In this document: positions 1 to 64,000 of the stretch, piece after piece
How the letters are laid out: the number at the start of each line of letters is the position of its first letter
Position numbering within the stretch: the first letter of the stretch is position 1
Translations under genes and position numbers: made by a program
Origin: Caulobacter sp.
GTDB lineage: Bacteria; Pseudomonadota; Alphaproteobacteria; Caulobacterales; Caulobacteraceae
Assembly (NCBI GenBank): GCA_030680355.1
Contig: JAUXVF010000031.1
Location: forward strand, 186,001 to 250,000
DNA: 64,000 nt
Reading direction: 5' to 3'
Notes under the pieces: model-generated
What the model was told of the DNA's origin: nothing
What the model saw: only the letters and a program-made list of their open reading frames with translations
Database searches by the model: none

Positions 1-329
1 ATCGAGGCCGCGACCAGCCGCCGGCCTCCGGCCAGGGCCTCGGCGATGGCCGCCGGATCGACGGCGTCCTGGCCAACCGAGGCCAGGAAGCTCGCATTGC
101 CGTACAGCAGCCGGCCGTCGCGATTGACGACGGCCGCCGCCAGTCGATCAGACTGGATGTAGGCATAGCCAACGGCGCGCAGGTCGAAGCCGGGTTCGAA
201 GGGCCGGGCGCCGCGCGCCATTTGCGCCGACAGGGCGTCAGGCGCCTCCAGCCAGATCGCCAGGGGATCGGATGGCGAGGCGTCGCCGGTGAAGGAAGCC
301 TCGCCGTCGGTCTCGCCCAAAACGCTCAT
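1..329 (-). CDS. PAS-like regulatory protein, N-terminal part (truncated by window edge)
   Basis: An open frame starts with ATG at 329 and runs leftwards off the window; an in-frame stop lies a short way upstream, so 329 is the first usable start. The visible ~109 residues are hydrophilic at the N-terminus. They contain a stretch around residues 60-80 (AAAVVNRDGRLLYGNASF) that resembles the first strands of a PAS domain, as in N-terminal sensory parts of LuxR-type regulators of Caulobacterales. The C-terminal output domain is outside the window, so the PAS reading is an inference. The gene diverges from the exported-protein genes on its right. Confidence 0.55.
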   Translation of the reverse strand, partial: MSVLGETDGEASFTGDASPSDPLAIWLEAPDALSAQMARGARPFEPGFDLRAVGYAYIQSDRLAAAVVNRDGRLLYGNASFLASVGQDAVDPAAIAEALAGGRRLVAAS

Positions 330-587
330 CAGCCCACCCAAACACGCATCAATTTCGACGCTTGGACAGCCAGGTTGTCATGCGATTTGCCATTGAGGTC
401 AGGGTTGGCGTCGAGATGCCGGTCAAACCTAGCCGCGATTACCGCCGAGGCAAGGCGTACCGGACTGCTCGATGCCTGCAAATGGGGATGGCCACATCGT
501 CCCGTCTCTCGAATGCTGTAGCAGCGCGCTTGGAGCGTCGGCGGCCGGCCTCACAGCCGACCCCTCTGCGATGGGAAAGGTCGATAG

Positions 588-932
588 ATGAAACTGGTCG
601 TAAATTGCACCGTTCTGGCAACGCTTGGAATCCTGGGGTCAGGGCTGGTCCAGTCAAGTTCGCACGCGGCCGAGCTTCAGCGGGTCTATCCGCTTTCAGC
701 CTCAGGCTGGGCTGATGTGGTCGATGAGGCCAATCTGCAACGCGATTTGGACAAGCGGGCTCGAACCATGTGCCAGATGGCGTTGAACCACGACGGTTAC
801 ACCCTGAGCAAGGTTGACTGCTTCGTCGCAGGGCCGGCCCGGCAGCGGGAACGAATTTGCAAAGCGACCGCCACCTGCAGCGGAAGCGATGCGCCGAGAG
901 ACTGGCAACCTGGCCAGGGTGCGCGCCAGTAG
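588..932 (+). CDS. small exported protein of unknown function
   Basis: This is a 114-residue protein with a clear Sec signal peptide: a short basic start, a hydrophobic core around residues 7-21 and a cleavage site near SSSHAA-E at ~28. The mature part is polar and has three cysteines (TMCQM, VDCFV, RICKA, plus ATCSG near the end), which suggests a periplasmic or secreted fold with disulfides. A purine-rich stretch (GGGAAAGG) precedes the ATG. I recognise no family. It is the first of five co-oriented genes for exported proteins that end at a recombinase gene, so it may be island cargo. Confidence 0.55.
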   Translation: MKLVVNCTVLATLGILGSGLVQSSSHAAELQRVYPLSASGWADVVDEANLQRDLDKRARTMCQMALNHDGYTLSKVDCFVAGPARQRERICKATATCSGSDAPRDWQPGQGARQ

Positions 933-998
933 CCCCGAAAGGCCGGCTGCTGCATCGCAGCCTTGGCCGCCTGACCCAACGAACCCATGGAGTTCCGA

Positions 999-1559
999 AT
1001 GACACCTCTCAACAGGGCTGGCCTTGCCGGCCTCGCTGCATTGGCCGTTCTCGCCGGTGTCCTTCCCGCCCGGGCGCAGGAATCGGCTGAAAGTCTGGTC
1101 AGGAAGGCCATGGCCGATGCGGGTGTCTACAACGGCTACAGCGTCAAGAGTATGTCGCGAGGCGTCTGGGACTTCGATGCTGGGCAAATCTGGAATGGAC
1201 TGAAGGTATCATCTTCATTCGCCACCGCTGATGACGCTTCTGGTTGGTCTCTGGTATATGTCGTTCAGAACTTTACAGATCAACCGTACTGTATTCGCCC
1301 ACATTATCGGGGCCTTCCAAGCGGCCAAAAATACTATGTCCAATCTGTAAATCAGATCGTGGATCCAGGAAAATCTCTCGCTATTATTGGAATCGCGGAC
1401 ATGGGGTCGGTAAACTGGAATGCTAGAGTAACCATTGCTTATTGGCGGCCAAATTATCAGGCTGGCAACGGAAGCTACTGTCGTTCGACGGCGCCAGAAG
1501 GGCTGGATGATTGGATAGCCGGACCTGTGGAAAGTGATTTTCCGGGAAGCAGGAGGTAG
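999..1559 (+). CDS. exported protein of unknown function, AT-rich middle
   Basis: ATG at 999 is chosen over the in-frame ATG at 987 because a GGAG motif sits just ahead of it and the product (186 residues) then begins directly with a signal peptide: a hydrophobic core at ~7-22 and cleavage near ARA-QE at ~26. The mature protein is ~160 residues with two cysteines (QPYCIRP, GSYCRST) that could form one disulfide, and aromatic-rich strands (YVVQNF, RVTIAYWRPNY). The segment from about 1200 to 1480 is clearly richer in A and T than its surroundings, as expected of transferred DNA. No family recognised. Confidence 0.6.
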   Translation: MTPLNRAGLAGLAALAVLAGVLPARAQESAESLVRKAMADAGVYNGYSVKSMSRGVWDFDAGQIWNGLKVSSSFATADDASGWSLVYVVQNFTDQPYCIRPHYRGLPSGQKYYVQSVNQIVDPGKSLAIIGIADMGSVNWNARVTIAYWRPNYQAGNGSYCRSTAPEGLDDWIAGPVESDFPGSRR

Positions 1560-1647
1560 GCGCCGGCGGGGTCATGCCGACGCCAGCCCGGGATTCGTCG
1601 CTTTATTCAGGCGACCAGCCGGTCTGTCGAAAGTCTGGAGAGAGTCG

Positions 1648-2733
1648 ATGCGCAATGTCGGTCCCGAGGGGAAGTTGGCCAGGCCAGGCGGGAAGGGCGG
1701 AGCCGCTATTCGGAAAGGCCATTCCAGGACCAGCCGGGCCGCTGGCGCCGTGTCGCTGGCGGCCGTGGTCGTCATCGCGGGCGGGGCCAGCGCGGCGCCG
1801 CGGTGTGACGCCCTTTCCAGACTGGATCGCTCGGCATTCACCGCTCTGACCGCGGCCGAGGCGGCGCGTGCGCGCGAAGTCCTGCTTGGGGGTGATGCCC
1901 CTGACCTGGGCGACGCGGATACGGTGATCCGGTTCCACGCGCCCCCCGGCTTTGGCGGCAGTGGCTCGACCTGGACGACGGCCAGGCGCGTGGATGGCGT
2001 CTGGCGGTTTGTTCGCGAGGACCTTCCGATGACGCCGCCGCCGCCGCCGCCGCCATCGGCCGATGAGATGAACGTCAGCGACATGCGGGGGTCCAGGGAG
2101 CGCAGGCGGATCCTCTATCAGCAGGGCCGGCTGGAGCCGGACCGGGCCGCCGTGATCGAAGCGGCGCTGAACGACCCCTGTCTTTCGCGGGAGCCCGACG
2201 TCGGGCTCGCCGCGCTGCCGCTGCGGGGCGGCCGGTTGGAGCCCTGTTTCGATGGCGCGACGTTCTTCCTGCAGATCGAGACCGCCGGCGGCGTCCGGAC
2301 CTTTGTGCATCACTGCACGCCCCGTTGGCGGGCGGGGACGATCATGCGCGCGCTGGAGACCGCCCGGGGTGTTGCGGGCGATGTGACCCTGACGGAGGGC
2401 CTGGCGCCGAAGGTCTACGTCGACGAGTCCGGAAACGATGTCGTTGATCCGGCGCTGATCCGGACAGAACCCCTGCGCCTTGGAGTTTCGGGCGACGGCG
2501 CCACGCGTCCGCTGACCATCACGATTGCGGGCAGGACCCTCTACGACAGCCGCCGCGATCCTGCGCCGGACGCGTCTGGCTGGCGTTACTTTCCGCCGAT
2601 CAACCCACCGCCGGCCTCCATGCGGATAACCCCTGGCGGGTGCAGCGACCCAGCGGTCCTGGACGTTCCGGAGGCAGACGGCGTCCTCGTCATCGAAGGC
2701 TGCAAGGTGGTTTGGAACGGCGTGGGGCGCTGA
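1648..2733 (+). CDS. exported protein of unknown function with polyproline stretch
   Basis: This is a 361-residue protein if ATG 1648 is used (GAGAGAG motif upstream); the open frame extends further upstream but that part overlaps the previous gene and looks non-coding. A long basic N-terminus (~30 residues) is followed by a hydrophobic segment (~32-48) ending ASA-AP, so it is exported or anchored. There is a run of seven prolines near residue ~128 and about six cysteines in the mature part (PRCDA, DPCLS, EPCFD, HHCTP, GGCSD, EGCKV), consistent with disulfides. The stop is followed two bases later by the ATG of the lectin gene, so both are probably co-translated. Function unknown. Confidence 0.6.
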   Translation: MRNVGPEGKLARPGGKGGAAIRKGHSRTSRAAGAVSLAAVVVIAGGASAAPRCDALSRLDRSAFTALTAAEAARAREVLLGGDAPDLGDADTVIRFHAPPGFGGSGSTWTTARRVDGVWRFVREDLPMTPPPPPPPSADEMNVSDMRGSRERRRILYQQGRLEPDRAAVIEAALNDPCLSREPDVGLAALPLRGGRLEPCFDGATFFLQIETAGGVRTFVHHCTPRWRAGTIMRALETARGVAGDVTLTEGLAPKVYVDESGNDVVDPALIRTEPLRLGVSGDGATRPLTITIAGRTLYDSRRDPAPDASGWRYFPPINPPPASMRITPGGCSDPAVLDVPEADGVLVIEGCKVVWNGVGR

Positions 2734-2735
2734 CG

Positions 2736-3596
2736 ATGCCCCTTCGCCGACGCAAAGCCATCATGGCGCCGGTTCTCCATGGCCTCCTCATGGCGGCCGC
2801 CATGATCGGAATCGCTGCGGCGGGTGCGCCGGTCTCGGCCGCGACACTCGAGCCGGATCGGTTGCCGGGGATGTGTCTTTCGATGACGGGGCCGGATGGC
2901 CAGGCGGAAAGCCGCGAATGTAACGGCGGTCCGCTGCAGGACCTTGTCGTCCCGGTGACGACCGGCCCGATCCGGCATGCCGGTCAGTGTCTCGTCCCCC
3001 ACGGCGGCGGGGCCTATCCCGAACTGTTCCCGACCGACTGTGATGGCTCCGTTGGCCAGGACTGGACGTTTGGCGCCAGGGGCGAGATCCGGAATGTCGC
3101 GGGCCAATGTCTGGCGGTGCTGGGTCTCTCCAGCCGGACGGGAGAACGGATCTACGCCGGTGACTGTTCGGCAGGCGTGGGCGCCCAGAGCTGGCATCGG
3201 CCGAGGTCGCCGCGGCCCTACCGGAATGTCGCGGGGAGCCTCGAGGCGACGAAGCGACCCGGGTGGTGTGTGACCTGGATCGAGGCCGGTTCGTTCATCG
3301 GCCTGGCGCCCTGCGAGGACACCGCCGCCCAACGCTTCAGCTTCAACCGGGGCGACTTCGGTCACTGGCGCAGCAAGGGGGGCTGCCTGTCCGGTTTTGG
3401 CCATGGCGCGACGCTCAATATTCGCGCCTGCGAGACCGGGCGTTCGGAGCTGTGGCTCCTCAGGTCAGACGGCCGGCTTGTGGACGGCTTCGGCCAGTGC
3501 GCCGAAGCAACGGAGGAGGGTGGAGGAATTTTGATCCGCATGGAGAGCTGTCGAAAGGTCGGATGGCAGGTTTGGTCGTTTCGAAATTCACGGTAA
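2736..3596 (+). CDS. secreted ricin-type (beta-trefoil, QxW) lectin-domain protein
   Basis: This is a 286-residue protein starting two bases after the preceding stop; the longer upstream frame lies inside that gene. An N-terminal signal peptide (hydrophobic core ~12-27, cleavage near VSAA) is followed by repeated units with QxW-like motifs and paired cysteines: QDWTF, QSWHR, QRFSF, ELWLL and QVWSF, with GQCL or GCLS starting several units. This is the hallmark of carbohydrate-binding ricin B folds, here filling the whole mature protein with no catalytic domain attached. It probably binds a polysaccharide outside the cell; the ligand cannot be told from the sequence. Confidence 0.75.
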   Translation: MPLRRRKAIMAPVLHGLLMAAAMIGIAAAGAPVSAATLEPDRLPGMCLSMTGPDGQAESRECNGGPLQDLVVPVTTGPIRHAGQCLVPHGGGAYPELFPTDCDGSVGQDWTFGARGEIRNVAGQCLAVLGLSSRTGERIYAGDCSAGVGAQSWHRPRSPRPYRNVAGSLEATKRPGWCVTWIEAGSFIGLAPCEDTAAQRFSFNRGDFGHWRSKGGCLSGFGHGATLNIRACETGRSELWLLRSDGRLVDGFGQCAEATEEGGGILIRMESCRKVGWQVWSFRNSR

Positions 3597-3624
3597 TGGC
3601 GAGTCTGTGTCTGGTCATCATCAG

Positions 3625-3636
3625 GGTCAATTGACC
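3625..3636. promoter_or_regulatory. perfect 12-bp palindrome, candidate operator
   Basis: GGTCAATTGACC reads the same on both strands and lies in the AT-rich gap before the five-repeat exported protein. Its right half, TTGACC, could serve as a -35 box, although the -10 region (TTGTAT or TATATT further on) has poor spacing. Binding by a dimeric regulator is an inference. Confidence 0.3.
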
Positions 3637-3700
3637 GAATTAGTTTCGTCGGAATTGTATATTGAACTGTAACGTCTTTCTCCATCGAAGGGGCTTCCGG

Positions 3701-4579
3701 ATGCATCAGTACAAACACGCAAGCGTGGGCGCCGATGTGGTGTTCACGCGTCGTCGCCTCGTCGCCGCCGGTCTTGCGGTGGGAGCGACGGCGTCCTTCA
3801 CGCCCGCCTGGGCGGACTCGCAATGGGAGGCTTCAGTCCTGCTGCCAGCCGGCGAGTATCAGGCCGCCGTCAACCAGATGGTCTCGCGGGGATTCAGGCC
3901 GGCTCACATCAACGTCGCCAACATCGGCGGCGAGCCGCGCTTCTCCGCCATCTTCACGGAAACAGACGGACGCGCCTGGGAGGCGCGCCATGATCTGACG
4001 TCGGCGGCCTATCAAACGGCTTTCGATCGGTTCCTGAAACAAGGGTATCGCCCAGTGCGCGTCTGCGGCTACGACAAAGGCGGCGAGATCCGCTATGCGG
4101 CCGTCTGGGAAAAGGTCCGTGGACCGGCCTTCGAGGCCCGTCACAACATGACGTCAGCCCAGTATCAGAAGACATTCAATGATCTGGTCGCCCGCGGCTA
4201 CCAACCCCGACAGTTGAGTGGTTTCAATGTGGGCGGCCAGAGCCTGTTCGCGGCGATCTTCGAAGCTGACCGGGCGACGCCATTTTCCGCCATGCACGAT
4301 CTCAACAGCCGGGGATACCAGGCGGCCTTCAACCAGATGAACGCCAAGGGTTATGTGCTTCGTCAGGTCAGTGGCTACGCAGGCGGACCTGCCCCCCGTT
4401 TCGCGGCGATCTGGACAAAGACCCCGACACCCCCTCAGGAAGCGCGCCACAACCTTACCCTCGCCGGTTTGCAGGCGACGATGGCTCCCCTCCTCGCGAA
4501 GGGTTATCGACTCGCGGACCTCTCCGCCTACGACGTCAGCGGTCAGGCCCGGTTCGCCGCTTTCTGGCTCAAGGACTGA
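3701..4579 (+). CDS. exported protein with five tandem ~50-residue repeats (BTRD1-like)
   Basis: ATG 3701 follows a GAAGGGG motif and gives 292 residues. The N-terminus has TRRRLVA followed by a hydrophobic stretch and cleavage near AWA-DS, resembling a Tat signal. The mature part is five near-equal repeats, each with the pattern EARH(D/N)LT...YQ..F..L...GY.P...SGY..GG..RFAA(I/V)W. This matches the tandem repeat family seen beside polyglycine-hydrolase-like serine enzymes (bacterial tandem repeat domain 1). No catalytic domain is attached, so it may be a binding or scaffold protein. Its five-fold internal duplication implies a repetitive solenoid or propeller-like shape (inference). Confidence 0.7.
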   Translation: MHQYKHASVGADVVFTRRRLVAAGLAVGATASFTPAWADSQWEASVLLPAGEYQAAVNQMVSRGFRPAHINVANIGGEPRFSAIFTETDGRAWEARHDLTSAAYQTAFDRFLKQGYRPVRVCGYDKGGEIRYAAVWEKVRGPAFEARHNMTSAQYQKTFNDLVARGYQPRQLSGFNVGGQSLFAAIFEADRATPFSAMHDLNSRGYQAAFNQMNAKGYVLRQVSGYAGGPAPRFAAIWTKTPTPPQEARHNLTLAGLQATMAPLLAKGYRLADLSAYDVSGQARFAAFWLKD

Positions 4580-4748
4580 TCGTCGGCCAAGTCAGTCAGC
4601 ACAGGGTCGAGTCCACCTTGCCGCTACAGCAGTAACTCCGACGATGAACGTTGCCGGCAGATAGCAGGTGTCAAGTTCGGGTCCTGATGAATAAACGTCT
4701 GACGAGGTGTAGGGCGAACAGTGGGGGGCGCCGTCTTGGGAGGTGGCC

Positions 4749-5375
4749 ATGGGCCAACTCGATCTCTTCCGCATGCCCCGCAAACCCTGGAACGCCGGTC
4801 GGATGATTGGTGCGAAAGCTCCGCTCAAGCCGAAGCATATCTGGGCGATCCGTCAGAACCTGAAGTCCCTCGGTTCCGTCAGGGATCTGGCGATGTTCAA
4901 TCTCGCCCTGGATGCCAAGCTTCGCGGTTGCGACCTTGTCAAGCTGAGGATCGCCGATGTGGCCCACGGAAGCGTCATTCGCCCGCGCTCGACGGTCATC
5001 CAGCAGAAGACCGGGCGACCGGTCCCATTCGAGATTACTGAGCCTGAGCGGGACGCACTGACGAATTGGCTGGCTCAACGCGGCCCTCGGCAAGACGACT
5101 GGCTGTTCCCGAGTCGGAGCCAGGCGGGCAGACACATCGGAACGCGACAGTATGCTCGCCTCGTCGACCGCTGGGTTCGGATGATCGATCTGAATCCCAG
5201 CGCCTACGGCACCCACAGTCTGCGACGAACCAAGGTGGCGCTGATCTATAAGAAGACCGGCAATCTTCGCGCCTGCCAACTGCTGCTCGGTCACGGCAAG
5301 CTGGAAAGCACCGTCAGATATCTCGGCATCGAGGTTGATGATGCTCTGGAGATTTCCGAACAAATCGACCTGTAG
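4749..5375 (+). CDS. minimal tyrosine recombinase (integrase catalytic domain)
   Basis: ATG 4749 is chosen because GGAGG ends five bases before it; a GTG six bases earlier is in frame. The 208-residue product is almost only a catalytic domain. All active-site residues are present: Arg59 (KLRG), Lys87 (QQKTG), His156 and Arg159 (HSLRR), His182 (LGHG) and Tyr191 (VRYLG). The usual arm-binding and core-binding N-terminal domains are missing or reduced to ~40 residues, so it resembles the short orphan recombinases of alphaproteobacteria. It lies ~350 bp left of a half tRNA gene, which fits an integrase of an element inserted there. An alternative is a domesticated or invertase-type recombinase. 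Confidence 0.85.
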   Translation: MGQLDLFRMPRKPWNAGRMIGAKAPLKPKHIWAIRQNLKSLGSVRDLAMFNLALDAKLRGCDLVKLRIADVAHGSVIRPRSTVIQQKTGRPVPFEITEPERDALTNWLAQRGPRQDDWLFPSRSQAGRHIGTRQYARLVDRWVRMIDLNPSAYGTHSLRRTKVALIYKKTGNLRACQLLLGHGKLESTVRYLGIEVDDALEISEQIDL

Positions 5376-5727
5376 GCGACGGTGGGTCCGCCATGGGGCG
5401 GGCCCACCTAAGGTCGCTCGGGGCTCGGACGCGGTAGTGGCCATCAAGCCAAGAAGCCGACGTTCCTGTCCCGTGGCAGCTTGATCGGAATGTCGCATTC
5501 CGGACGGCGAACCACTGTCCGCTCCTGGCGCGCCGTGGACGTGCGCCCGGGAAAACCGCGCGATACGGCGGGTATGGGTGAAGCGTGGACGACGGTCCCG
5601 CTCACCGTTCGTCGGCCCATTTTTCTGCCAGAAGTTTTGCTGACCCTTCGCAACCCATTGAAATGCTTGGCGTCGTTTGGAAGGCGTTTTGCGAGCAAGG
5701 TATTGATATCTCGACTATATTGGGAGC
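5376..5727. other. intergenic stretch between recombinase and half tRNA
   Basis: I see no convincing gene here; the open frames on both strands lack coding character. Just after the recombinase stop is a GC-rich hairpin (5381-5408). The right part, from about 5620 to 5725, is less GC-rich than the chromosome around it. In the model of an integrated element this is its right terminal segment and would carry recombinase binding sites. Confidence 0.4.
5381..5408 (+). terminator. GC-rich hairpin after recombinase gene
   Basis: The arms GGTGGGTCCGCC and GGCGGGCCCACC pair with one G-T type mismatch around a four-base loop, six bases after the recombinase stop. There is no T run after it, so it is at best a weak or factor-assisted terminator. 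Confidence 0.35.
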
Positions 5728-5772
5728 TTCCCAAGCTGAATGTCGCGGGTTCGATTCCCGCCGGCCGCTCCA
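5728..5772 (+). other. 3' half of a tRNA-Gly(CCC) gene, probable attachment site
   Basis: The sequence has an intact anticodon loop TTCCCAA (5728-5734, anticodon CCC), the 3' anticodon strand GCTGA, a variable loop, a perfect T arm (GCGGG TTCGATT CCCGC, 5745-5761), a 3' acceptor strand CGGCCGC, discriminator T and encoded CCA ending at 5772. The 5' half is absent: no matching GCGGCCG acceptor strand or D arm lies upstream, and the 5' anticodon strand pairs at only three of five positions. Tyrosine recombinases often cross over in the anticodon loop and duplicate the tRNA 3' half, so this is read as an att site. The intact tRNA should lie left of the window. Confidence 0.75.
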
Positions 5773-5919
5773 TCTTTTCAATGCTTTATGCGTCATCGGC
5801 CTTCAGTGGACGGTCCGGGCCGGGGCGGGCGTTTCCGTCCCCGGCCGCCGTCGCCGCCCTCACCGCGGGTTGACGGCGGGGAGGGCGCGCCGGAAAATCT
5901 CGGGAGGGGGGCGCGACGG

Positions 5920-6558
5920 GTGACCGATCTGGCGACGAGACAAGGCAGAAGCGCCGCAGCCGCGCGCCCGAGTTCCCGTGACCTGCTGCTCAATTCAGTC
6001 AGCCAGCTCTTCGCCGAGCGCAACGCCCTGACCGTCACCCTCGGCGAGATCGCCGCGCACGCGGGGGTCAACGCCGCGCTGGTGAAATACTATTTCGGCG
6101 GCAAGAGCGGCCTGTTCCTGGCCCTGCTGGAGCGGGACCTGCAGCCACAGCTGGACGCGCTCAAACTGTTGCTGACCCTCGACATTCCGCATGACCGGAA
6201 GATGCGCATCCATCTGGAGGGCATGGTCCGCACCTATTTCCGGCTGCCCTATCTGAACCGGCTGACCGGCCACGTTCTGCGGGAGCAGGAGCAGGACGAG
6301 GCCGAGCACCATCAGCGGTATGTCGAGCCGATGATCGACGCTTACCGGGTGATGATCGCGGGTGGCGTCCGGGCGGGGGTGTTCAAGCCGATGGACCCCC
6401 TGCTGTTCTATATTTCGACGGTCGGGATGTGCGATCATTTCGTGTCCGCGCGGCAGTTGCTGGCGCCCGAAGTCGGCCCAGACGGCTTCGACGAGGCGTT
6501 CGCCGCCCGCTATGCCGACCATGTGGTGCAGATCGTGCTCAGGGGCATCCTGACCTGA
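5920..6558 (+). CDS. TetR/AcrR family transcriptional regulator
   Basis: GTG 5920 is preceded by GGGAGGGG and begins just ahead of the DNA-binding domain; the longer frame upstream runs into the tRNA remnant and is low-complexity. The 212-residue product has the TetR helix-turn-helix at about residues 37-60 (TLGEIAAHAGVN..LVKYYFGGK) and an all-helical C-terminal ligand-binding domain. TetR proteins dimerise and usually repress a nearby gene until a small ligand binds. The exported-protein gene downstream on the same strand is the nearest candidate target, but nothing in the sequence proves it. It is the first gene right of the half tRNA and so probably chromosomal. Confidence 0.85.
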   Translation: MTDLATRQGRSAAAARPSSRDLLLNSVSQLFAERNALTVTLGEIAAHAGVNAALVKYYFGGKSGLFLALLERDLQPQLDALKLLLTLDIPHDRKMRIHLEGMVRTYFRLPYLNRLTGHVLREQEQDEAEHHQRYVEPMIDAYRVMIAGGVRAGVFKPMDPLLFYISTVGMCDHFVSARQLLAPEVGPDGFDEAFAARYADHVVQIVLRGILT

Positions 6559-6658
6559 GCCGGGCCACGCCGGGCCGCGACTGGGGCCAGACCTCCTCCG
6601 GTTGTCCGGGGCGCCGGATCGGCGTTAAGCTTCCCCTGCAGTTTCGGAGGGGACCGTC

Positions 6659-7360
6659 ATGAGGATCAGTCTGGCCGTCAGTGTCGCGCTGTTGATGGCG
6701 ACGCCCGCGTTGGCGGCGGATGGCGAAAACACCGAGGCCTGGCTGACCGCCACCGCCGAGAAGGTCACATTCCAGGCCCGCAAGGGCCCCAGCCTGTTCC
6801 GGCCGGGCTTTGTCATCGGCGAATACACCGGATCCTTCAAGGCCGTGGCCAGCAGCACCAGCGCCACCGGGGTCTTCAACAGCGGCAAGGCCAAGGCCAG
6901 CATCGATGTCGAGCGACCCGGCATGACCTCGGTCACCGCCGAGTGCAAGGGCGGCCAGAGCCGCCTGCATTTCGGCTGGATCACCTTCAAACGCGACAAG
7001 CTCAGCTATGTCTGCCGCTATGGCGGCGCGGCGCCGGCCGGCGCCGAGTTCGCCCTGACCCAGGCCAAGGGCGGCTTCCTGGCCCAGCTGTCGCAGCCGC
7101 AGCGCGCCGCCGAGCTGGCGTTTGGCGACATCACCCTGCGGGCGGAGACCAAATACATCTCCGGCCTGCCGCTGAGCAGCGGCGGCGCCAACAGCTATGT
7201 CATCTCCCGGCCCGACGGCGTGGTCGTCGGGGGGCTGCAGACCAACGGCTTCCGGCCGGTGTTCTGGCTGCCCCGCCAGCCGGGGCCGGAGCGCGACGCG
7301 GTGGCGCTGATGGCCGTGACGCTGTTCGCCTTCCAGGATCCGGGCCGCCCTGACCGGTAG
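6659..7360 (+). CDS. periplasmic protein of unknown function
   Basis: This is a 233-residue protein with a typical Sec signal peptide (core ~4-16, cleavage ALA-AD at ~20) and a GGAGGGG-type ribosome site just before ATG 6659. The mature part is beta-rich, with two cysteines (AECKGG and YVCRYG) likely forming a disulfide, and no transmembrane segment after the signal. I recognise no domain. It follows the TetR gene by 100 bp on the same strand. Conserved hypothetical exported proteins of this size are common in Caulobacteraceae. Confidence 0.65.
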   Translation: MRISLAVSVALLMATPALAADGENTEAWLTATAEKVTFQARKGPSLFRPGFVIGEYTGSFKAVASSTSATGVFNSGKAKASIDVERPGMTSVTAECKGGQSRLHFGWITFKRDKLSYVCRYGGAAPAGAEFALTQAKGGFLAQLSQPQRAAELAFGDITLRAETKYISGLPLSSGGANSYVISRPDGVVVGGLQTNGFRPVFWLPRQPGPERDAVALMAVTLFAFQDPGRPDR

Positions 7361-7502
7361 CGGCAGGGCGCCGAACAAGGTCTGTGTTCGACCCTGAGCG
7401 GACGATGGCGGCCATCACATCACTCGACGGCCTTCGGCGCGACCTCGCTAATGGAGCGACCCCCCTATGCGGCGGCGCAGGCGGCGCAGCTAACTCGCAA
7501 GT

Positions 7503-8396
7503 CTACGGGCGGCGTCTCGCTGTTCGGTCGATCGCCTCAACCGCCGCGCCATACAATTGGAGCGGAAGATCATGGCCCATGCCCTCCATGAGCATGAACT
7601 CCGCCCCCGGGATCGAAGCGGCCGTATCCTCGCCACAGGCCGGAAGAAAGAGCGGATCATCGCTCCCGTGAATAACCAGCGTTGGTGCGCTCACGGTCGC
7701 GAGCCGGCTCCGGCGATCACCGCCCACGGCGATTGCCGCGATCTGGCGGCCGAAGCCATTGCGATCGTGGGCTCGGTGGGCCTCCTCGACAATGAGACGA
7801 CGCGTGGCGACCTCGTCGAACGGGTAGCGGCTGCCGGCGATGCGGCGCGCGAAAGCGAGGCTATGGGCCAGGTATCCGGCTTCGTCAGAGACTGGGTCCG
7901 GAGCGGGGCTGGTCATCATCGCCATGGCGTCGGGCGTCGGCGGCGGAAGCGATGGGTTGCCGGTGCTCGACATGATCGAGGTCAGCGATGCGACACGTTC
8001 GGGATGCTCACACGCCATGACCTGCGCAATCATGCCGCCCATGGATCGCCCGACGACATGGGCCCGATCGATGGAAAAAGCATCAAGCAGCCCGACCGCA
8101 TCCGCCGCCATGTCGTGAAGCGTATAAGGGACGTCCGGCGCTCGTCCGGCCATGAGCGCGGCCGCCAGCTCGACGAAATCCGGCGCGGCGCGGTGCGTGA
8201 TGTGCGTCGAGCAGCCGGCGTCGCGATTGTCGAAACGGATCACATGATAGCCGCGCGCCGCCAGTGCGAGGCAGAAGGGAACGGTCCATCGGATCATTTG
8301 CGTCCCCAGTCCGGCGACCAGCAGGATCGCCTGATCGGAGGGCGCCCCGAACGCCTCGCAGGCCAACTCGACGCCATTTGTTTCCACGCGAGTCAT
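7503..8396 (-). CDS. alpha/beta hydrolase
   Basis: The 297-residue product has an alpha/beta-hydrolase fold with nucleophile elbow GRSMGG (Ser118), acid residue in HGSDDP (Asp246/247) and catalytic His275 in GMGHD. The order and spacing are typical of small esterases, for example the aclacinomycin methylesterase/RdmC group. The oxyanion-region strand AILLVAGLGTQM is near residue 25. There is no signal peptide, so it acts in the cytoplasm; the substrate is unknown. AGGAGA lies eight bases before the ATG, and a good promoter with flanking repeats lies upstream (8446-8489), so the gene is probably regulated on its own. Confidence 0.85.
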   Translation of the reverse strand: MTRVETNGVELACEAFGAPSDQAILLVAGLGTQMIRWTVPFCLALAARGYHVIRFDNRDAGCSTHITHRAAPDFVELAAALMAGRAPDVPYTLHDMAADAVGLLDAFSIDRAHVVGRSMGGMIAQVMACEHPERVASLTSIMSSTGNPSLPPPTPDAMAMMTSPAPDPVSDEAGYLAHSLAFARRIAGSRYPFDEVATRRLIVEEAHRAHDRNGFGRQIAAIAVGGDRRSRLATVSAPTLVIHGSDDPLFLPACGEDTAASIPGAEFMLMEGMGHDLPLQLYGAAVEAIDRTARRRP

Positions 8397-8445
8397 CGCC
8401 GGCTTCTCCTGACCACCCGTAACCCGTGCGGGGTAGTTCGGAGGG

Positions 8446-8489
8446 TATTTACCCGGATAAAAGGCGTCGTCAATATTGCCCGGATAAAA
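8446..8489 (-). promoter_or_regulatory. sigma-70-like promoter with two direct repeats (hydrolase gene)
   Basis: On the minus strand TTGACG (8468-8473) and TAAATA (8446-8451) are separated by 16 bases, a good housekeeping promoter pointing at the alpha/beta hydrolase. Two copies of CCCGGATAAAA (plus-strand reading, 8452-8462 and 8479-8489), 27 bp apart, fill the spacer and lie just upstream of the -35 box. Such placement suits an operator for a regulator that is not encoded next to it. Confidence 0.5.
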
Positions 8490-8656
8490 ATGGAGAGCGT
8501 TTAAGCGCCAAGCCTGCTCGTGCGTCTTCCGGGACGGCTAAAGTGCGCTGGGCTTGAGAGCGAGCCGAGGTGCCCGTCAATTTCCCCAATCGTACGTGCT
8601 TGTCCCCTCAAGCAGGCGATCGCAGTTTCAGCCTGCCGAGAAGGCGCAACTCCCCT

Positions 8657-9682
8657 TCACCCCCTCAACCCCTCCACAACCCCGCCGATCCACCCCCGCA
8701 GCGCATCCTTGAGGTCCAGCGGCGTGCCGCCGTGGCGGACCAGGATCAGGTCGAGGTCGGGGACCAGCACGGTGTACTGGCCCTCATAACCGTTGGCCGA
8801 GAAGCTGCCGGGGCCGCCCAGGCCCAGCCACCAGTGGGCGCCATAGGGATCGGCCGGGTCGTCCTTCGAGGCGGTGCGGGTGCGGGCGTAGTCGGCCCAG
8901 CCCGCGGGCAGGAAGGGCCGGTCCTCCCAGACCCCGCCGCGCAGATAGAGCAGGCCGAAGCGGGCGAAGTCGCGGGCAGTGGCGAAACAGTAGGACGAGC
9001 CGATGAACGTCCCGGCCTCGTCGAACTTCGGCGCCGCGCTGGTCATGCCGAGCGGTGCGAACAGCCGCCGGCGCATGAAGGCCTCGAAGTCCGGGCCAAA
9101 GACGTCGATCGACCTTGCCAGGGCGCGGGCGACGATATTGGTCGTGCCGCTGGCGTAGGACATCACCGCGCCGGGGGCATGGATCAGCGGCTTGTCGGCG
9201 GCATAGGCGGCGGTGTCGCCCTGACCCTTGCCGAACAGCATCTCGATGACGTCGGAGGGGTTGCCGGGGCTGTATTCCTCGACGAACGCAAGGCCGCTCG
9301 ACATGCGCAGCAGCTGGTCGAGGGTAATGGCCCCGCGCGGATCGTCGGGCGTTTGCCATTCGGGCACGTCGGCCGGAGCGTGAATGTCGACCTTGCCGTC
9401 GCCGACCAGCAGGCCGGTCAGGGCCTGGGTGATGCTCTTGGCCTTGGACCAGGAGGGGAATGTGCTGGTCTCGTCCAGCCCCTCGCCATAGCGCTCATAG
9501 ACGATCCGCCCGCCCTGGATCAGCAGCAGGGCGTCGGTGCGGCCGATGGGGTCCAGGCTCTCCGGGGCGAAGGCGGCGTCGAGCGTGTCGGCGACCGGGC
9601 CGGTCAGAAGATCGCCCTGCGGCCAGGCTTGCGTGGGCCAGGGCGTGTCGGCGGGTTGAGCGGGCAGGGGGATCAGGGTCAT
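8657..9682 (-). CDS. serine hydrolase, beta-lactamase/class C fold
   Basis: The 341-residue product has the SxxK catalytic motif at residues 77-80 (S-W-S-K), a downstream Tyr motif (MSYASG) and a C-terminal glycine-rich strand region (RHGG). This is the layout of family S12 / beta-lactamase-related esterases and 6-aminohexanoate-dimer hydrolase-like enzymes. ATG 9682 is preferred to upstream starts because the conserved region begins soon after. There is no signal peptide, so a cytoplasmic esterase or amidase is more likely than a penicillin-binding enzyme. It is transcribed divergently from the SDR gene, whose ATG lies ~100 bp away. Confidence 0.85.
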   Translation of the reverse strand: MTLIPLPAQPADTPWPTQAWPQGDLLTGPVADTLDAAFAPESLDPIGRTDALLLIQGGRIVYERYGEGLDETSTFPSWSKAKSITQALTGLLVGDGKVDIHAPADVPEWQTPDDPRGAITLDQLLRMSSGLAFVEEYSPGNPSDVIEMLFGKGQGDTAAYAADKPLIHAPGAVMSYASGTTNIVARALARSIDVFGPDFEAFMRRRLFAPLGMTSAAPKFDEAGTFIGSSYCFATARDFARFGLLYLRGGVWEDRPFLPAGWADYARTRTASKDDPADPYGAHWWLGLGGPGSFSANGYEGQYTVLVPDLDLILVRHGGTPLDLKDALRGWIGGVVEGLRG

Positions 9683-9780
9683 GGGCCGCAGCATCCTGCG
9701 GCGCGGCCAACTTGTCACCTGTGGCCGGTTGATCTTTGCGACGAAAGACGGGAACGAAGACCCGCATTGAGGAGACGATC

Positions 9781-10461
9781 ATGACGAGCAGGACTTTTGC
9801 GATCACCGGCGGCTTCGGACGGCTCGGGGCGGCGGTGGCGGCGGCGGCGCTGGAAACGGGCGCCCGCGTGGCGCTGATTGACGCCGCGCCGGAAGGCCGG
9901 GGGCTGGCCGACGGCGTTCTGGCCCTCGGCGGCGTCGACCTGTCCGACAGCGATCAGGCCCGGGCCGCCATGGACAAGGTCGCCCAGGCGTTCGGCGGCC
10001 TCGACGTGCTGGTCAATGTCGCCGGCGGCTTCACCTGGCAGACCCTGGCCGATGGCGACCTGGCCGACTGGAGCCGGATGTTCACCCTCAACACCCTGAC
10101 CTGCGCAACAGCCTGCAAGGCGGCCCTGCCGCATCTGCTGGCGGCCTGCGACGGTCGGATCGTCAGCGTCGGCGCCGGCGGTGCGCTCAAGGCCAGCGGC
10201 GGCATGGGTCCCTACGCCGCGTCCAAGGCCGGGGTGCACCGCCTGACCGAGAGTCTGGCCGAGGAACTGAAAGGCAAGGTGACCGTCAACGCCGTGCTGC
10301 CCTCGATCATCGACACCCCGACCAACCGCGCCGATATGCCGGACGCTGATTTCGGCGCCTGGGTGACGGCCGACGAGGTGGCCCAGGCCATCCTCTGGCT
10401 CGCTTCGAAGCAGGCCAGCGGCGTTACTGGCGCGCTGTTGCCCGTTTCCGGCAGAGTCTGA
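9781..10461 (+). CDS. short-chain dehydrogenase/reductase
   Basis: ATG 9781 follows GAGGAG at good spacing and gives 226 residues. The N-terminal Rossmann motif is TGGFGRLG (9-16), the catalytic Tyr145 and Lys149 are in YAASK, and an NVAGG motif stands for the usual NNAG. The acidic residue after beta-2 (IDAAPEG) hints at NAD preference, which is an inference. The family oxidises or reduces alcohols and ketones; the substrate is not evident. The ExoD gene follows 57 bp later on the same strand and may be co-transcribed. Confidence 0.85.
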   Translation: MTSRTFAITGGFGRLGAAVAAAALETGARVALIDAAPEGRGLADGVLALGGVDLSDSDQARAAMDKVAQAFGGLDVLVNVAGGFTWQTLADGDLADWSRMFTLNTLTCATACKAALPHLLAACDGRIVSVGAGGALKASGGMGPYAASKAGVHRLTESLAEELKGKVTVNAVLPSIIDTPTNRADMPDADFGAWVTADEVAQAILWLASKQASGVTGALLPVSGRV

Positions 10462-10518
10462 AACTTCTGTTTTCGCGGGCGTGACCGGCGGGCGGGAACG
10501 CGCTAAGGCCGAAAGCCG

Positions 10519-11142
10519 ATGGCCGACTCTCACCACCCCCGCCGCATCTCCGAAATCCTGGACGGCATAGCCACCGCCCGGCGCAAGACCGTGTCGGTGC
10601 AGGACGTCCTCGAGGCGTTCGGCGACCGGGCCTTCGGTGCCCTGCTGTTCGTGTTCGCCGGGCCCGTGGCCCTGCCCATGCCGCCGGGGGTTTCGGCCAT
10701 TCTCGGCGCCCCGCTGCTGTTCATCGCCGCCCAGCTGATGGTTGGGCGCCGCACCCTGTGGCTGCCCAAGGTGGTGGTCGAACGGACCATGACGCGGACC
10801 GACTTCGCCGCCCTGATGGAAAAGCTGTCGCCCTATCTGACCTGGCTGGAGCGCCGGCTGAAGCCCCGTTTCACGTTCCTCTACAATCCCTGGCTCGACC
10901 GGCTGACCGGCCTGATCTGCCTGGTGCTGGCCGTGATCGTCTTTCTGCCGATCCCCTTCGGCAACATGCTGCCGGCCCTGGCCATCGCCGCCTTCGGCCT
11001 GGGCGTGGCGGAGCGGGACGGGGTGATGGGCCTGTTCGGCGGCGTCGCGGCCGCGGTCAGCATCCTGGTGCTCGCCGTCCTGTCCAAGGCCATCATCGCC
11101 GGCATCACCGCCTTCGTGGTGACGCTGCTGAAGATGTTCTGA
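10519..11142 (+). CDS. ExoD family membrane protein (exopolysaccharide synthesis-related)
   Basis: This is a 207-residue protein with the ExoD family layout: an N-terminal helical part (SVQDVLEAFGDRAFGALLF), a conserved FAGPVALPMPPGVS segment, and three to four transmembrane helices toward the C-terminus (~45-75, 130-150, 155-205). ExoD was named for an exopolysaccharide phenotype in Sinorhizobium; its biochemical role is unknown. It sits in the inner membrane. The stop lies 12 bp from the stop of the convergent monooxygenase gene. Confidence 0.85.
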   Translation: MADSHHPRRISEILDGIATARRKTVSVQDVLEAFGDRAFGALLFVFAGPVALPMPPGVSAILGAPLLFIAAQLMVGRRTLWLPKVVVERTMTRTDFAALMEKLSPYLTWLERRLKPRFTFLYNPWLDRLTGLICLVLAVIVFLPIPFGNMLPALAIAAFGLGVAERDGVMGLFGGVAAAVSILVLAVLSKAIIAGITAFVVTLLKMF

Positions 11143-11154
11143 GGTGACGACCGC

Positions 11155-12609
11155 CTAGCCGAAGACGTAGTCCTCAAGCACGGGATGCCGCATCCGCTTC
11201 ATATAGGTGGCAGTGTCGTCGCTCCAGTTGTTGGTGATCTTGCCCGAGGCGGTCTTGTACCAGCTTGAGCAGGAACCGGCCCAGGCGGTGTCCTCCAGGT
11301 CGCGCTGTAGTTCAACGTTGAACTTTATGAACGCCTCCGGCTTGATGGCCATCGATTTGGCCCCGCGCCGCTTCAGTTCGCCCATCGCCTCGACCAGGTA
11401 GCGGACCTGGGCCTCGATCATCACAATAATCGAATTGTGCCCCAGGTTGGTGTTGGGGCCATAGAGCATGAACAGGTTGGGGAAGCCGGTGACCGTCACA
11501 CCCAGATAGGCCTCGGCCCCGTCGGCCCAGGCCGCGTTCAGGGTCTGGCCGCCGGCGCCGACGATCTCGACCGGCGAGATGAAGTCGGTTGTGACAAAGC
11601 CGGTGCCGAACACCAGCACGTCACAGGCATGCTCGGCGCCGTCAGTGGTCCGAACCCCGCCCGCGGTGACCGCCTCGACCCCTTCGGTGACCAACTCGAC
11701 ATTGGGCCGCATCAGGGCCTGGTAGTAGTCGTCGGACACCAGGATGCGCTTGCAGCCGATCGGATAGTCGGGGGTCAGCTTGGCCTTCAGAACCGGGTCG
11801 GTGACCACGCCGTCGAGGTATTTGATCGCCAGGGCCTTGAAGCTGTCCGCCGATTTCGTGCCCGTTTTGAACGCCGCGAACCGCAGGTCCATCATCTGCC
11901 AGAGGAACCAGCGATTGAGGCGGTCGAGGGCGGGGATGGTCCGGTAGAGCCATTTCTCGAAGTCGCTGAAGGCGCGGTCCAGTCGCGGCACGATGTAGTT
12001 GGGCGTGCGCTGGAAAACGATGACCTTGCCGGCGGTCTTGGCGATCTCGGGGATGTACTGGATGGCGCTGGCCCCGGCGCCGATACAGCCGACGGTCTTG
12101 CCGGTCAGGTCGACGTCGTGCCGCCAGCGGGCGGAGTGCCAGGCGTCGCCCTTGAAGACTTCCCGACCAGGAATGCCGGCGAACCCGGGCTTGTTCAGCT
12201 GGCCCAGACCCGAGACCAGCACCGGCGCCGACAGGGTCTCGCCACTCTTCAGCGTAACGGTCCAGCGGGCGGCGGTTTCGTCCCAGACCGCCTTTTCGAC
12301 TTCGGCGTGGAAGCGGAAGCGATCCTTGACCCCGAACTGGTCGGCGACCCGTTCCATATAGTCGCGGATCTCGTTGTGGGGCGAGAAGGCGCGGCTCCAG
12401 TCGGGATTGAGGGCGAAGGAAAAGGAATAGAGGCGGGAGGGCACGTCGCAGCAGGCGCCGGGGTAGGTGTTGTCGCGCCAGGTGCCGCCGATCCGGTCGC
12501 CCTTCTCGAGCACGACGAAACGGCCGAACCCGGCCTCCTGCAGCTTTACGGCCGCGTTCAGACCGGCAAAGCCCGCCCCGATGATGATGGCGTCCAGATC
12601 ATCGACCAT
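11155..12609 (-). CDS. flavin-containing monooxygenase, Baeyer-Villiger type
   Basis: The 484-residue product has FAD-binding motif GAGFAG (11-16), the Baeyer-Villiger fingerprint FKGDAWHSARW (152-162, pattern FxGxxxHxxxW) and a second Rossmann motif GAGASA (177-182) for NADPH. A late ATG-type motif FGTGF is also present. Such enzymes insert oxygen into ketones or oxidise soft heteroatoms, using FAD and NADPH in the cytosol. The substrate is unknown; in this family terpenoid, steroid or cyclic ketones are common. The gene diverges from the EF-G-like gene, with a ~200 bp shared upstream region. Confidence 0.9.
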   Translation of the reverse strand: MVDDLDAIIIGAGFAGLNAAVKLQEAGFGRFVVLEKGDRIGGTWRDNTYPGACCDVPSRLYSFSFALNPDWSRAFSPHNEIRDYMERVADQFGVKDRFRFHAEVEKAVWDETAARWTVTLKSGETLSAPVLVSGLGQLNKPGFAGIPGREVFKGDAWHSARWRHDVDLTGKTVGCIGAGASAIQYIPEIAKTAGKVIVFQRTPNYIVPRLDRAFSDFEKWLYRTIPALDRLNRWFLWQMMDLRFAAFKTGTKSADSFKALAIKYLDGVVTDPVLKAKLTPDYPIGCKRILVSDDYYQALMRPNVELVTEGVEAVTAGGVRTTDGAEHACDVLVFGTGFVTTDFISPVEIVGAGGQTLNAAWADGAEAYLGVTVTGFPNLFMLYGPNTNLGHNSIIVMIEAQVRYLVEAMGELKRRGAKSMAIKPEAFIKFNVELQRDLEDTAWAGSCSSWYKTASGKITNNWSDDTATYMKRMRHPVLEDYVFG

Positions 12610-12806
12610 GCCGCTGCTTCCTCCGTGTTTTCACGAAGTATTGCGCGCCTTCCCGGCCGGGGGAAGGCTGACCCGAGGTCACCACGCCTTGCCCTCGTGG
12701 CCTGTCGGGTGTGGAGTAGCGGGGTGGGGCTCGGGTCTCGCGCCCCCTGAACCAGAAAAGACGCGGCGAGGCCGCGGTCTCGCTGCCGCATGGTGGGAGA
12801 CAACGC

Positions 12807-14840
12807 ATGTCCGCAAGGAAATCTGGCGCGGTTCGGGCGATCGGTCTGGTCGGTCCGAACGGCGCCGGCAAGACAACCCTCTTCGAAGCTCTGTTGCACG
12901 CCGCCGGGGCGTCTGACCGTCAGGGCATCGTCGGCCAGACCGGCGCCGTGGGCGATGGTTCGCCCGAGGCCAAACAGGCCGGCCAGTCGGTGGAAATGAA
13001 TCTGGCCGCTTTCGAGATGCTGGATGATCGCTACGTCCTCATCGATTGTCCGGGCTCGGTGGAGTTCCGGGCCGAGGCCGACCACGGCCTGTCCGCCCTC
13101 GACCTGGCCGTCGTGGTCATCGACCCTGATCCGGACAAGGCGCTGTTGATTCAGCCGTGGCTCCGCGATCTGGAGCGGCGAGGCGTGCCCCGCGTGATCT
13201 TCGTCAACAAGATCGATCAGGCGCGCGGCGACGTCGATGAACTGCTGCGGGCCCTGCAGCCGATGAGCGCGGTCCCGCTGGTCGCCCGTCAGCTGCCGAT
13301 CTGGAAGGACGAGCATGTCAGCGGTTTCGTCGACTTGGCCCTGGAACGGGCCTTCGTCTACCAGGCCGGCAAACCGTCGAAGCCGGTGGCGCTGCCCGAG
13401 GACCTCAGGGACGAGGAGGCGGCGGCCCGCTTCCACATGCTCGAACAGATGGCCGACTTCGATGACGCCCTGATGGAGATGTTGCTCGAGGATGAGACGC
13501 CCAGTCAGGACGCCATCTTCGCCGACATCATCACCGAGACGCGGGCAGGCCTGATCGCGCCGGTCTTCTTCGGCGCGGCGCTGCAGGCCAACGGGGTTCG
13601 CCGCCTGCTCAAGGCCCTGCGCCATGACGCGCCGGAACCGGACGCCGCCGCCGCCCGGCTGGGACTGACGGGGCCGGGCGTCCATGTTCTCAAGATCTCC
13701 CATTCGGGTCATGCCGGCAGGATGACCTATGGCCGGGTGCTGGGCGCGACCCTGGCAGACGGCGCCGAGCTCTTCCTGCCTGACGGCGAGAAGGGGCGGG
13801 TCGGCGGCCTGTTCACGGTCCAGGGTCAGGCCACGCGCAAGGTCCCCTCGGCCGAGGTCGGCGACGTGGTCGCCCTGGGCCGGCTCGACGGCGTCCATGC
13901 CGGCGACCGGCTGATGGCGGACCGGGCGCTCGCGACCGGTCAGCCGCCATCGCCCCCGATGACGCCGGTCTATGAACTGGCCATCGTCACCAGGGACCGA
14001 AAGGATGACGTGCGGCTCTCCGGCGCGCTGCAGAAGCTGCTGGAGGAGGACGGAGGCCTCAGCCTGGTCCACGACGCGGCCCTGCACGAGATGCGGCTGG
14101 GCGGCCAGGGCGCGGCCCATCTGCGGATCACCCTCGACCGGCTTGCCCGCCGTTATCAGGTCGACGTCGAGGTCAGCACGCCGGCCACGCCCTATGCCGA
14201 AACCCTCCGCAAGCCGGTCACCCAGCGTGGGCGGCACAAGAAGCAGTCAGGCGGTCACGGTCAGTTCGCCGACACCCTGCTGGAGATCAAACCGCTGCCG
14301 CGCGGGGCGGGCTTCCGGTTCGACGATCGCATCACCGGCGGTGTTGTGCCCAAACAGTGGATTCCGGCGGTCGAACAGGGGGTGCGGGACGCCATGGAGC
14401 GCGGCCCTCTCGGCTTCCCGGTGGTCGATGTGGCGGTCACCCTGATCGATGGTTCTTTTCATGCGGTCGACTCTTCGGAACTGGCCTTCCGCACGGCCGG
14501 CCGTATCGGCATGAGCGAGGGCCTGGCCCAGGCCGGCCCGATCCTGCTGGAGCCCGTGGAGAAGCTTGTCATCCACGCGCCCAACGCCGCGACGGCGCGG
14601 ATCATCTCCTCGATCGCCAACCGGCGGGGGCAGATCCTTGGCTTCGACGCCCGCGACGACTGGCCCGGCTGGGACAGTATCGAGGTCTTCATGCCCCACG
14701 ACGAGCGCCAGGACTTCATCCTCGATCTGCGCTCGATGACCCAGGGCCTGGGCGTCTTCGAGGCAGCCTTCGATCATCGCGTCGAACTGACCGGGCGCAA
14801 GGCTGACGAAGTAGCGCAACGGGGACGGGTGGCCGCGTAG
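12807..14840 (+). CDS. elongation factor G-like GTPase (EF-G paralogue)
   Basis: The 677-residue product has EF-G domain order throughout: GTPase domain with P-loop GPNGAGKT (16-23), DCPG (80-83) and NKID (134-137), then domains II, III, IV (SGGHGQFAD) and V. It differs from canonical EF-G: the P-loop is not of the AHxDxGKT type and the switch I motif RGITI is absent, as in the EF-G-like paralogues of alphaproteobacteria and mycobacteria. Its ribosomal role is not established; translocation, recycling or stress roles are possible. GGGAG precedes ATG 12807. It stands alone, away from rpsL/rpsG/tuf, which also argues for the paralogue. Confidence 0.88.
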   Translation: MSARKSGAVRAIGLVGPNGAGKTTLFEALLHAAGASDRQGIVGQTGAVGDGSPEAKQAGQSVEMNLAAFEMLDDRYVLIDCPGSVEFRAEADHGLSALDLAVVVIDPDPDKALLIQPWLRDLERRGVPRVIFVNKIDQARGDVDELLRALQPMSAVPLVARQLPIWKDEHVSGFVDLALERAFVYQAGKPSKPVALPEDLRDEEAAARFHMLEQMADFDDALMEMLLEDETPSQDAIFADIITETRAGLIAPVFFGAALQANGVRRLLKALRHDAPEPDAAAARLGLTGPGVHVLKISHSGHAGRMTYGRVLGATLADGAELFLPDGEKGRVGGLFTVQGQATRKVPSAEVGDVVALGRLDGVHAGDRLMADRALATGQPPSPPMTPVYELAIVTRDRKDDVRLSGALQKLLEEDGGLSLVHDAALHEMRLGGQGAAHLRITLDRLARRYQVDVEVSTPATPYAETLRKPVTQRGRHKKQSGGHGQFADTLLEIKPLPRGAGFRFDDRITGGVVPKQWIPAVEQGVRDAMERGPLGFPVVDVAVTLIDGSFHAVDSSELAFRTAGRIGMSEGLAQAGPILLEPVEKLVIHAPNAATARIISSIANRRGQILGFDARDDWPGWDSIEVFMPHDERQDFILDLRSMTQGLGVFEAAFDHRVELTGRKADEVAQRGRVAA

Positions 14841-14844
14841 GGGG

Positions 14845-15237
14845 CTATCCGGCCCGTCCCGGGTGGCCGGGGTCGGAACGCCAGACCCGGCCATCCTCGG
14901 TCCGCAGCTCGATGGGGCCGCGCTGACCCTTGCCGCGCAGCATGTTGCGGATGTCGGCGAACACGATGTGGGTGGCGCGGCGGGAGGTGGTCGTCAGGCA
15001 CACCGTCCGTTCGCCCTCACGGCCCCAGGCCGTCACGGCGGAACCTGCGATCAGGCGGGAGGGGCGGTCGGCGTAGCGTTCGACCCGGTCGAAGGCGCGG
15101 CCGTCGATGCCCATGGCGTAGCTGCCGAACTGGACGCTGACGTCGCAGGGCGCGCGAATGGGGCCGGACGACGGCTCGGGCGGGGTCGAGACCGGCGTGA
15201 ACAGCAACATGGCGATCGTGGCGGTCAGGGACATCAT
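14845..15237 (-). CDS. small exported protein of unknown function
   Basis: With the paired ATG codons at 15237/15234 the product is ~130 residues and begins with a hydrophobic signal-like stretch (LTATIAMLLFTPVS). The frame continues further upstream, but that part shows no conserved features and overlaps the promoter region of the peptidase gene. Mature residues include two cysteines (PCDVS, TVCLTT). No strong ribosome site is seen, and the family is not recognised. It is convergent with the EF-G-like gene (4 bp between stops). Confidence 0.5.
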   Translation of the reverse strand: MMSLTATIAMLLFTPVSTPPEPSSGPIRAPCDVSVQFGSYAMGIDGRAFDRVERYADRPSRLIAGSAVTAWGREGERTVCLTTTSRRATHIVFADIRNMLRGKGQRGPIELRTEDGRVWRSDPGHPGRAG

Positions 15238-15370
15238 CAGGGGACACCGGGGGCTGTGTGGTCGATCATCGTTCGGCCTGACCCTGCCCGGCGCCAGATG
15301 AACGGCCCATGACCGGCTTGCGCACCGGCCGTGGGGGCCGCATTGATCCTGTGGATATTCTGGAGAACCC

Positions 15371-16282
15371 ATGCGTCGTCTTGCCCTCGCCATTCTGGCG
15401 ATCAGCTGCCTTGCCGTCCCCGCGGCGGCCGCGTCCGGCGATCAGGCCCTGGAGGATGTCCGGATCCTGTCCGCTGACGACATGGCCGGCCGGGGCATCG
15501 ACACGCCGCAGTCGGCCATGGCCCGGGCCTATATCGCCCGCCGCCTGCGCCAGATCGGTCTGGAACCGGTCGAGCAGCCGTTCAGTTTCGCCGGCAAACC
15601 GGGCGCGCCGCCGGTGCACGGGGTCAATCTGATCGCGCGCATCGCGGGGACGGAGCCGGGCGGCAAGGTGATCGTTGTCACCGCCCATTACGATCACCTC
15701 GGCGTTCGCAAGGGCCAGATCTACAACGGCGCTGATGACAACGCCTCGGGCGTGGCCGGGCTGCTGGCCGTCGCTGAGGCCTTCCAGGCGCAACCGCCCA
15801 AACACACCATCCTGTTCGCCGTCGTCGATGGCGAGGAGAGCGGCGAGCGGGGCTCGAAGGCGTTCGTGGCCTCGCCGCCCGTCGCCCTGTCGGACATCGG
15901 GCTGAACATCAATTTCGATATGATCAGCAAGAATGACCGCAACGAGCTCTATGTCGCCGGCAGTTCGCATTTTCCCTGGTTGAAGCCGCGCCTCGACCGT
16001 CTGGCCGCCGAGGTCCCGGTGACCCTGAAACAGGGCCATGACACTGACGCCGATGGTCATGGGAACAACTGGACCGACGAGTCTGACCAGGGCGCCTTCA
16101 ACGCGGTCGGCCTGCCCTGGGTCTATTTCGGGGTCGAGGACCATCCCGAGTACCATAAGCCGACCGACGACTTCGCCACCGTGCCGCCGGCCTTCTTCGG
16201 CAAGTCGGTGGCCACGGTGGTTGCGGCCGCGCGCCTGTTCGACGATGAACTGGACGCCATGATGAAAGAGGCTGGACGCTAG
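15371..16282 (+). CDS. secreted M28 family zinc aminopeptidase
   Basis: The 303-residue product has a Sec signal peptide (hydrophobic core 4-17, AAA-ASG). Zinc-ligand motifs of M28 peptidases occur in order: His106 and Asp108 (AHYDHLG), Asp122 (GADDNASG), Glu155/156 (DGEESG), Asp183 (NFDMIS) and His262 (EYHKPTDDF). There is no PA domain insertion, so it is a compact exopeptidase. It most likely removes N-terminal residues from peptides in the periplasm or medium. The stop codon directly abuts the ATG of the CinA-type gene. Confidence 0.92.
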   Translation: MRRLALAILAISCLAVPAAAASGDQALEDVRILSADDMAGRGIDTPQSAMARAYIARRLRQIGLEPVEQPFSFAGKPGAPPVHGVNLIARIAGTEPGGKVIVVTAHYDHLGVRKGQIYNGADDNASGVAGLLAVAEAFQAQPPKHTILFAVVDGEESGERGSKAFVASPPVALSDIGLNINFDMISKNDRNELYVAGSSHFPWLKPRLDRLAAEVPVTLKQGHDTDADGHGNNWTDESDQGAFNAVGLPWVYFGVEDHPEYHKPTDDFATVPPAFFGKSVATVVAAARLFDDELDAMMKEAGR

Positions 16283-16765
16283 ATGCAGACCCTGATCCCC
16301 ATCGCCGAGCGCATCGGCGCCCGGTTGATCGCCCGCAAGGAAAGCGTGGCGGTGTCGGAGTCGTCGTCGGGCGGCCTGGTCTCGGCGGCGCTGCTGGCGG
16401 TGCCCGGGGCCTCGGTCTGGTACCAGGGCGCCAGCGTCACCTACACGCCCAACGCCTTCCGCGGGCTGCTGGGCCTGGGTCGCGGTGACCTGCCGCCGGG
16501 CGTGCGCTCGTCGACCGAGCCCTACGCTCTGTTCCTGGCCGGGGTCATCCGCGACAAGCTGCGTGGAACCTGGGGCCTGTGTGAGACAGGGGCGGCGGGA
16601 CCGACCGGAAACCCCTACGGCGATGCGGCCGGCCACACCTGCGTCGGGATCAGCGGGCCGGTCGAGGCGACCTTCACCCTGGAGACCGGCGACAACGACC
16701 GCGCGGCCAACATGCGCGCCTTCGCCAGGTTTGCGCTGGAGCGGTTCGAGGCGGTGCTGGGGTAG
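16283..16765 (+). CDS. CinA C-terminal family protein, nicotinamide-nucleotide amidase-like
   Basis: The 160-residue protein corresponds to the stand-alone C-terminal domain of CinA (PncC family), which deamidates NMN to nicotinate mononucleotide in NAD salvage. Supporting motifs are VSESSSGGLVSAAL near residue 24 (the family usually has ESCTGG) and GAAGPTGNPYGD near 110. The Cys/Thr of ESCTGG are replaced by Ser-Ser, so activity should be treated with care. It starts immediately after the peptidase stop, so translational coupling is likely. Confidence 0.82.
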   Translation: MQTLIPIAERIGARLIARKESVAVSESSSGGLVSAALLAVPGASVWYQGASVTYTPNAFRGLLGLGRGDLPPGVRSSTEPYALFLAGVIRDKLRGTWGLCETGAAGPTGNPYGDAAGHTCVGISGPVEATFTLETGDNDRAANMRAFARFALERFEAVLG

Positions 16766-16808
16766 GTCGGAGACATGGACCGCAGGTACGCGTTCCCTTC
16801 GGCTACGG

Positions 16809-17060
16809 TCAGGCGGCTGCCGGCGGTCGCCGGGTCACGTCGCCTCGGCCGGCGAGCAGGCCCTCGATCGAAATGTCCTCGTCGAGGTCTTCCCAGTGGA
16901 GGCCGCCGAGCTTGCTGATCCGGTAAGCCAGACGCTGCGCCTGGGTTGCATGAAGAAGGCGGGGGAACCAGGCCAACGGGACGCCAATGGTCCGCCCATC
17001 GGTCAGCTCGACCCACATGGTGTCGTTGTCGAAACGCAGGGTTTCAGCCGAAATGCTCAT
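16809..17060 (-). CDS. DUF2442 domain protein
   Basis: ATG 17060 is preceded by GAGGGG at seven bases and gives an 83-residue protein. The core LTDGRTIGVPLAWFPRLLHA is typical of DUF2442, with a C-terminal HWEDLDEDISIEGLL motif. DUF2442 proteins are usually encoded beside a DUF4160 protein, and the pair has been suspected of being toxin-antitoxin-like; no mechanism is known to me. Here the start overlaps the end of the DUF4160 gene by 17 bp, so the pair is one unit. This gene appears intact while its partner is frameshifted. Confidence 0.85.
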   Translation of the reverse strand: MSISAETLRFDNDTMWVELTDGRTIGVPLAWFPRLLHATQAQRLAYRISKLGGLHWEDLDEDISIEGLLAGRGDVTRRPPAAA

Positions 17061-17288
17061 TCCAACGCCCCTCAATCAGCGTCCTGTTCGCGGTTACGAC
17101 CTGTTCCAGCTCTCTGAGCGTGCCCCGGGTGAAGCCCGCACTTTCTGCCAGGGCGATCTCGGGCTGGAGCCAGAACTTGGCTTCATTGCCGTCCTCTTCC
17201 ACATGGATGTGGGACGGCAGCCCCTAGGACTGCCTTCGTTCGAATAGAAGAAGAAACGAAAGCCCCTATACCTGAAAACGACCGGCAT
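17044..17288 (-). pseudogene. DUF4160 gene with a one-base frameshift
   Basis: Reading from ATG 17288 gives the DUF4160 N-terminus (FRFFFYSNEG, then SPRG). The rest of the family signature, HIHVEEDGNEAKFWLQPE, continues to a TGA at 17044-17046 but in another frame. The switch lies at the four-base G run (plus strand CCCC, 17221-17224); adding one G there restores an ~81-residue protein ending NEHFG. The uncorrected frame yields an unrelated C-terminus. Possible readings are a recent inactivating mutation, a sequencing error in a homopolymer, or -1 slippage. It overlaps the DUF2442 gene. Confidence 0.8.
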
Positions 17289-17297
17289 TTCCCGTCC

Positions 17298-19496
<2,199 letters not shown>

Positions 19497-19546
19497 GCGC
19501 GGCTGTTAGCGGATTCCGCTCGAAATGTCAGTGCGCCGGAGTCACC

Positions 19547-20164
19547 ATGAGGCCCATGAAAATCGATCGCAGAACCCTCGCGACGGCCCTGGTTGGCCTG
19601 CCTTTCCTCGGCGGCGCGGCGCGCGCCCAGTCGCCATTGCCCGGGGTGATTATCGAAACGGCGGCCGGATCGATCACCGTCGAGCTCTACCCCGACAAGG
19701 CGCCGCTCACGGCCGCCAACTTCCTGCGCTATGTCGACGAGAAGCGGTTCGACGGGGCCGCATTCTATCGCGCCGTGCGGGTCGGCCAGACGCCGCCGAT
19801 CGGCCTGCTCCAGGGCGGCGCGCACGGCGACCGGGCGCGGCTGCTGCCGCCGATCGCCCATGAGCCGACCAGCCAGACCGGCCTGCGTCACCGCGATGGC
19901 ACGCTCTCGATGGCCCGCCGCGAGCCTGGCACGGCCGACGGCGAGTTCTTCATCAGCCTTGGGGTGTCGCCCTGGTTCGACGTCAATCCGATCCAGCCGG
20001 GCGACAATCTGGGCTACGCCGCCTTCGGTCAGGTCGTTGAGGGGATGGACGTTGTCCGGATCCTTCACGGCATGCCGACTTCGGAGACCGAAGGCGAAGC
20101 TTACGGCATGAAGGGGCAGATCCTGGAGCCGCCGATTCCGATGACGGTCGTGCGCCGAGCCTAG
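19547..20164 (+). CDS. exported peptidyl-prolyl cis-trans isomerase (cyclophilin)
   Basis: ATG 19547 follows GGAG at five bases; the product is ~205 residues. The N-terminus is a signal sequence with an RRT motif and hydrophobic core ending ARA-QS. The cyclophilin core begins [18 protein letters not shown] and includes FYRAVR and GEFFISLG. It catalyses proline isomerisation, here probably in the periplasm. The gene sits between purL and purQ on the opposite strand, and its stop overlaps the purQ stop by four bases. Confidence 0.88.
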
Positions 20165-20823
20165 GCGCTGGCCAGGGCGCTCTGGAACAGCAGGGCGCCG
20201 TCGGCCGAGCCGAGGTCTTCCTCGAAGGCGCGGTCGGGGTGGGGCATCATGCCCAGCACATTGCCGGCGGCGTTGACGATGCCGGCGATGTCGCGGGCCG
20301 AGCCGTTGGGGTTGTCCAGATAGCGGAAGACCACCTGACCTTCGCCCTCGATACGATCGAGCGTAGCGTCATCGGCGAAGAAATTGCCGTCGCCGTTGCC
20401 CACCGTCATCATCACCTCGCGGCGGCCCTGGTAGGCGGCGGTGAAGCGGGTCTGGGCGTTGCTGACCTCCAGCGCCACCGGCTTGCAGACGTATTTCAGC
20501 CGCTCGTTGCGCAGCAGGGCGCCGGGCAGCAGGCCCGCCTCGCAGAGGATCTGGAAGCCGTTGCAGATGCCGACCGTGGCCACGCCCCGGTCCGCCGCCG
20601 CCTTGACCGCCGCCATCACCGGCGACAGGGCGGCCATGGCCCCGCAGCGCAGGTAGTCGCCATAGGAAAAACCGCCCGGCAGCACGATCAGGTCGAGACC
20701 GCCCGGCAGGGCCGTGTCGCCGTGCCAAATCATGTCCACGGTCGCGCCGGTGGACCGCTCGACGGCGACCTTGCAGTCCCGGTCACAGTTGGAACCGGGG
20801 AAGACGATGACGGCGGCTTTCAT
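20161..20823 (-). CDS. purQ: phosphoribosylformylglycinamidine synthase, glutaminase subunit PurQ
   Basis: The 220-residue class I glutamine amidotransferase has nucleophile Cys87 in GICNGFQ, the motif [14 protein letters not shown] (49-62) and a C-terminal [11 protein letters not shown] carrying the His/Glu of the triad. It supplies ammonia to PurL in the FGAR to FGAM step. It starts one base after the purS stop, so purC-purS-purQ form one minus-strand operon. Confidence 0.97.
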
Positions 20824-20824
20824 C

Positions 20825-21064
20825 TCAGGCGATCTCGACCCGGTAGCTTTCGATCACCGTATTGGCCAGGAGCTTGTCGCACATGGCCTTGACCTCGGCC
20901 TCGGCGGCGGCCGTGTCAGTCGCGGCCAGATCGAAGGTGATGACCCGGCCGACCCGGACGTCCTTCACATCGGCCCAGCCCAGGCCATGCAGGGCGTTCT
21001 CGACGGCTTTGCCCTGGACGTCGAGGACGCCGGGCTTGAGGAAGACGTGGACAGTGGCTTTCAT
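20825..21064 (-). CDS. purS: phosphoribosylformylglycinamidine synthase subunit PurS
   Basis: The 79-residue protein has the PurS pattern: [20 protein letters not shown] at the start and [11 protein letters not shown] in the middle. PurS dimers bridge PurQ and PurL and are needed for ammonia transfer in organisms with the small PurL. Its place between purC and purQ confirms the assignment. Confidence 0.96.
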
Positions 21065-21082
21065 CAGCGAAACTCGAAAATC

Positions 21083-21841
21083 CTAGTGCAGCCCGCCGCG
21101 GATCACGGTGGGCATTTCCTTCATGATGCCGAGGCGACGGGCCACCTCGGTATAGCTTTCGATGACCTCGCCCATGTCGCGGCGGAAGCGGTCCTTGTCC
21201 ATCTTCTCATTGGTCGTCGAGTCCCACAGCCGGCAGCTGTCGGGGCTGATCTCGTCGGCCAGGATGATGCGGGCGAAGTCGCCTTCCCAGTGACGGCCGA
21301 ACTCGATCTTGAAATCGACCAGGGTGATGCCGACGGCGCTGAACATCCCCGACAGAAAGTCGTTGATGCGCAGGGTCAGGGCCATGATGTCATCGATCTC
21401 CTGGGTCGAGGCCCAGTTGAATGCGGTGATGTGTTCCTCGGCGACCAGCGGATCGCCCAGCTTGTCGTCCTTGAGGCAGAATTCGATGATCGAGCGGGGC
21501 AGGGGCGTGCCCTCTTCGAGGCCCAGGCGCGTGGACAGGCTGCCGGCGGCTATGTTGCGGCAGATCACCTCCAGCGGCACGATCTCGACTTCCTTGATCA
21601 ACTGCTCGCGCAGGTTCATCCGCTTGATGAAGTGGGTCGGGATGCCGATGCCGCCCAGCTTGATCATCACGAACTCGCTGATGCGGTTGTTGATCACGCC
21701 CTTGCCTTCAAGCACCGCCTTTTTCTGGGCGTTGAACGCCGTGGCGTCGTCCTTGAAGTACTGGATGAGGGTGCCGGGCTCGGGACCCTCGTAGAGGATC
21801 TTGGCCTTGCCTTCGTAGATTTTCTTGCGGCGGGTCGTCAT
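21083..21841 (-). CDS. purC: SAICAR synthetase PurC
   Basis: The 252-residue product of ATG 21841 begins [16 protein letters not shown], the typical PurC start; the open frame extends 49 codons upstream without homology. Other motifs are [25 protein letters not shown] and [10 protein letters not shown]. It joins CAIR and aspartate with ATP to give SAICAR. The gap to purS is 18 bp. The ~230 bp upstream is shared with the divergent zeta-inhibitor gene and must hold promoters for both. Confidence 0.97.
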
Positions 21842-22074
21842 CGGGAGATCCCCATGGGGAGCGCGAAGGCAGCCTGATGGAACAAAAACCGCGCGCGGGC
21901 GGGAGAGCCTGCGCGCGGGGTAAATCGACTCAGGGCCGCTGTCGCTGAAGTCGAGCCTGAAACTACCTGAACAGGGGCCCGGGCGCAAACGTCACGAGAC
22001 TGCGATGACACTCCGGATTGCGGCGGCGCACACAAGGGGATATCAGGGCGCCCGTATAGACGACTGGAGTTCAC

Positions 22075-22392
22075 ATGAGCACGTTCGACGAACGCGAGAA
22101 GGGCTTCGAAAAGAGGTTCGCGGTCGACGCCGAGGCGGAATTCAAGGCCGCTGCCCGCCGCAACCGCCTGCTGGGTGAGTGGGCGGCTGGCCTGATGGGC
22201 CTGCAGTCGGTCGAAGAGTACGTGCGCGCGGTCGTGAAGTCCGACTTCGAACAGCCCGGCGACGACGACGTCCTGCGCAAAGTGTTCGGCGACCTCAAGG
22301 GCGCCGGCGTCACGGTCAGCGAGGGCGAGGTCCGTATGAAGATGGACGAACTCCTCGCCCAGGCCCGCGAACAGATCAAGACAGCGGGCTAG
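22075..22392 (+). CDS. F1-ATPase inhibitor zeta subunit (DUF1476)
   Basis: The 105-residue protein begins STFDEREKGFEKRFA and contains RRNRLLGEWAA, the signature of DUF1476, known in alphaproteobacteria as the zeta subunit that blocks ATP hydrolysis by the F1FO-ATP synthase. It is soluble, helical and cytoplasmic. It is the divergent neighbour of purC, and its stop overlaps the end of the convergent DNA glycosylase gene. Confidence 0.93.
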   Translation: MSTFDEREKGFEKRFAVDAEAEFKAAARRNRLLGEWAAGLMGLQSVEEYVRAVVKSDFEQPGDDDVLRKVFGDLKGAGVTVSEGEVRMKMDELLAQAREQIKTAG

Positions 22393-22928
22393 AGCCCAAG
22401 GCTGCCTTTGAGGCGGTTCCAGACGGCGGCCTTCTCTGCATAGCGCAGGCTGGCGTGAGCCCGGCTTGACGACGGCAGGGTGAACATCTCCAGCCGCCCG
22501 GTCTGATCCTTCAGCTGTTTCATGCCGAGGCCGGCGGCCTTGGCGCCGTTGAAGCCGATGGCGCTCAGCGCGGGGGGACGGTCGACCAGTCCGATCAGAT
22601 CGTTGGGCGCGACTTCGCGGATCGCGCCGTCGAGGCTGCCGGGACGCGTCGCCTCGCCGATCACGTCCCACAGGCCCACGCCATGCGCCAGCAGGGCGGC
22701 CAGCCGGTCGTCATAGGACAGGCCGACGAGGTCCTCGCCGACCACGCCACCCATCAGCCGCCAGAAATCGTTCCTCGGGTTGCCATAGTACTGGCGCGCG
22801 GCCAGCGACGGGTCGCCGGGCAGGCTGCCCAGCATCAGCAGACGGGTGCGGTCGTCGACGACCGGCGGGAAGCTACGCTTACGCGCCGGCCTGCTCCCCG
22901 AACACCCGGGCGAAGATCGTGTCGACAT
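22389..22928 (-). CDS. DNA-deoxyinosine / uracil-type DNA glycosylase
   Basis: The conserved core starts SFPPVVDDRTRLLMLGSLPGD and continues QYYGNPRNDFWRLMG. This is the MUG/uracil-DNA-glycosylase superfamily type assigned as DNA-deoxyinosine glycosylase. A C-terminal LPSSSRAHAS matches the family's active-site loop. It should excise hypoxanthine or uracil from DNA. The start is uncertain: ATG 22928 (179 residues) overlaps the end of purB by 50 bp, but no ATG lies nearer the conserved core. The overlap implies co-expression with purB. Confidence 0.8.
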   Translation of the reverse strand: MSTRSSPGCSGSRPARKRSFPPVVDDRTRLLMLGSLPGDPSLAARQYYGNPRNDFWRLMGGVVGEDLVGLSYDDRLAALLAHGVGLWDVIGEATRPGSLDGAIREVAPNDLIGLVDRPPALSAIGFNGAKAAGLGMKQLKDQTGRLEMFTLPSSSRAHASLRYAEKAAVWNRLKGSLGL

Positions 22929-24195
22929 GTTTGAAATGGTAGCCGTTGTCGAACAGCACATCGAGTTCGGCGTCGGTCATGTTGGCCGAGACGAACGGGT
23001 CGGCTTTCAGGAAGTCGATGAACCGGCCTTCGCCACGCCAGACCCTCATGGCGTTGCTCTGCACCGCCGCATAGGCGTCCTCGCGGCTGGCGTCCTTCTG
23101 GGTCAGGGCCAGCATGACCCGCTGCGAATGGACCAGACCGCCGAGGCGATCGAGATTCTTGAGCATGTTTTCCGGATAGATCACCAGCCGCTCGACCACC
23201 CCGGCCAGACGGCGCAGAGCGAAGTCGAGGTGGATGGAGGCGTCGGGGGCGATGCCGCGCTCGACCGAGGAGTGGCTGATGTCGCGCTCATGCCAGAGGG
23301 CGACGTTCTCGAGCGCCGGCACCACCGCCGACCGCACCAGCCGGGCCAGGCCGGTCAGGTTCTCGGTCAGAATCGGGTTGCGCTTGTGCGGCATGGCCGA
23401 GCTGCCCTTCTGGCCCGGATCAAAGGGCTCTTCGGCCTCGAGCACCTCGGTGCGCTGCAAGTGGCGGATCTCCACGGCCAGCCGCTCGATCGACGAAGCG
23501 ACCACGGCCAGGGCCGCGAACCAGGCGGCGTGTCGGTCGCGGGGGATGACCTGTGAGGAGATCGGCTCGACGACCAGACCCAGCTTGTCGGCGACATGGG
23601 CTTCGACCCGCGGGTCGACGTTGGCGAAGGTGCCGACCGCGCCGCTGATGGCGCAGGTGGCGATCTCGAACCGGGCCATGGCCAGCCGTTCCTTGGCCCG
23701 CTGGAACTCGGCGTAGTGGCTGGCCAGTTTCAGGCCGAAGGTGGTCGGCTCGGCATGGATGCCGTGGCTGCGGCCGACGCAGGGCGTCAGTTTGTGTTCG
23801 AAGGCCCGGCGCTTGAGCGCCGCCAGGACCAGATCACAATCTTCGAGCAGCAGATCGGTGGCGCGCGACATCTGCACGGCCAGGCAGGTGTCGAGGACAT
23901 CGCTGCTGGTCATGCCCTGGTGCAGGAAGCGGGCCTCGGGTCCGACGACTTCGGAGACATGGGTCAGAAAGGCGATGACATCGTGTTTGGTGACCCGCTC
24001 GATCTCGTCGATGCGATCGGGGTCCCAGACCGCGTCGCGGCCGCCGTCCCAGATGGCCTTGGCCGCGAGCTTGGGGATGGTGCCCAGCTCCGCCATGGCG
24101 TCGGCCGCGTGGGCCTCGATCTCAAACCAGATCCTGTATCGGGTCTCGGGAGACCAGATGGCGACAGCTTCGGGGCGTGCGTAACGGGAGATCAT
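22879..24195 (-). CDS. purB: adenylosuccinate lyase PurB
   Basis: The 438-residue product begins MISRYARPE and carries the fumarase/aspartase signature GSSAMPHKRNP, plus FLHQGMTSSD and GRSHGIHAEPTTFG. It works twice in purine synthesis, splitting SAICAR to AICAR and adenylosuccinate to AMP, both releasing fumarate. Its end overlaps the DNA glycosylase start on the same strand. The MFS gene follows upstream after ~50 bp. Confidence 0.97.
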   Translation of the reverse strand: MISRYARPEAVAIWSPETRYRIWFEIEAHAADAMAELGTIPKLAAKAIWDGGRDAVWDPDRIDEIERVTKHDVIAFLTHVSEVVGPEARFLHQGMTSSDVLDTCLAVQMSRATDLLLEDCDLVLAALKRRAFEHKLTPCVGRSHGIHAEPTTFGLKLASHYAEFQRAKERLAMARFEIATCAISGAVGTFANVDPRVEAHVADKLGLVVEPISSQVIPRDRHAAWFAALAVVASSIERLAVEIRHLQRTEVLEAEEPFDPGQKGSSAMPHKRNPILTENLTGLARLVRSAVVPALENVALWHERDISHSSVERGIAPDASIHLDFALRRLAGVVERLVIYPENMLKNLDRLGGLVHSQRVMLALTQKDASREDAYAAVQSNAMRVWRGEGRFIDFLKADPFVSANMTDAELDVLFDNGYHFKHVDTIFARVFGEQAGA

Positions 24196-24246
24196 GCGCG
24201 GCTAAGTGAAAGCCGCGCATGATCCTGTCAACCGATGAGACGGTTT

Positions 24247-25602
24247 CTAGCCGACCCAGTCCTTGCGCAGCGTCTTCCAGGCCATGAGGAAATGAGCCCC
24301 GGCCCAGAGGTAGCCGAACAGGCCGATGAAGATCGCCCAGCGCAGGCCGAACTCCCGGCCGACGGCGCAGACGGTCTCGTTAGCCCCCGCCTGGCTGCAG
24401 GCTGCCAGGGTGGTGCCGGCGCTGGCCAGATTCGTGTTGGCCAGGAAGTCGCTCAGGGCGCCGATGACCGGCGGGCCGAGCCCGTAGCCGAGGATATTGA
24501 CGATGAACAGTAGCACCGCCGTGGCCGTGGCGCGCATCCGCGGCGGGGCGATGCCCTGCACCGAGGCGTACATGCTGCCGAGGTAGAAATAGTGGGTGAC
24601 GGCGCCGACCACCAGGAAGGGCACCCCGATCCACAGGCTCGGGGACATGTAGCCGACGATATAGAAGGGCGTGGCGACGAAGAAGCCGAGCGCCGGCAAC
24701 CAGGCCAGGGCGTTGGGGTGGCGTTTGACGATCTTGTCGGCCAGCCAGCCGGCGAAGAAGGTTCCGAAGGCCGCCGCCAGACCGAGCACGACCCCGGTCA
24801 ACTGCGACGCCTGCAGGAGGCTCAGTTCATGGGTGCGGATCAGGAACGAGTTCAGATACTGACCGACGCCGTAGCCGACGAACGAGGCCACGGCCGAGCC
24901 CAGCGACACATGCCAGAAGGTCGGCTTTTTCGAGAGGGTGGCGAAAGCCTCGAGAAAGGTCGGGGTTTCGACCCCGACGACAACGCCGGTGCGAGGCGGC
25001 TCCTTGATCGTCAGCTTGGCCAGCACCGCCAGCGCCAGACCCGGAAATCCGAGCATCCAGAAGGCTTCTCTCCAGCCGAGATACTCGGCGATAAAGCCGC
25101 CGCCGATGGCCGCCAGCATCGAGCCGACCGGCACGCCCAGGGCGTAGATGGAAATCGCCGTGGCCCGTTTGTCGGCCGGGAAATAGTCACTGATCACCGA
25201 TTGAGCCGGTGGCGTGCAGCCGGCCTCGCCGATGCTCACGCCGACGCGCGCCGCCAGCAGGGTGGCGAAGGACCCGGCGAACCCGCACAAGGCCGTCGCC
25301 AGGCTCCAGAGAGCCACGCAGATGGACAGGATGGTCATCCGGTTCTTCTTCTCGGCCAACCGGGCGATCGGAATGCCCAGCAGCGTGTAGAGCACCGCGA
25401 ACGCCGGGCCGCCGAGCAGGCCCAGCTGCAGGTCGCTCAAGCCGAACTCGGTCTTGATCGGTTCCTGGATGATGGCGATCACCACCCGGTCGATGAAGTT
25501 GAAGGTGTACACCGCCAGCAGAACAGCCAGAACGTAGGCTCGGTACGGTTTGGTGCCGTATCCCGGATGGGGCGCTGCGCTCGGCGCCGTGGCGTCAGTC
25601 AT
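24247..25602 (-). CDS. MFS transporter, spinster-like
   Basis: The 451-residue protein has about 12 transmembrane helices. MFS motifs are clear: FNFIDRVVIAIIQEPIK in helix 1, GIPIARLAEKKNR (loop 2-3 motif A) and GVSIGEAGCTPPAQSVISDY in helix 4. These match the Spns-type subgroup common in Caulobacterales and sphingomonads. A proton-driven carrier of an organic anion, sugar or lipid-like solute is likely, but the substrate is unknown. It has a close paralogue immediately upstream on the same strand (25691-27064). Confidence 0.9.
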   Translation of the reverse strand: MTDATAPSAAPHPGYGTKPYRAYVLAVLLAVYTFNFIDRVVIAIIQEPIKTEFGLSDLQLGLLGGPAFAVLYTLLGIPIARLAEKKNRMTILSICVALWSLATALCGFAGSFATLLAARVGVSIGEAGCTPPAQSVISDYFPADKRATAISIYALGVPVGSMLAAIGGGFIAEYLGWREAFWMLGFPGLALAVLAKLTIKEPPRTGVVVGVETPTFLEAFATLSKKPTFWHVSLGSAVASFVGYGVGQYLNSFLIRTHELSLLQASQLTGVVLGLAAAFGTFFAGWLADKIVKRHPNALAWLPALGFFVATPFYIVGYMSPSLWIGVPFLVVGAVTHYFYLGSMYASVQGIAPPRMRATATAVLLFIVNILGYGLGPPVIGALSDFLANTNLASAGTTLAACSQAGANETVCAVGREFGLRWAIFIGLFGYLWAGAHFLMAWKTLRKDWVG

Positions 25603-25690
25603 AGATAAGGTTCCTCCCCGAGGGTCTTTTCCGACACTGTAGACGCGCGCGCGCAGGGCCCGCCAGCGTCCTTTTTGAAAAAGCGGTATG

Positions 25691-27064
25691 TCAGCTGACC
25701 ATGTCCTCGCGGATGGTTTTTCTGGCGATCCAGAACAGGGTGAAGGCGATCAGGTTGAAACTCATCGACCAGATCAGCGCCCAGCGCAGACCTTCCGCCT
25801 CGCCCATGGCCATTGGACCGGCGAACACGTCGCTGAGGATGCCGACAAACAACGGCCCCAGGCCCAGGCCGACCAGGTTGATGATGAACAGCAGCACCGC
25901 GGCGGTTGTCGCCCGCATCCGCGGCTCGACGATGCTCTGGGCCGTGGCGTAGACCGGCCCGTACCACAGTGAGCCGAGGATGGCGGGCAGGGCCAGAAGC
26001 AGGAAGGCGACGCGGGCGTCACCGACCAGGACGGCGGCGATATAGATCGGAATAACGATCAGAGAGGCGATCGCCGGCACGATCACATAGGCGCGCAGGT
26101 CCTTGGCCCCGAGCCGATCGGCGATGAAGCCGCCGAGCCAGACGCCGAACATGCCCGCGATGCCGGATATGGCGCTCAAGCCAATGCCGACCGTCCCGGC
26201 CGGCCCCAGGTTCAGTCCGGTGAACGCGTTGATCGAGGCCGCGAGGTCGGCGATCTGGTCGGCGTGGTTGCGGAAGAAGAAGGAGGCGGTGAACGGCGCG
26301 TGGCCATAGCCGATGAAGGCCTTGATGGCGGCGGCGAAGGCGATCAGCCAGAAGGTTTTCTTGGCGGCCAGGACCCGCAGCGAGTCGGCGAAGCCGATCT
26401 GGCTGGCCTTTCGCTCGGCGACGTCGGCCTGAAGCTTTCCGCGGGTCTCGATGAGGGTGAAGAAACACAGCGCGCCGATGATGACGCCCGGCGCGCCAGC
26501 GACCATGAAGGCCGCCCGCCAGCCATAGGCGTCGGCGATCATGCCGCCCATGGCCAGGCCGATCAGGCTGCCGAGCGGTGTGCCAATGGAATAGAAGGCG
26601 ATCGCCGAGGCGCGTTTCTCCCGCGGCGTATAGTCGGTGATCAGCGAATGCGCCGCCGGCGTGCAGCCGGCTTCGCCGACGCCGACGCCAATGCGCGCCA
26701 GCACCAGCTGCCAGAAGTTCTGGGCGAAGCCGCACAGCACGGTGAACCCGCTCCAGACGATGATCGAGGCGGCGATAATCCTGGGCCGGTTCGACCGCTC
26801 GGCGAGACGGGCGATGGGAAGTCCGAGCACCGTGTAGAACAGGGCGAAAGCCAGGCCGGTCATCATGCCCAACTGCCAGTCGGCCAGACCCAGGTCGCGC
26901 TTGATCGGCTCGGCCAGGATGTTGACCACCTGCCGGTCGAGGAAATTCAGCGAGTAGACGATCATCAACAGCCACAGGGCGTAGCGACGGTAGCCCGCGG
27001 GCAGCGGGGAACCGACGACCTCCGGGGATGCAACTTCCCCGGCCGGCGCGGTGGCGTCGGTCAT
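25691..27064 (-). CDS. MFS transporter, spinster-like (tandem paralogue)
   Basis: ATG 27064 is preceded by GGGAGGAG and gives 457 residues. It mirrors its downstream neighbour: LNFLDRQVVNILAEPIK in helix 1, GLPIARLAERSNR in loop 2-3, GVGVGEAGCTPAAHSLITDY in helix 4, and a shared RMRATTAAVLLFI in helix 10. The two genes clearly derive from a duplication and may differ in substrate. The 88 bp between them has a ribosome site for the second gene (GGGAGGAA) and a short alternating CG run, with no clear terminator. Confidence 0.9.
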   Translation of the reverse strand: MTDATAPAGEVASPEVVGSPLPAGYRRYALWLLMIVYSLNFLDRQVVNILAEPIKRDLGLADWQLGMMTGLAFALFYTVLGLPIARLAERSNRPRIIAASIIVWSGFTVLCGFAQNFWQLVLARIGVGVGEAGCTPAAHSLITDYTPREKRASAIAFYSIGTPLGSLIGLAMGGMIADAYGWRAAFMVAGAPGVIIGALCFFTLIETRGKLQADVAERKASQIGFADSLRVLAAKKTFWLIAFAAAIKAFIGYGHAPFTASFFFRNHADQIADLAASINAFTGLNLGPAGTVGIGLSAISGIAGMFGVWLGGFIADRLGAKDLRAYVIVPAIASLIVIPIYIAAVLVGDARVAFLLLALPAILGSLWYGPVYATAQSIVEPRMRATTAAVLLFIINLVGLGLGPLFVGILSDVFAGPMAMGEAEGLRWALIWSMSFNLIAFTLFWIARKTIREDMVS

Positions 27065-27172
27065 GAACACACTCCTCCCTGTCAAACGCTTGTTCTATTT
27101 GTTGAGGCACCTTACGTGCGGGTCAGGCTGCGGCGGCAATAACGGCTGCGTGATCGCGGCAAGGAGCTGGCT

Positions 27173-27799
27173 ATGGAACTCGTCATCGGCACCCGGAAAT
27201 GGTCGACCTGGTCCCTGCGGCCCTGGCTGGCGCTCAAACGCACCAGCGTTCCCTTCACCGAGACGCTGGTGCCACTGCGCGAGGCGGAGGTGTCGACCGC
27301 GGCCATCCTCAAACATTCGCCATCGGGGCTGGTGCCGGCGCTCAGGGACGGCGATCTGACCGTCTGGGACTCGCTGGCCATCTGCGAATACCTCGCCGAG
27401 CGCTTCCCCGAGGCAAAGCTGTGGCCGGCTGATCCGGTCGATCGTGCCCTGGCCAGGGCTGCGACGGCGGAAATGCACAGCGGCTTTGGAGCCCTGCGGA
27501 CCGAATGCCCGATGGACCTGACCCTGACCACGACGCTGGCGCTGTCCGACGCCGCCCTGGCCAACATCCGGCGGCTGGTTGAGCTCTGGACCGGCCTGCT
27601 GGCCCGTTCGGGCGGGCCCTTCCTGTTCGGCGACTGGACCATCGCCGACGCCTTTTTTACCCCGGTGGCGACGCGGCTGCGCACCTACAGCATCGATCTG
27701 GCGGCCGGCAGCGATGACGGGACAGCCCAGGCCTGGTGTGACAGGCTGCTGGCGACGCCGGAGTTTCTGGCCTGGGAACAGGCCGCCCTGGCCGAGTGA
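27173..27799 (+). CDS. glutathione S-transferase family protein
   Basis: The 208-residue product has an N-terminal thioredoxin-like domain (1-~80) with a KWSTWSLRPWLAL segment, where a serine probably activates glutathione, the cis-Pro region SGLVPAL and the glutathione-binding EYLAERFP. A helical C-terminal domain follows, with GDWTIADAFFTPVA as N-capping box. The type resembles bacterial GSTs of the YfcF/beta-like groups. Detoxification or ring-cleavage isomerisation is possible; the substrate is unknown. It is divergent from the second MFS gene. Confidence 0.88.
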   Translation: MELVIGTRKWSTWSLRPWLALKRTSVPFTETLVPLREAEVSTAAILKHSPSGLVPALRDGDLTVWDSLAICEYLAERFPEAKLWPADPVDRALARAATAEMHSGFGALRTECPMDLTLTTTLALSDAALANIRRLVELWTGLLARSGGPFLFGDWTIADAFFTPVATRLRTYSIDLAAGSDDGTAQAWCDRLLATPEFLAWEQAALAE

Positions 27800-27899
27800 T
27801 CACGGCGGGGCGCCCGCGAAGTGACTGGCGCGTGACGGCCGGCGCGTGATCCACAGACCCTCGGGCGGCGTACGACTTGCGGGGGCAAGGGAGACAACC

Positions 27900-28823
27900 A
27901 TGCTTATCCGTCAAGGCGGCGATCTGACCGAGAACGACGTTACACCGCGCGGGATCTACCTGCGGCGGCGAGAGTTCATGACCGGCGTCGCCGGCGCCGG
28001 TCTGGCCCTGGCCGCCGGCCCGGCCTCGGCCATCGCCTTGCGCGGCGAGCCCAGCCGCTATTCGACCGACGAGGAGAAGACCTCGAAGGACAACGTCACC
28101 GGCTACAACAACTACTACGAGTTCGGCGTCGACAAGAGCGACCCGGCCCGCAACGCCGGGGCCCTGACCACCTCGCCGTGGACCGTGAAAATCGACGGCG
28201 AATGCGACAAGCCCGGAACCTATGACCTCGGCGACTTTCTGCGCGGCAACACGCTGCAGGAGCGGATCTACCGCCTGCGCTGCGTCGAGGGCTGGTCGAT
28301 GGTCATCCCCTGGCTGGGCGTGCCCCTGGCTGACCTGCTCAAGCCCTATGGTCCGACCAGCAAGGCGAAATACGTCGCTTTCGAAACCCTGGAGCGGCCG
28401 TCGGAAATGATCGGTCAGCGCCGCAGCGTGCTCTACTGGCCCTATCGCGAGGGCTTGCGCATGGACGAAGCCATGAACCCGCTGACCATCATGGCCGTCG
28501 GCCTCTATGGCGAGACGCTGCCCAATCAGAACGGCGCCCCGATGCGGCTGGTCGTGCCCTGGAAGTACGGCTTCAAGAGCATCAAGAGCATCGTGCGGAT
28601 CAGCTTCACCGAAAAACAGCCGCCCACCGCCTGGAACCGCTCGGCGGCGCGGGAATACGGCTTCTATTCCAACGTCAATCCCGAGGTGGATCACCCGCGC
28701 TGGTCGCAGGCCACAGAGCGGCGCATCGGCGAGTTCCGCCGCCGGCCGACCCTGATGTTCAACGGCTACGGCGAGCAGGTGGCCTCGATGTACCGCGGCA
28801 TGGATCTGCGGAAATTCTTCTGA
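27900..28823 (+). CDS. msrP: protein-methionine-sulfoxide reductase catalytic subunit MsrP
   Basis: ATG 27900 follows AAGGGAG and gives 307 residues. A twin-arginine signal ([12 protein letters not shown], then a hydrophobic stretch) exports the folded protein. The molybdopterin domain has the metal-ligand cysteine in [11 protein letters not shown] and the closing motifs [16 protein letters not shown]. MsrP repairs oxidised methionines in periplasmic proteins and takes electrons from MsrQ, whose gene overlaps its stop by one base. Confidence 0.95.
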
Positions 28824-29416
28824 TGGATCGAAAGGCGCGGGAGCGGATCGTCTATGCGGCGGTCTGGCTGGCCTGTCTGGCGCCGCTGCTGTGGCTGGCC
28901 TGGCGCGGCTATGCCGGCGAGCTGGGGGCCAACCCCATCGAGGCGGTGATCCGCAAACTGGGCGTCTGGGGCCTGCGGCTGCTGCTCGTCGGTCTGGCGA
29001 TCAGCCCGGCGGCGCGGATTCTGCGCCAGCCCCGGTTGATCCGCTTCCGGCGGACGGTGGGGCTGTTCGCCTTCAGCTACATCCTGCTGCACCTGTCGAC
29101 CTACATCGGCGTCGACCAGTTCTTCGACTGGGCCGCGATCGGCAAGGACATCCTCAAACGCCCCTACATCACCATTGGCATGGCGGCCTTCCTGTTGCTG
29201 ACCCCGCTGGCCGCGACCTCGTTCAACGGGGCCGTCCGCCGGCTGGGGCCGAAGCGGTGGCGACGGCTGCACCAACTGATCTACCTGATCGTGCCGATGG
29301 GCGTGGTTCACTACTATCTGCTGGTCAAGGCTGACCACCGCCCGCCGCTGATCTACGGCGGCATCGTCGCGGCCCTGCTGGGCTGGCGGCTCTGGGCGGC
29401 GCGAAAGTCGGCCTAG
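28823..29416 (+). CDS. msrQ: heme-binding membrane subunit MsrQ
   Basis: The 197-residue protein has about six transmembrane helices and the heme histidines of the ferric-reductase-like family: LLHLSTY (helix 3), RLHQLIY and VVHYYLL. MsrQ passes electrons from the respiratory chain or flavin to MsrP at the inner membrane. Its ATG overlaps the msrP stop (TGATG). Its stop overlaps the convergent SDR gene's stop by four bases. Confidence 0.94.
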   Translation: MDRKARERIVYAAVWLACLAPLLWLAWRGYAGELGANPIEAVIRKLGVWGLRLLLVGLAISPAARILRQPRLIRFRRTVGLFAFSYILLHLSTYIGVDQFFDWAAIGKDILKRPYITIGMAAFLLLTPLAATSFNGAVRRLGPKRWRRLHQLIYLIVPMGVVHYYLLVKADHRPPLIYGGIVAALLGWRLWAARKSA

Positions 29417-30249
29417 ACGCCGTATCGGTCCCGGAACGCGGCCATGGCGGCGCTGGTCTCGACGGTGAATGTGTCCAGCACTTCGGCCTCATCGGAGCCG
29501 TTGGTGAAGATGAAGAATTCATCGCTCTCGACCTGGTCGGCGATGCGCTCGCCGGCGACGGCGGCGGGCAGACCGTGGGCCATGGGCGAGGGGCCCTCGA
29601 CGGTGCGCGGGCGCGGTCCGCCGAAAGCGACCTGGCGGTTACGGAACGAGTTCCAGATGTCGCTCTGCACCACGCCCGGACAGATGATCGCGGCCGACAG
29701 CTTGGTGCCCTCGAAATCGCGGCGCATGCACAGGCTGTAGCCCATCACCGCGTGTTTGGCGGCGGTGTAGGGCGCGGTGATCCCGCCCCGTTTCGACGGC
29801 GGCAGACCCAGGGCGTGTTCGGAGCCGGTGTTGATGATCCTGCCGGTCAGGCCGCTGTCCATCATCCGCTGGGCGAAGGTTTTTACCCCCAGATAGACGC
29901 CGCGGATATTGACCGAGAACACCCAGTCCCAGACGTGGGTCGGGGTTTCGTGGACGGTAGTGCCGGCGCCGACGCCGGCGTTGTTGAACAGCAGGCTGGG
30001 CGGCTCGTCCCACTGCGACCAGGCCGTGTCGGCCAGGGCCTGCCAGCTGGCTTCGTCGATGACGTCGAGCCGGGCCGAGGCGGCGATCAGTCCCTCTTCA
30101 ACCAGCCCGGCCGCGGCCTGGGCCGCCCGGTCGGCCTCGATGTCGGCGATCAGCACCTTGGCGCCGCGCCTGGCCAGGGCCGTGGCCAGACCCAGGCCGA
30201 TGCCCGAGGCCCCGCCGGTGACGACCGCGACCCGGCCGGCGATCTTCAT
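29413..30249 (-). CDS. short-chain dehydrogenase/reductase
   Basis: The 278-residue product has TGGASGIG at residues 11-18, NNAGV near 89 and catalytic YTAAK near 165, all canonical for classical SDRs. An aspartate after beta-2 (LIADIEADR) suggests NAD(H). It is the last gene of a minus-strand set with two acyl-CoA dehydrogenases, so it probably acts on a hydroxyacyl or related intermediate. The gap to the upstream gene is one base. Confidence 0.88.
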   Translation of the reverse strand: MKIAGRVAVVTGGASGIGLGLATALARRGAKVLIADIEADRAAQAAAGLVEEGLIAASARLDVIDEASWQALADTAWSQWDEPPSLLFNNAGVGAGTTVHETPTHVWDWVFSVNIRGVYLGVKTFAQRMMDSGLTGRIINTGSEHALGLPPSKRGGITAPYTAAKHAVMGYSLCMRRDFEGTKLSAAIICPGVVQSDIWNSFRNRQVAFGGPRPRTVEGPSPMAHGLPAAVAGERIADQVESDEFFIFTNGSDEAEVLDTFTVETSAAMAAFRDRYGV

Positions 30250-30250
30250 C

Positions 30251-31387
30251 CTAGAAGCCCATCACTTTGGCATAGCGGTCACGGTGATAGCTCGCGCCGC
30301 CAAACAGCTGCTCGGCCACCCGGGCGCGCTTGAGATAGAGGCCGGCGTCATGAACGTCGGTCATGCCGATACCGCCATGCATCTGGACCATCTCGTTGCT
30401 GACCAGATGGGCGAGGTCGCTGGCCTTGGCCTTGGCCAGGGAGCAGGCGGCCCGGTTGTCGGTCGCGCCGGTGTCGATCTGCTCGAGGGCCGCCTCGACG
30501 CAGGAGCGGGTGGTTTCAAGGTCGGTGAACATCTTCGCGGCGCGGTGCTGCAGGCTCTGGAACGTACCGATCACCTGGCCGAACTGGGTGCGGGTCTTCA
30601 GGTAGTCGAGGGTGATCTCGAAGGCCTGCAGGGCGCTGCCCAGCATTTCGGCGGCGAGGCCGGCGCGGGCCCGGTCGAGCACCGGCTCGAGAATGTCCCA
30701 GCCCTTGCCGACCTGGCCCAGCACGGCGTCCTTGCCGAGCTTGACGCCGGCGAAAGTCAGCTGCGCGGCGCCGCGGCTGTCGGCCAGGGCCAGGTGTTTG
30801 CGGGTCAGGCCGGCGGCGTCTCCGGGGACCAGGAACAGGGTCAGGCCGTCGGTCTCGCCCGGCTTGCCGCCGGTGCGGGCGACGACGATGATCAGGTCGG
30901 CGGCCTCGCCGTCGAGCACGAAGGTCTTCTTGCCGGTCAGGCTGAAGCCGTCGCCGGCCGCCTCGGCCTTCAGGGCGGTCATTTCGGGGGCGTGGTGCGA
31001 AGCCTCATCGACGGCCAGGGCCGTGACGACCGCGCCGGCGGCGATCTTCGGCAGCCAGGCTGACTTCTGGCCATCCGTGCCGCCGAGCGTCAGGGCCGCC
31101 GCGCCGATCAGGGCCGTCGACAACAACGGGGAGGCGACCAGCGTGCGGCCGGTCTCCTCGAGGATCAGACCCAGGCCCAGATAGCCGAACCCCGACCCGT
31201 CATGCGCTTCGGGGACGATCACCCCGGCCCAGCCCATCTGGCCCATCTCGGCCCAGGCGGCGGCGTCGAAGCTGGCGCCGGACCCGCTGTCACGCAGGGC
31301 GCGCAGCCTCGTCACCGGCGACGACTCCTGCGCCCAGCTCTTGGCCGCGTCGCGCAGCATGGTCTGTTCTTCGTTCAGGACGGCCAT
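30251..31387 (-). CDS. acyl-CoA dehydrogenase family protein (smaller partner type)
   Basis: The 378-residue product has the acyl-CoA dehydrogenase fold: N-terminal helices, a middle beta domain (~120-220) and C-terminal helices with RTQFGQVIGTFQSLQHR and MHGGIGMTDVHD. The canonical EGT(S/A) catalytic glutamate motif near the C-terminus is not evident. Such members often pair with a second dehydrogenase to form heteromeric enzymes, as in steroid side-chain oxidation. The second copy lies at 32500-33708, so a heterotetramer is possible (inference). Confidence 0.85.
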   Translation of the reverse strand: MAVLNEEQTMLRDAAKSWAQESSPVTRLRALRDSGSGASFDAAAWAEMGQMGWAGVIVPEAHDGSGFGYLGLGLILEETGRTLVASPLLSTALIGAAALTLGGTDGQKSAWLPKIAAGAVVTALAVDEASHHAPEMTALKAEAAGDGFSLTGKKTFVLDGEAADLIIVVARTGGKPGETDGLTLFLVPGDAAGLTRKHLALADSRGAAQLTFAGVKLGKDAVLGQVGKGWDILEPVLDRARAGLAAEMLGSALQAFEITLDYLKTRTQFGQVIGTFQSLQHRAAKMFTDLETTRSCVEAALEQIDTGATDNRAACSLAKAKASDLAHLVSNEMVQMHGGIGMTDVHDAGLYLKRARVAEQLFGGASYHRDRYAKVMGF

Positions 31388-31415
31388 CAGTGTTTCCTAC
31401 CGGTCGTTGTCGTTG

Positions 31416-31523
31416 TGCGTGCTTCGACACGCGGCCGTTGGCCGCTGCTCAGCATGACTAAGAAAAGGGACCCAAGATCCATGTCATCCTGAGCAGGCCC
31501 GTAGGGCCGTGTCGAAGGACGCA
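31416..31523. repeat. dispersed palindromic repeat, copy 1 (108 bp)
   Basis: The outer arms are TGCGTGCTTCGACACG on the left and its near reverse complement on the right (CCGTGTCGAAGGACGCA). The inner arms are GCTGCTCAGCATGAC and GTCATCCTGAGCAGGC. The whole unit can fold into one long imperfect hairpin. Copies with the same arms lie at 41823-41934 and 48913-49025. This one lies between two genes of one minus-strand group. Confidence 0.85.
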
Positions 31524-31526
31524 CCC

Positions 31527-32135
31527 TCATGCCGTCGCCTTCCCGTGATGCACCGCCCAGGCCAGCGCCTGTTCGAGGCGGTCGTTGCCCCAGAACAGCT
31601 CGCCATCGGCGGTGATGAAACTGGGCGAGCCGAACACGCCGCGCGCCTTGGCCTGGCCGACGTGATCCTTGAGCCGCGCCTTGACGGCGTCGGACCCGGC
31701 CGCTTCCAGCGCCGCCTCGGGGGCGCCACCGGCCTCGGCGATCAGGGGGGCCAGCACCTCGGGATCGGAAATGTCCTGGTCGGCGACAAAATTGGCTTCA
31801 TAGACCCGGCGGCTGAAGGCCGGCGTCCAGCCCTCATCCAGCCCGGCCACGGCCACCCGCGCCGCCAGCAGCGTATTACGCGGGAACTGGCTGGGATGGT
31901 TCAGCGGTAAGCCTTCATCGGCGCAGACTCGTTCCAGATCCCGCCACATATACTTCCCCTTGACCGGGAAGGCGTTGAACGGGCTGTCGGTCCGGCCCTG
32001 CTGGGCGTGAAACAGCGGCCCGAGCAGGAACGGCCGCCATTCGACACGGACGCCCGCCGCCTCCGCCAGCCGCTCGACGCGCATGGCCGCCGGATAGCTG
32101 TAGGTCGAGGCGAACTCGTACCAGAACTCGATCAT
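31527..32135 (-). CDS. 2-hydroxychromene-2-carboxylate isomerase / DsbA-like (kappa GST) family protein
   Basis: ATG 32135 gives 202 residues starting IEFWYEFASTYSYPAAMR, the typical first strand and helix of the HCCA isomerase group, where a serine replaces the DsbA cysteine. Other family signs are WRPFLLGPLF, KYMWRDLER and FGSPSFI. The enzymes use glutathione in aromatic ring degradation. Its ATG overlaps the stop of the upstream unknown gene (ATGA), so it is co-translated with the catabolic operon. Confidence 0.87.
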   Translation of the reverse strand: MIEFWYEFASTYSYPAAMRVERLAEAAGVRVEWRPFLLGPLFHAQQGRTDSPFNAFPVKGKYMWRDLERVCADEGLPLNHPSQFPRNTLLAARVAVAGLDEGWTPAFSRRVYEANFVADQDISDPEVLAPLIAEAGGAPEAALEAAGSDAVKARLKDHVGQAKARGVFGSPSFITADGELFWGNDRLEQALAWAVHHGKATA

Positions 32136-32503
32136 GCGGCCGCTCCAGAGGACAGGAGGTCGAGGCGGGCGCCATGTACCCAAGAATGAAACTGGCCGTC
32201 CTTCCGGACCGACAGTGTTAGCGCGTCCTCAAACAGTCGCCGCAGGTCGTCATCCGTCAGCGGTTGGCGGCGGCGAAGGAAGACGGCGCCGAGTTCATGG
32301 TCGATCTTGGCTAGCGACCATCCCTCCCAGTCAAGCGAACCGGGGGCAGACGAAAGGTTCAGTCGAATCTCGACCTCGTGTTCGGCATTCCAGTCGCTGG
32401 GGACCGCCGATCGAAAGGCCCAATAGATCGAATCTTTCGAGCGGGCCCGATCGATCGCATGTTGGAGATAGTCGGTCACGACTGAGCCCTTCGCCAATCT
32501 CAC
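32132..32503 (-). CDS. protein of unknown function in catabolic operon
   Basis: The ~123-residue soluble protein starts from GTG 32503, which overlaps the stop of the upstream acyl-CoA dehydrogenase (GTGA); an in-frame GTG at 32482 is an alternative. It is charged, with a segment EVEIRLNLSSAPG and a C-terminal helix rich in Arg/Leu, and has no signal or membrane segment. I recognise no domain. The four-base overlaps on both sides make it a genuine member of the operon. Confidence 0.6.
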   Translation of the reverse strand: MRLAKGSVVTDYLQHAIDRARSKDSIYWAFRSAVPSDWNAEHEVEIRLNLSSAPGSLDWEGWSLAKIDHELGAVFLRRRQPLTDDDLRRLFEDALTLSVRKDGQFHSWVHGARLDLLSSGAAA

Positions 32504-33708
32504 TGGTGATCCAGAAGCCCCAGAACCCGCTTGGCCACCACGTTGAGATTGATCTCGCTGGTGCCGCCCTCGATGGAATTGGCCTTGGCCCGCAGCATCG
32601 ATCGCATGGCGCCGATCTCGCCGGCGGAGAAGCTGTCGCCCTCCCAGCCCAGACCCTGCAGGCCGAGCGCCTCGACGGTCAGTTCGGTGCGATCCTGGTT
32701 CAGCTTGGCGGCGGCGTATTTGATGATCGATGTGGCGGCGCTGGGACCCTTGCTGGCCTTGCCCTCGGCCTCGGCGCGACGGACGGTCAGCAGGAAGGCG
32801 GCGGCGTCCATCTTGTGAGCGGAGATGCGGTTGCGCAGGTCGCCGTCGGCGATGCGGCCCTGCGCGTCGACGCCGACGTGCTCCTTGGCCGCCTCGACGA
32901 CATCGATGCCGGCCCCGCCGCCGAAACCGCCGGCGGAGATGTTCTGGCGCTCATACTGCAGCAGGCGTTTGGCGATTTCCCAGCCGCCGTTGAGTTTGCC
33001 GACCAGCTGAGCCTTGGGGACCTTCACATCGGTGAAGAAGGTTTCGCAGAACGGCGAGGAGCCGCTGATCAGCTTGATCGGCCGGGTCTCGACGCCGGTG
33101 CTGGTCATGTCGAACAGCACGAACGAAATGCCCTCGTGCTTCTTGGTGGTGTCGGTGCGCACCAGGCAGAAGATCCAGTCGGCCTGGTCGGCGTAGCTGG
33201 TCCAGACCTTCTGACCGTTGATCAGGAAATGGTCGCCCTGATCCTCGCAGCGGGTCTGCAGCCCGGCCAGGTCGGAGCCGGCGCCCGGTTCCGAATAGCC
33301 CTGACACCAGCGGATTTCGCCCTTGACGATGCCGGGCAGGAATTTCTGCTTCTGCTCCTCGGTCGCGTATTCGAGCAGCACGGGGCCGAGCATCCAGACG
33401 CCGAAACTCATCAGGGCCGGCCGGGCCTTGATCCGGCGCAGCTCGCTCTCGAGCACCTTGTTCTGTTCGCGGGACAGCCCGCCGCCGCCGTACTGGGTCG
33501 GCCACATCGGCGCGGTCCAGCCCTTGGCCGCCATCCGGTCAAGCCAGAGCTTGGCGTCCGGATTGGCCGGCTTGAATCGGCGCCCGCCCCAGGGGGCCTC
33601 GGACTCGTCGTCCATCGGCTGGTTGAGCGAAGCCGGATAGTTGGCCGCCAGCCAGTCCCGCGTCTCGGTCCGGAAGGCCTCCAGATCGCCGCCGCCAAAG
33701 TCCGCCAT
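32500..33708 (-). CDS. acyl-CoA dehydrogenase family protein
   Basis: ATG 33708 is chosen because the conserved part begins soon after it (402 residues). Landmarks include WPTQYGGGG, RWCQGYSEPGAGSDLAGLQT (the FAD/substrate region of the FadE-type), QKVWTSYADQADWIF and a C-terminal IEGGTSEINLNVVAKRVLG that gives the FAD-binding tail. It oxidises an acyl-CoA at the alpha-beta position and passes electrons to ETF. It is first in the operon with the unknown protein, the HCCA isomerase-like protein, the second dehydrogenase and the SDR. Confidence 0.93.
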   Translation of the reverse strand: MADFGGGDLEAFRTETRDWLAANYPASLNQPMDDESEAPWGGRRFKPANPDAKLWLDRMAAKGWTAPMWPTQYGGGGLSREQNKVLESELRRIKARPALMSFGVWMLGPVLLEYATEEQKQKFLPGIVKGEIRWCQGYSEPGAGSDLAGLQTRCEDQGDHFLINGQKVWTSYADQADWIFCLVRTDTTKKHEGISFVLFDMTSTGVETRPIKLISGSSPFCETFFTDVKVPKAQLVGKLNGGWEIAKRLLQYERQNISAGGFGGGAGIDVVEAAKEHVGVDAQGRIADGDLRNRISAHKMDAAAFLLTVRRAEAEGKASKGPSAATSIIKYAAAKLNQDRTELTVEALGLQGLGWEGDSFSAGEIGAMRSMLRAKANSIEGGTSEINLNVVAKRVLGLLDHQ

Positions 33709-33855
33709 GGCCGTTCTCCCTCTGCCCGGTTCTCGCCTCACCTTACCGCGCCGGGTTGGCGGAGCAAGCCGGTTCAAACAGATGTTCGAGATATCGGACG
33801 CGCGATGTCCCGCTGACCGGGCTATAGTCCGCGCCGGAACTGGTTCGGGATTCGT

Positions 33856-35508
33856 ATGCGTCTTTTTGGCGAACTCAAGCCGGCCCTGCTGGCGGCCGCT
33901 CCGACCCTTGCCGCGGCGGCGGCGATGACGTCCGGGGTTATGCTGCTGGCGTCCGGCGCCACGCCGTCCGACCCGTCACGCTTTCTGGCGCTGCTGCGGT
34001 TCACCCCGCAGATCCTGATTGAAACCAGCCACTTCCTGTCCTCGATCCTGGGCCTGTTGCTGATCCTGCTGGCCTTTGGCCTGCGCTCGCGGCTGGACGC
34101 CGCCTGGACGGCGACCCTGGTCACCCTGCTGGCGGCGGCCCTGCTGGCGCCGTTCAAGGGGTTCAACTGGGAAGAGGCCGCGGTGCTGATCGGTTGCACG
34201 GCCCTGATCCTGCCTCTGCGCGGCGCCTTTCCGCGCTCGGCCGCCCTCTCGCGCATGGAGGTAACGCCCGGCTGGCTGGTCTCGGCGGCGGCCATCCTGA
34301 TCGGTGCGGCCCTGCTGGGCTGGTGGTCCTTCGCCCATGCCGACTACGCCGGCCGGCCGATCTGGCGGGTGATGGTCGATCAGGACATCACCCGGGCCAT
34401 CCGCTCGTCCGTCGGCGCCGCCATGGTCCTGCTGTTCTTCGGCCTGTGGCGGATGTTCGCCATGGCCGCCACCCCGCCGGTGTCGGGCGAGGACGACCCC
34501 GATTTCCAGCGGGTGCGGGCCATCCTGCGCTCGGCCGAATGGGCCCAGCCAGACTCCAACCTGGCCCTGCTGGGGGACAAGCGGTTCCTGTTCTCGCCGT
34601 CTGGCCAGACCTTCCTGATGTTCGGCGTGCGCGGGCGATCCTGGATCGCCATGGACGGGCCGATCGGCAAACAGACGGAGCGTATGGAGCTGCTCTGGCG
34701 GTTCCGGGAACTGGCGGACGCCCACGCCGCCCGACCGGCGCTCTACGGCATCGGCCCCGAGGATCTGCCTGATGCGGTCGAGCTGGGTTTTTCGATCCAG
34801 AAGATCGGCGAGGCCGCCGCCGTGCCCCTCGACGGCTTCTCCCTGGTTGGTCGCCGTCGGGAGGCGCTGCGCCGCAACTGGCGTAAGGCGGGGGAGGGCG
34901 GAGCCTCCTTCGAAGTCCTGCCGCCTGAAGATGTTCCGGCCCTGATGGACGAACTCAAGGCCATCTCGGATGAGTGGCTGGCCAATCATTCGGGGGGCGA
35001 GAAGGCCTTTTCCCTCGGCGGCTTCGTGCCCAGCTACGTGGCCGAGTTCCCGGTCGCCGTCGTGCGTTCGGCGGGGGCGATCGTGGCCTTCGCCTCGGTC
35101 TGGCCGACCGCCTCGCGCAAGACCTTCTCCATGGATCTGATGCGTTACGGCGACGCCGCGCCCAGCAACGTCATGGACTACCTGTTCGTCGAACTGTTCG
35201 AATGGGGCCGCCAACAGGGCTATCACGCCTTCGACTTCGGCGCCTCGCCGCTGGCGGGCCTGGACGACCGGCCCCTGGCGCCGATGCTGTCGCGGGTTGG
35301 GCGACTGGTCTTCGAACGCGGCGAGGAGATCTACAATTTCCGCGGCGTGCGGCGATACAAGGACAAATACGATCCGCTCTGGCAGCCGCGCTACATCGCC
35401 GCGCCACACAAATGGCAGATCCCCATGCTGTTGGCCGATGTCGGGTTATTGTCGTCCGGCGGCATGGCCGGGCTGACCCGCCGGCCGAAGCGGTCGGTGG
35501 AAGCCTAA
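33856..35508 (+). CDS. MprF-like DUF2156 membrane protein
   Basis: The 550-residue protein has about six transmembrane helices in residues 10-205 and a cytosolic GNAT-like DUF2156 domain (~220-540) as in the C-terminal half of MprF. Motifs in the latter include FLMFGVRGRSWIAMDGP, RRNWRKAGEGG, SFSMDLMRY-like and the closing FNFRGVRRYKDKYDPLWQPRY. MprF transfers amino acids from tRNA to phosphatidylglycerol. The long N-terminal flippase part of MprF is here much shorter, so transferase rather than flippase function is likelier. The exact substrate is unproven. Confidence 0.85.
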   Translation: MRLFGELKPALLAAAPTLAAAAAMTSGVMLLASGATPSDPSRFLALLRFTPQILIETSHFLSSILGLLLILLAFGLRSRLDAAWTATLVTLLAAALLAPFKGFNWEEAAVLIGCTALILPLRGAFPRSAALSRMEVTPGWLVSAAAILIGAALLGWWSFAHADYAGRPIWRVMVDQDITRAIRSSVGAAMVLLFFGLWRMFAMAATPPVSGEDDPDFQRVRAILRSAEWAQPDSNLALLGDKRFLFSPSGQTFLMFGVRGRSWIAMDGPIGKQTERMELLWRFRELADAHAARPALYGIGPEDLPDAVELGFSIQKIGEAAAVPLDGFSLVGRRREALRRNWRKAGEGGASFEVLPPEDVPALMDELKAISDEWLANHSGGEKAFSLGGFVPSYVAEFPVAVVRSAGAIVAFASVWPTASRKTFSMDLMRYGDAAPSNVMDYLFVELFEWGRQQGYHAFDFGASPLAGLDDRPLAPMLSRVGRLVFERGEEIYNFRGVRRYKDKYDPLWQPRYIAAPHKWQIPMLLADVGLLSSGGMAGLTRRPKRSVEA

Positions 35509-35708
35509 CGGCCGGTCTGGATGCCGAACAGCGAGGCCAGGTGGACCAGCAGGAAAAGGACGCCGGCTGCTGAGAAGACCATGATCGGTCGCCAGGGAAT
35601 CATCCTCACGCCCTTGGCCAGGTCCGGCGGAAGCGAGCCGCGCCAGCCCGCGAAAACGGATAATCCGATAAAGGCGGCGATGATCGCGAGGGTGGTCGAG
35701 ACGTCCAT
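35505..35708 (-). CDS. small two-helix membrane protein of unknown function
   Basis: The 67-residue protein has two hydrophobic helices (about 6-22 and 43-62) joined by a short polar loop with a few basic residues (KGVRMIPWRP). Such tiny inner membrane proteins are often conserved but unassigned. Its stop overlaps the convergent DUF2156 gene by four bases. Confidence 0.55.
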   Translation of the reverse strand: MDVSTTLAIIAAFIGLSVFAGWRGSLPPDLAKGVRMIPWRPIMVFSAAGVLFLLVHLASLFGIQTGR

Positions 35709-35784
35709 GGCGGCCAGATGGCGTCCGATTGGCCGCGTTGCAAGCTTCGTCCACAGCTAATCGCCCAAACCCCTACATTTAGCG

Positions 35785-35799
35785 TTAACCTCGCGTTTA
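35785..35799 (+). promoter_or_regulatory. CtrA-like half-site pair upstream of podJ
   Basis: TTAA, seven bases and TTTA match the cell-cycle regulator CtrA's TTAA-N7-TTAA box except for one base. It lies ~55 bp before the podJ start. The assignment is an inference from the motif and from podJ being cell-cycle regulated in Caulobacter crescentus. Confidence 0.45.
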
Positions 35800-35847
35800 C
35801 ACACAAAGGGTGGCTCGGTAGCGTCGGGTTTGAAGTGCCGGAGATAC

Positions 35848-35852
35848 GATTC
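35848..35852. promoter_or_regulatory. GANTC (CcrM methylation) site just before podJ
   Basis: GATTC sits three bases upstream of the podJ ATG. Fully or hemimethylated GANTC sites recruit GcrA in Caulobacterales, and podJ belongs to the GcrA-linked genes in C. crescentus. Single sites also occur by chance, so this is supportive only. Confidence 0.4.
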
Positions 35853-35854
35853 GA

Positions 35855-38800
35855 ATGACGTCGGGGGCGCCCTGGAGCGTGAAGGGTATCGACCCTAAGG
35901 CGCGGGAGATCGCCAAGGATCTCGCTCGTCGCTCCGGCATGACGCTCGGCGAATGGCTCAATCGTATGATCGTCGAGGGCGAACCCATCGACGAGACCCC
36001 GCCGGGCCGGGCTTTTGACGGGCCGCAGGAACCGCTCGTCGTCTCCACGCCTCGCCCCAGCGCCGCCCCCCGCTATGAAGTCGCCGGCCATCCCGCCGAT
36101 GAAGTCGGGCGCGTCGCCGAGGCGATCGAGCGGCTGACCGCCCGGATCGAGGCCGGCGAGCAGCGGTCGACCCTGGCCATCACCGGCATTGACCAGTCCG
36201 TGCGCGGGGCATTGGCCCGCCTCGAGTCGGCCGAGCGGGAGCAGAACTCCGTGGCGGCCCGGTTCGAGGGCGCCGTGGATGAGTTGAAGAGCGAGTTCGG
36301 CGGCGTCGGCCAACGCCTTCGCAAGGTTGAACTGGAATCGACGGGCCCGCGCTCGGCCGAGGCGCTCCGATCGCTCGAGACCATGCTCGGCAAGGTCGCC
36401 GGTCAGGTCTACGAGGGCGACGCGCGCACGCGCGAGGCCATCGCCGCCGTCGAGGCGCGCCTTGGGGCGGTGGAGGCGGCCGACCCTGCCCAGGTCGCCG
36501 ACGCCCTGGCCGAACGTCTGGGCGAGGCCGAAGCCCGCGCCGGCGAGGCGGTCCGCGATCTGGCGGACCGGATCATGGCCGTCGAAGCCCGCGACCCGGC
36601 CGAAATCGCTGAAACCCTGGCCGGACGCCTTGGCGAGGCCGAGACTCGCACCAGCGACGCGATCCGCGATCTGGGCGCCTCCTTTGTCATTCTCGATCGC
36701 CGGCTGCGTTCGGTCGAAAGCGATGGCGGCGGCAGCCGTCTGGAAGCCCTGGCGGCCGATCTGACCCGCCGGATGGAGGCCGCCCGCGCCGAGATGGCCG
36801 AAAGCCTGCGCGCCACCTCCGAAGGGCGTTTTGATCGCATGGAAGGCAAGCTGTCAGAGATGGCTTCGCACATCCGGACCGCGGAATCCCGCTCGGCCGA
36901 AGCGATCGAGCGGATGGGGCGAGAGGTGGTCAACATGGCTGACAGCCTGAGCCGGCGGGTTCAGACCGTGGAAAACCGCGGCGCCGACGCGGTCGAACAG
37001 ATCGGCGGCGAAGTGGCCCGCATCGCCAACGCCGTTGAACAGAAGCTCAACCGCGCCGACACTATCCAGGCCCAGGCGCTGGAAAAGCTTGGCGGCGAGA
37101 TCGCCCGCATCACCGAGCGGCTGGCCGAGCGCATCGCCAATTCCGAGCGCCGCGGCGCCCAGGCGATCGACGAGGTCGGCGAGCAAGTCGCCCGCGTCAC
37201 CGAACGCATCAGTCAGCGGCAGGAACGCACCTCGGTCGATCTCGCCGAACGCATCCGCCTGAGCGAAGAACGCACGGCCAAGCTGCTCGATGAAGCCCGG
37301 GAAAAGATCGACGCCAGCCTGAACAGCTCCCATCGTCGGTTGGCCGAGCAGGTCGCCCAGGGACCGGTCGCGCCGGCCGCCGCGGCTCCGCGCCGGGTGG
37401 ATACGCCCAAGACGCCGTTCGATGATCCGTTCGCCGCCGAGCCTTTCCCCGCCGCGGGTCGCTCGATCCCGGAGGACGCCTTCGCGCCCCAGACCTTCGC
37501 CCGGACCGCCGCGCCCGCCGTCGAGGGCGAGCCTGACCCGTTCCCGGCCGCTGAACGGGGCAAGCCGGCGTTTTCCGACGAAGATATCGAGGCGGCGGAC
37601 GGTTTCGCGACGCTGTCGGATCTGGACGATGACCTCGCCGACCCCGAGATCGCTGCCGCGCCGACCGCCGCGCCGCTGGACGTCGAGGATGTCTCCCGGC
37701 CGCGCTCCACCCGGGAAATGCTCGACCAGGCGCGCGCCGCCGCTCGCATGGCCAACACGCCCGAACCCCGGGTGCAGCCGACCTCCAAACGCGGCCTGTT
37801 TTCGGCGACGGACAAGAAGCCACGCCGCCGCGCCGGGTCGGCTCTGCAGTCAGCTCTGGTGCTGGCCGCCGGCGCCGCCACTCTGGGCTCACTGTTCGCC
37901 GCCGGAACGATCCTTTCCGGCGGCGGTGACGGCGGCAAGGTCAGCGACCGGGTCGCCGAGTTCGTCAAGACCCGCAAAGCTGACGACAGGGGTGAGGTGA
38001 AGACCGCCGAGGCCGACACCACTCCGTCGGTCGGCGGCGAGCCCCGGCTCGCGGTGGCCATCGGGCCGCAGGGCATGGCGCCCGCTGGTGGTGGGGTTTC
38101 GCCGGCCCTCGCCGGAGGCGTCGATGCGCCCGGCGCGGTGTCAGCCGACGCGGGCGAGGCCCTCTACGCCGAGGGCGTCCGGCGGGTTGAGGCCCGCGAT
38201 CCGACCGGCGTCGAAAGCCTCAAACGCGCGGCCAATCTCGGCTATCCGGCCGCCCAGTTCTATCTGGCCAAACTCTATGAGAGTGGTGAGGCGGGCCTGG
38301 CCAAGGACGCCGGCGAAGCCCGCCGCTGGACTGAACGGGCCGCCCAGGGCGGCGACCGCAAGGCCATGCACAACCTCGGCCTCTACTATTTCGAGGGCCA
38401 GGGCGGACCGAAGAACACGACCACTGCGGCGCAGTGGTTCCGCAAGGCGGCCGATCTGGGCCTTTCCGACAGCCAGTACAATCTCGGCCGGCTGTATGAA
38501 GAGGGCTACGGCGTCGGTCAGAACGCCGCCGAGGCCTACAAATGGTACCTGATCGCCGCCCGCGCCGGAGACGGTGAAGCGCGGTCCAGCGCCGAGCGGG
38601 TCAAGAAGGATCTGCCGCCTGACGCGCGCAACGCCGCTGAGCGATCAGCGACCGGTTTCCGCGCCGCCGCGCCGACGGCAGCGACGGCCCGGGCTTCGGC
38701 CAGCGCGGGCGCCGCCAATATCGCATCGGCCCAGAAGGCCCTGTCCACCCTCGGCTACTACCGTGGCCCGCAGGACGGCGTCGCGTCTCAGGGACTGAAG

Positions 38801-38896
38801 GGCGCGGTCGCCGCGTTCCAGCGTGAACAGGGTCTGGTCGCGACCGGCGAGCTGGACGCGGTCACCGTCTCGAAGCTGTCGATCTACGCAAGGTGA
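35855..38896 (+). CDS. podJ: polar organelle development protein PodJ
   Basis: The 1013-residue protein opens with SVKGIDPKAREIAKDLARRS, the conserved PodJ start. Residues ~80-490 form a long coiled coil of repeated heptad blocks (RIA, AIE, VEARD...). A Pro/Ala/acidic linker follows to ~640, then one transmembrane helix near 664-690. The periplasmic part has three to four Sel1-type repeats (~776-910) and a C-terminal peptidoglycan-binding domain (~955-1011). In C. crescentus PodJ marks the new flagellated pole, organises polar kinases and is needed for pili and holdfast. Length and domain order agree (974 residues there). A GANTC site and a CtrA-like box precede it. Confidence 0.92.
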   Translation: MTSGAPWSVKGIDPKAREIAKDLARRSGMTLGEWLNRMIVEGEPIDETPPGRAFDGPQEPLVVSTPRPSAAPRYEVAGHPADEVGRVAEAIERLTARIEAGEQRSTLAITGIDQSVRGALARLESAEREQNSVAARFEGAVDELKSEFGGVGQRLRKVELESTGPRSAEALRSLETMLGKVAGQVYEGDARTREAIAAVEARLGAVEAADPAQVADALAERLGEAEARAGEAVRDLADRIMAVEARDPAEIAETLAGRLGEAETRTSDAIRDLGASFVILDRRLRSVESDGGGSRLEALAADLTRRMEAARAEMAESLRATSEGRFDRMEGKLSEMASHIRTAESRSAEAIERMGREVVNMADSLSRRVQTVENRGADAVEQIGGEVARIANAVEQKLNRADTIQAQALEKLGGEIARITERLAERIANSERRGAQAIDEVGEQVARVTERISQRQERTSVDLAERIRLSEERTAKLLDEAREKIDASLNSSHRRLAEQVAQGPVAPAAAAPRRVDTPKTPFDDPFAAEPFPAAGRSIPEDAFAPQTFARTAAPAVEGEPDPFPAAERGKPAFSDEDIEAADGFATLSDLDDDLADPEIAAAPTAAPLDVEDVSRPRSTREMLDQARAAARMANTPEPRVQPTSKRGLFSATDKKPRRRAGSALQSALVLAAGAATLGSLFAAGTILSGGGDGGKVSDRVAEFVKTRKADDRGEVKTAEADTTPSVGGEPRLAVAIGPQGMAPAGGGVSPALAGGVDAPGAVSADAGEALYAEGVRRVEARDPTGVESLKRAANLGYPAAQFYLAKLYESGEAGLAKDAGEARRWTERAAQGGDRKAMHNLGLYYFEGQGGPKNTTTAAQWFRKAADLGLSDSQYNLGRLYEEGYGVGQNAAEAYKWYLIAARAGDGEARSSAERVKKDLPPDARNAAERSATGFRAAAPTAATARASASAGAANIASAQKALSTLGYYRGPQDGVASQGLKGAVAAFQREQGLVATGELDAVTVSKLSIYAR

Positions 38897-38961
38897 GCCG
38901 CGACCGGCGCGGCGAACGCATTTCCGGTTCCATCGCAACCGGGGTTGGGCATAGGTAGATC

Positions 38962-39882
38962 GTGGATCTCTACCTCCCCATTGCCGAAGTCTCGGTGAAC
39001 GCGCCGCTGTTGGTGGCGCTGGGCGCGATCGTTGGATTCATCTCGGGCCTGTTCGGCATCGGCGGCGGCTTTCTGATGACCCCCGTGCTGGTCTTCCTCG
39101 GCATTCCGCCGGCGGTGGCCGTGGCCAGCGAGGCCAACCACGTCGCCGCCTCGTCGGTCTCCAGCGTCAGCGCCTACAGCCGCCGCCGGATGGTCGATTT
39201 CCGCATGGGCGGCGTGCTGGCCGGCGGCGGCGTTGTCGGCGCCTTTGTCGGGGTCGAGATCTTCCGCGTGCTTCGACTGCTCGGCCAGGCTGATCTGGTG
39301 GTTTCGGTCTCCTACCTGCTGTTCCTGGGCGTCATCGGCGCCCTGATGCTCTGGGAGTCGCTGGGCGCCATCCTGCGCAGCCGCCGGGGTCAGACGCCCA
39401 AACCGCGCCGCGAGCGCCGGCCGGTGCTGCTCTACGCCCTGCCGTGGAAGATGCGGTTCCCCAAGTCCAGGCTCTACATCAGCGTCATTCCCCCGATCGT
39501 GCTCGGCTTTCTGATCGGCATCCTGTCGGCGATCATGGGGGTGGGCGGCGGCTTCATCCTGGTCCCGGCCATGGTTTATCTGCTGCGTATGCCGGCCAAT
39601 GTCGTCGTTGGCACCAGCCTGTTCCAGATCGTCATCACCACGGCCCTGACCAGCGTGCTCCAGGCCGGCCGCAACCAGACGGTCGACATTGTCCTGGCCA
39701 CCCTGCTGCTGATCGGCGGCGTGGTCGGGGCGCAGCTGGGCGCCCGGGCGTCGGCGCGTTTCCGGGCCGAGGAGCTGCGCGCCTTGCTGGCCCTGATCGT
39801 GCTGCTGGTTGGACTGCGCATGGGTCTGGGCCTGTTCATCCACCCCGAAGACCCCTTCGTGTTCGTGACGGGGGGCGGCTGA
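38962..39882 (+). CDS. TSUP family transporter (TauE/SafE-like)
   Basis: GTG 38962 gives 306 residues with about eight transmembrane helices in two similar halves, each opening with a glycine-rich motif (GFISGLFGIGGGFLMTP and GILSAIMGVGGGFILVPA), the TSUP signature. The family exports sulfite, sulfoacetate or similar anions. The next gene encodes the TIGR02186 protein, which is regularly found with TSUP genes, and the two overlap by three bases (TGATG). Confidence 0.9.
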   Translation: MDLYLPIAEVSVNAPLLVALGAIVGFISGLFGIGGGFLMTPVLVFLGIPPAVAVASEANHVAASSVSSVSAYSRRRMVDFRMGGVLAGGGVVGAFVGVEIFRVLRLLGQADLVVSVSYLLFLGVIGALMLWESLGAILRSRRGQTPKPRRERRPVLLYALPWKMRFPKSRLYISVIPPIVLGFLIGILSAIMGVGGGFILVPAMVYLLRMPANVVVGTSLFQIVITTALTSVLQAGRNQTVDIVLATLLLIGGVVGAQLGARASARFRAEELRALLALIVLLVGLRMGLGLFIHPEDPFVFVTGGG

Positions 39883-40649
39883 TGCCTGTCGCGATCGCCC
39901 CGCCCTCACAGGCGCCCGTGGCCATTTCGGCGACTCTTACCGAGACCGATGTCCGCGTCACGTCTGGCTTCACTGGCGCGAAGATCTCGGTCTATGGCGC
40001 GGTGTTCGATCCGCGGGGGCGGCCCAGTGACGTCGTCGTCGTCGTGCGCGGCCCCGAACAGTCGGTGCGGATCGCGCGCAAGGTCCGCATCGCCGGCATC
40101 TGGCTCAACAGCCGCCCCGTGGTGTTCGAGGGCGCGCCCGGCTTCTATCGCGCCGCCTCGACCCGGCCGCTGGCCGACATCACCCGCTTCACCCAGCTAC
40201 GCACCCTGGGGCTGGGGCTGGACCATCTGACCATCGCCGCGCCGGCCGAGCGCCGGGTTGAGACCCGCTATGGCGTGCGGGACATGGTGGTCAGCTCCCT
40301 GGGAGCCGACTACCACGCCTGGCGCGGCGCGGTGGTGAGGCTGAAACAGACCGCCGGCCTCTACAGCGCCGACGCCGACGGCGTCACTTTCCTGGACCGG
40401 GGGCTGTTCCGCGCCCAGGTCGACCTTCCGGCCGACGCGCCGATCGGCCAGTACTCGGCCCGCGTGATCCTGTTCCAGGACGGCCTGCCGGTCTCTGAAC
40501 GCACCCTGCCGCTCAAGGTCGAAAAGGTCGGACTGGAGCGGGCGCTTTACCTGTTCGCGCATCAACACCCCTGGCTCTATGGCCTCGTGTCGGCCTTCAT
40601 CGCGCTGGCCGCCGGCTGGCTGGCATCGCGGGTATTTCGCAGGAGTTGA
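39882..40649 (+). CDS. TIGR02186 family protein (TSUP partner)
   Basis: The 255-residue protein overlaps the transporter stop at ATG 39882. It is mostly beta-sheet with a late single transmembrane helix (~230-250, LYGLVSAFIALAAGWLA) and an RRS C-terminus, so most of it probably faces the periplasm. A signal-like start is weak. The family is known only by its association with TauE/SafE exporters; its function is not established. Likely a partner or substrate-binding part. Confidence 0.82.
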   Translation: MPVAIAPPSQAPVAISATLTETDVRVTSGFTGAKISVYGAVFDPRGRPSDVVVVVRGPEQSVRIARKVRIAGIWLNSRPVVFEGAPGFYRAASTRPLADITRFTQLRTLGLGLDHLTIAAPAERRVETRYGVRDMVVSSLGADYHAWRGAVVRLKQTAGLYSADADGVTFLDRGLFRAQVDLPADAPIGQYSARVILFQDGLPVSERTLPLKVEKVGLERALYLFAHQHPWLYGLVSAFIALAAGWLASRVFRRS

Positions 40650-40654
40650 GGGCA

Positions 40655-41113
40655 ATGAGTCAGGCGCAGGCGCGGGTTCCCGCGCAGGCTTGGATGTTCG
40701 GGCTGATCAGCCTGGCGCCCTTCTACATCGCGGCGGGTGTCTATTGTTACGGTCCCGACCGCCTGAGCGCCCTGTCCCTGGCGGGTCTGGCCGTATGGTC
40801 GACGACGATGCTCAGCTTTCTGGGCGGCATCCGGGCCGGCCGCGAACTCGACCGCGAACAGTTCCGCTGGTGGAGCCTGGCGCTCGCCCTGCTCACGCCC
40901 ATCGCTGGATTTTCGCTGCTCTTTGGACCCCTGATTCACCGGTTCGACGCCGTCTGGCAGGTCTCGGGGTTTCTGACCGCCTTCCTGCTGGTCTGGCTGT
41001 GGGACGTGCGCGACGTCGAGGGTCCATCGTGGCGGCCGCGCTACCGCACCCTGGTCACAGCCGGCGCCGCTATCGCTCTGGCCTTCGCCCTGGAACAGGC
41101 GTTGTCGATGTAG
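40655..41113 (+). CDS. DUF3429 family membrane protein
   Basis: ATG 40655 follows GAGGG; a TTG nine bases earlier is in frame. The 152-residue protein has about four transmembrane helices, with FGLISLAPFYIAAG in the first and SFLGGIRAGREL after the second, matching the DUF3429 family of small inner membrane proteins. Function unknown. The gene is the last of the podJ-side plus-strand run. Confidence 0.8.
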   Translation: MSQAQARVPAQAWMFGLISLAPFYIAAGVYCYGPDRLSALSLAGLAVWSTTMLSFLGGIRAGRELDREQFRWWSLALALLTPIAGFSLLFGPLIHRFDAVWQVSGFLTAFLLVWLWDVRDVEGPSWRPRYRTLVTAGAAIALAFALEQALSM

Positions 41114-41114
41114 C

Positions 41115-41837
41115 TCAGTCGCGGACCAGCGAGGTCCAGCCGATGGCGTGGACCCGCTCCGCGCCCAGCGCCGCCGCCAGCGGCCGACCTGTGAACAGGC
41201 CGGCGAAGGCGGCATCCCTGACGTTCAGTCCTCCCGCATAGGCGCCGAAGGCCGGCAGCACGAGCCGCTCGCCGTCGGTCAGGAAACAACGCCGCCGCAC
41301 CCGCCCGCCGCGCCCGGCGATCTTCGCCGCCGGGTGCAGATGTCCCGCGACTTCGCCCGGCCGCGGGCCGTCCAGCGGTTCGTGCCGCAGGACAAGCCCG
41401 CCCAGGGTCAGGGTGTCGACGATCGCGCCGGGCAGGGCGTCCGGCCCGTCGGCGTCATGATTGCCGACAGCCCAGATCAGGCGCCGCCCCGCCGCCAGCG
41501 CCGCCAGCCGGGCGAAGTCATCCGTGTCGAGCCGCGCCTCCGCCGCGCCGTCGTGGAAACTGTCGCCGAGGAAAACCAGCTGCTCCGGCGTCGTGGCGGC
41601 GACCTCCCGCTCCAGCCGCGTCAGGGTCTCGCGGGTGTCGTAGGGCGGCAGCAGCTGGCCGCGCGCGGCATAGGCCGAGCCCTTCTCGAAATGCAGGTCG
41701 GCGACGATCAGAGCGCGGTGCGCCGGCAGCCACAGAGCCCCGGAGACGCGCAGCACCGCCGCCTCGCCGTTGATCGCGAGGGCCAGGCCGCCGCAGGGGG
41801 ATTGGGTGAAGCTGAACCCCGTTGCGTGCTTCGACAC
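41115..41837 (-). CDS. pdeM: ligase-associated phosphoesterase PdeM
   Basis: The calcineurin-like phosphoesterase has its metal motifs in order: ADLHFEKGS, VFLGDSFHDG, WAVGNHD and VAGHLHPAAK. In the ligase-associated repair module, PdeM is a nuclease. The start is uncertain: ATG codons at 41873 and 41864 and GTG at 41837 all fall inside the palindromic repeat (41823-41934), while GTG 41756 (GAGG five bases before it) gives a start outside it. GTG 41837 is chosen here, giving 240 residues. The helicase partner lies next to it on the same strand. Confidence 0.88.
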   Translation of the reverse strand: MSKHATGFSFTQSPCGGLALAINGEAAVLRVSGALWLPAHRALIVADLHFEKGSAYAARGQLLPPYDTRETLTRLEREVAATTPEQLVFLGDSFHDGAAEARLDTDDFARLAALAAGRRLIWAVGNHDADGPDALPGAIVDTLTLGGLVLRHEPLDGPRPGEVAGHLHPAAKIAGRGGRVRRRCFLTDGERLVLPAFGAYAGGLNVRDAAFAGLFTGRPLAAALGAERVHAIGWTSLVRD

Positions 41838-41934
41838 GCCTTTTTTCGCCAGGCTGCTCAGCATGACTGCCATTCTGAGCCCCACAATTCCAAATCATCC
41901 TGAGCAGGCGCGAAGCGCCGTGTCGAAGGACGCA
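41823..41934. repeat. dispersed palindromic repeat, copy 2 (112 bp)
   Basis: It has the same arms as copy 1: TGCGTGCTTCGACACG with its inverted partner, and GCTGCTCAGCATGAC with ATCCTGAGCAGGC. It covers the upstream end of the pdeM frame and most of the 82-bp gap to the helicase gene, so it may have supplied the first codons of pdeM. Confidence 0.85.
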
Positions 41935-41967
41935 GGCGGCACCCCTCCAGACTGTCACACATCCCCC

Positions 41968-44418
41968 TCACGCCATGGCCTCCGCGATCAAAGCCTCGGC
42001 CGCCTCGGCCAGCATCATTTCGCTGGCCCCGCCGGGCGCGCGTTCGCGGCCCAGTTCCATGAACATCGGCACGGCGAAGGGCGAGACATGGTCGAGGGCG
42101 ACATGGCGCAGATGGCCTTTGATGCGGCCCAGCATCCCGGCCACCCGGCCGATCTCGACCAGGTTGTTCGCCGCGTCGGCGCGGGCGCAGCGCAACAGCA
42201 GATGATCGGGCTGATGGCGGCGCAGCACGTCGTAGATCAGGTCGGTGGAAAAGGTCACCTGCCGTCCCGACTTCTCAGCCCCCGGCATCCGCCGCTCGAT
42301 CAGGCCCGAGACCAGGGCGCAGCCCTTGAAGGCGCGTTTCATCATGAAGCTCTCGTCCAGCCAGGCCTCGAGGTCGTCGCCCAGCATGTCCTCCTCGAAC
42401 AGGGCGTCGAGATCGAGCCCGTCCATCGGTTTGAGCGACCAGATGGCCATCGAATAGTCATTGCAGACAAACCCCAGCGGTCCGACGCCCAGCCGGTCCA
42501 GCCGGCGGGTCAGCAGCATGGCCAGAGTCGTGTGCGCATGGCGCCCGTCGAACGGATAGCAGGTCAGGAAATGGCGATCGCCCTTGGGAAAGGTCTCGAT
42601 CAGCAGCTCGTCGGGCCGGGGCAGGGCCGAGTGGGCCCGCTGCGCCTCCAGCCATTCGCGGACCTCGGCCGGCAGCACGCCCCATTCGGCGTCGTTGGAC
42701 ATCATCCGCCGCACCTTGCCGGCCAGGAAGGTGGAGATGGCGAACTTGCTGCTGCCCCAGCTGGGCATCTTGGGATCGACATGCGGCGCGGGGCTGACCA
42801 GCACATCCACGCCGGTCACCCCGTGCAGCCGCCAGACCTGGCCGGCGAAGATGAAGGTGTCGCCGGGCGACAGCATCTCGACAAAGCCCTCCTCCATCTC
42901 GCCCAGTTTGCGCCCGGCCCGGCCGCCGCGCGCCGCCATCCGAACGCTGAGCATGGCTGGGGAGACGATGGCCCCGACGTTCATGCGATGGCGGCGCACG
43001 GTGTCGGGGTTGCGGGCGGTCCACAGGCCGTCGGCGGTCTTCACGATGCGACGGAAGCGGTCGTAGGTCTTCAGGGCGTAGCCGCCGGTGGAGACGAATT
43101 CGATGACCGCCTCGAAATCCTCCCACGCCAGATCGCGATAGGGCCCGGCCGCCCGCACCTCGTCATAGAGGGCCAGCAGGTCGAACGGCTCTGAGCAGGC
43201 GCGGCCCATGACGTGCTGGGCCAGCACGTCGAGCGCCCCGGTGCGCGGCGGCTCGCCGTCGAGGGCATTCTCGGCGATGGCCTCGATGGCCGCCTGGCAT
43301 TCAAGCACCTCGAAACGGTTGGCCGGCACGAACAGGGCCTTGGACGGCTCGTCGAGCCGGTGATTGGCCCGGCCGATGCGCTGCACCATCCGCGCGGCGC
43401 CCTTGGGCGCGGCCAGCTGGATGACCAGGTCGACGTCGCCCCAGTCGACCCCGAGATCGAGGGTCGAGGTGCAGACCACCGCCCGCAGCTCGCCGCGGCC
43501 CATGGCCGCCTCGACCCGCCGCCGCTGCTCGGCCGCCAGACTGCCGTGGTGCAGGGCGATCGGCAGGCTGTCCTCATTGAGCTTCCACAGCTCCTGGAAG
43601 GCGTACTCGGCCTGGAAGCGGGTGTTGACGAACACCAGGGTCGTGCGGTGGCGTTTGATGGTCTCATAGACCTCGCCCATGGCGTGCTGCGCGGTATGGC
43701 CGGTCCAGGGCACGCCGCTCCCGGCGATCAGCACCTCGACCACGGGGGCGGGGCCGGGCGGGCCCAGGACCAGGTCGACCGAAGCGGTGTTAGGGCCCAG
43801 CCACCGCAGAATGATCTCCGGATCATCCACCGTCGCCGACAGCCCGACCCGCCGCATGCCCGGCGCCAGGGTCTGCAGCCGCGCCAGACCCAGGGCCAGC
43901 AGGTCGCCGCGCTTGGACGGCCAGAGGGTGTGGATCTCGTCGATGATCACGCAGCGCAGATCCTCGAACAGGCCCCGCGCGCCCTCCCAGGCCAGCAGCA
44001 GGGCCAGCTGTTCGGGCGTGGTCAGCAGCAGGTCGGGCGGCTTGAGCTTCTGCCGCTGTTTGCGCGCCTCGCCGGTGTCGCCGCTGCGGGACTCGGCGAC
44101 GATATCCAGCCCCATCTCGCGGATGGGGACCATCAGGTTGCGCTCGACATCGACGGCCAGGGCCTTGAGCGGCGAGATATAGAGGGTGTGGATGCCCCGC
44201 GGCCCGTTGGCCGGCGGCCGCTGCGCCAGATCGATCAGGCTGGGCAGGAACCCGGCCAGGGTCTTGCCGCCGCCGGTCGGGGCGATCAGCAGGGCGCTGC
44301 GCCCGGCCCGGGCCTTTTCGATCATCGCCAGCTGATGGTCGCGCGCCGCCCAGCCGCGCCCGGCGAACCAGTCGGCGAAGCGAGGGGGCAACAGGGCAGG
44401 GGGCGCGGCGGCGTCCAT
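41968..44418 (-). CDS. ligase-associated DEXH box helicase (Lhr-like)
   Basis: The 816-residue product has superfamily 2 motifs: PTGGGKT (motif I, ~47), ISPLKALAVD (Ia), DEIH (II), SAT (III) and QRIGRANHRL (VI), followed by the long C-terminal domains typical of Lhr-type proteins. This form is annotated as the helicase of the ATP-dependent DNA ligase (LigD/LigB-like) repair cluster, together with PdeM and an exonuclease. The ligase and exonuclease genes are not in the window. It is divergent from the XPD/DinG-type helicase gene. Confidence 0.9.
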   Translation of the reverse strand: MDAAAPPALLPPRFADWFAGRGWAARDHQLAMIEKARAGRSALLIAPTGGGKTLAGFLPSLIDLAQRPPANGPRGIHTLYISPLKALAVDVERNLMVPIREMGLDIVAESRSGDTGEARKQRQKLKPPDLLLTTPEQLALLLAWEGARGLFEDLRCVIIDEIHTLWPSKRGDLLALGLARLQTLAPGMRRVGLSATVDDPEIILRWLGPNTASVDLVLGPPGPAPVVEVLIAGSGVPWTGHTAQHAMGEVYETIKRHRTTLVFVNTRFQAEYAFQELWKLNEDSLPIALHHGSLAAEQRRRVEAAMGRGELRAVVCTSTLDLGVDWGDVDLVIQLAAPKGAARMVQRIGRANHRLDEPSKALFVPANRFEVLECQAAIEAIAENALDGEPPRTGALDVLAQHVMGRACSEPFDLLALYDEVRAAGPYRDLAWEDFEAVIEFVSTGGYALKTYDRFRRIVKTADGLWTARNPDTVRRHRMNVGAIVSPAMLSVRMAARGGRAGRKLGEMEEGFVEMLSPGDTFIFAGQVWRLHGVTGVDVLVSPAPHVDPKMPSWGSSKFAISTFLAGKVRRMMSNDAEWGVLPAEVREWLEAQRAHSALPRPDELLIETFPKGDRHFLTCYPFDGRHAHTTLAMLLTRRLDRLGVGPLGFVCNDYSMAIWSLKPMDGLDLDALFEEDMLGDDLEAWLDESFMMKRAFKGCALVSGLIERRMPGAEKSGRQVTFSTDLIYDVLRRHQPDHLLLRCARADAANNLVEIGRVAGMLGRIKGHLRHVALDHVSPFAVPMFMELGRERAPGGASEMMLAEAAEALIAEAMA

Positions 44419-44477
44419 ATCCGCGCCTATACCATGTTCCCGTTCCGTTTCAGCTCGAACACCGCTAGAAATTCCCC

Positions 44478-47276
44478 GTGAACGCGCCGACTCCCATCCT
44501 TGATCTCGCTCCCGCCCTGGTCGTCCTGCCGGGCGCGCGGTCGGCCGTGGCCGATGCCGGCGAGCCGCGCGAGCTGCGGCCGCCCTATGCCCGCGAGCTG
44601 CTGCAGCAGGGGCCGGTGCTGGTCGCCCACGCCGGCATGACGGCCAAGCGGCTGGGGCTGAACCCGCCGCCGCGCACCCGCAACATCTTCGACGCCCTGG
44701 AGCTGTTCGCCTTCGTGCGGCCGGCCCGGTTCACGGCGCCCTCGGCAGCGGGTCTGGCCCAGGCCCTGGGCCTGGCCGAGCCGAAGGGGCCGGCGGCCCA
44801 GGCGGGCGCCCTGCGCCAGGTCTGCGGCCTGCTGCTGGCCGAGCTGGCGGCCGAGCCCTGGCCGTCGCGCGAGGAAGCCCTGGCCCTGGCCGAGACCCTC
44901 GAGCGGGGCGGCTGGGCCTGGGGGGCCGCCTGTATCGCCGCCCTGCGCGGCGGCGGGCCGATCCGTCACGCCCATCGCGGTTCGGGCCTGGAGGTCTGGA
45001 GCCGCATTCCCGAATGGGAAGACCAGGCCCCGGCCGGGGAGTCGGGGACCAAGGCCATCGATCCGGCGGCGGCCGAACAGCGGCTGGTCGATCTGCTCGA
45101 ACGGGCCGGGCTCGACGAGGTCCGCGCCTCGCAGCGGGTCTATGCCGCCGAGGCCGCCTTCGCCTTCCAGCCGCGCGAGCGCGAGGGCGAGCCGCGCATG
45201 ATGCTGGCAGAGGCCGGCACCGGCGTCGGCAAGACCCTCGGCTATCTGGCCCCGGCCTCGGTCTGGGCCGAAGCCAACGGCCCCTCGGTCTGGGTCTCGA
45301 CCTACACCCGCGCCCTGCAGCGTCAGATCGAGCGGGAAAGCGCCGCCATCTATCCCGATCCCGAGGCCCGCGCGCGCAAGGTCGTCGTGCGAAAAGGTCG
45401 TGAGAACTATCTGTGTCTGCTCAACTTTCATGAGGCCGTTCAGGCCGCCCAGCTGGGTAACGGCGACCTCGTCGGCCTGGGGCTGACCGCCCGTTGGGTG
45501 CGGGCCAGCCGCGACGGCGACATGACCGGGGGCGACTTCCCGGCCTGGCTGCCGACCCTGTTCGCCATTCCGCCGATGGCCCAGGCCGGGGCCGCCAACC
45601 TCGTCGACCGGCGCGGCGAATGCGTCCACGCCGGCTGCGTCCACTACCGCTCCTGTTTCGTCGAGAAGGCGGTGCGCGGCTCCAAACGCGCCGACATCGT
45701 CATCGCCAACCACGCCCTGGTCATGACCCAGGCCGCCTTCGACGGCGCCCGCACCGCGCGGGGGCTGAAGGGCGACAACGAGACCACCTCCCTGCGCCGC
45801 ATCGTCTTCGACGAGGGCCACCACCTGTTCGACGCCGCCGACAGCGCCTTCTCGACGGCCCTGTCGGGGGCGGAGTCGGCCGAGATGCGCCGCTGGATCC
45901 GCGGGCCCGAGGGGCGCGGTCGGCGCGGTCGGGGGCTGGAGGCGCGGCTGATGGAGATTCTCGGCGACCGCGAGGACGCCCGCCACGCCCTGCAGGACGC
46001 GCTTCAGGCCGCCGCCGCCCTGCCCGGCGAGGGCTGGTCGGGCCGCATCGCCCCACCCGACGGTCAGGTCAATCCGGCCGGGGCCATCGAGGGTTTCCTG
46101 GTCGCGGTCATGGAACAGCTGCGCGCCCGCGCCGCCGGCTCAGACCAGGGCATGGAATGCGCCGCCCGCCCGGCCACCGACCTGGTCCGCCAGACCGCCG
46201 CCAGCGCCGCCCGCGCCCTGGCCGCCGTCGAGGCGCCGCTGCTGGCCCTGGCCCGCCATCTCGAGGACGTGCTCGACCAGGACGCCGAGGAGCTGCAGAC
46301 CAGCGACCGCGCCCGCATTGAAGGGGCTCTGCGCGGCCTCGACCGCCGCGCCCGCATGACCCTGCCGGCCTGGCGTTCGATGCTGAAAGCCATCGAGGAG
46401 GACGCCGAGGACGACCCCGATTTCGTCGACTGGTTCGACGCCACCTTCCTCTATGGCCGGGTGGTCGACGCCGCCTGCCGCCGCCACTGGGTCGACCCGA
46501 GCGAGCCCCTGACCGCCGCCGTCATCGCCCCGGCCCATGGCGTTCTGGTGACCAGCGCCACCCTGGCCGACTCGACACTCGACGATCCCTTCGCCCTGGC
46601 CGAGATGCGCACCGGCGCCGCCCGGCTGCCCGACCGGCCCCAGACCCTGCGGCTGGCCTCGCCGTTCGACTATGCCGCCAACAGCCGCTGTTTCGTCGTC
46701 ACCGACGTCGGCAAGGAGGACCCGCGCCAGGTCGCCGCCGCCATGCGCGAGCTGTTCCTCGCCGCCGGGGGCGGGGGCCTTGGCCTGTTCACCGCCATCC
46801 GCCGGCTGAAAGCCGTGCACGAGCGCATCGCCGCGCCCCTGGCCGACAAGGGCCTGGCCCTCTACGCCCAGCATGTCGATCCGCTCGAGGCCGGCGCCCT
46901 GGTCGACATCTTCCGCGCCGAGGAGAACGCCTGCTTGCTCGGCACCGACGCGGTCCGCGACGGCATCGACGTCCCCGGCCGCTCCCTGCGCCTGCTGGTC
47001 TTCGACCGCGTGCCCTGGCCACGCCCCGACATCCTGCACAAGGCGAGACGCGTGCGCTTCGGCGGCAAGGGCTACGACGACGGCCTGGCCAGAGCCCGCA
47101 TCGCCCAGGCCTTCGGCCGCCTGATCCGCCGGGCCGACGACAAGGGCGTCTTCGTCATGCTCGACGCCGCCGCGCCGACAAGGCTGTTCAGCAGTTTGCC
47201 CGAGGGGGTCGAGCTGCAGCGGATGGGGCTGGTCGAGGCGATCGAGGGGGTGGCCGAGTTTTTGAAGGAAGGGTAG
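44478..47276 (+). CDS. XPD/DinG-type ATP-dependent DNA helicase with Fe-S cluster
   Basis: The 932-residue product has a P-loop AEAGTGVGKTLGYL near 240, a DEGHH box near 451, a late DRVPWPRPDI and the QAFGRLIRR motif VI. Four cysteines for a 4Fe-4S cluster are in ENYLCLL, GECVHAGCVHYRSC (residues ~314 and ~376-393). The ~230-residue N-terminal extension has no recognised domain. It should unwind DNA in repair or recombination. It diverges from the ligase-associated helicase gene with ~60 bp between starts. Confidence 0.9.
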   Translation: MNAPTPILDLAPALVVLPGARSAVADAGEPRELRPPYARELLQQGPVLVAHAGMTAKRLGLNPPPRTRNIFDALELFAFVRPARFTAPSAAGLAQALGLAEPKGPAAQAGALRQVCGLLLAELAAEPWPSREEALALAETLERGGWAWGAACIAALRGGGPIRHAHRGSGLEVWSRIPEWEDQAPAGESGTKAIDPAAAEQRLVDLLERAGLDEVRASQRVYAAEAAFAFQPREREGEPRMMLAEAGTGVGKTLGYLAPASVWAEANGPSVWVSTYTRALQRQIERESAAIYPDPEARARKVVVRKGRENYLCLLNFHEAVQAAQLGNGDLVGLGLTARWVRASRDGDMTGGDFPAWLPTLFAIPPMAQAGAANLVDRRGECVHAGCVHYRSCFVEKAVRGSKRADIVIANHALVMTQAAFDGARTARGLKGDNETTSLRRIVFDEGHHLFDAADSAFSTALSGAESAEMRRWIRGPEGRGRRGRGLEARLMEILGDREDARHALQDALQAAAALPGEGWSGRIAPPDGQVNPAGAIEGFLVAVMEQLRARAAGSDQGMECAARPATDLVRQTAASAARALAAVEAPLLALARHLEDVLDQDAEELQTSDRARIEGALRGLDRRARMTLPAWRSMLKAIEEDAEDDPDFVDWFDATFLYGRVVDAACRRHWVDPSEPLTAAVIAPAHGVLVTSATLADSTLDDPFALAEMRTGAARLPDRPQTLRLASPFDYAANSRCFVVTDVGKEDPRQVAAAMRELFLAAGGGGLGLFTAIRRLKAVHERIAAPLADKGLALYAQHVDPLEAGALVDIFRAEENACLLGTDAVRDGIDVPGRSLRLLVFDRVPWPRPDILHKARRVRFGGKGYDDGLARARIAQAFGRLIRRADDKGVFVMLDAAAPTRLFSSLPEGVELQRMGLVEAIEGVAEFLKEG

Positions 47277-47283
47277 CGACCTG

Positions 47284-47440
47284 CTCCCTTCCCCCTGGAG
47301 GGGGGAAGGGCCGGGGATGGGGGTGGAGGTCTCCCCGATCCAACGCCGCCGACCGGCCGGAGAACCACCCCCGACACCGCGCCAGCCGATCCTTCCCCAC
47401 CCCCATCCCTGACCCTTCCCCCTCCAGGGGGAAGGGAACC
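47284..47440. repeat. CCTTCCCCC-type palindromic repeat, element A
   Basis: The left arm (47284-47326, CCTTCCCCCTGGAGGGGG then GGAAGGG and GGGGATGGGGGTGG) is inverted at 47396-47440 around a ~70 bp loop. Each arm holds its own small palindrome. Caulobacterales genomes carry many such elements between genes. Confidence 0.75.
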
Positions 47441-47464
47441 CATTGGCCGGCATCGTCGCCAAAA

Positions 47465-47620
47465 GCCCTCCTCCTCGATGGAGGAGGGTGGGGTGGTGGT
47501 GTGGCCGCTGAGTTCGGGCGAAGGGCTCCGCAAGGCGCCGGCGCCCAACCGCTCGCTTTCCGCGACACCGGAGCCTCACCTCCATCCCCAACCCTTCCCC
47601 CATCGAGGGGGAAGGGAGTT
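47465..47620. repeat. CCTTCCCCC-type palindromic repeat, element B
   Basis: A second unit in tandem with element A: left arm CCCTCCTCCTCGATGGAGG (47467-47485 region), right arm (47575-47620) with CCTTCCCCCATCGAGGGGG. The arms are less perfect than in A. The gap 47277-47732 holds only these two elements and the promoter of the Xre gene. Confidence 0.7.
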
Positions 47621-47732
47621 TGGCCCTCCCACCAAATCGCCTCCGAACGGACGCATCACCGTCGCATTGCTGCAAGATCGCGGGCCTAGACCCTCAGGCG
47701 GCGGCGAGGCGGGAGCAGCAACGGAGGCGCGC

Positions 47733-47987
47733 ATGACGACCCCAATTCCAGGCGAGACCCGGTCCTTTCTGCCCGACCACATGCCATCCTCGACCCTGGC
47801 GCGGCGGGTGCGCTGGCATATCGGGCTGTCGCAGCAGGCCTTCGCCCTGACCTTCCGCATCGACCCCGACCGGCTCGGCTGGATCGAGCGCGGCGAGGTC
47901 GAGCCCGATCCGGCGCTGGAGGCCTATCTGCGGGTCATCGACCGCGATCCGGGCCTGGTGCTGGCGGCCCTGACCTCCGGCCGCTGA
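47733..47987 (+). CDS. small Xre-type helix-turn-helix protein
   Basis: ATG 47733 follows GGAGG; the longer open frame upstream runs through the repeat and is non-coding. The 84-residue product has an HTH at about 31-55 (RWHIGLSQQAFALTFRIDPDRLGWIERG), matching the Xre/HigA-like pattern, and a helical end. It probably binds DNA as a dimer; no toxin gene lies next to it, so an antitoxin role is not supported. Confidence 0.75.
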   Translation: MTTPIPGETRSFLPDHMPSSTLARRVRWHIGLSQQAFALTFRIDPDRLGWIERGEVEPDPALEAYLRVIDRDPGLVLAALTSGR

Positions 47988-47991
47988 ACGG

Positions 47992-48807
47992 TTAGTCGCG
48001 GTAGAAGGACGCCTGCACGCTGGTCGCCAGCAGCACGCCGTCGTCGCGCCAGAGGCTGGCCTCCTGATCGGCGAACCCGCCGTGGAAGATGTTGGCGTCG
48101 GCGACGCCCAGGATCGGCCGCGCGCCGTTAGCGGCCAGGGCCTCGGCGCCGGCGTGGAAATAGGTGGTCAGGGTGATGGTGCCCATCGGCCCCGGCTTTC
48201 CGCGCACCTGGATGATGCGCACGATGAAGGCGTCGCTGAGCGCGGCCAGCGACAGGAAGTCCAGCGTCCGCTCCGGCAGGTCGCTCAGCCAGCAGAGGCT
48301 GCGGGCGCTTTGCGGGCCGTCGCCGGGCGCGCCGGCGAACTGCGGCGGTCCCTCGATGAAGCGGAAGGCGTAGCGCTGCAGCCAGGCCAGGCGGGCGCCG
48401 ATGTCCAGGGGCGGAACCCCGGCGGCCGCCGGCGCCGCCGGCATGGTCGCCGGCCGGTGCTCCCAGCTTTCCGTGCGGCGGGCGCAGACCACCGAGGCGG
48501 TGGCCGCGACCTTGCCGTTCTGGACCAGGTCGACGGTCCAGTGCTGCACCGTGCGGCCGGTGCGTTTCTCGATCCAGCTGACCTCGAACCCGCCGTCGGC
48601 GATCGGGCCGCAGAAGGTGACCGTCAGGGCGATCGGCTCGCCGATGCGGGCCGGATCGTCGAGCACCGCCCGCAGCAGAGTCGCCGCCGTCGCCCCGCCG
48701 AAAGGCCCGGCCATGTTGGCGTAGGCCGGATGCGTCGCGCCCGTCGCCGTGCGCTCGCCCGTCGGGGTCAGGGTGGTGGCGTCGTCGAGCGGGTGGCGGG
48801 CGGTCAT
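47992..48807 (-). CDS. double-hotdog acyl-CoA thioesterase-like protein
   Basis: The 271-residue protein has two hotdog repeats, as in TesB-type enzymes: AYANMAGPFGGATAATLLRA in the first (residues ~28-47) and a second starting near 180 with SLAALSDAF. It hydrolyses acyl-CoA in the cytosol; chain preference is unknown. It is convergent with the Xre gene. Confidence 0.85.
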   Translation of the reverse strand: MTARHPLDDATTLTPTGERTATGATHPAYANMAGPFGGATAATLLRAVLDDPARIGEPIALTVTFCGPIADGGFEVSWIEKRTGRTVQHWTVDLVQNGKVAATASVVCARRTESWEHRPATMPAAPAAAGVPPLDIGARLAWLQRYAFRFIEGPPQFAGAPGDGPQSARSLCWLSDLPERTLDFLSLAALSDAFIVRIIQVRGKPGPMGTITLTTYFHAGAEALAANGARPILGVADANIFHGGFADQEASLWRDDGVLLATSVQASFYRD

Positions 48808-48912
48808 GGGCGGCGGGTCTTTCGATGGCGCGGGATCGGTCCCTGCCTAGCAGCGACGGGGCGTGAGGCAAGTAAAGTTGTCAAAAAAGACCCTTTACGC
48901 GACTGGCGGGGG

Positions 48913-49025
48913 TGCGTGTTTCGACACGCGCTCCTCAAGCGCTGCTCAGCATGACGAAGGGTATTGAGCCCACCCCTTCTGCGTCGTCCTGAGCAGGCCC
49001 CACAGGGGCCGTGTCGAAGGATGCA
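48913..49025. repeat. dispersed palindromic repeat, copy 3 (113 bp)
   Basis: It has the same architecture as copies 1 and 2: TGCGTGTTTCGACACG left, CCGTGTCGAAGGATGCA right, with GCTGCTCAGCATGAC and GTCGTCCTGAGCAGGC inside. It fills the divergent gap (48808-49108) between the thioesterase and SRPBCC genes, of which nothing else is recognisable. Confidence 0.85.
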
Positions 49026-49108
49026 AGCCCCGGAGTCGCGCGGCTGTCGCAAACACAGGCTAGCCCCGGGCCTGCGGGGCGCGAGGGCCGCGCTCTGGAG
49101 GCCGGCCG

Positions 49109-49681
49109 ATGATGAGGACCGGAGTCACCGCGGCGTTGATCGCCCTGACACTCGCCGCCTCGAGCGAGGCCCGGGTCCCTGACGCCGCCGCCGGCTTCCC
49201 GGCCGCAGAGCCTTGGGTCAGCGTGACCCTCGATGCCGACGGCGAGTCGGCCCGTATCCGCGCCGGGGTCGACATTCCGGCCGCCCCGGACCGGGTCTGG
49301 GCGACGATGACCGACTGCGCCGCCACCCGGCGGATGATCAAGAGCCTTGTCGAATGCCGGATCACCCGGTCCGGCGACGGCTGGGACATCCGCGAGCACC
49401 TCACCCGCGGCGGCCCGCTGTGGCCGAGCTTCCACTATGTCTTCCGGTCCGACTACGAGGTTGGCAGACGCATCCGCTTCCGCAAGCTCGAGGGCAATCT
49501 GAAGACCTTCGAGGGCGAATGGGGCCTGGCGCCCCGCAACGGCGGCCGCTCGACGCGGGTGACCTACGAAACCCGGGTCTCGGCGGCCATCTTCGCCCCG
49601 GCCATCCTGATCCGCGCCGGCCTGCGCCGCGACACGCCAAAGGTGCTGGAAATCATGCGGCGGCTGGTGACGGAGGGGTAG
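49109..49681 (+). CDS. exported SRPBCC (START-like) protein
   Basis: The 190-residue product has a signal peptide (TAALIALTLAASSEA) and an SRPBCC fold, with strands IRAGVDIPAAPDRVWATMTD and WDIREHL. A GGAGG motif lies seven bases before the paired ATGs. SRPBCC proteins bind hydrophobic ligands in a helix-grip cavity; here in the periplasm. The ligand is unknown. A T-tailed hairpin follows the stop. Confidence 0.82.
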   Translation: MMRTGVTAALIALTLAASSEARVPDAAAGFPAAEPWVSVTLDADGESARIRAGVDIPAAPDRVWATMTDCAATRRMIKSLVECRITRSGDGWDIREHLTRGGPLWPSFHYVFRSDYEVGRRIRFRKLEGNLKTFEGEWGLAPRNGGRSTRVTYETRVSAAIFAPAILIRAGLRRDTPKVLEIMRRLVTEG

Positions 49682-49685
49682 GGGA

Positions 49686-49712
49686 CCTTCTCCCGGCCGG
49701 GAGAAGGTTTTT
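49686..49712 (+). terminator. rho-independent terminator after SRPBCC gene
   Basis: CCTTCTCCCGG and CCGGGAGAAGG form a perfect stem of 11 pairs followed by TTTTT, five bases after the stop at 49681. On the minus strand no T run follows, so it works mainly for the plus strand. The T tail overlaps the tyrA stop codon. Confidence 0.8.
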
Positions 49713-50643
49713 AGTGCTTCCCTCTGTCCCGCCCGAAGTTTGGCTCTGCGCTCTCCTGGCCCAGGTCGATGACGCCGCGGCGGATGGCGCGGGTGCGGGT
49801 GAACAGGTCGTGCAGCTTGTCGGCTTCGCCCCAGCGGATGGCCCGCTGCAGCGCCTGCAGATCCTCGGTGAACCGGCCCAGCACCTCCAGCACCGCCTCC
49901 TTGTTGGCCACGAAGATGTCGCGCCACATGGTCGGATCGCTGGCGGCGATGCGGGTGAAGTCGCGGAAACCGCCGGCGCTGTATTTCATCACCTCGCCCT
50001 CGGTGACCCCCTCCAGATCGGCGGCGGTGCCGACGATGTTGTAGGCGATCAGGTGGGGGATGTGGCTGGTCACGGCCAGCACCAAGTCGTGGTGGGCGCG
50101 GTCCATGATCTCGACCTGGGCGCCCAGGGCCTGCCAGAACTCGGCCAGCTTCGTCACCGCCGCCGCATAGGCGTCATCCTCGCGGTCCAGCGGCGTGAGG
50201 ATGGTCCAGCGACCGTCGAACAGCTCGGCGAACCCAGCGTCGGGGCCCGAATGTTCGGTGCCGGCGATCGGATGGCCGGGGATAACGAACACGTCGTCGG
50301 GCGCGTGGGCCATCAGGGCGTCGGCGACCGTGCCCTTGACCGAGCCGACATCGGTGATGATGGCCCCGGGTTTGAGATGGCCGGCCGCCAGGGCCATGGC
50401 CGCGCCCATGGCCAGAACCGGCACGGCGAAGATCACCAGATCGGCGCCCTCGACGCCTTCGCCGATGTCGCCGGTGACCCGGTCGCCAAGGTTCAGGGCG
50501 GTGATGCGGTCGCGATGGGCTTCGGAGATGTCGGCGATGACGATCTCGCCGGCGACGCCCTTCTCACGCACGACCCGGGCGATGGACGAGCCGATCAGGC
50601 CGCAGCCGACGATGGTCAGGCGGGGAAACAGGGGCGCGGTCAT
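49711..50643 (-). CDS. tyrA: prephenate/arogenate dehydrogenase TyrA
   Basis: The 310-residue product has an NAD-binding motif VGCGLIGSS (residues 12-20) and TyrA landmarks ITDVGSVKG, GHPIAGTEHSGP and HDLVLAVTSHIPHLIAY. It oxidises and decarboxylates prephenate (or arogenate) on the way to tyrosine. Its ATG overlaps the hisC-type gene by four bases. The operon with chorismate mutase upstream supports the role. Confidence 0.93.
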   Translation of the reverse strand: MTAPLFPRLTIVGCGLIGSSIARVVREKGVAGEIVIADISEAHRDRITALNLGDRVTGDIGEGVEGADLVIFAVPVLAMGAAMALAAGHLKPGAIITDVGSVKGTVADALMAHAPDDVFVIPGHPIAGTEHSGPDAGFAELFDGRWTILTPLDREDDAYAAAVTKLAEFWQALGAQVEIMDRAHHDLVLAVTSHIPHLIAYNIVGTAADLEGVTEGEVMKYSAGGFRDFTRIAASDPTMWRDIFVANKEAVLEVLGRFTEDLQALQRAIRWGEADKLHDLFTRTRAIRRGVIDLGQESAEPNFGRDRGKH

Positions 50644-51764
50644 GAGCGACCCATGAAGTCGGCTAGGCCGTCGACGACAGCGCGGTTGTGGTCTTCCAGA
50701 CCGATGGTGATGCGCAGGTGATCGGGCAGGCGGTAGTTGCCGACCCCCCGGGTCAGCAGCCCCTTGCGCGCCAGGAAGGCCTCGGCCTCGACGGCGGTGC
50801 GGCCCGGCGTCGTGGGGAAGCCGACCAGCACGAAATTGGCCGCCGACGGGACGACGTCCAGGCCCAGCCCGCTCAGCTGTTGCGTCAGCCAGGGCCGCCA
50901 GACCTCGACCAGATCGACCGATCGTCGCTGGAACTCTTCGTCAGAAATGGCAGCAATTGCAGCCAGTTGCGCCGGGATGTTGACGTTGAACGGCAGGCGG
51001 ATACGGTCGACGGCCTCAGTCATGGCCGCCGGCAGATAGCCCCAGCCCACCCGCAGGGCGGCCAGGCCGTGGATCTTCGAGAAGGTCCGGGTCACCACCA
51101 CATTGTGCTCGTGGCGGGCGAGGTCGAAGTCCTCGCGGTTGGCGGCCTCGGTCTGGAACTCGGCGTAGGCGCCGTCGAGCACCAGCACGACCGACGGCGG
51201 CAGCGCCTCGTGCAGCCGCAGGATCTCGCTGAACGGAATCCAGGTGCCGGTCGGGTTGGCCGGGTTGGCGATGAACACCAACCGCGTGCGGTCGTCGACC
51301 ATCGCCAGAATGGTGTCGACGTCGACGTGCAGGTCCTTCTCCGGCGCGTAGCGCACCTCGCCGCCGCAGGCGCGGGCGCCGATGGCCCAGGCCGCGAAAC
51401 CGTGTTCGGGCTGGACGATGTTGTCGCCCGGTTCGAGGAAGGTCTGGTTGAGCAGCTGGAACACCTCGTCCGAGCCGCAGCCGAACACCAGCCGTTCGGG
51501 CTCGAGGCCGTATTTCGCGGCGATGGCGTCCCGAAGCAGGTTGGCCCGGCCGTCCGGATAGAGGTTCAGCTTGCCGGCCGCCTCGGCGTAGGCCTCGCGG
51601 GCCTTGTCCGAACAGCCCAGGATGTTCTCGTTGGCCGACAGCTTGATCGGGTTGGCGACGCCCTCGGCGACGGCCTTGCCGGGCTTGTAGGGCTGGATGT
51701 CGAGGATGCCGGGCTTGGGCGTGGGGCGGTCGGCTTTTGAACGATCGATGGGCGAAGCGGTCAT
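50640..51764 (-). CDS. hisC: histidinol-phosphate / aromatic aminotransferase
   Basis: The 374-residue PLP enzyme of the HisC family has ILDIQPYKPGK at the start, LSANENILG, and the lysine motif TRTFSKIHGLAALRVGWGY. HisC enzymes convert imidazole-acetol phosphate, and many also transaminate aromatic keto acids. Placement between chorismate mutase and tyrA suggests that the aromatic role dominates here. Confidence 0.92.
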   Translation of the reverse strand: MTASPIDRSKADRPTPKPGILDIQPYKPGKAVAEGVANPIKLSANENILGCSDKAREAYAEAAGKLNLYPDGRANLLRDAIAAKYGLEPERLVFGCGSDEVFQLLNQTFLEPGDNIVQPEHGFAAWAIGARACGGEVRYAPEKDLHVDVDTILAMVDDRTRLVFIANPANPTGTWIPFSEILRLHEALPPSVVLVLDGAYAEFQTEAANREDFDLARHEHNVVVTRTFSKIHGLAALRVGWGYLPAAMTEAVDRIRLPFNVNIPAQLAAIAAISDEEFQRRSVDLVEVWRPWLTQQLSGLGLDVVPSAANFVLVGFPTTPGRTAVEAEAFLARKGLLTRGVGNYRLPDHLRITIGLEDHNRAVVDGLADFMGRS

Positions 51765-51808
51765 GTCTGAGGTCCGGAATGAGAACCGGCCTCTTACAGG
51801 AGGACCGG

Positions 51809-52609
51809 CTAAAGGTCGAAGGGTTCGGGGGCCGCGCCGATGACGCCATGCAGCCGCCCCGGCGCGCGGGTCAGCCTGGCGTCATCGTGCTGATAATAGC
51901 CCGCCAGCGCATAGAGGGTCAGGCCGCCATGCTGGGCCAGCGGCCCGCCGGCGACGCCGTCGCGGCTCAGCGCCTCGATGGTCTTGCCGATATCGGGGGC
52001 GTCGGTGACCCACAGGGTCTGGTCGGCGCCGGTGGGGGCGATCTCGACCTGGGCCACGGCCACGGCGGAGGTCGGGCCCCAGGTGGTCAGGCAGGGCAGG
52101 GTGGCGAACACCTTCAGCGTCGGCTCTGCCAGCAGCCGGCCCCACCAGCTGCTGTCGGGCGTCAGGGCCAGGACGGCGACGCCGCCGGGCGTCTTGGCGG
52201 CGGCAAGGGCGTCCTCGGGACGGGCGACGGTGGTCAGGCTCGGCGCCGCGCCGAACCGCAGCCGGGCCAGTTCGACGGCGCGGGACTCCAGCTTGCCGCC
52301 CCAGACGCTGAGGTGGAACGGCCCCTGCTGGCTGAGGCTGTCGCCGATGATTTCGCGCCAGATGCGCACCACCAGCGCCGCGCTGGCCGCCGGATCGCGG
52401 TCCTTGAGCAGCCGCCGCATGATCTGGGCCTCGCGGGCCGGGCGCAGGCCGAACTTGCCGCCATCGCCGGCGGCGCGCTTGGCCTCGGCGACGGCCCCGG
52501 CCAGCGACGCCCGCTCGCCGACCAGCGCCAGCAGCTCGGCGTCGAGGACGTCGAGGCGGGCGCGGATGGCGTCCAGCGATTGCGGCGATGTGGGCGCGGC
52601 CTTGCCCAT
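51809..52609 (-). CDS. chorismate mutase (AroQ type) with extra C-terminal region
   Basis: The 266-residue protein has an AroQ-type N-terminal helical domain (~10-100: IRARLDVLDAELLALVGER, and KxxR-like segments) that rearranges chorismate to prephenate. The remaining ~160 residues lack the usual prephenate dehydratase motifs and do not resemble an ACT domain to my eye, so the C-terminal role is unassigned. The gene is first in the operon with hisC and tyrA (45 bp to hisC). Confidence 0.88.
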   Translation of the reverse strand: MGKAAPTSPQSLDAIRARLDVLDAELLALVGERASLAGAVAEAKRAAGDGGKFGLRPAREAQIMRRLLKDRDPAASAALVVRIWREIIGDSLSQQGPFHLSVWGGKLESRAVELARLRFGAAPSLTTVARPEDALAAAKTPGGVAVLALTPDSSWWGRLLAEPTLKVFATLPCLTTWGPTSAVAVAQVEIAPTGADQTLWVTDAPDIGKTIEALSRDGVAGGPLAQHGGLTLYALAGYYQHDDARLTRAPGRLHGVIGAAPEPFDL

Positions 52610-52692
52610 GAATTTTCCCCAAAGCGAGACGGCGGACCTAAGTCATTGCGGGCGATGCGGCAATACCGCACGTGTGACGCAAGAAAATTGCG

Positions 52693-53643
52693 TCAGTACA
52701 GCCTCGGCGATGGCCCGACATCAAGCGGTCCCAGCACGACCCGCCCGTCCTTCAGGCTGACCTGTCCGCTCAGGGCCGTCGTACCGCTCTTGGCCTCCTT
52801 GAGGGCGGCTTTCATCTCGCCCTCCAGCCGCCCGTCCGGTCCCACCGTCAGCGGCCCGCCGCTGCCGGCCAGCAGGGCGTCGCCGCCGCGGATCTCGGCG
52901 GCGCGGACGGTGATGACGCCGCCGGCGTTCCGCCAGCGCCGCACCGCGGCCGGCCAGTTGGCGCCGGAAAGCTCGCTCATTCTCGACAGCGCCAGATCCC
53001 ACATCAGCGATACGGGGCGGCCCTGGGCGACCCGCGCCGGCAGGCCTTCCAGCCGCAGCCGGGCGCCGTCGACGCGGAACAGCATGCCGCCCTGGTTGTC
53101 GGGACCCGGCCGCAGATGCAGCTCCAGCCGCTCGGCCGATTGCAGGAAATAGGGGGCGCCCCCCGCCGCCGGGTCGAACCGCAGCCCGGCCCCCTCGACC
53201 GACAGACGCGGCGGCCGCTGGTCCAGGCCGCCCAGGCTGGCGCGCAGGGCGTCGGCCCGGACCAACACGTCGCCGCCCTGCGGACGTGTCAGGGTCAGGC
53301 CGGCCGGGAGCACCATCACCCACTGGTCGAGTCGGTAGATCCAGGCCTCGCTCTTCACGACCGGGGCCGCCAGGGCCCAGCCCGAGGGTTCGGCGATGCG
53401 CGGCGCGGTCAGGTTGACGTCGAGTCGGAAGGGAAAGCCGCCGACCGTCCGCTGGTCCCAGCTGACCTGATAGCCCTGGGTCCGCATTCCGGCGACGGCG
53501 GCGTCCATACGGGCGACGGCCTCGGCCTTCAGCTTGAACCAGGCGGCGCTCCAGCCTCCGGCCAGCAGGACCAGAGCCAGCCAGGGCAGGATCAGGCCCA
53601 GGCGGCGGGGTTTGCGGGCGGCGGGGCGATCAGGCAGGCTCAT
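52693..53643 (-). CDS. DUF2125 domain membrane-anchored protein
   Basis: ATG 53643 gives 316 residues; a TTG two codons earlier is in frame. A basic N-terminus and one transmembrane helix (~16-33) anchor it. The rest is a beta-rich periplasmic domain with repeated strands, such as GYQVSWDQRTVGGFPFRLDV, that define DUF2125. Function unknown. It is divergent from the ChaC-like gene with only 28 bp between starts. Confidence 0.85.
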   Translation of the reverse strand: MSLPDRPAARKPRRLGLILPWLALVLLAGGWSAAWFKLKAEAVARMDAAVAGMRTQGYQVSWDQRTVGGFPFRLDVNLTAPRIAEPSGWALAAPVVKSEAWIYRLDQWVMVLPAGLTLTRPQGGDVLVRADALRASLGGLDQRPPRLSVEGAGLRFDPAAGGAPYFLQSAERLELHLRPGPDNQGGMLFRVDGARLRLEGLPARVAQGRPVSLMWDLALSRMSELSGANWPAAVRRWRNAGGVITVRAAEIRGGDALLAGSGGPLTVGPDGRLEGEMKAALKEAKSGTTALSGQVSLKDGRVVLGPLDVGPSPRLY

Positions 53644-53671
53644 CGGCAAGGACGCTTTTCAGGAATGGCGA

Positions 53672-54220
53672 ATGGATGACGCGGACGGGGACCGTTGGGT
53701 GTTTGGCTACGGGTCGCTGATGTGGCGACCGGGGTTTCCATTCATAGACCGCCGCCGCGCGCGGCTCCACGGTCGACGACGCGCCTTCTGCATCTATTCG
53801 GTACATCATCGCGGCACCTATGAGCGGCCGGGCCTGGTGCTGGGTCTGGCGCCGGGCGGCTCGACCCGGGGCATGGCCTTCCGCGTCGCCGCCGCCGACT
53901 GGGACGAGACCTTCGCCTATCTGCGCGAGCGCGAGCAGCCGACCGAGACCTATGTCGAGGCCTGGCGCGACATCCGTTTCGACGGCGGCGACCCGGCCCG
54001 GTCGCTGGTCTTCCTGTCCGACCCCCACCATCCGCAGTGGGCCGGCGCCCTGACCCTCGAGCGCCAGGCCGACCTCATCGACGGCGCCACGGGCCTGTCG
54101 GGCCGCAACATCGACTACCTCCGCGACCTGGTCGCCCACCTGCGCGAGGAGGGCCTCGCCGACCGGGGCATGGAGCGACTGCTGACCATGATCGAAGCGC
54201 GCGAGGGCGCGGCAGGCTGA
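53672..54220 (+). CDS. ChaC-like gamma-glutamylcyclotransferase
   Basis: ATG 53672 lies after an AGGAA motif; upstream starts lie in the divergent gene. The 182-residue product has WVFGYGSLMWRPGFP at the N-terminus, characteristic of ChaC, and a catalytic Glu region REREQPTETYVE. It should cleave glutathione to 5-oxoproline and Cys-Gly in the cytosol. Confidence 0.9.
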   Translation: MDDADGDRWVFGYGSLMWRPGFPFIDRRRARLHGRRRAFCIYSVHHRGTYERPGLVLGLAPGGSTRGMAFRVAAADWDETFAYLREREQPTETYVEAWRDIRFDGGDPARSLVFLSDPHHPQWAGALTLERQADLIDGATGLSGRNIDYLRDLVAHLREEGLADRGMERLLTMIEAREGAAG

Positions 54221-54283
54221 AACCCCTTCACAAGTCCAAATGCCTCGCTAGGTTGTGAGCGGGGTGTGTTCGGGGGCTGCCGC

Positions 54284-55987
54284 GTGATCATCGGAATTGA
54301 CCTGGGCACGACCAACAGTGCGGTCGCGATCTGGCGTGACGGCAAGGCGGAACTGATCCGCAACAGCCTGGGCCATGTACTGACCCCCTCGGCGGTCAGC
54401 GTCGACGATGCTGGCCAGATCATCATCGGTCTGGCAGCGCGGGAACGCCAGTCGACGCATCCGTTTCAGACCAGCACCGCTTTCAAACGCTACATGGGTA
54501 GCGCGCGTACGACGCGGCTGGGCGATCGGGACTTTCTGCCTGAGGAACTGTCGGCCCTGGTGTTGCGGGCGCTCAAGGCCGACGCCGAGGCCTTTCTGGG
54601 CGAGCCCGTGACCGAGGCGGTGATCACGGTCCCCGCCTATTTCAACGACAAACAGCGCAAGGCCACCCGTCGGGCCGGCGAACTGGCCGGCCTGAAGGTC
54701 GAGCGGCTGCTCAACGAACCCACGGCGGCGGCCCTGGCCTACGGCATCCACACCGCCGGCCAGGACAACCTGTTCCTGGTCTTCGATCTGGGCGGCGGAA
54801 CCTTCGACGTCTCGATTCTTGAGATGTTCGAGGGCGTCATCGAGGTGCGCGCCTCGACCGGCGACAACCGGCTCGGGGGCGAGGACTTCAACGAACTGCT
54901 GATCACGGCCATGCGGGCCAAATTCGGCGCCCGGTGGCGCGAGGCGGCGCAGGCTGGAGATGCGATCTACGAGCTTCTTCGGGCGGCGGCGGAGCGCACC
55001 CGCCGGGCGCTGAGCGCGGCTGATTCTGCCATGATGTCGATTACTTGGGAAGGCGAGGTCTTCGAGCTCGAGATCACCGCCCAGGAACTGGAGACGATGG
55101 CGGCGCCTCTCCTGGCGCGATTGCGGGAGCCGGTCCTGCGGTCCCTGCGTGACAGCGAGATCGCCGCTGAAAACCTGCGCGAAATCGTCATGGTCGGCGG
55201 CGCGACCCAGATGCCGATCGTGCGGCGGGCGGTCACCAGGATGTTCGGCCGGTTTCCGGCGACATCCATCAATCCCGACGAGGCGGTGGCCATCGGGGCC
55301 GCAATCCAGGCGGGCCTGAAGGCGCGGGACGCGGCGCTGGGCGAGGTCGTGCTGACCGATGTCTGCCCCTACACCCTGGGTGTCGACACCGTTGAACGAC
55401 TCGCCAATGGCAGCATGCGGCACGGCATTTTCGCGCCGATCATTGACCGCAACACCGTCATTCCAGCCAGCCGGGTCGAGCTCTTCAGCACCGTGCAGGA
55501 CAGCCAGCGAGAGGTGCATTTCAACATCTTTCAGGGCGAGTCCCGCCAGGTCAGCGACAACGTCAAGCTCGGCTCGATCGCGGTGCCGGTACCGCCAAAA
55601 CGCGCTGGAGAGGTCCAGATCGAGGTTCGTTTCACGTACGATATCAATGGATTGCTGGAGGTCGACGCACGCGTTCTCGACAGCGGCGAAAAGCGGCAGC
55701 TGGTGATTGTCGATGATGAACACATGTCGCGGGAGGACGTGGAGGCGCGCCGCGCGGCGCTCGCAGCCCTCAAGGTCCATCCGCGCGATGATCACGCCAA
55801 TCTCGCCCTCCTCGCCAGGGCCGGGCGTTGCTACGAAGACTTCATCGCCGACCGGCGCGACTATGTTGGCCGGCTGATCGCCCAGTTCGAAACGGCCCTC
55901 GAGACGCAGAATCCAAGGACCGTGGAATCCGGCCGCCTGGCGCTCGCGGCGGCGCTGGACGAACTGGAAGGCGAAGTCTGGCTATGA
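54284..55987 (+). CDS. hscC: Hsp70-family chaperone HscC
   Basis: GTG 54284 is chosen because GGGGG lies seven bases upstream and HscC homologues start near MIIGIDLGTTNS; GTG 54266 is an alternative. The 567-residue product has GIDLGTTNS, DLGGGTFDVSILE and VGGATQMPIVRR in the ATPase domain, and LTDVCPYTLGVDTVER and IFAPIIDRNT at the substrate domain. These match HscC rather than DnaK, and the C-terminal lid is short. The next gene overlaps its stop by four bases and is J-like, as expected for HscC, whose co-chaperones are DjlB/DjlC-type. Confidence 0.92.
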   Translation: MIIGIDLGTTNSAVAIWRDGKAELIRNSLGHVLTPSAVSVDDAGQIIIGLAARERQSTHPFQTSTAFKRYMGSARTTRLGDRDFLPEELSALVLRALKADAEAFLGEPVTEAVITVPAYFNDKQRKATRRAGELAGLKVERLLNEPTAAALAYGIHTAGQDNLFLVFDLGGGTFDVSILEMFEGVIEVRASTGDNRLGGEDFNELLITAMRAKFGARWREAAQAGDAIYELLRAAAERTRRALSAADSAMMSITWEGEVFELEITAQELETMAAPLLARLREPVLRSLRDSEIAAENLREIVMVGGATQMPIVRRAVTRMFGRFPATSINPDEAVAIGAAIQAGLKARDAALGEVVLTDVCPYTLGVDTVERLANGSMRHGIFAPIIDRNTVIPASRVELFSTVQDSQREVHFNIFQGESRQVSDNVKLGSIAVPVPPKRAGEVQIEVRFTYDINGLLEVDARVLDSGEKRQLVIVDDEHMSREDVEARRAALAALKVHPRDDHANLALLARAGRCYEDFIADRRDYVGRLIAQFETALETQNPRTVESGRLALAAALDELEGEVWL

Positions 55988-57747
55988 GCCGCGGCGTCTG
56001 GCGTACGCTCGGGCTGACAGCCACCCGCGACCAGACCGCCATTCGCCGCGCCTATGCGGCGCGCCTGCGCGTCACCAATCCCGAGGACGATCCCGAAGGA
56101 TTCAAGACGCTGCGAGGCGCCTATGATCAGGCGATGGCCTTGGCGCGGGGGCAGGCGGCGCGGGACCACAGGGGGCAGGGAGAGCCGGCCGTCATCGCCA
56201 TCGCCGAAACGCCGGCGGTTGCGGCGTCGGAGGAGCCGGCCGACCCAGCGATCCTCACGGCGGACCCGCCGCGGCCTGACATCGCCGCGCCGGCGCAGCC
56301 CGACGCCCGTGAGGCCGCGCTCGACGATCTGAATCTGCTCACCGGTCGACTTCATGCCCTGGTGGTGGATGAAGGTCCGGTGGACACCATCGGCATTCAC
56401 GCGGCCGGAGAGGCGCTGCTGCGATCGCCGGCCCTGGATGAGATTAGCGTGCACGGTCGGGTCGAGACTTGGCTCCAGGATCTGATTGCCTGCAACCTGC
56501 CGCGGACCGACTGCCTCATCGACCCGTCCGTCGCGCATTTTCGCTGGCAGGAGCGGTCGGGTCGCCTCGAAACCCCTGGCGCGGTGGAGCACATTTTGCT
56601 GCGTCAGGATGACGTCGTCTACCGTCGTCGATTGCGGGCCCGGGATCACCTCCACAACCGTGCATTCCGTCTTCTGGAAAAGCCGCCACGGCCCCGCTCG
56701 CCGATATGGCGCTTGCGCACGATCATCAACGAACGGCGGGTGCGGGCGTTCTTCGATAACCTCAACACCGCCCACCCGACTCTGCACGCTGACCTTGATC
56801 CGGGCTCGGCCGCCTGGTGGCGCGAGCATTTCCAGGGGCCGCGGATTGGTGTCCGCTCCCTGATGGCGGTCCTGGCCGTGGGGGCCGTGGCCTTCCTGAT
56901 TGGCTTGCCGGCCTCCAGCCTGTTTGGCGGCGGCCTCGTCGGCGGCGTCCTCCACGGTCTGATATTCGGTGGACTCGCGGCGGGCCTGATCCTGGCGCGC
57001 TTCTACGCCATCGACATGGCGCGCCATCACTGGCGTCGGGATTGGCGGGATGCGGCGCCGGACTGGATCAGACTGGGTTGGGCGCCGGCCAGCCTGGCGG
57101 TCCTGCTGCTGGCCGGACTGGCGCCGCCGGGGACGGCGTCGACCCTGATTGCGGTGAGTCTGGCCCTGGCGGTCCTGGTCTGGGCCCGGACGGTCGCCGG
57201 CGAACGCCCTGGGCGACTTGACCTGACTGACGCCTATGGGCCGCTGATCTGGGCCAACGGCTATCTGTTTCCGTTCTGGTTGGTGGGGTTGCACCAGCTG
57301 TCGTTCATGCACGGGCTGCAGGTCGCTGTTCCGTTGATCGTGGCCGGATTGGCCTTCAGCCGGAGCCTCAACGCGCTCGCGGCCTATTGGAGCGGATTGG
57401 CGGTCCGCCTGCGGCTGGGCCTGCTGGCCAGCGCGGGCGGTCTGGCCGCCCTGGCCGCGCTGTCGCTCGTTCTGGCCGGGGAGAACGTCTGGCTTCAAGC
57501 CCTTGCCGTGGCGCTGATCGGGGTGGTCGCGGTGGCTTCCAGAACCCCTGCCGAGGCGCACCCGCTGCCGGTTCTCCGCGTCCGCTATATCGCCAATGGC
57601 GTTCTGATCGTGGCCGTCATTATGGCTGGGCCAATGCTCCTGCTGGACTATCACGGGTCATCCTGGCTGGTGATGTTCGGCGGGGTGCTTCTGCTCGGGG
57701 CCGCGATATCCCTGGCGATTTCGGCCGTGGCGGAACGGGGACGCTAG
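55984..57747 (+). CDS. DjlB/DjlC-like membrane protein, J-domain related
   Basis: ATG 55984 overlaps the hscC stop (ATGA) and gives 587 residues. Residues 4-50 (WRTLGLTATRDQTAIRRAYAARL then TNPEDDPEGF) match the J-like N-terminus of DjlB/DjlC, but the HPD of a classical J domain is replaced by NPEDDPEGF. Residues ~290-580 hold 8-10 transmembrane helices, so this is a membrane-tethered partner of HscC. The middle (60-290) has no recognised domain. Together with hscC it forms a two-gene unit. Confidence 0.82.
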   Translation: MSRGVWRTLGLTATRDQTAIRRAYAARLRVTNPEDDPEGFKTLRGAYDQAMALARGQAARDHRGQGEPAVIAIAETPAVAASEEPADPAILTADPPRPDIAAPAQPDAREAALDDLNLLTGRLHALVVDEGPVDTIGIHAAGEALLRSPALDEISVHGRVETWLQDLIACNLPRTDCLIDPSVAHFRWQERSGRLETPGAVEHILLRQDDVVYRRRLRARDHLHNRAFRLLEKPPRPRSPIWRLRTIINERRVRAFFDNLNTAHPTLHADLDPGSAAWWREHFQGPRIGVRSLMAVLAVGAVAFLIGLPASSLFGGGLVGGVLHGLIFGGLAAGLILARFYAIDMARHHWRRDWRDAAPDWIRLGWAPASLAVLLLAGLAPPGTASTLIAVSLALAVLVWARTVAGERPGRLDLTDAYGPLIWANGYLFPFWLVGLHQLSFMHGLQVAVPLIVAGLAFSRSLNALAAYWSGLAVRLRLGLLASAGGLAALAALSLVLAGENVWLQALAVALIGVVAVASRTPAEAHPLPVLRVRYIANGVLIVAVIMAGPMLLLDYHGSSWLVMFGGVLLLGAAISLAISAVAERGR

Positions 57748-57942
57748 GTGGCAGGGCTGCATCCGCCGCATGGGCCTTTCGCCGGTCCGATCCGCCTATC
57801 GAAGTGAGTGGGGCCCAGGGCGCGGCGCCGGCGGGCTAGCTCGGCCCCCCTGCGACATCGTCGACGCGGTGGGCTGTCGGGCTGCGAAATTTGCCGGAGG
57901 CTGCTCGCCGGAAGCTGCTAGAAGAAACGGTTCCGGCGCGAA

Positions 57943-60801
57943 ATGGGCCAACTGTTTCGTTCCGATCCGTCGAGAAGGGCCGCGTGTTTGAGATTCCCCG
58001 TCCAGGATAGCGAGGTCGCCGGCCTCATTCGATCGCTCGACTGGTCCCGGACGGGGCTGGGGCCCGTCTCGGGATGGCCGGCCAATCTCAAGGCCGTGGT
58101 GTCGATGATGCTGGGCGCCGACGTTCCCATGGTCCTGCTCTGGGGCGCGGAAGGGGCGATGATCTACAACGACGCCTACAGCGGATTCGCTGGCGGCCGG
58201 CATCCGGACCAGCTGGGCAAGGCCGTGCGCGACGGCTGGCCGGAGGTGGCGGACTTCAACGACAATGTTCTCAAGGTGGTCCTCGGGGAGGGCCGCAATC
58301 TGGCCTATCGCGATCTTCGCCTGATCCTGGAGCGTTACGGGGCGCCGGAAGAGGTCTGGATGAACCTCGACTACAGCCCGGTGCTCAATGACCAGGGCCA
58401 GAGGGGCGGGGTGCTGGCGATCGTCAAGGAGACCACTGACCGGATGCGCGTCGAGGAACGGCTGCGCATCGCCCAGGAGGCGGGCGGCGTCGGGACCTTC
58501 GAATGGTATCCGGAAACGGGCGACCTCGACGTTTCAGACGAATATCGCCGGATCTGGGGTCTGGCCCCGGACGCGCCGATATCCGCCGATATCCTGGTCA
58601 GCCTGCTGCACCCCGAAGACCGGGGCAGCTCCGGCCCGGCCCGGCTCGAGCGGGCCAACCCCCTGGAGTATGTCGAGTATCGCCGGGTCGATCCGGTTAC
58701 CGGCGAGATCCGCTGGATCGCGCGCCGCGGCGAGGTGGTCTCCAGCCCGGGCGTCCGCGAGCAGCGCTTCGTCGGCGTGGCGATCGACATCACCGAACGC
58801 AAGGCCGCCGAGGAGCGGCTGCAGCGGAGCGAGGCGCGTTGGCGCGACCTGTTCGAGCAGATGCAGGAGGCCTTTTTCATCGGCCAGGCGATCCGGGATC
58901 CGGACGGGCGGATGCGGGACTTCACCATCGTCGAGCTCAATCCGGCCTTCGAGGCGCAGACCGGCATCAAGGCCGCCGACGCCGCCGGCCAGGCGGTCAG
59001 CGCGGTCATTCCAGGGATTCAGGCTGAGCTGATCGAGACCTATGAGCGGGTCGTCGACACCGGCGAGCCGGCCGAGTTCGAGGTGCATATCCCGGTTCTC
59101 GGTGATCGCTGGTACGAGGCCCGCGCCCGCAGGTCGGGCCCTGACCAGTTCGCTGTGCTGTTCGTCGACATCACCCAGCGCAAGGCGGTCGAACAGGCCA
59201 TATCCGAGAGCGAGGCCCGGTTCCGCACCCTCGCCCAATCCATGCCCAATCACGTCTGGACGGCCACGGCTGACGGTCGTCTCGACTGGTTCAACGACCG
59301 CGTCTACGCCTATGCCGGCGCAGAAGCGGGAGCGCTGGATGGCGATGGCTGGGCGGTCATGGTCCATCCCGATGATCTCGGCGGCGTGGCCAAGGCCTGG
59401 GCCGACGCCCGCGCGGCCGGTGGGCCCTATCAGACCGAGTTTCGGCTGCTGCGCCACGACGGCGCCTATCGATGGCACATCACCCGGGCCGTTCCGATCA
59501 AGAGCCGCTCGGGCGAAGTTGAACGCTGGATCGGCAGCAACACCGATATCGCCGATCAGAAGGCCGCCGAAGAAGCGCTCGCCGATCTGGCGGCGACGCT
59601 CGAGTCCCGCGTGGTCGCGGAAATTGCCGAACGTCGTCAGGCGGAAACCGCCCTGCACAAGGCGCAGAAGATGGAGACCATCGGCAAGCTGACCGGCGGC
59701 GTCGCCCATGACTTCAACAACCTTTTGCAGGTCGTCTCCGGCAATCTGCAGCTGCTGGCCCGGGACATCGCGGGCAACGAACGCGCCGAGCGACGGGCCG
59801 CCAACGCCCTGGCCGGGGTCGAGCGGGGCGCCAGACTGGCCAGTCAGCTGCTGGCCTTTGGCCGCCGCCAGGTCCTCGAGCCCCGGGTGATGAATCCGGG
59901 CCGTCTGCTCGCCGGTATGGACGACATGCTGCGCCGGACCCTGGGCGAGACGGTCGAGATCGAAACCATCGTCGCCGACGACCTCTGGAACACCTCGATC
60001 GATCCGGGGCAGCTGGAGAACGCGGTGCTGAACCTGGCCATCAATGCGCGCGACGCGATGGATGGCGATGGCCGGCTGACGGTCGAGCTGATCAATGTCC
60101 ACCTGGACACCGTCTCTTCGGCGGGCCACGACGAGGTGCCGGCCGGTGACTATGTGATGCTCGCCGTCACCGACACCGGTACGGGCATTCCGTCCCACCT
60201 GATCGAACAGGTCTTCGAGCCCTTCTTCTCCACCAAGCCCGAAGGCAAAGGCTCCGGCCTCGGCCTTTCGATGGTCTATGGCTTCGTCAAACAGTCGGGC
60301 GGTCACGTCAAAATCTACAGCGAACCGGGCGAGGGCGTTTCGGTGAAACTCTATCTGCCGCGCGTGCAGGAGGACGAGGATGTCGCTGATGCCGCCGAGC
60401 CGGGAGAGGTCGTCGGCGGCGCCGAGACCATTCTGGTCACCGAAGACGATGAGCAGGTCCGCGAGACGGCCGTCGAGATCCTCGTCGACCTCGGCTACCG
60501 GGTCCTGACCGCCCCTGACGCGGCCAGCGCCTTGTCGGTCATCGAAAGCGGCCAGGCCATCGACCTGCTGTTCACCGATGTGGTGATGCCCGGACCGCTC
60601 AAGAGTCCGGAGCTGGCGCGGCTTGCCCGTGAGCGTATTCCCGGGATCGCCGTTTTGTTCACCTCCGGCTACACCGAAAACGCGATCGTCCACGGCGGTC
60701 GGCTCGACGCCGGCGTCGACCTGTTGGGCAAGCCTTATTCCCGCGAAGCGCTGGCCCGGAAAGTCCGCCAGGTTCTGGCAAAACGGCCCCGGAGCCCCTA
60801 G
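57943..60801 (+). CDS. multi-PAS hybrid sensor histidine kinase
   Basis: The 952-residue protein contains about four PAS-type domains (roughly 35-165, 170-290, 300-415, 420-545), a short coiled coil, a HisKA domain with phospho-His in GGVAHDFNNLL (~587), an HATPase domain with DTGTGIP and GKGSGLGLS, and a C-terminal receiver domain with LLFTDVVMPG (Asp ~878). There is no transmembrane segment, so it senses a cytosolic signal. No response regulator gene is next to it, so the receiver may be the main output or feed a phosphotransferase. Confidence 0.93.
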   Translation: MGQLFRSDPSRRAACLRFPVQDSEVAGLIRSLDWSRTGLGPVSGWPANLKAVVSMMLGADVPMVLLWGAEGAMIYNDAYSGFAGGRHPDQLGKAVRDGWPEVADFNDNVLKVVLGEGRNLAYRDLRLILERYGAPEEVWMNLDYSPVLNDQGQRGGVLAIVKETTDRMRVEERLRIAQEAGGVGTFEWYPETGDLDVSDEYRRIWGLAPDAPISADILVSLLHPEDRGSSGPARLERANPLEYVEYRRVDPVTGEIRWIARRGEVVSSPGVREQRFVGVAIDITERKAAEERLQRSEARWRDLFEQMQEAFFIGQAIRDPDGRMRDFTIVELNPAFEAQTGIKAADAAGQAVSAVIPGIQAELIETYERVVDTGEPAEFEVHIPVLGDRWYEARARRSGPDQFAVLFVDITQRKAVEQAISESEARFRTLAQSMPNHVWTATADGRLDWFNDRVYAYAGAEAGALDGDGWAVMVHPDDLGGVAKAWADARAAGGPYQTEFRLLRHDGAYRWHITRAVPIKSRSGEVERWIGSNTDIADQKAAEEALADLAATLESRVVAEIAERRQAETALHKAQKMETIGKLTGGVAHDFNNLLQVVSGNLQLLARDIAGNERAERRAANALAGVERGARLASQLLAFGRRQVLEPRVMNPGRLLAGMDDMLRRTLGETVEIETIVADDLWNTSIDPGQLENAVLNLAINARDAMDGDGRLTVELINVHLDTVSSAGHDEVPAGDYVMLAVTDTGTGIPSHLIEQVFEPFFSTKPEGKGSGLGLSMVYGFVKQSGGHVKIYSEPGEGVSVKLYLPRVQEDEDVADAAEPGEVVGGAETILVTEDDEQVRETAVEILVDLGYRVLTAPDAASALSVIESGQAIDLLFTDVVMPGPLKSPELARLARERIPGIAVLFTSGYTENAIVHGGRLDAGVDLLGKPYSREALARKVRQVLAKRPRSP

Positions 60802-60823
60802 CGGCCCGCCTTGGTCGCCCTGA

Positions 60824-61252
60824 CTATTTGACCCGTTTCCAGACCTGGGTCTTGCACAGGGGGGCGACCACGCAGCCGGTCAGTTTGAGGGTGTTGGGGT
60901 CGACCAGTTCCATCGAACCCTTGTAGGTGCCCCCGTCCTGCGGTCGGTAGATGGCGCCGTCGCGCCAGCGCACGGGGCCGCCGTCGAAGTTACGCATCAG
61001 CACCAGCGATTTCAGGGGGCGGTCGCGCAGGGCGGGGTCCTTGTTGGCGGCGTCCTTGAGGTCAGGCTGGGCCTTGAGCTTGTCGGACGTGACAATGCGT
61101 CCGCAGAGCTTGCCGCCGCAGTCGTAAACCTCGACCAGGCCGTGGTCCTCGGGCGTTTGCCACATCCCGGCGGGTGAGGCGGCGCTGGCCACGCCGGGCG
61201 CGGTCAGGGTCAGGCCGGCAATCAGGGCAAGGAGGGAACGGCTTGTGGTCAT
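60824..61252 (-). CDS. exported DUF2147 protein
   Basis: The 142-residue product has a signal peptide (LLALIAGLTLTAPGVASA) and DUF2147 features: GMWQTPEDHGLVEVYDCGGKLCGRIV and GCVVAPLCKTQVWKR. Four cysteines suggest two disulfides. The protein is periplasmic; its function is not known. It is convergent with the hybrid kinase gene. Confidence 0.88.
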   Translation of the reverse strand: MTTSRSLLALIAGLTLTAPGVASAASPAGMWQTPEDHGLVEVYDCGGKLCGRIVTSDKLKAQPDLKDAANKDPALRDRPLKSLVLMRNFDGGPVRWRDGAIYRPQDGGTYKGSMELVDPNTLKLTGCVVAPLCKTQVWKRVK

Positions 61253-61345
61253 GGGTCGGTCTCTGTCTGGCCCGGGGGAAGGGGCGAATCCTACATCCGG
61301 TAGGCCGGAAGCAAAAGGTCGTCCAGCGTCGCAGGCCGCGCCCGG

Positions 61346-62059
61346 CTACAGTCCCTGTGCGACCAGGGCGCTCGTCGCCGTCTCGATCCGGGTTTCCAGT
61401 TCGCGCATGAACTCGCCGCGTTTGAGACCGGCGGGGATCGGCGGCAGGAACTCGAACACGATGGTGCCCGGATAGCGCATGAAGCCGTGGGCCGGCCAGT
61501 GGACGCCGGTGTTCAGGGCCATGGGGATCACCGGCATCTCAAGGTCGCGATAGAGGGCGGCGATGCCGGGCTTGTAGTCGGGCGCGTCGCCGGGCGCCTT
61601 GCGGGTGCCCTCGGCGAAGATGACCAGCTGGCGGGCATCCTTGAAACGATCGCGGGCGTCGGCGACCAGCTTGCGCAGCGCCGTCGCGTGGCCGCTGCGG
61701 TCAACCACGACCATGCCGCCCTTGGTCGCGTACCAGCCCAGGAAGGGGATCACCATCAGCTCCTTCTTGGCCACGAAACAGGCGTCGGGCAGGAAGGCGA
61801 AACTGCCGAAAATGTCGAACATGCACTGGTGTTTGGCGGCGATCAGGGCCGCGCCCTTGGGCAGGTGCTCGCGGCCGCGCACCTCGACCCTGATGTTGCA
61901 GATCAGGCGCAGCAGCAGGGTGTTGCCGCGGCCGTACCAGGTCAGGGCCCAGGTGACCCAGCGCCGCGGCGCCAGGAACAGCGGGATCATCAGCAAGGCG
62001 ACCAGGGTCGAGAACAGATAGAAGGCGAGGCTGAAGATCAGCGACCGAACCAGGATCAA
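61346..62059 (-). CDS. plsC: 1-acyl-sn-glycerol-3-phosphate acyltransferase PlsC
   Basis: The 237-residue product has one N-terminal membrane helix and the acyltransferase motifs KHQCMFD (I, where the family has NHxSxxD), FAEGTRKAPG (III) and VIPMALNTG (IV). It makes phosphatidic acid from lysophosphatidate. The gene overlaps ydcF by four bases and is the last of a four-gene operon with ftsE and ftsX. Confidence 0.92.
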   Translation of the reverse strand: MILVRSLIFSLAFYLFSTLVALLMIPLFLAPRRWVTWALTWYGRGNTLLLRLICNIRVEVRGREHLPKGAALIAAKHQCMFDIFGSFAFLPDACFVAKKELMVIPFLGWYATKGGMVVVDRSGHATALRKLVADARDRFKDARQLVIFAEGTRKAPGDAPDYKPGIAALYRDLEMPVIPMALNTGVHWPAHGFMRYPGTIVFEFLPPIPAGLKRGEFMRELETRIETATSALVAQGL

Positions 62060-62694
62060 GGTTTTGTCCCTCCAGCGTCGGCTTCGGCCGGCGGTGGTTC
62101 ATTGGAAGCGGGGGTCAGCGACCGGACGCTTTCGCGCGCCAGAACCGCCAGATACTTGCTGTATTCGAGCGTCAGCCGTTTGGCGTCGCCGTTTCTGCGC
62201 CACCAGTGGCGGACATCGAGCGCGCCGGTGACCACCGGATAGGCGGTCAGGGTGGCTTCCGGCATCGCCGCCCGGATCAGCAGCATGGCGCGGGGCATAT
62301 GGTAGTCGGACGTGACCACGATCAGGCTGTCGTAGTTCTTGCCGCGGGCCCATTCAGCGATCTCGCGGGCGTTGCCCAGGGTGTCGACGGCCGAGAAGCC
62401 GAGATCGACGCAACAGTCGTAGATCGGCTTGGCGGCGCGGGTCACGGTCAGGATGTCGGCGCGGCTGGCCTCGCGGTTGACGCCGGAGATCAGCAGGCGG
62501 CGGCCCTTGCCCCGTTCGAGCAGCCGAACGGCGGCCTCCAGCCGCAGATCGCTGGCCCCGGTCAGGGCGACAACCGCGTCGGCCACGGGCGGTTCCGTCG
62601 CCGGGGTCAGGCGCTCAATTCTCTGGGCGAAGGCAAGCAGTCCCACGGCCCAGATCAGGCCCAGAACGACGAGAGTGGCCAGAACGCGCTTCAC
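62056..62694 (-). CDS. YdcF/SanA-like DUF218 protein
   Basis: The 212-residue product has one N-terminal membrane anchor (~5-23) and the DUF218 fold: VVALTGASDLRLEAAVRLLERG, LLISGVNREA and VVTSDYHMPRAM. The family is implicated in envelope metabolism; some members handle SAM or vancomycin-sensitive steps, but the exact activity is unknown. It overlaps ftsX and plsC by four bases each. Confidence 0.85.
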   Translation of the reverse strand: MKRVLATLVVLGLIWAVGLLAFAQRIERLTPATEPPVADAVVALTGASDLRLEAAVRLLERGKGRRLLISGVNREASRADILTVTRAAKPIYDCCVDLGFSAVDTLGNAREIAEWARGKNYDSLIVVTSDYHMPRAMLLIRAAMPEATLTAYPVVTGALDVRHWWRRNGDAKRLTLEYSKYLAVLARESVRSLTPASNEPPPAEADAGGTKP

Positions 62695-63584
62695 GCCAGT
62701 TCTCCAATCAGCCCCTGGGCGGCCAGGCGGGCGGCGACAGCGGCGACCAGCGCCGCCAGAAACGGTGTCGGCGCGACCGCGACAAGATCAATCCAGGCCA
62801 CAGGCGCCACCGGCGTCAATCCTTGTCCGCCGCCGGCGAGTCTGGCCAGCGCGCCGATGATGGCCGCGCCGGAGGCCCCGAACAAGCCCGCCAGCGCCGC
62901 TGCCTTGGCAAATCGCGTCTGGAACAGCCGCACGACGAAGTCGGCCTTGGCGCCGGACAGGTGCAGCACCTCGATGGTTTCCCGGTGGGCGGCCATGGCC
63001 GCGCGGGTGGCGAAGCCGATCACGGCGGCGGCGGCGGACGCGATCAGCAGGAAGACGCCCAGCGCCGCCCAGCGGGCGATGCCGGCGGCCCGCTCGATAT
63101 CGGCGATCCACAGGCTGTGGTCGTCGACCGTCGCGTCGATGCCGGCGGCCTTCAGGGCCTGGGTCAGGGCGGCGGCGGTCGCTGGCTGTTTGGCGTCCAT
63201 CTCGACGGTGACCAGCCGTGGGATGGGCAGGTCGTCGAGCAGGGCGTCCCGGCCCAGCCAGGGTTCGAGCAGGGCCTCGGCCTTTTCCTTTTCGAGCGTG
63301 CGGGCTTCCGCCACGCCCGGCACCCCGGCCAGGGCCTCGGCGGCGCGGCCGGCGGCGATGTCCGGCGACTCCGCGCCCATGGCCCGCACGACCACCGTGG
63401 CCGAGCCGGTCAGCTGGCCGGTCCAGCCACGCGCGGCCCGGTCGGCCGCCAGGCCTCCGAGCGCTGTCAGGCAGGCCAGAAAGCAGAGCACGGCGATGAC
63501 GAACACCAGCGCTCCGTCCCGGGGGTCCCGGCGAGGCAGCAGTGGCGCCGGCCGCCAGCGTTTGGGGTCGAACAGCTCGCTCAT
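62691..63584 (-). CDS. ftsX: cell division ABC transporter permease FtsX
   Basis: The 297-residue product has four transmembrane helices (~35-55, ~165-185, ~215-235, ~260-285) and a large periplasmic loop between the first two, as in FtsX. With FtsE it couples ATP hydrolysis to peptidoglycan hydrolysis at the septum. The overlap with ftsE is four bases. Confidence 0.9.
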   Translation of the reverse strand: MSELFDPKRWRPAPLLPRRDPRDGALVFVIAVLCFLACLTALGGLAADRAARGWTGQLTGSATVVVRAMGAESPDIAAGRAAEALAGVPGVAEARTLEKEKAEALLEPWLGRDALLDDLPIPRLVTVEMDAKQPATAAALTQALKAAGIDATVDDHSLWIADIERAAGIARWAALGVFLLIASAAAAVIGFATRAAMAAHRETIEVLHLSGAKADFVVRLFQTRFAKAAALAGLFGASGAAIIGALARLAGGGQGLTPVAPVAWIDLVAVAPTPFLAALVAAVAARLAAQGLIGELA

Positions 63585-64000
63585 GCCTGGCCCCCGCGCA
63601 GGCTGCGGCCGAAGGCCCTCAGCCGGCCGCCCTCCAGATGCAGCACCGGCTGGCCCGAGCGGGCCACCAGGTCCTCGTCATGGCTGGCGATCAGCACCGT
63701 CGTGCCCAGACGGTTGAGTTCGACGAACAGTTTGAGGATGCGCAGGGCGTGGGCGTCGTCGACATTGCCGGTCGGCTCGTCGGCGAGAAGGATGTCGGGG
63801 CGGTTGACCACGGCCCGGGCGATGGCCAACCGCTGCTTCTCGCCGCCCGACAGGGTCGGGGGCAGGGCGTGCATGCGGTTCTTCAGTCCCACCCAGCTCA
63901 GCAGTTCGGCCACGTCGGTGCGGTAGGCCTCGGGCTTTCCGCCGGCGATCCTCAGGGGCAGGGCGACATTGTCGAAGGCGGTCAGATGGTCGAGCAGCCG
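63581..64000 (-). CDS. ftsE: cell division ATP-binding protein FtsE (truncated by window edge)
   Basis: The frame continues off the right edge; the N-terminal part with Walker A is outside. Visible are the ABC signature LSGGEKQRLAIARA, Walker B DILLADEPTGNVD and the switch His in IASHD. The linker GLRSLRGGQA-like end overlaps the ftsX start by four bases, which with gene order supports FtsE. Confidence 0.9.
   Translation of the reverse strand, partial: RLLDHLTAFDNVALPLRIAGGKPEAYRTDVAELLSWVGLKNRMHALPPTLSGGEKQRLAIARAVVNRPDILLADEPTGNVDDAHALRILKLFVELNRLGTTVLIASHDEDLVARSGQPVLHLEGGRLRAFGRSLRGGQA

Follow-up and report, generated by a model that had tools for sequence, protein, structure and literature searches.

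A detached half of tRNA-Gly(CCC) in Caulobacter sp. marks the end of one of two islands that very probably occupy the same tRNA gene from opposite sides

What is the 3' half of a glycine tRNA gene doing by itself in a Caulobacter genome, and to which element does it belong? The window analysed here is a stretch of 64,000 nucleotides (G000:C9:186001-250000, so that window position x equals C9 position x+186000) from a genome assembly, G000, of 3,352,613 bases on 31 contigs that is 90.9% complete. Direct reading of AGCTTCCCAAGCTGAATGTCGCGGGTTCGATTCCCGCCGGCCGCTCCA, the 48 nt at window 5725-5772 on the plus strand, revealed the anticodon arm, variable loop, T arm, 3' acceptor strand and CCA of tRNA-Gly(CCC); the D arm and the 5' acceptor strand are missing, and ARAGORN called no tRNA in the whole window. 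The first-pass annotation, made from the letters of the window, had listed the same retained and lost parts, and this description was borne out. The half itself is real, though the start assigned to it, 5724, lies one base outside the match and the true start is 5725.

The half had further been interpreted as an attachment-type duplication with a crossover in the anticodon loop, for which an intact tRNA-Gly(CCC) with a matching 3' end should exist to the left. Such a gene was found on the same contig at C9:139664-139738. The two loci share an exact direct repeat of 57 bp on the plus strand (window 5725-5781, C9:191725-191781, versus C9:139691-139747), the copies of which are 52,034 bp apart; the repeat is made up of the tRNA 3' half and 9 bp beyond the tRNA, is far above chance in length, and places the break in the anticodon arm, in agreement with that interpretation. 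When up to three mismatches were allowed across the whole of G000, the 3' half was detected at only two places (the window copy and inside the intact gene) and the 5' half also at two; since each half was counted twice, this incomplete genome yielded a single intact tRNA-Gly(CCC). The half tRNA is a real mobile-island end, as had been observed, and forms the right end (attR) of a 52.0-kb element with catabolic cargo between the intact tRNA and the detached half (C9:139691-191724), herein called island R, of which window 1-5724 is the right-hand end.

An uninterrupted site with an intact tRNA was identified in G029. The empty site that had been sought in sister strains is hence present within the genus, in a comparison between species. 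Alignment to G029 extends along the left flank as far as C9:122474 and begins again with the right repeat at C9:191725, with eight left-flank and four right-flank genes matching in order between the two genomes. Because the G029 flanks meet at 122474/191725, the single tRNA-Gly(CCC) found in G000 would be a chimera composed of the halves of two elements, joined in the 13-bp palindromic anticodon-arm DNA, and by the same flank comparison window 5725-5772 is the original chromosomal 3' half, displaced. Collinearity on the right, at 81% DNA identity, was observed over window 9780-14842, which encodes SDR, ExoD-like, FAD monooxygenase-like and EF-G-like genes. However, the distance from the detached half to the SDR gene is 4.0 kb in G000 versus 0.46 kb in G029, indicating that the right flank is not fully native. 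Part of this 4.0 kb, a beta-lactamase-like gene, is at the same place in G035 and G087; a comparison of gene starts by eye did not place the TetR gene and the 233-aa ORF there in G028, G029, G035 or G087. Window positions of about 5782-8400, with the TetR and 233-aa genes, may be a remnant of an older tandem element. Window 5773-5795 resembles an R-type attL arm (nine identical bases, then 10 of 15), and the family motif TCAATGACTTAG occurs to the right of the detached half with three mismatches. A tandem-like arrangement was also noted in G086, in which there are two detached 3' halves, one of them followed by the family motif.

Island R has the features of a 3'-fragment tRNA island: it is enclosed by an intact tRNA and a 3' fragment of like orientation, it carries an integrase of the tyrosine recombinase family, and a relative (G029, another species) has an unoccupied site. 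Three tyrosine-recombinase ORFs are located on the minus strand at its left end. The one beside the intact tRNA (C9:139778-140968) and the second (C9:141349-142425; 358 aa) each contain a Pfam integrase domain; the third (C9:142422-144401; 659 aa) matches PHROGs integrase families, and the Pfam search returned no integrase domain for it. The latter two (C9:141349-144401) overlap each other, adjoin the first and share 31% identity over 179 aa; we presume this pair to be like TnpA/TnpB of Tn554. Beyond the recombinase ORFs lies a long run of metabolic genes. In the searches, five of these genes were similar to those for acyl-CoA dehydrogenase, enoyl-CoA hydratase, 3-hydroxyacyl-CoA dehydrogenase, thiolase and an IclR-type regulator. 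The products of nine others that were searched comprise, among others, an amidohydrolase, an MFS transporter, an FAA hydrolase, a CoA-transferase, subunits with molybdopterin and 2Fe-2S, and a TonB-dependent receptor. Gene calls to the left of the window were produced by a simple script and the gene borders are approximate. No relaxase or type IV secretion genes, as would be expected of an integrative and conjugative element, were detected among the island proteins searched, which represent part of the genes. Near the right end of the island, window 2640-3596 encodes ricin-type beta-trefoil lectin repeats and window 3662-4579 five BTRD1 (polyglycine hydrolase-like) repeats.

Which recombinase, then, brought island R to this site? 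The first-pass annotation had taken the short XerC-like tyrosine recombinase at window 4743-5375 (4749-5375 with a later start; plus strand) as the mark of the element. The ORF is real and carries the Pfam Phage_integrase domain (E 2.2e-17), and it is only 350 bp from the detached half, as might be expected if it, and not the integrase at C9:139778-140968, had integrated the island. Its relatives, however, are scattered over plasmids (tblastn matches on 2,216 of 72,556 plasmid records, the best-ranked at 71% identity), whereas integrases of the other family are situated just 3' of tRNA-Gly(CCC) in G001, G028, G086, G472, G372 and G006. Since the integrase beside the intact tRNA thus belongs to a family that adjoins this same tRNA in relatives, C9:139778-140968 is the likely integrase of island R. 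Integration by the short recombinase is unlikely, and that gene is probably a passenger at the far end of the island. The boundary had been correctly recognized, the recombinase named for it is doubtful, and a second island, on the 5' side of the intact tRNA, was outside the view of the window.

This second island became apparent from a repeat search around the intact gene, which revealed a detached 5' half of tRNA-Gly(CCC) at C9:122435-122474, in the same orientation as the intact gene and within a 40-bp repeat containing one mismatch. The intervening 17.2 kb (C9:122475-139663), on the 5' side of the intact tRNA, is designated island L. It encodes a tyrosine integrase (C9:138460-139566; plus strand) that ends about 98 bp before the tRNA, and the element has the upstream 5' fragment in the same orientation, with an integrase in between, that characterizes a 5'-fragment tRNA island. 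The L and R integrases are 32-33% identical and are arranged as mirror images, each facing the tRNA from its own side. The detached 5' half reads GCGGCCG and has a flank as in the empty site of G029, whereas the intact gene reads GCGGTCG and is preceded by DNA different from that G029-like flank; it is on this basis that the 5' half of the intact gene is regarded as the newcomer. For an element to rebuild the 5' half of a tRNA gene, it has to bring a promoter as well. A sigma-70 consensus scan upstream of the intact tRNA-Gly(CCC) yielded no promoter and a terminator scan beside it yielded none; the intact tRNA may now be transcribed from island L DNA, that is, by promoter take-over. The cargo of island L includes a Type IIG restriction-modification protein, a serine resolvase and an SRAP protein, as well as a PLD-like protein whose match is below the Pfam cut-off. 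Relatives of the L integrase were detected on 17 of 50,697 phage records, the top-ranked one at 38% identity.

The ends of both islands have in common a palindromic 13 bp of anticodon-arm DNA, AGCTTCCCAAGCT, at window 5725-5737, C9:122462 and C9:139691. These 13 bp contain both the end of the left repeat and the start of the right one; they form an inverted repeat around the anticodon and are the putative crossover region.

To what extent are these arrangements found elsewhere? Among 75 genomes of the same genus, two 5' halves were present in three (G000, G005 and G087) and a detached 3' half in nine (G000, G001, G006, G028, G035, G080, G086, G087 and G089). The distance between the intact gene and the detached 3' half is 77 kb in G028, 44 kb in G001, 52 kb in G080 and 17 kb in G089. 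The same half in all relatives, with no differences in cargo, had been named as the sign against an island; instead, island lengths differ and several relatives are without a detached half. When an integrase alignment was used for a search at the family level, 52 of 249 genomes had a match; 30 loci were retrieved, and it was these 30 that were classified, with the nearest tRNA recorded; a separate scan of genome contigs contributed only four loci. Further 5'-side cases at tRNA-Gly(CCC) were found in three other genera (G368, G371 and G498), each with two 5' halves, such that the 5'-side integrases are distributed over six genomes of four genera and two 5' halves are present in all six. One-sided islands were observed in both forms, on the 5' side only in G005, G368 and G371 and on the 3' side only in G001, G028, G080 and G089. 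G498 is two-sided, with a 5'-side island and a remnant of an R-type integrase 3' of the same tRNA. In G087 the island is on the 5' side and the detached 3' half is on another contig. At the end of the contig bearing the G087 island (L066; G087:C134:36105-36163), a tRNA 5' half is joined to the left end of the element, with 59 bp identical to the left junction; the intact tRNA is unassembled in G087 because this second 5' half runs into the element's left end at the contig end. This attP-like joint, seen in the assembly, is a circle, a tandem or an assembly effect.

Other tRNA genes are affected as well. A detached 5' piece was in the expected place in one of two tRNA-Thr cases (G008 but not G431) and in both tRNA-Lys cases (G400 and G469). 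In the islands concerned, at tRNA-Thr(TGT) in G008 (L127) and at tRNA-Lys(CTT) in G400 (L125) and G469 (L123), the 5' pieces are about 40, 43 and 8 kb upstream, respectively. G431 is 5'-sided by orientation and was not counted, as the partial copy is far away and on the other strand. With respect to cargo, a serine-recombinase (resolvase-like) gene is present in the 5'-side islands of G000, G005, G087, G498 and G371 (L064, L065, L066, L142 and L145), the G000 copy having been identified by database search and the other four by eye, and restriction-modification genes occur in those of G000 and G087.

In a tree of 38 integrases, the six of the 5'-side Gly(CCC) group cluster as a clade (bootstrap 100, SH-aLRT 93); the branch immediately outside it, from G006, is an integrase on the 3' side of this tRNA. 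A minimum of three changes of polarity is required on this tree, as judged from nine confirmed 5'-side and 18 3'-side rows, the remaining 11 of the 38 being without a polarity label. A single 5'-side clade was rejected (p-AU 0.0007); the 5'-side group had been named before the topology test, although the loci used to name it were those then tested. Rows were labelled 3'-side by gene orientation, a detached 3' half having been seen for G000, G001, G006, G028, G080 and G086 only; G080 was labelled by its detached 3' half, and its integrase sits at the far end. A small gene that precedes the integrase and that, by eye, looks AlpA-like in G000, G005 and G087 was considered as a tracker of polarity and ruled out, as the 5'-side G371 has another kind; the G000 copy gave no Pfam match. 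A pair of TGTAAAC motifs at -80/-68, counted from tRNA base 7, precedes all five intact tRNAs of the 5'-side Gly clade, and the pair is visible in G087 too. No TGTAAAC occurs in that stretch at 32 other matching tRNA loci (38 hand-picked loci were given and one was unmatched), among them that of G046, which has a 5'-side integrase match. In G000, G087 and G498 the detached half, too, is followed by a similar motif. These TGTAAAC-type motifs are candidate integrase arm sites.

Three pieces of the tRNA and the repeats have been demonstrated, as have an empty site in G029, the integrases and the fact that both arrangements recur, and we are highly confident that two separate islands, L and R, occupy one tRNA-Gly(CCC) from opposite sides. 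Points against this reading are that the empty site is that of another species, that the right flank is not wholly native, that the sigma-70 scan gave no promoter, and that G046 combines a 5'-side integrase match with the lack of the TGTAAAC pair. Island R would have recombined in the anticodon-arm DNA, given the gene a new 3' half and moved the original one to window 5725-5772. Island L would have used the same arm in the opposite polarity, provided a new 5' half preceded by island DNA, and moved the original 5' half to C9:122435-122474. The two integrases, of one family and each beside the intact gene, presumably carried out the respective insertions, and both islands may still be able to excise. 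The outermost halves and the 13-bp common core would also fit a single 69-kb element that interrupted the host tRNA at a short core in the anticodon arm and has an entire tRNA-Gly(CCC) of its own in its interior, as in the phages described to have tRNA-dependent lysogeny (PMC10865867). This geometry is very improbable here, given that relatives contain islands of this integrase family on the 5' side alone or on the 3' side alone, with the intact tRNA at the island edge, that L and R each have their own integrase adjoining the tRNA, and that the right repeat extends 9 bp past the tRNA; the intact tRNA lies where two islands meet. Genomes often contain partial tRNA copies, but that the detached halves are chance duplications without island marks can practically be dismissed, as the breakpoints of both fall within one 13-bp arm, the stretch that they enclose is missing from G029, each segment has an integrase beside the intact gene, and the arrangement recurs in other genera.

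How two islands came to share one gene might be accounted for as follows, although we propose this tentatively and rate its chances at somewhat under even. The dyad symmetry of the anticodon arm could make one tRNA gene an attachment site in both polarities at once, and one integrase family could flip polarity repeatedly, so that a second element enters an occupied site from the other side. The host tRNA-Gly(CCC) would then consist of the halves of two elements and be transcribed from element upstream DNA, tying tRNA supply to both. Within one integrase family and one bacterial family, replacement of the 5' part is seen at three kinds of tRNA (Gly, Thr and Lys), and close relatives have opposite polarity (the 5'-side Gly clade versus the 3'-side G006 integrase). 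Two questions thereby become testable: what sets the polarity of integration at a near-symmetric site, and can a host live on a tRNA gene with both halves and the promoter derived from mobile elements?

Taken alone, the detached 3' half is an ordinary kind of finding. The Islander collection is reported to contain 3,919 islands, 3,760 with a 3' fragment and 159 with a 5' fragment, and 125 tandems of two or more islands (PMC4383910). Island R resembles the anticodon-centred class of that collection (PMC4383910): the complete tRNA borders one end and an equally oriented 3' fragment the other, an integrase is on board, and the break falls in the anticodon arm. As that class is described, there is no essential difference except for the second island on the 5' side of the same tRNA. 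Islands that replace the 5' part of a tRNA are said to be rarely met in bacteria, since the tRNA promoter is replaced too (PMC8371274), and pTN3 of Thermococcus is an archaeal 5'-fragment case (PMC5495485, PMC8371274). Like the 5'-fragment islands and pTN3, island L restores the 5' half and parts the tRNA from its original promoter; unlike pTN3, which according to these accounts splits its own integrase gene on integration (PMC5495485, PMC8371274), it has a whole integrase gene, and in its integrase family polarity differs between close relatives. The locus shares with the Islander tandems (PMC4383910) the presence of more than one island at one tRNA gene but, compared with them as a class, L and R are on opposite sides and restore opposite halves. 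With tRNA-dependent lysogeny it shares the break in the anticodon region and a host tRNA gene in two halves; the phages of that system are described as carrying a complete tRNA with no rebuilding (PMC10865867), whereas here each island appears to rebuild one half. Among the matches listed by a limited keyword search of the literature, no title or abstract described a tRNA with islands on opposing sides. What is less ordinary at this locus is that opposed islands supply both halves of the one tRNA-Gly(CCC) found, and that their integrase family switches polarity.
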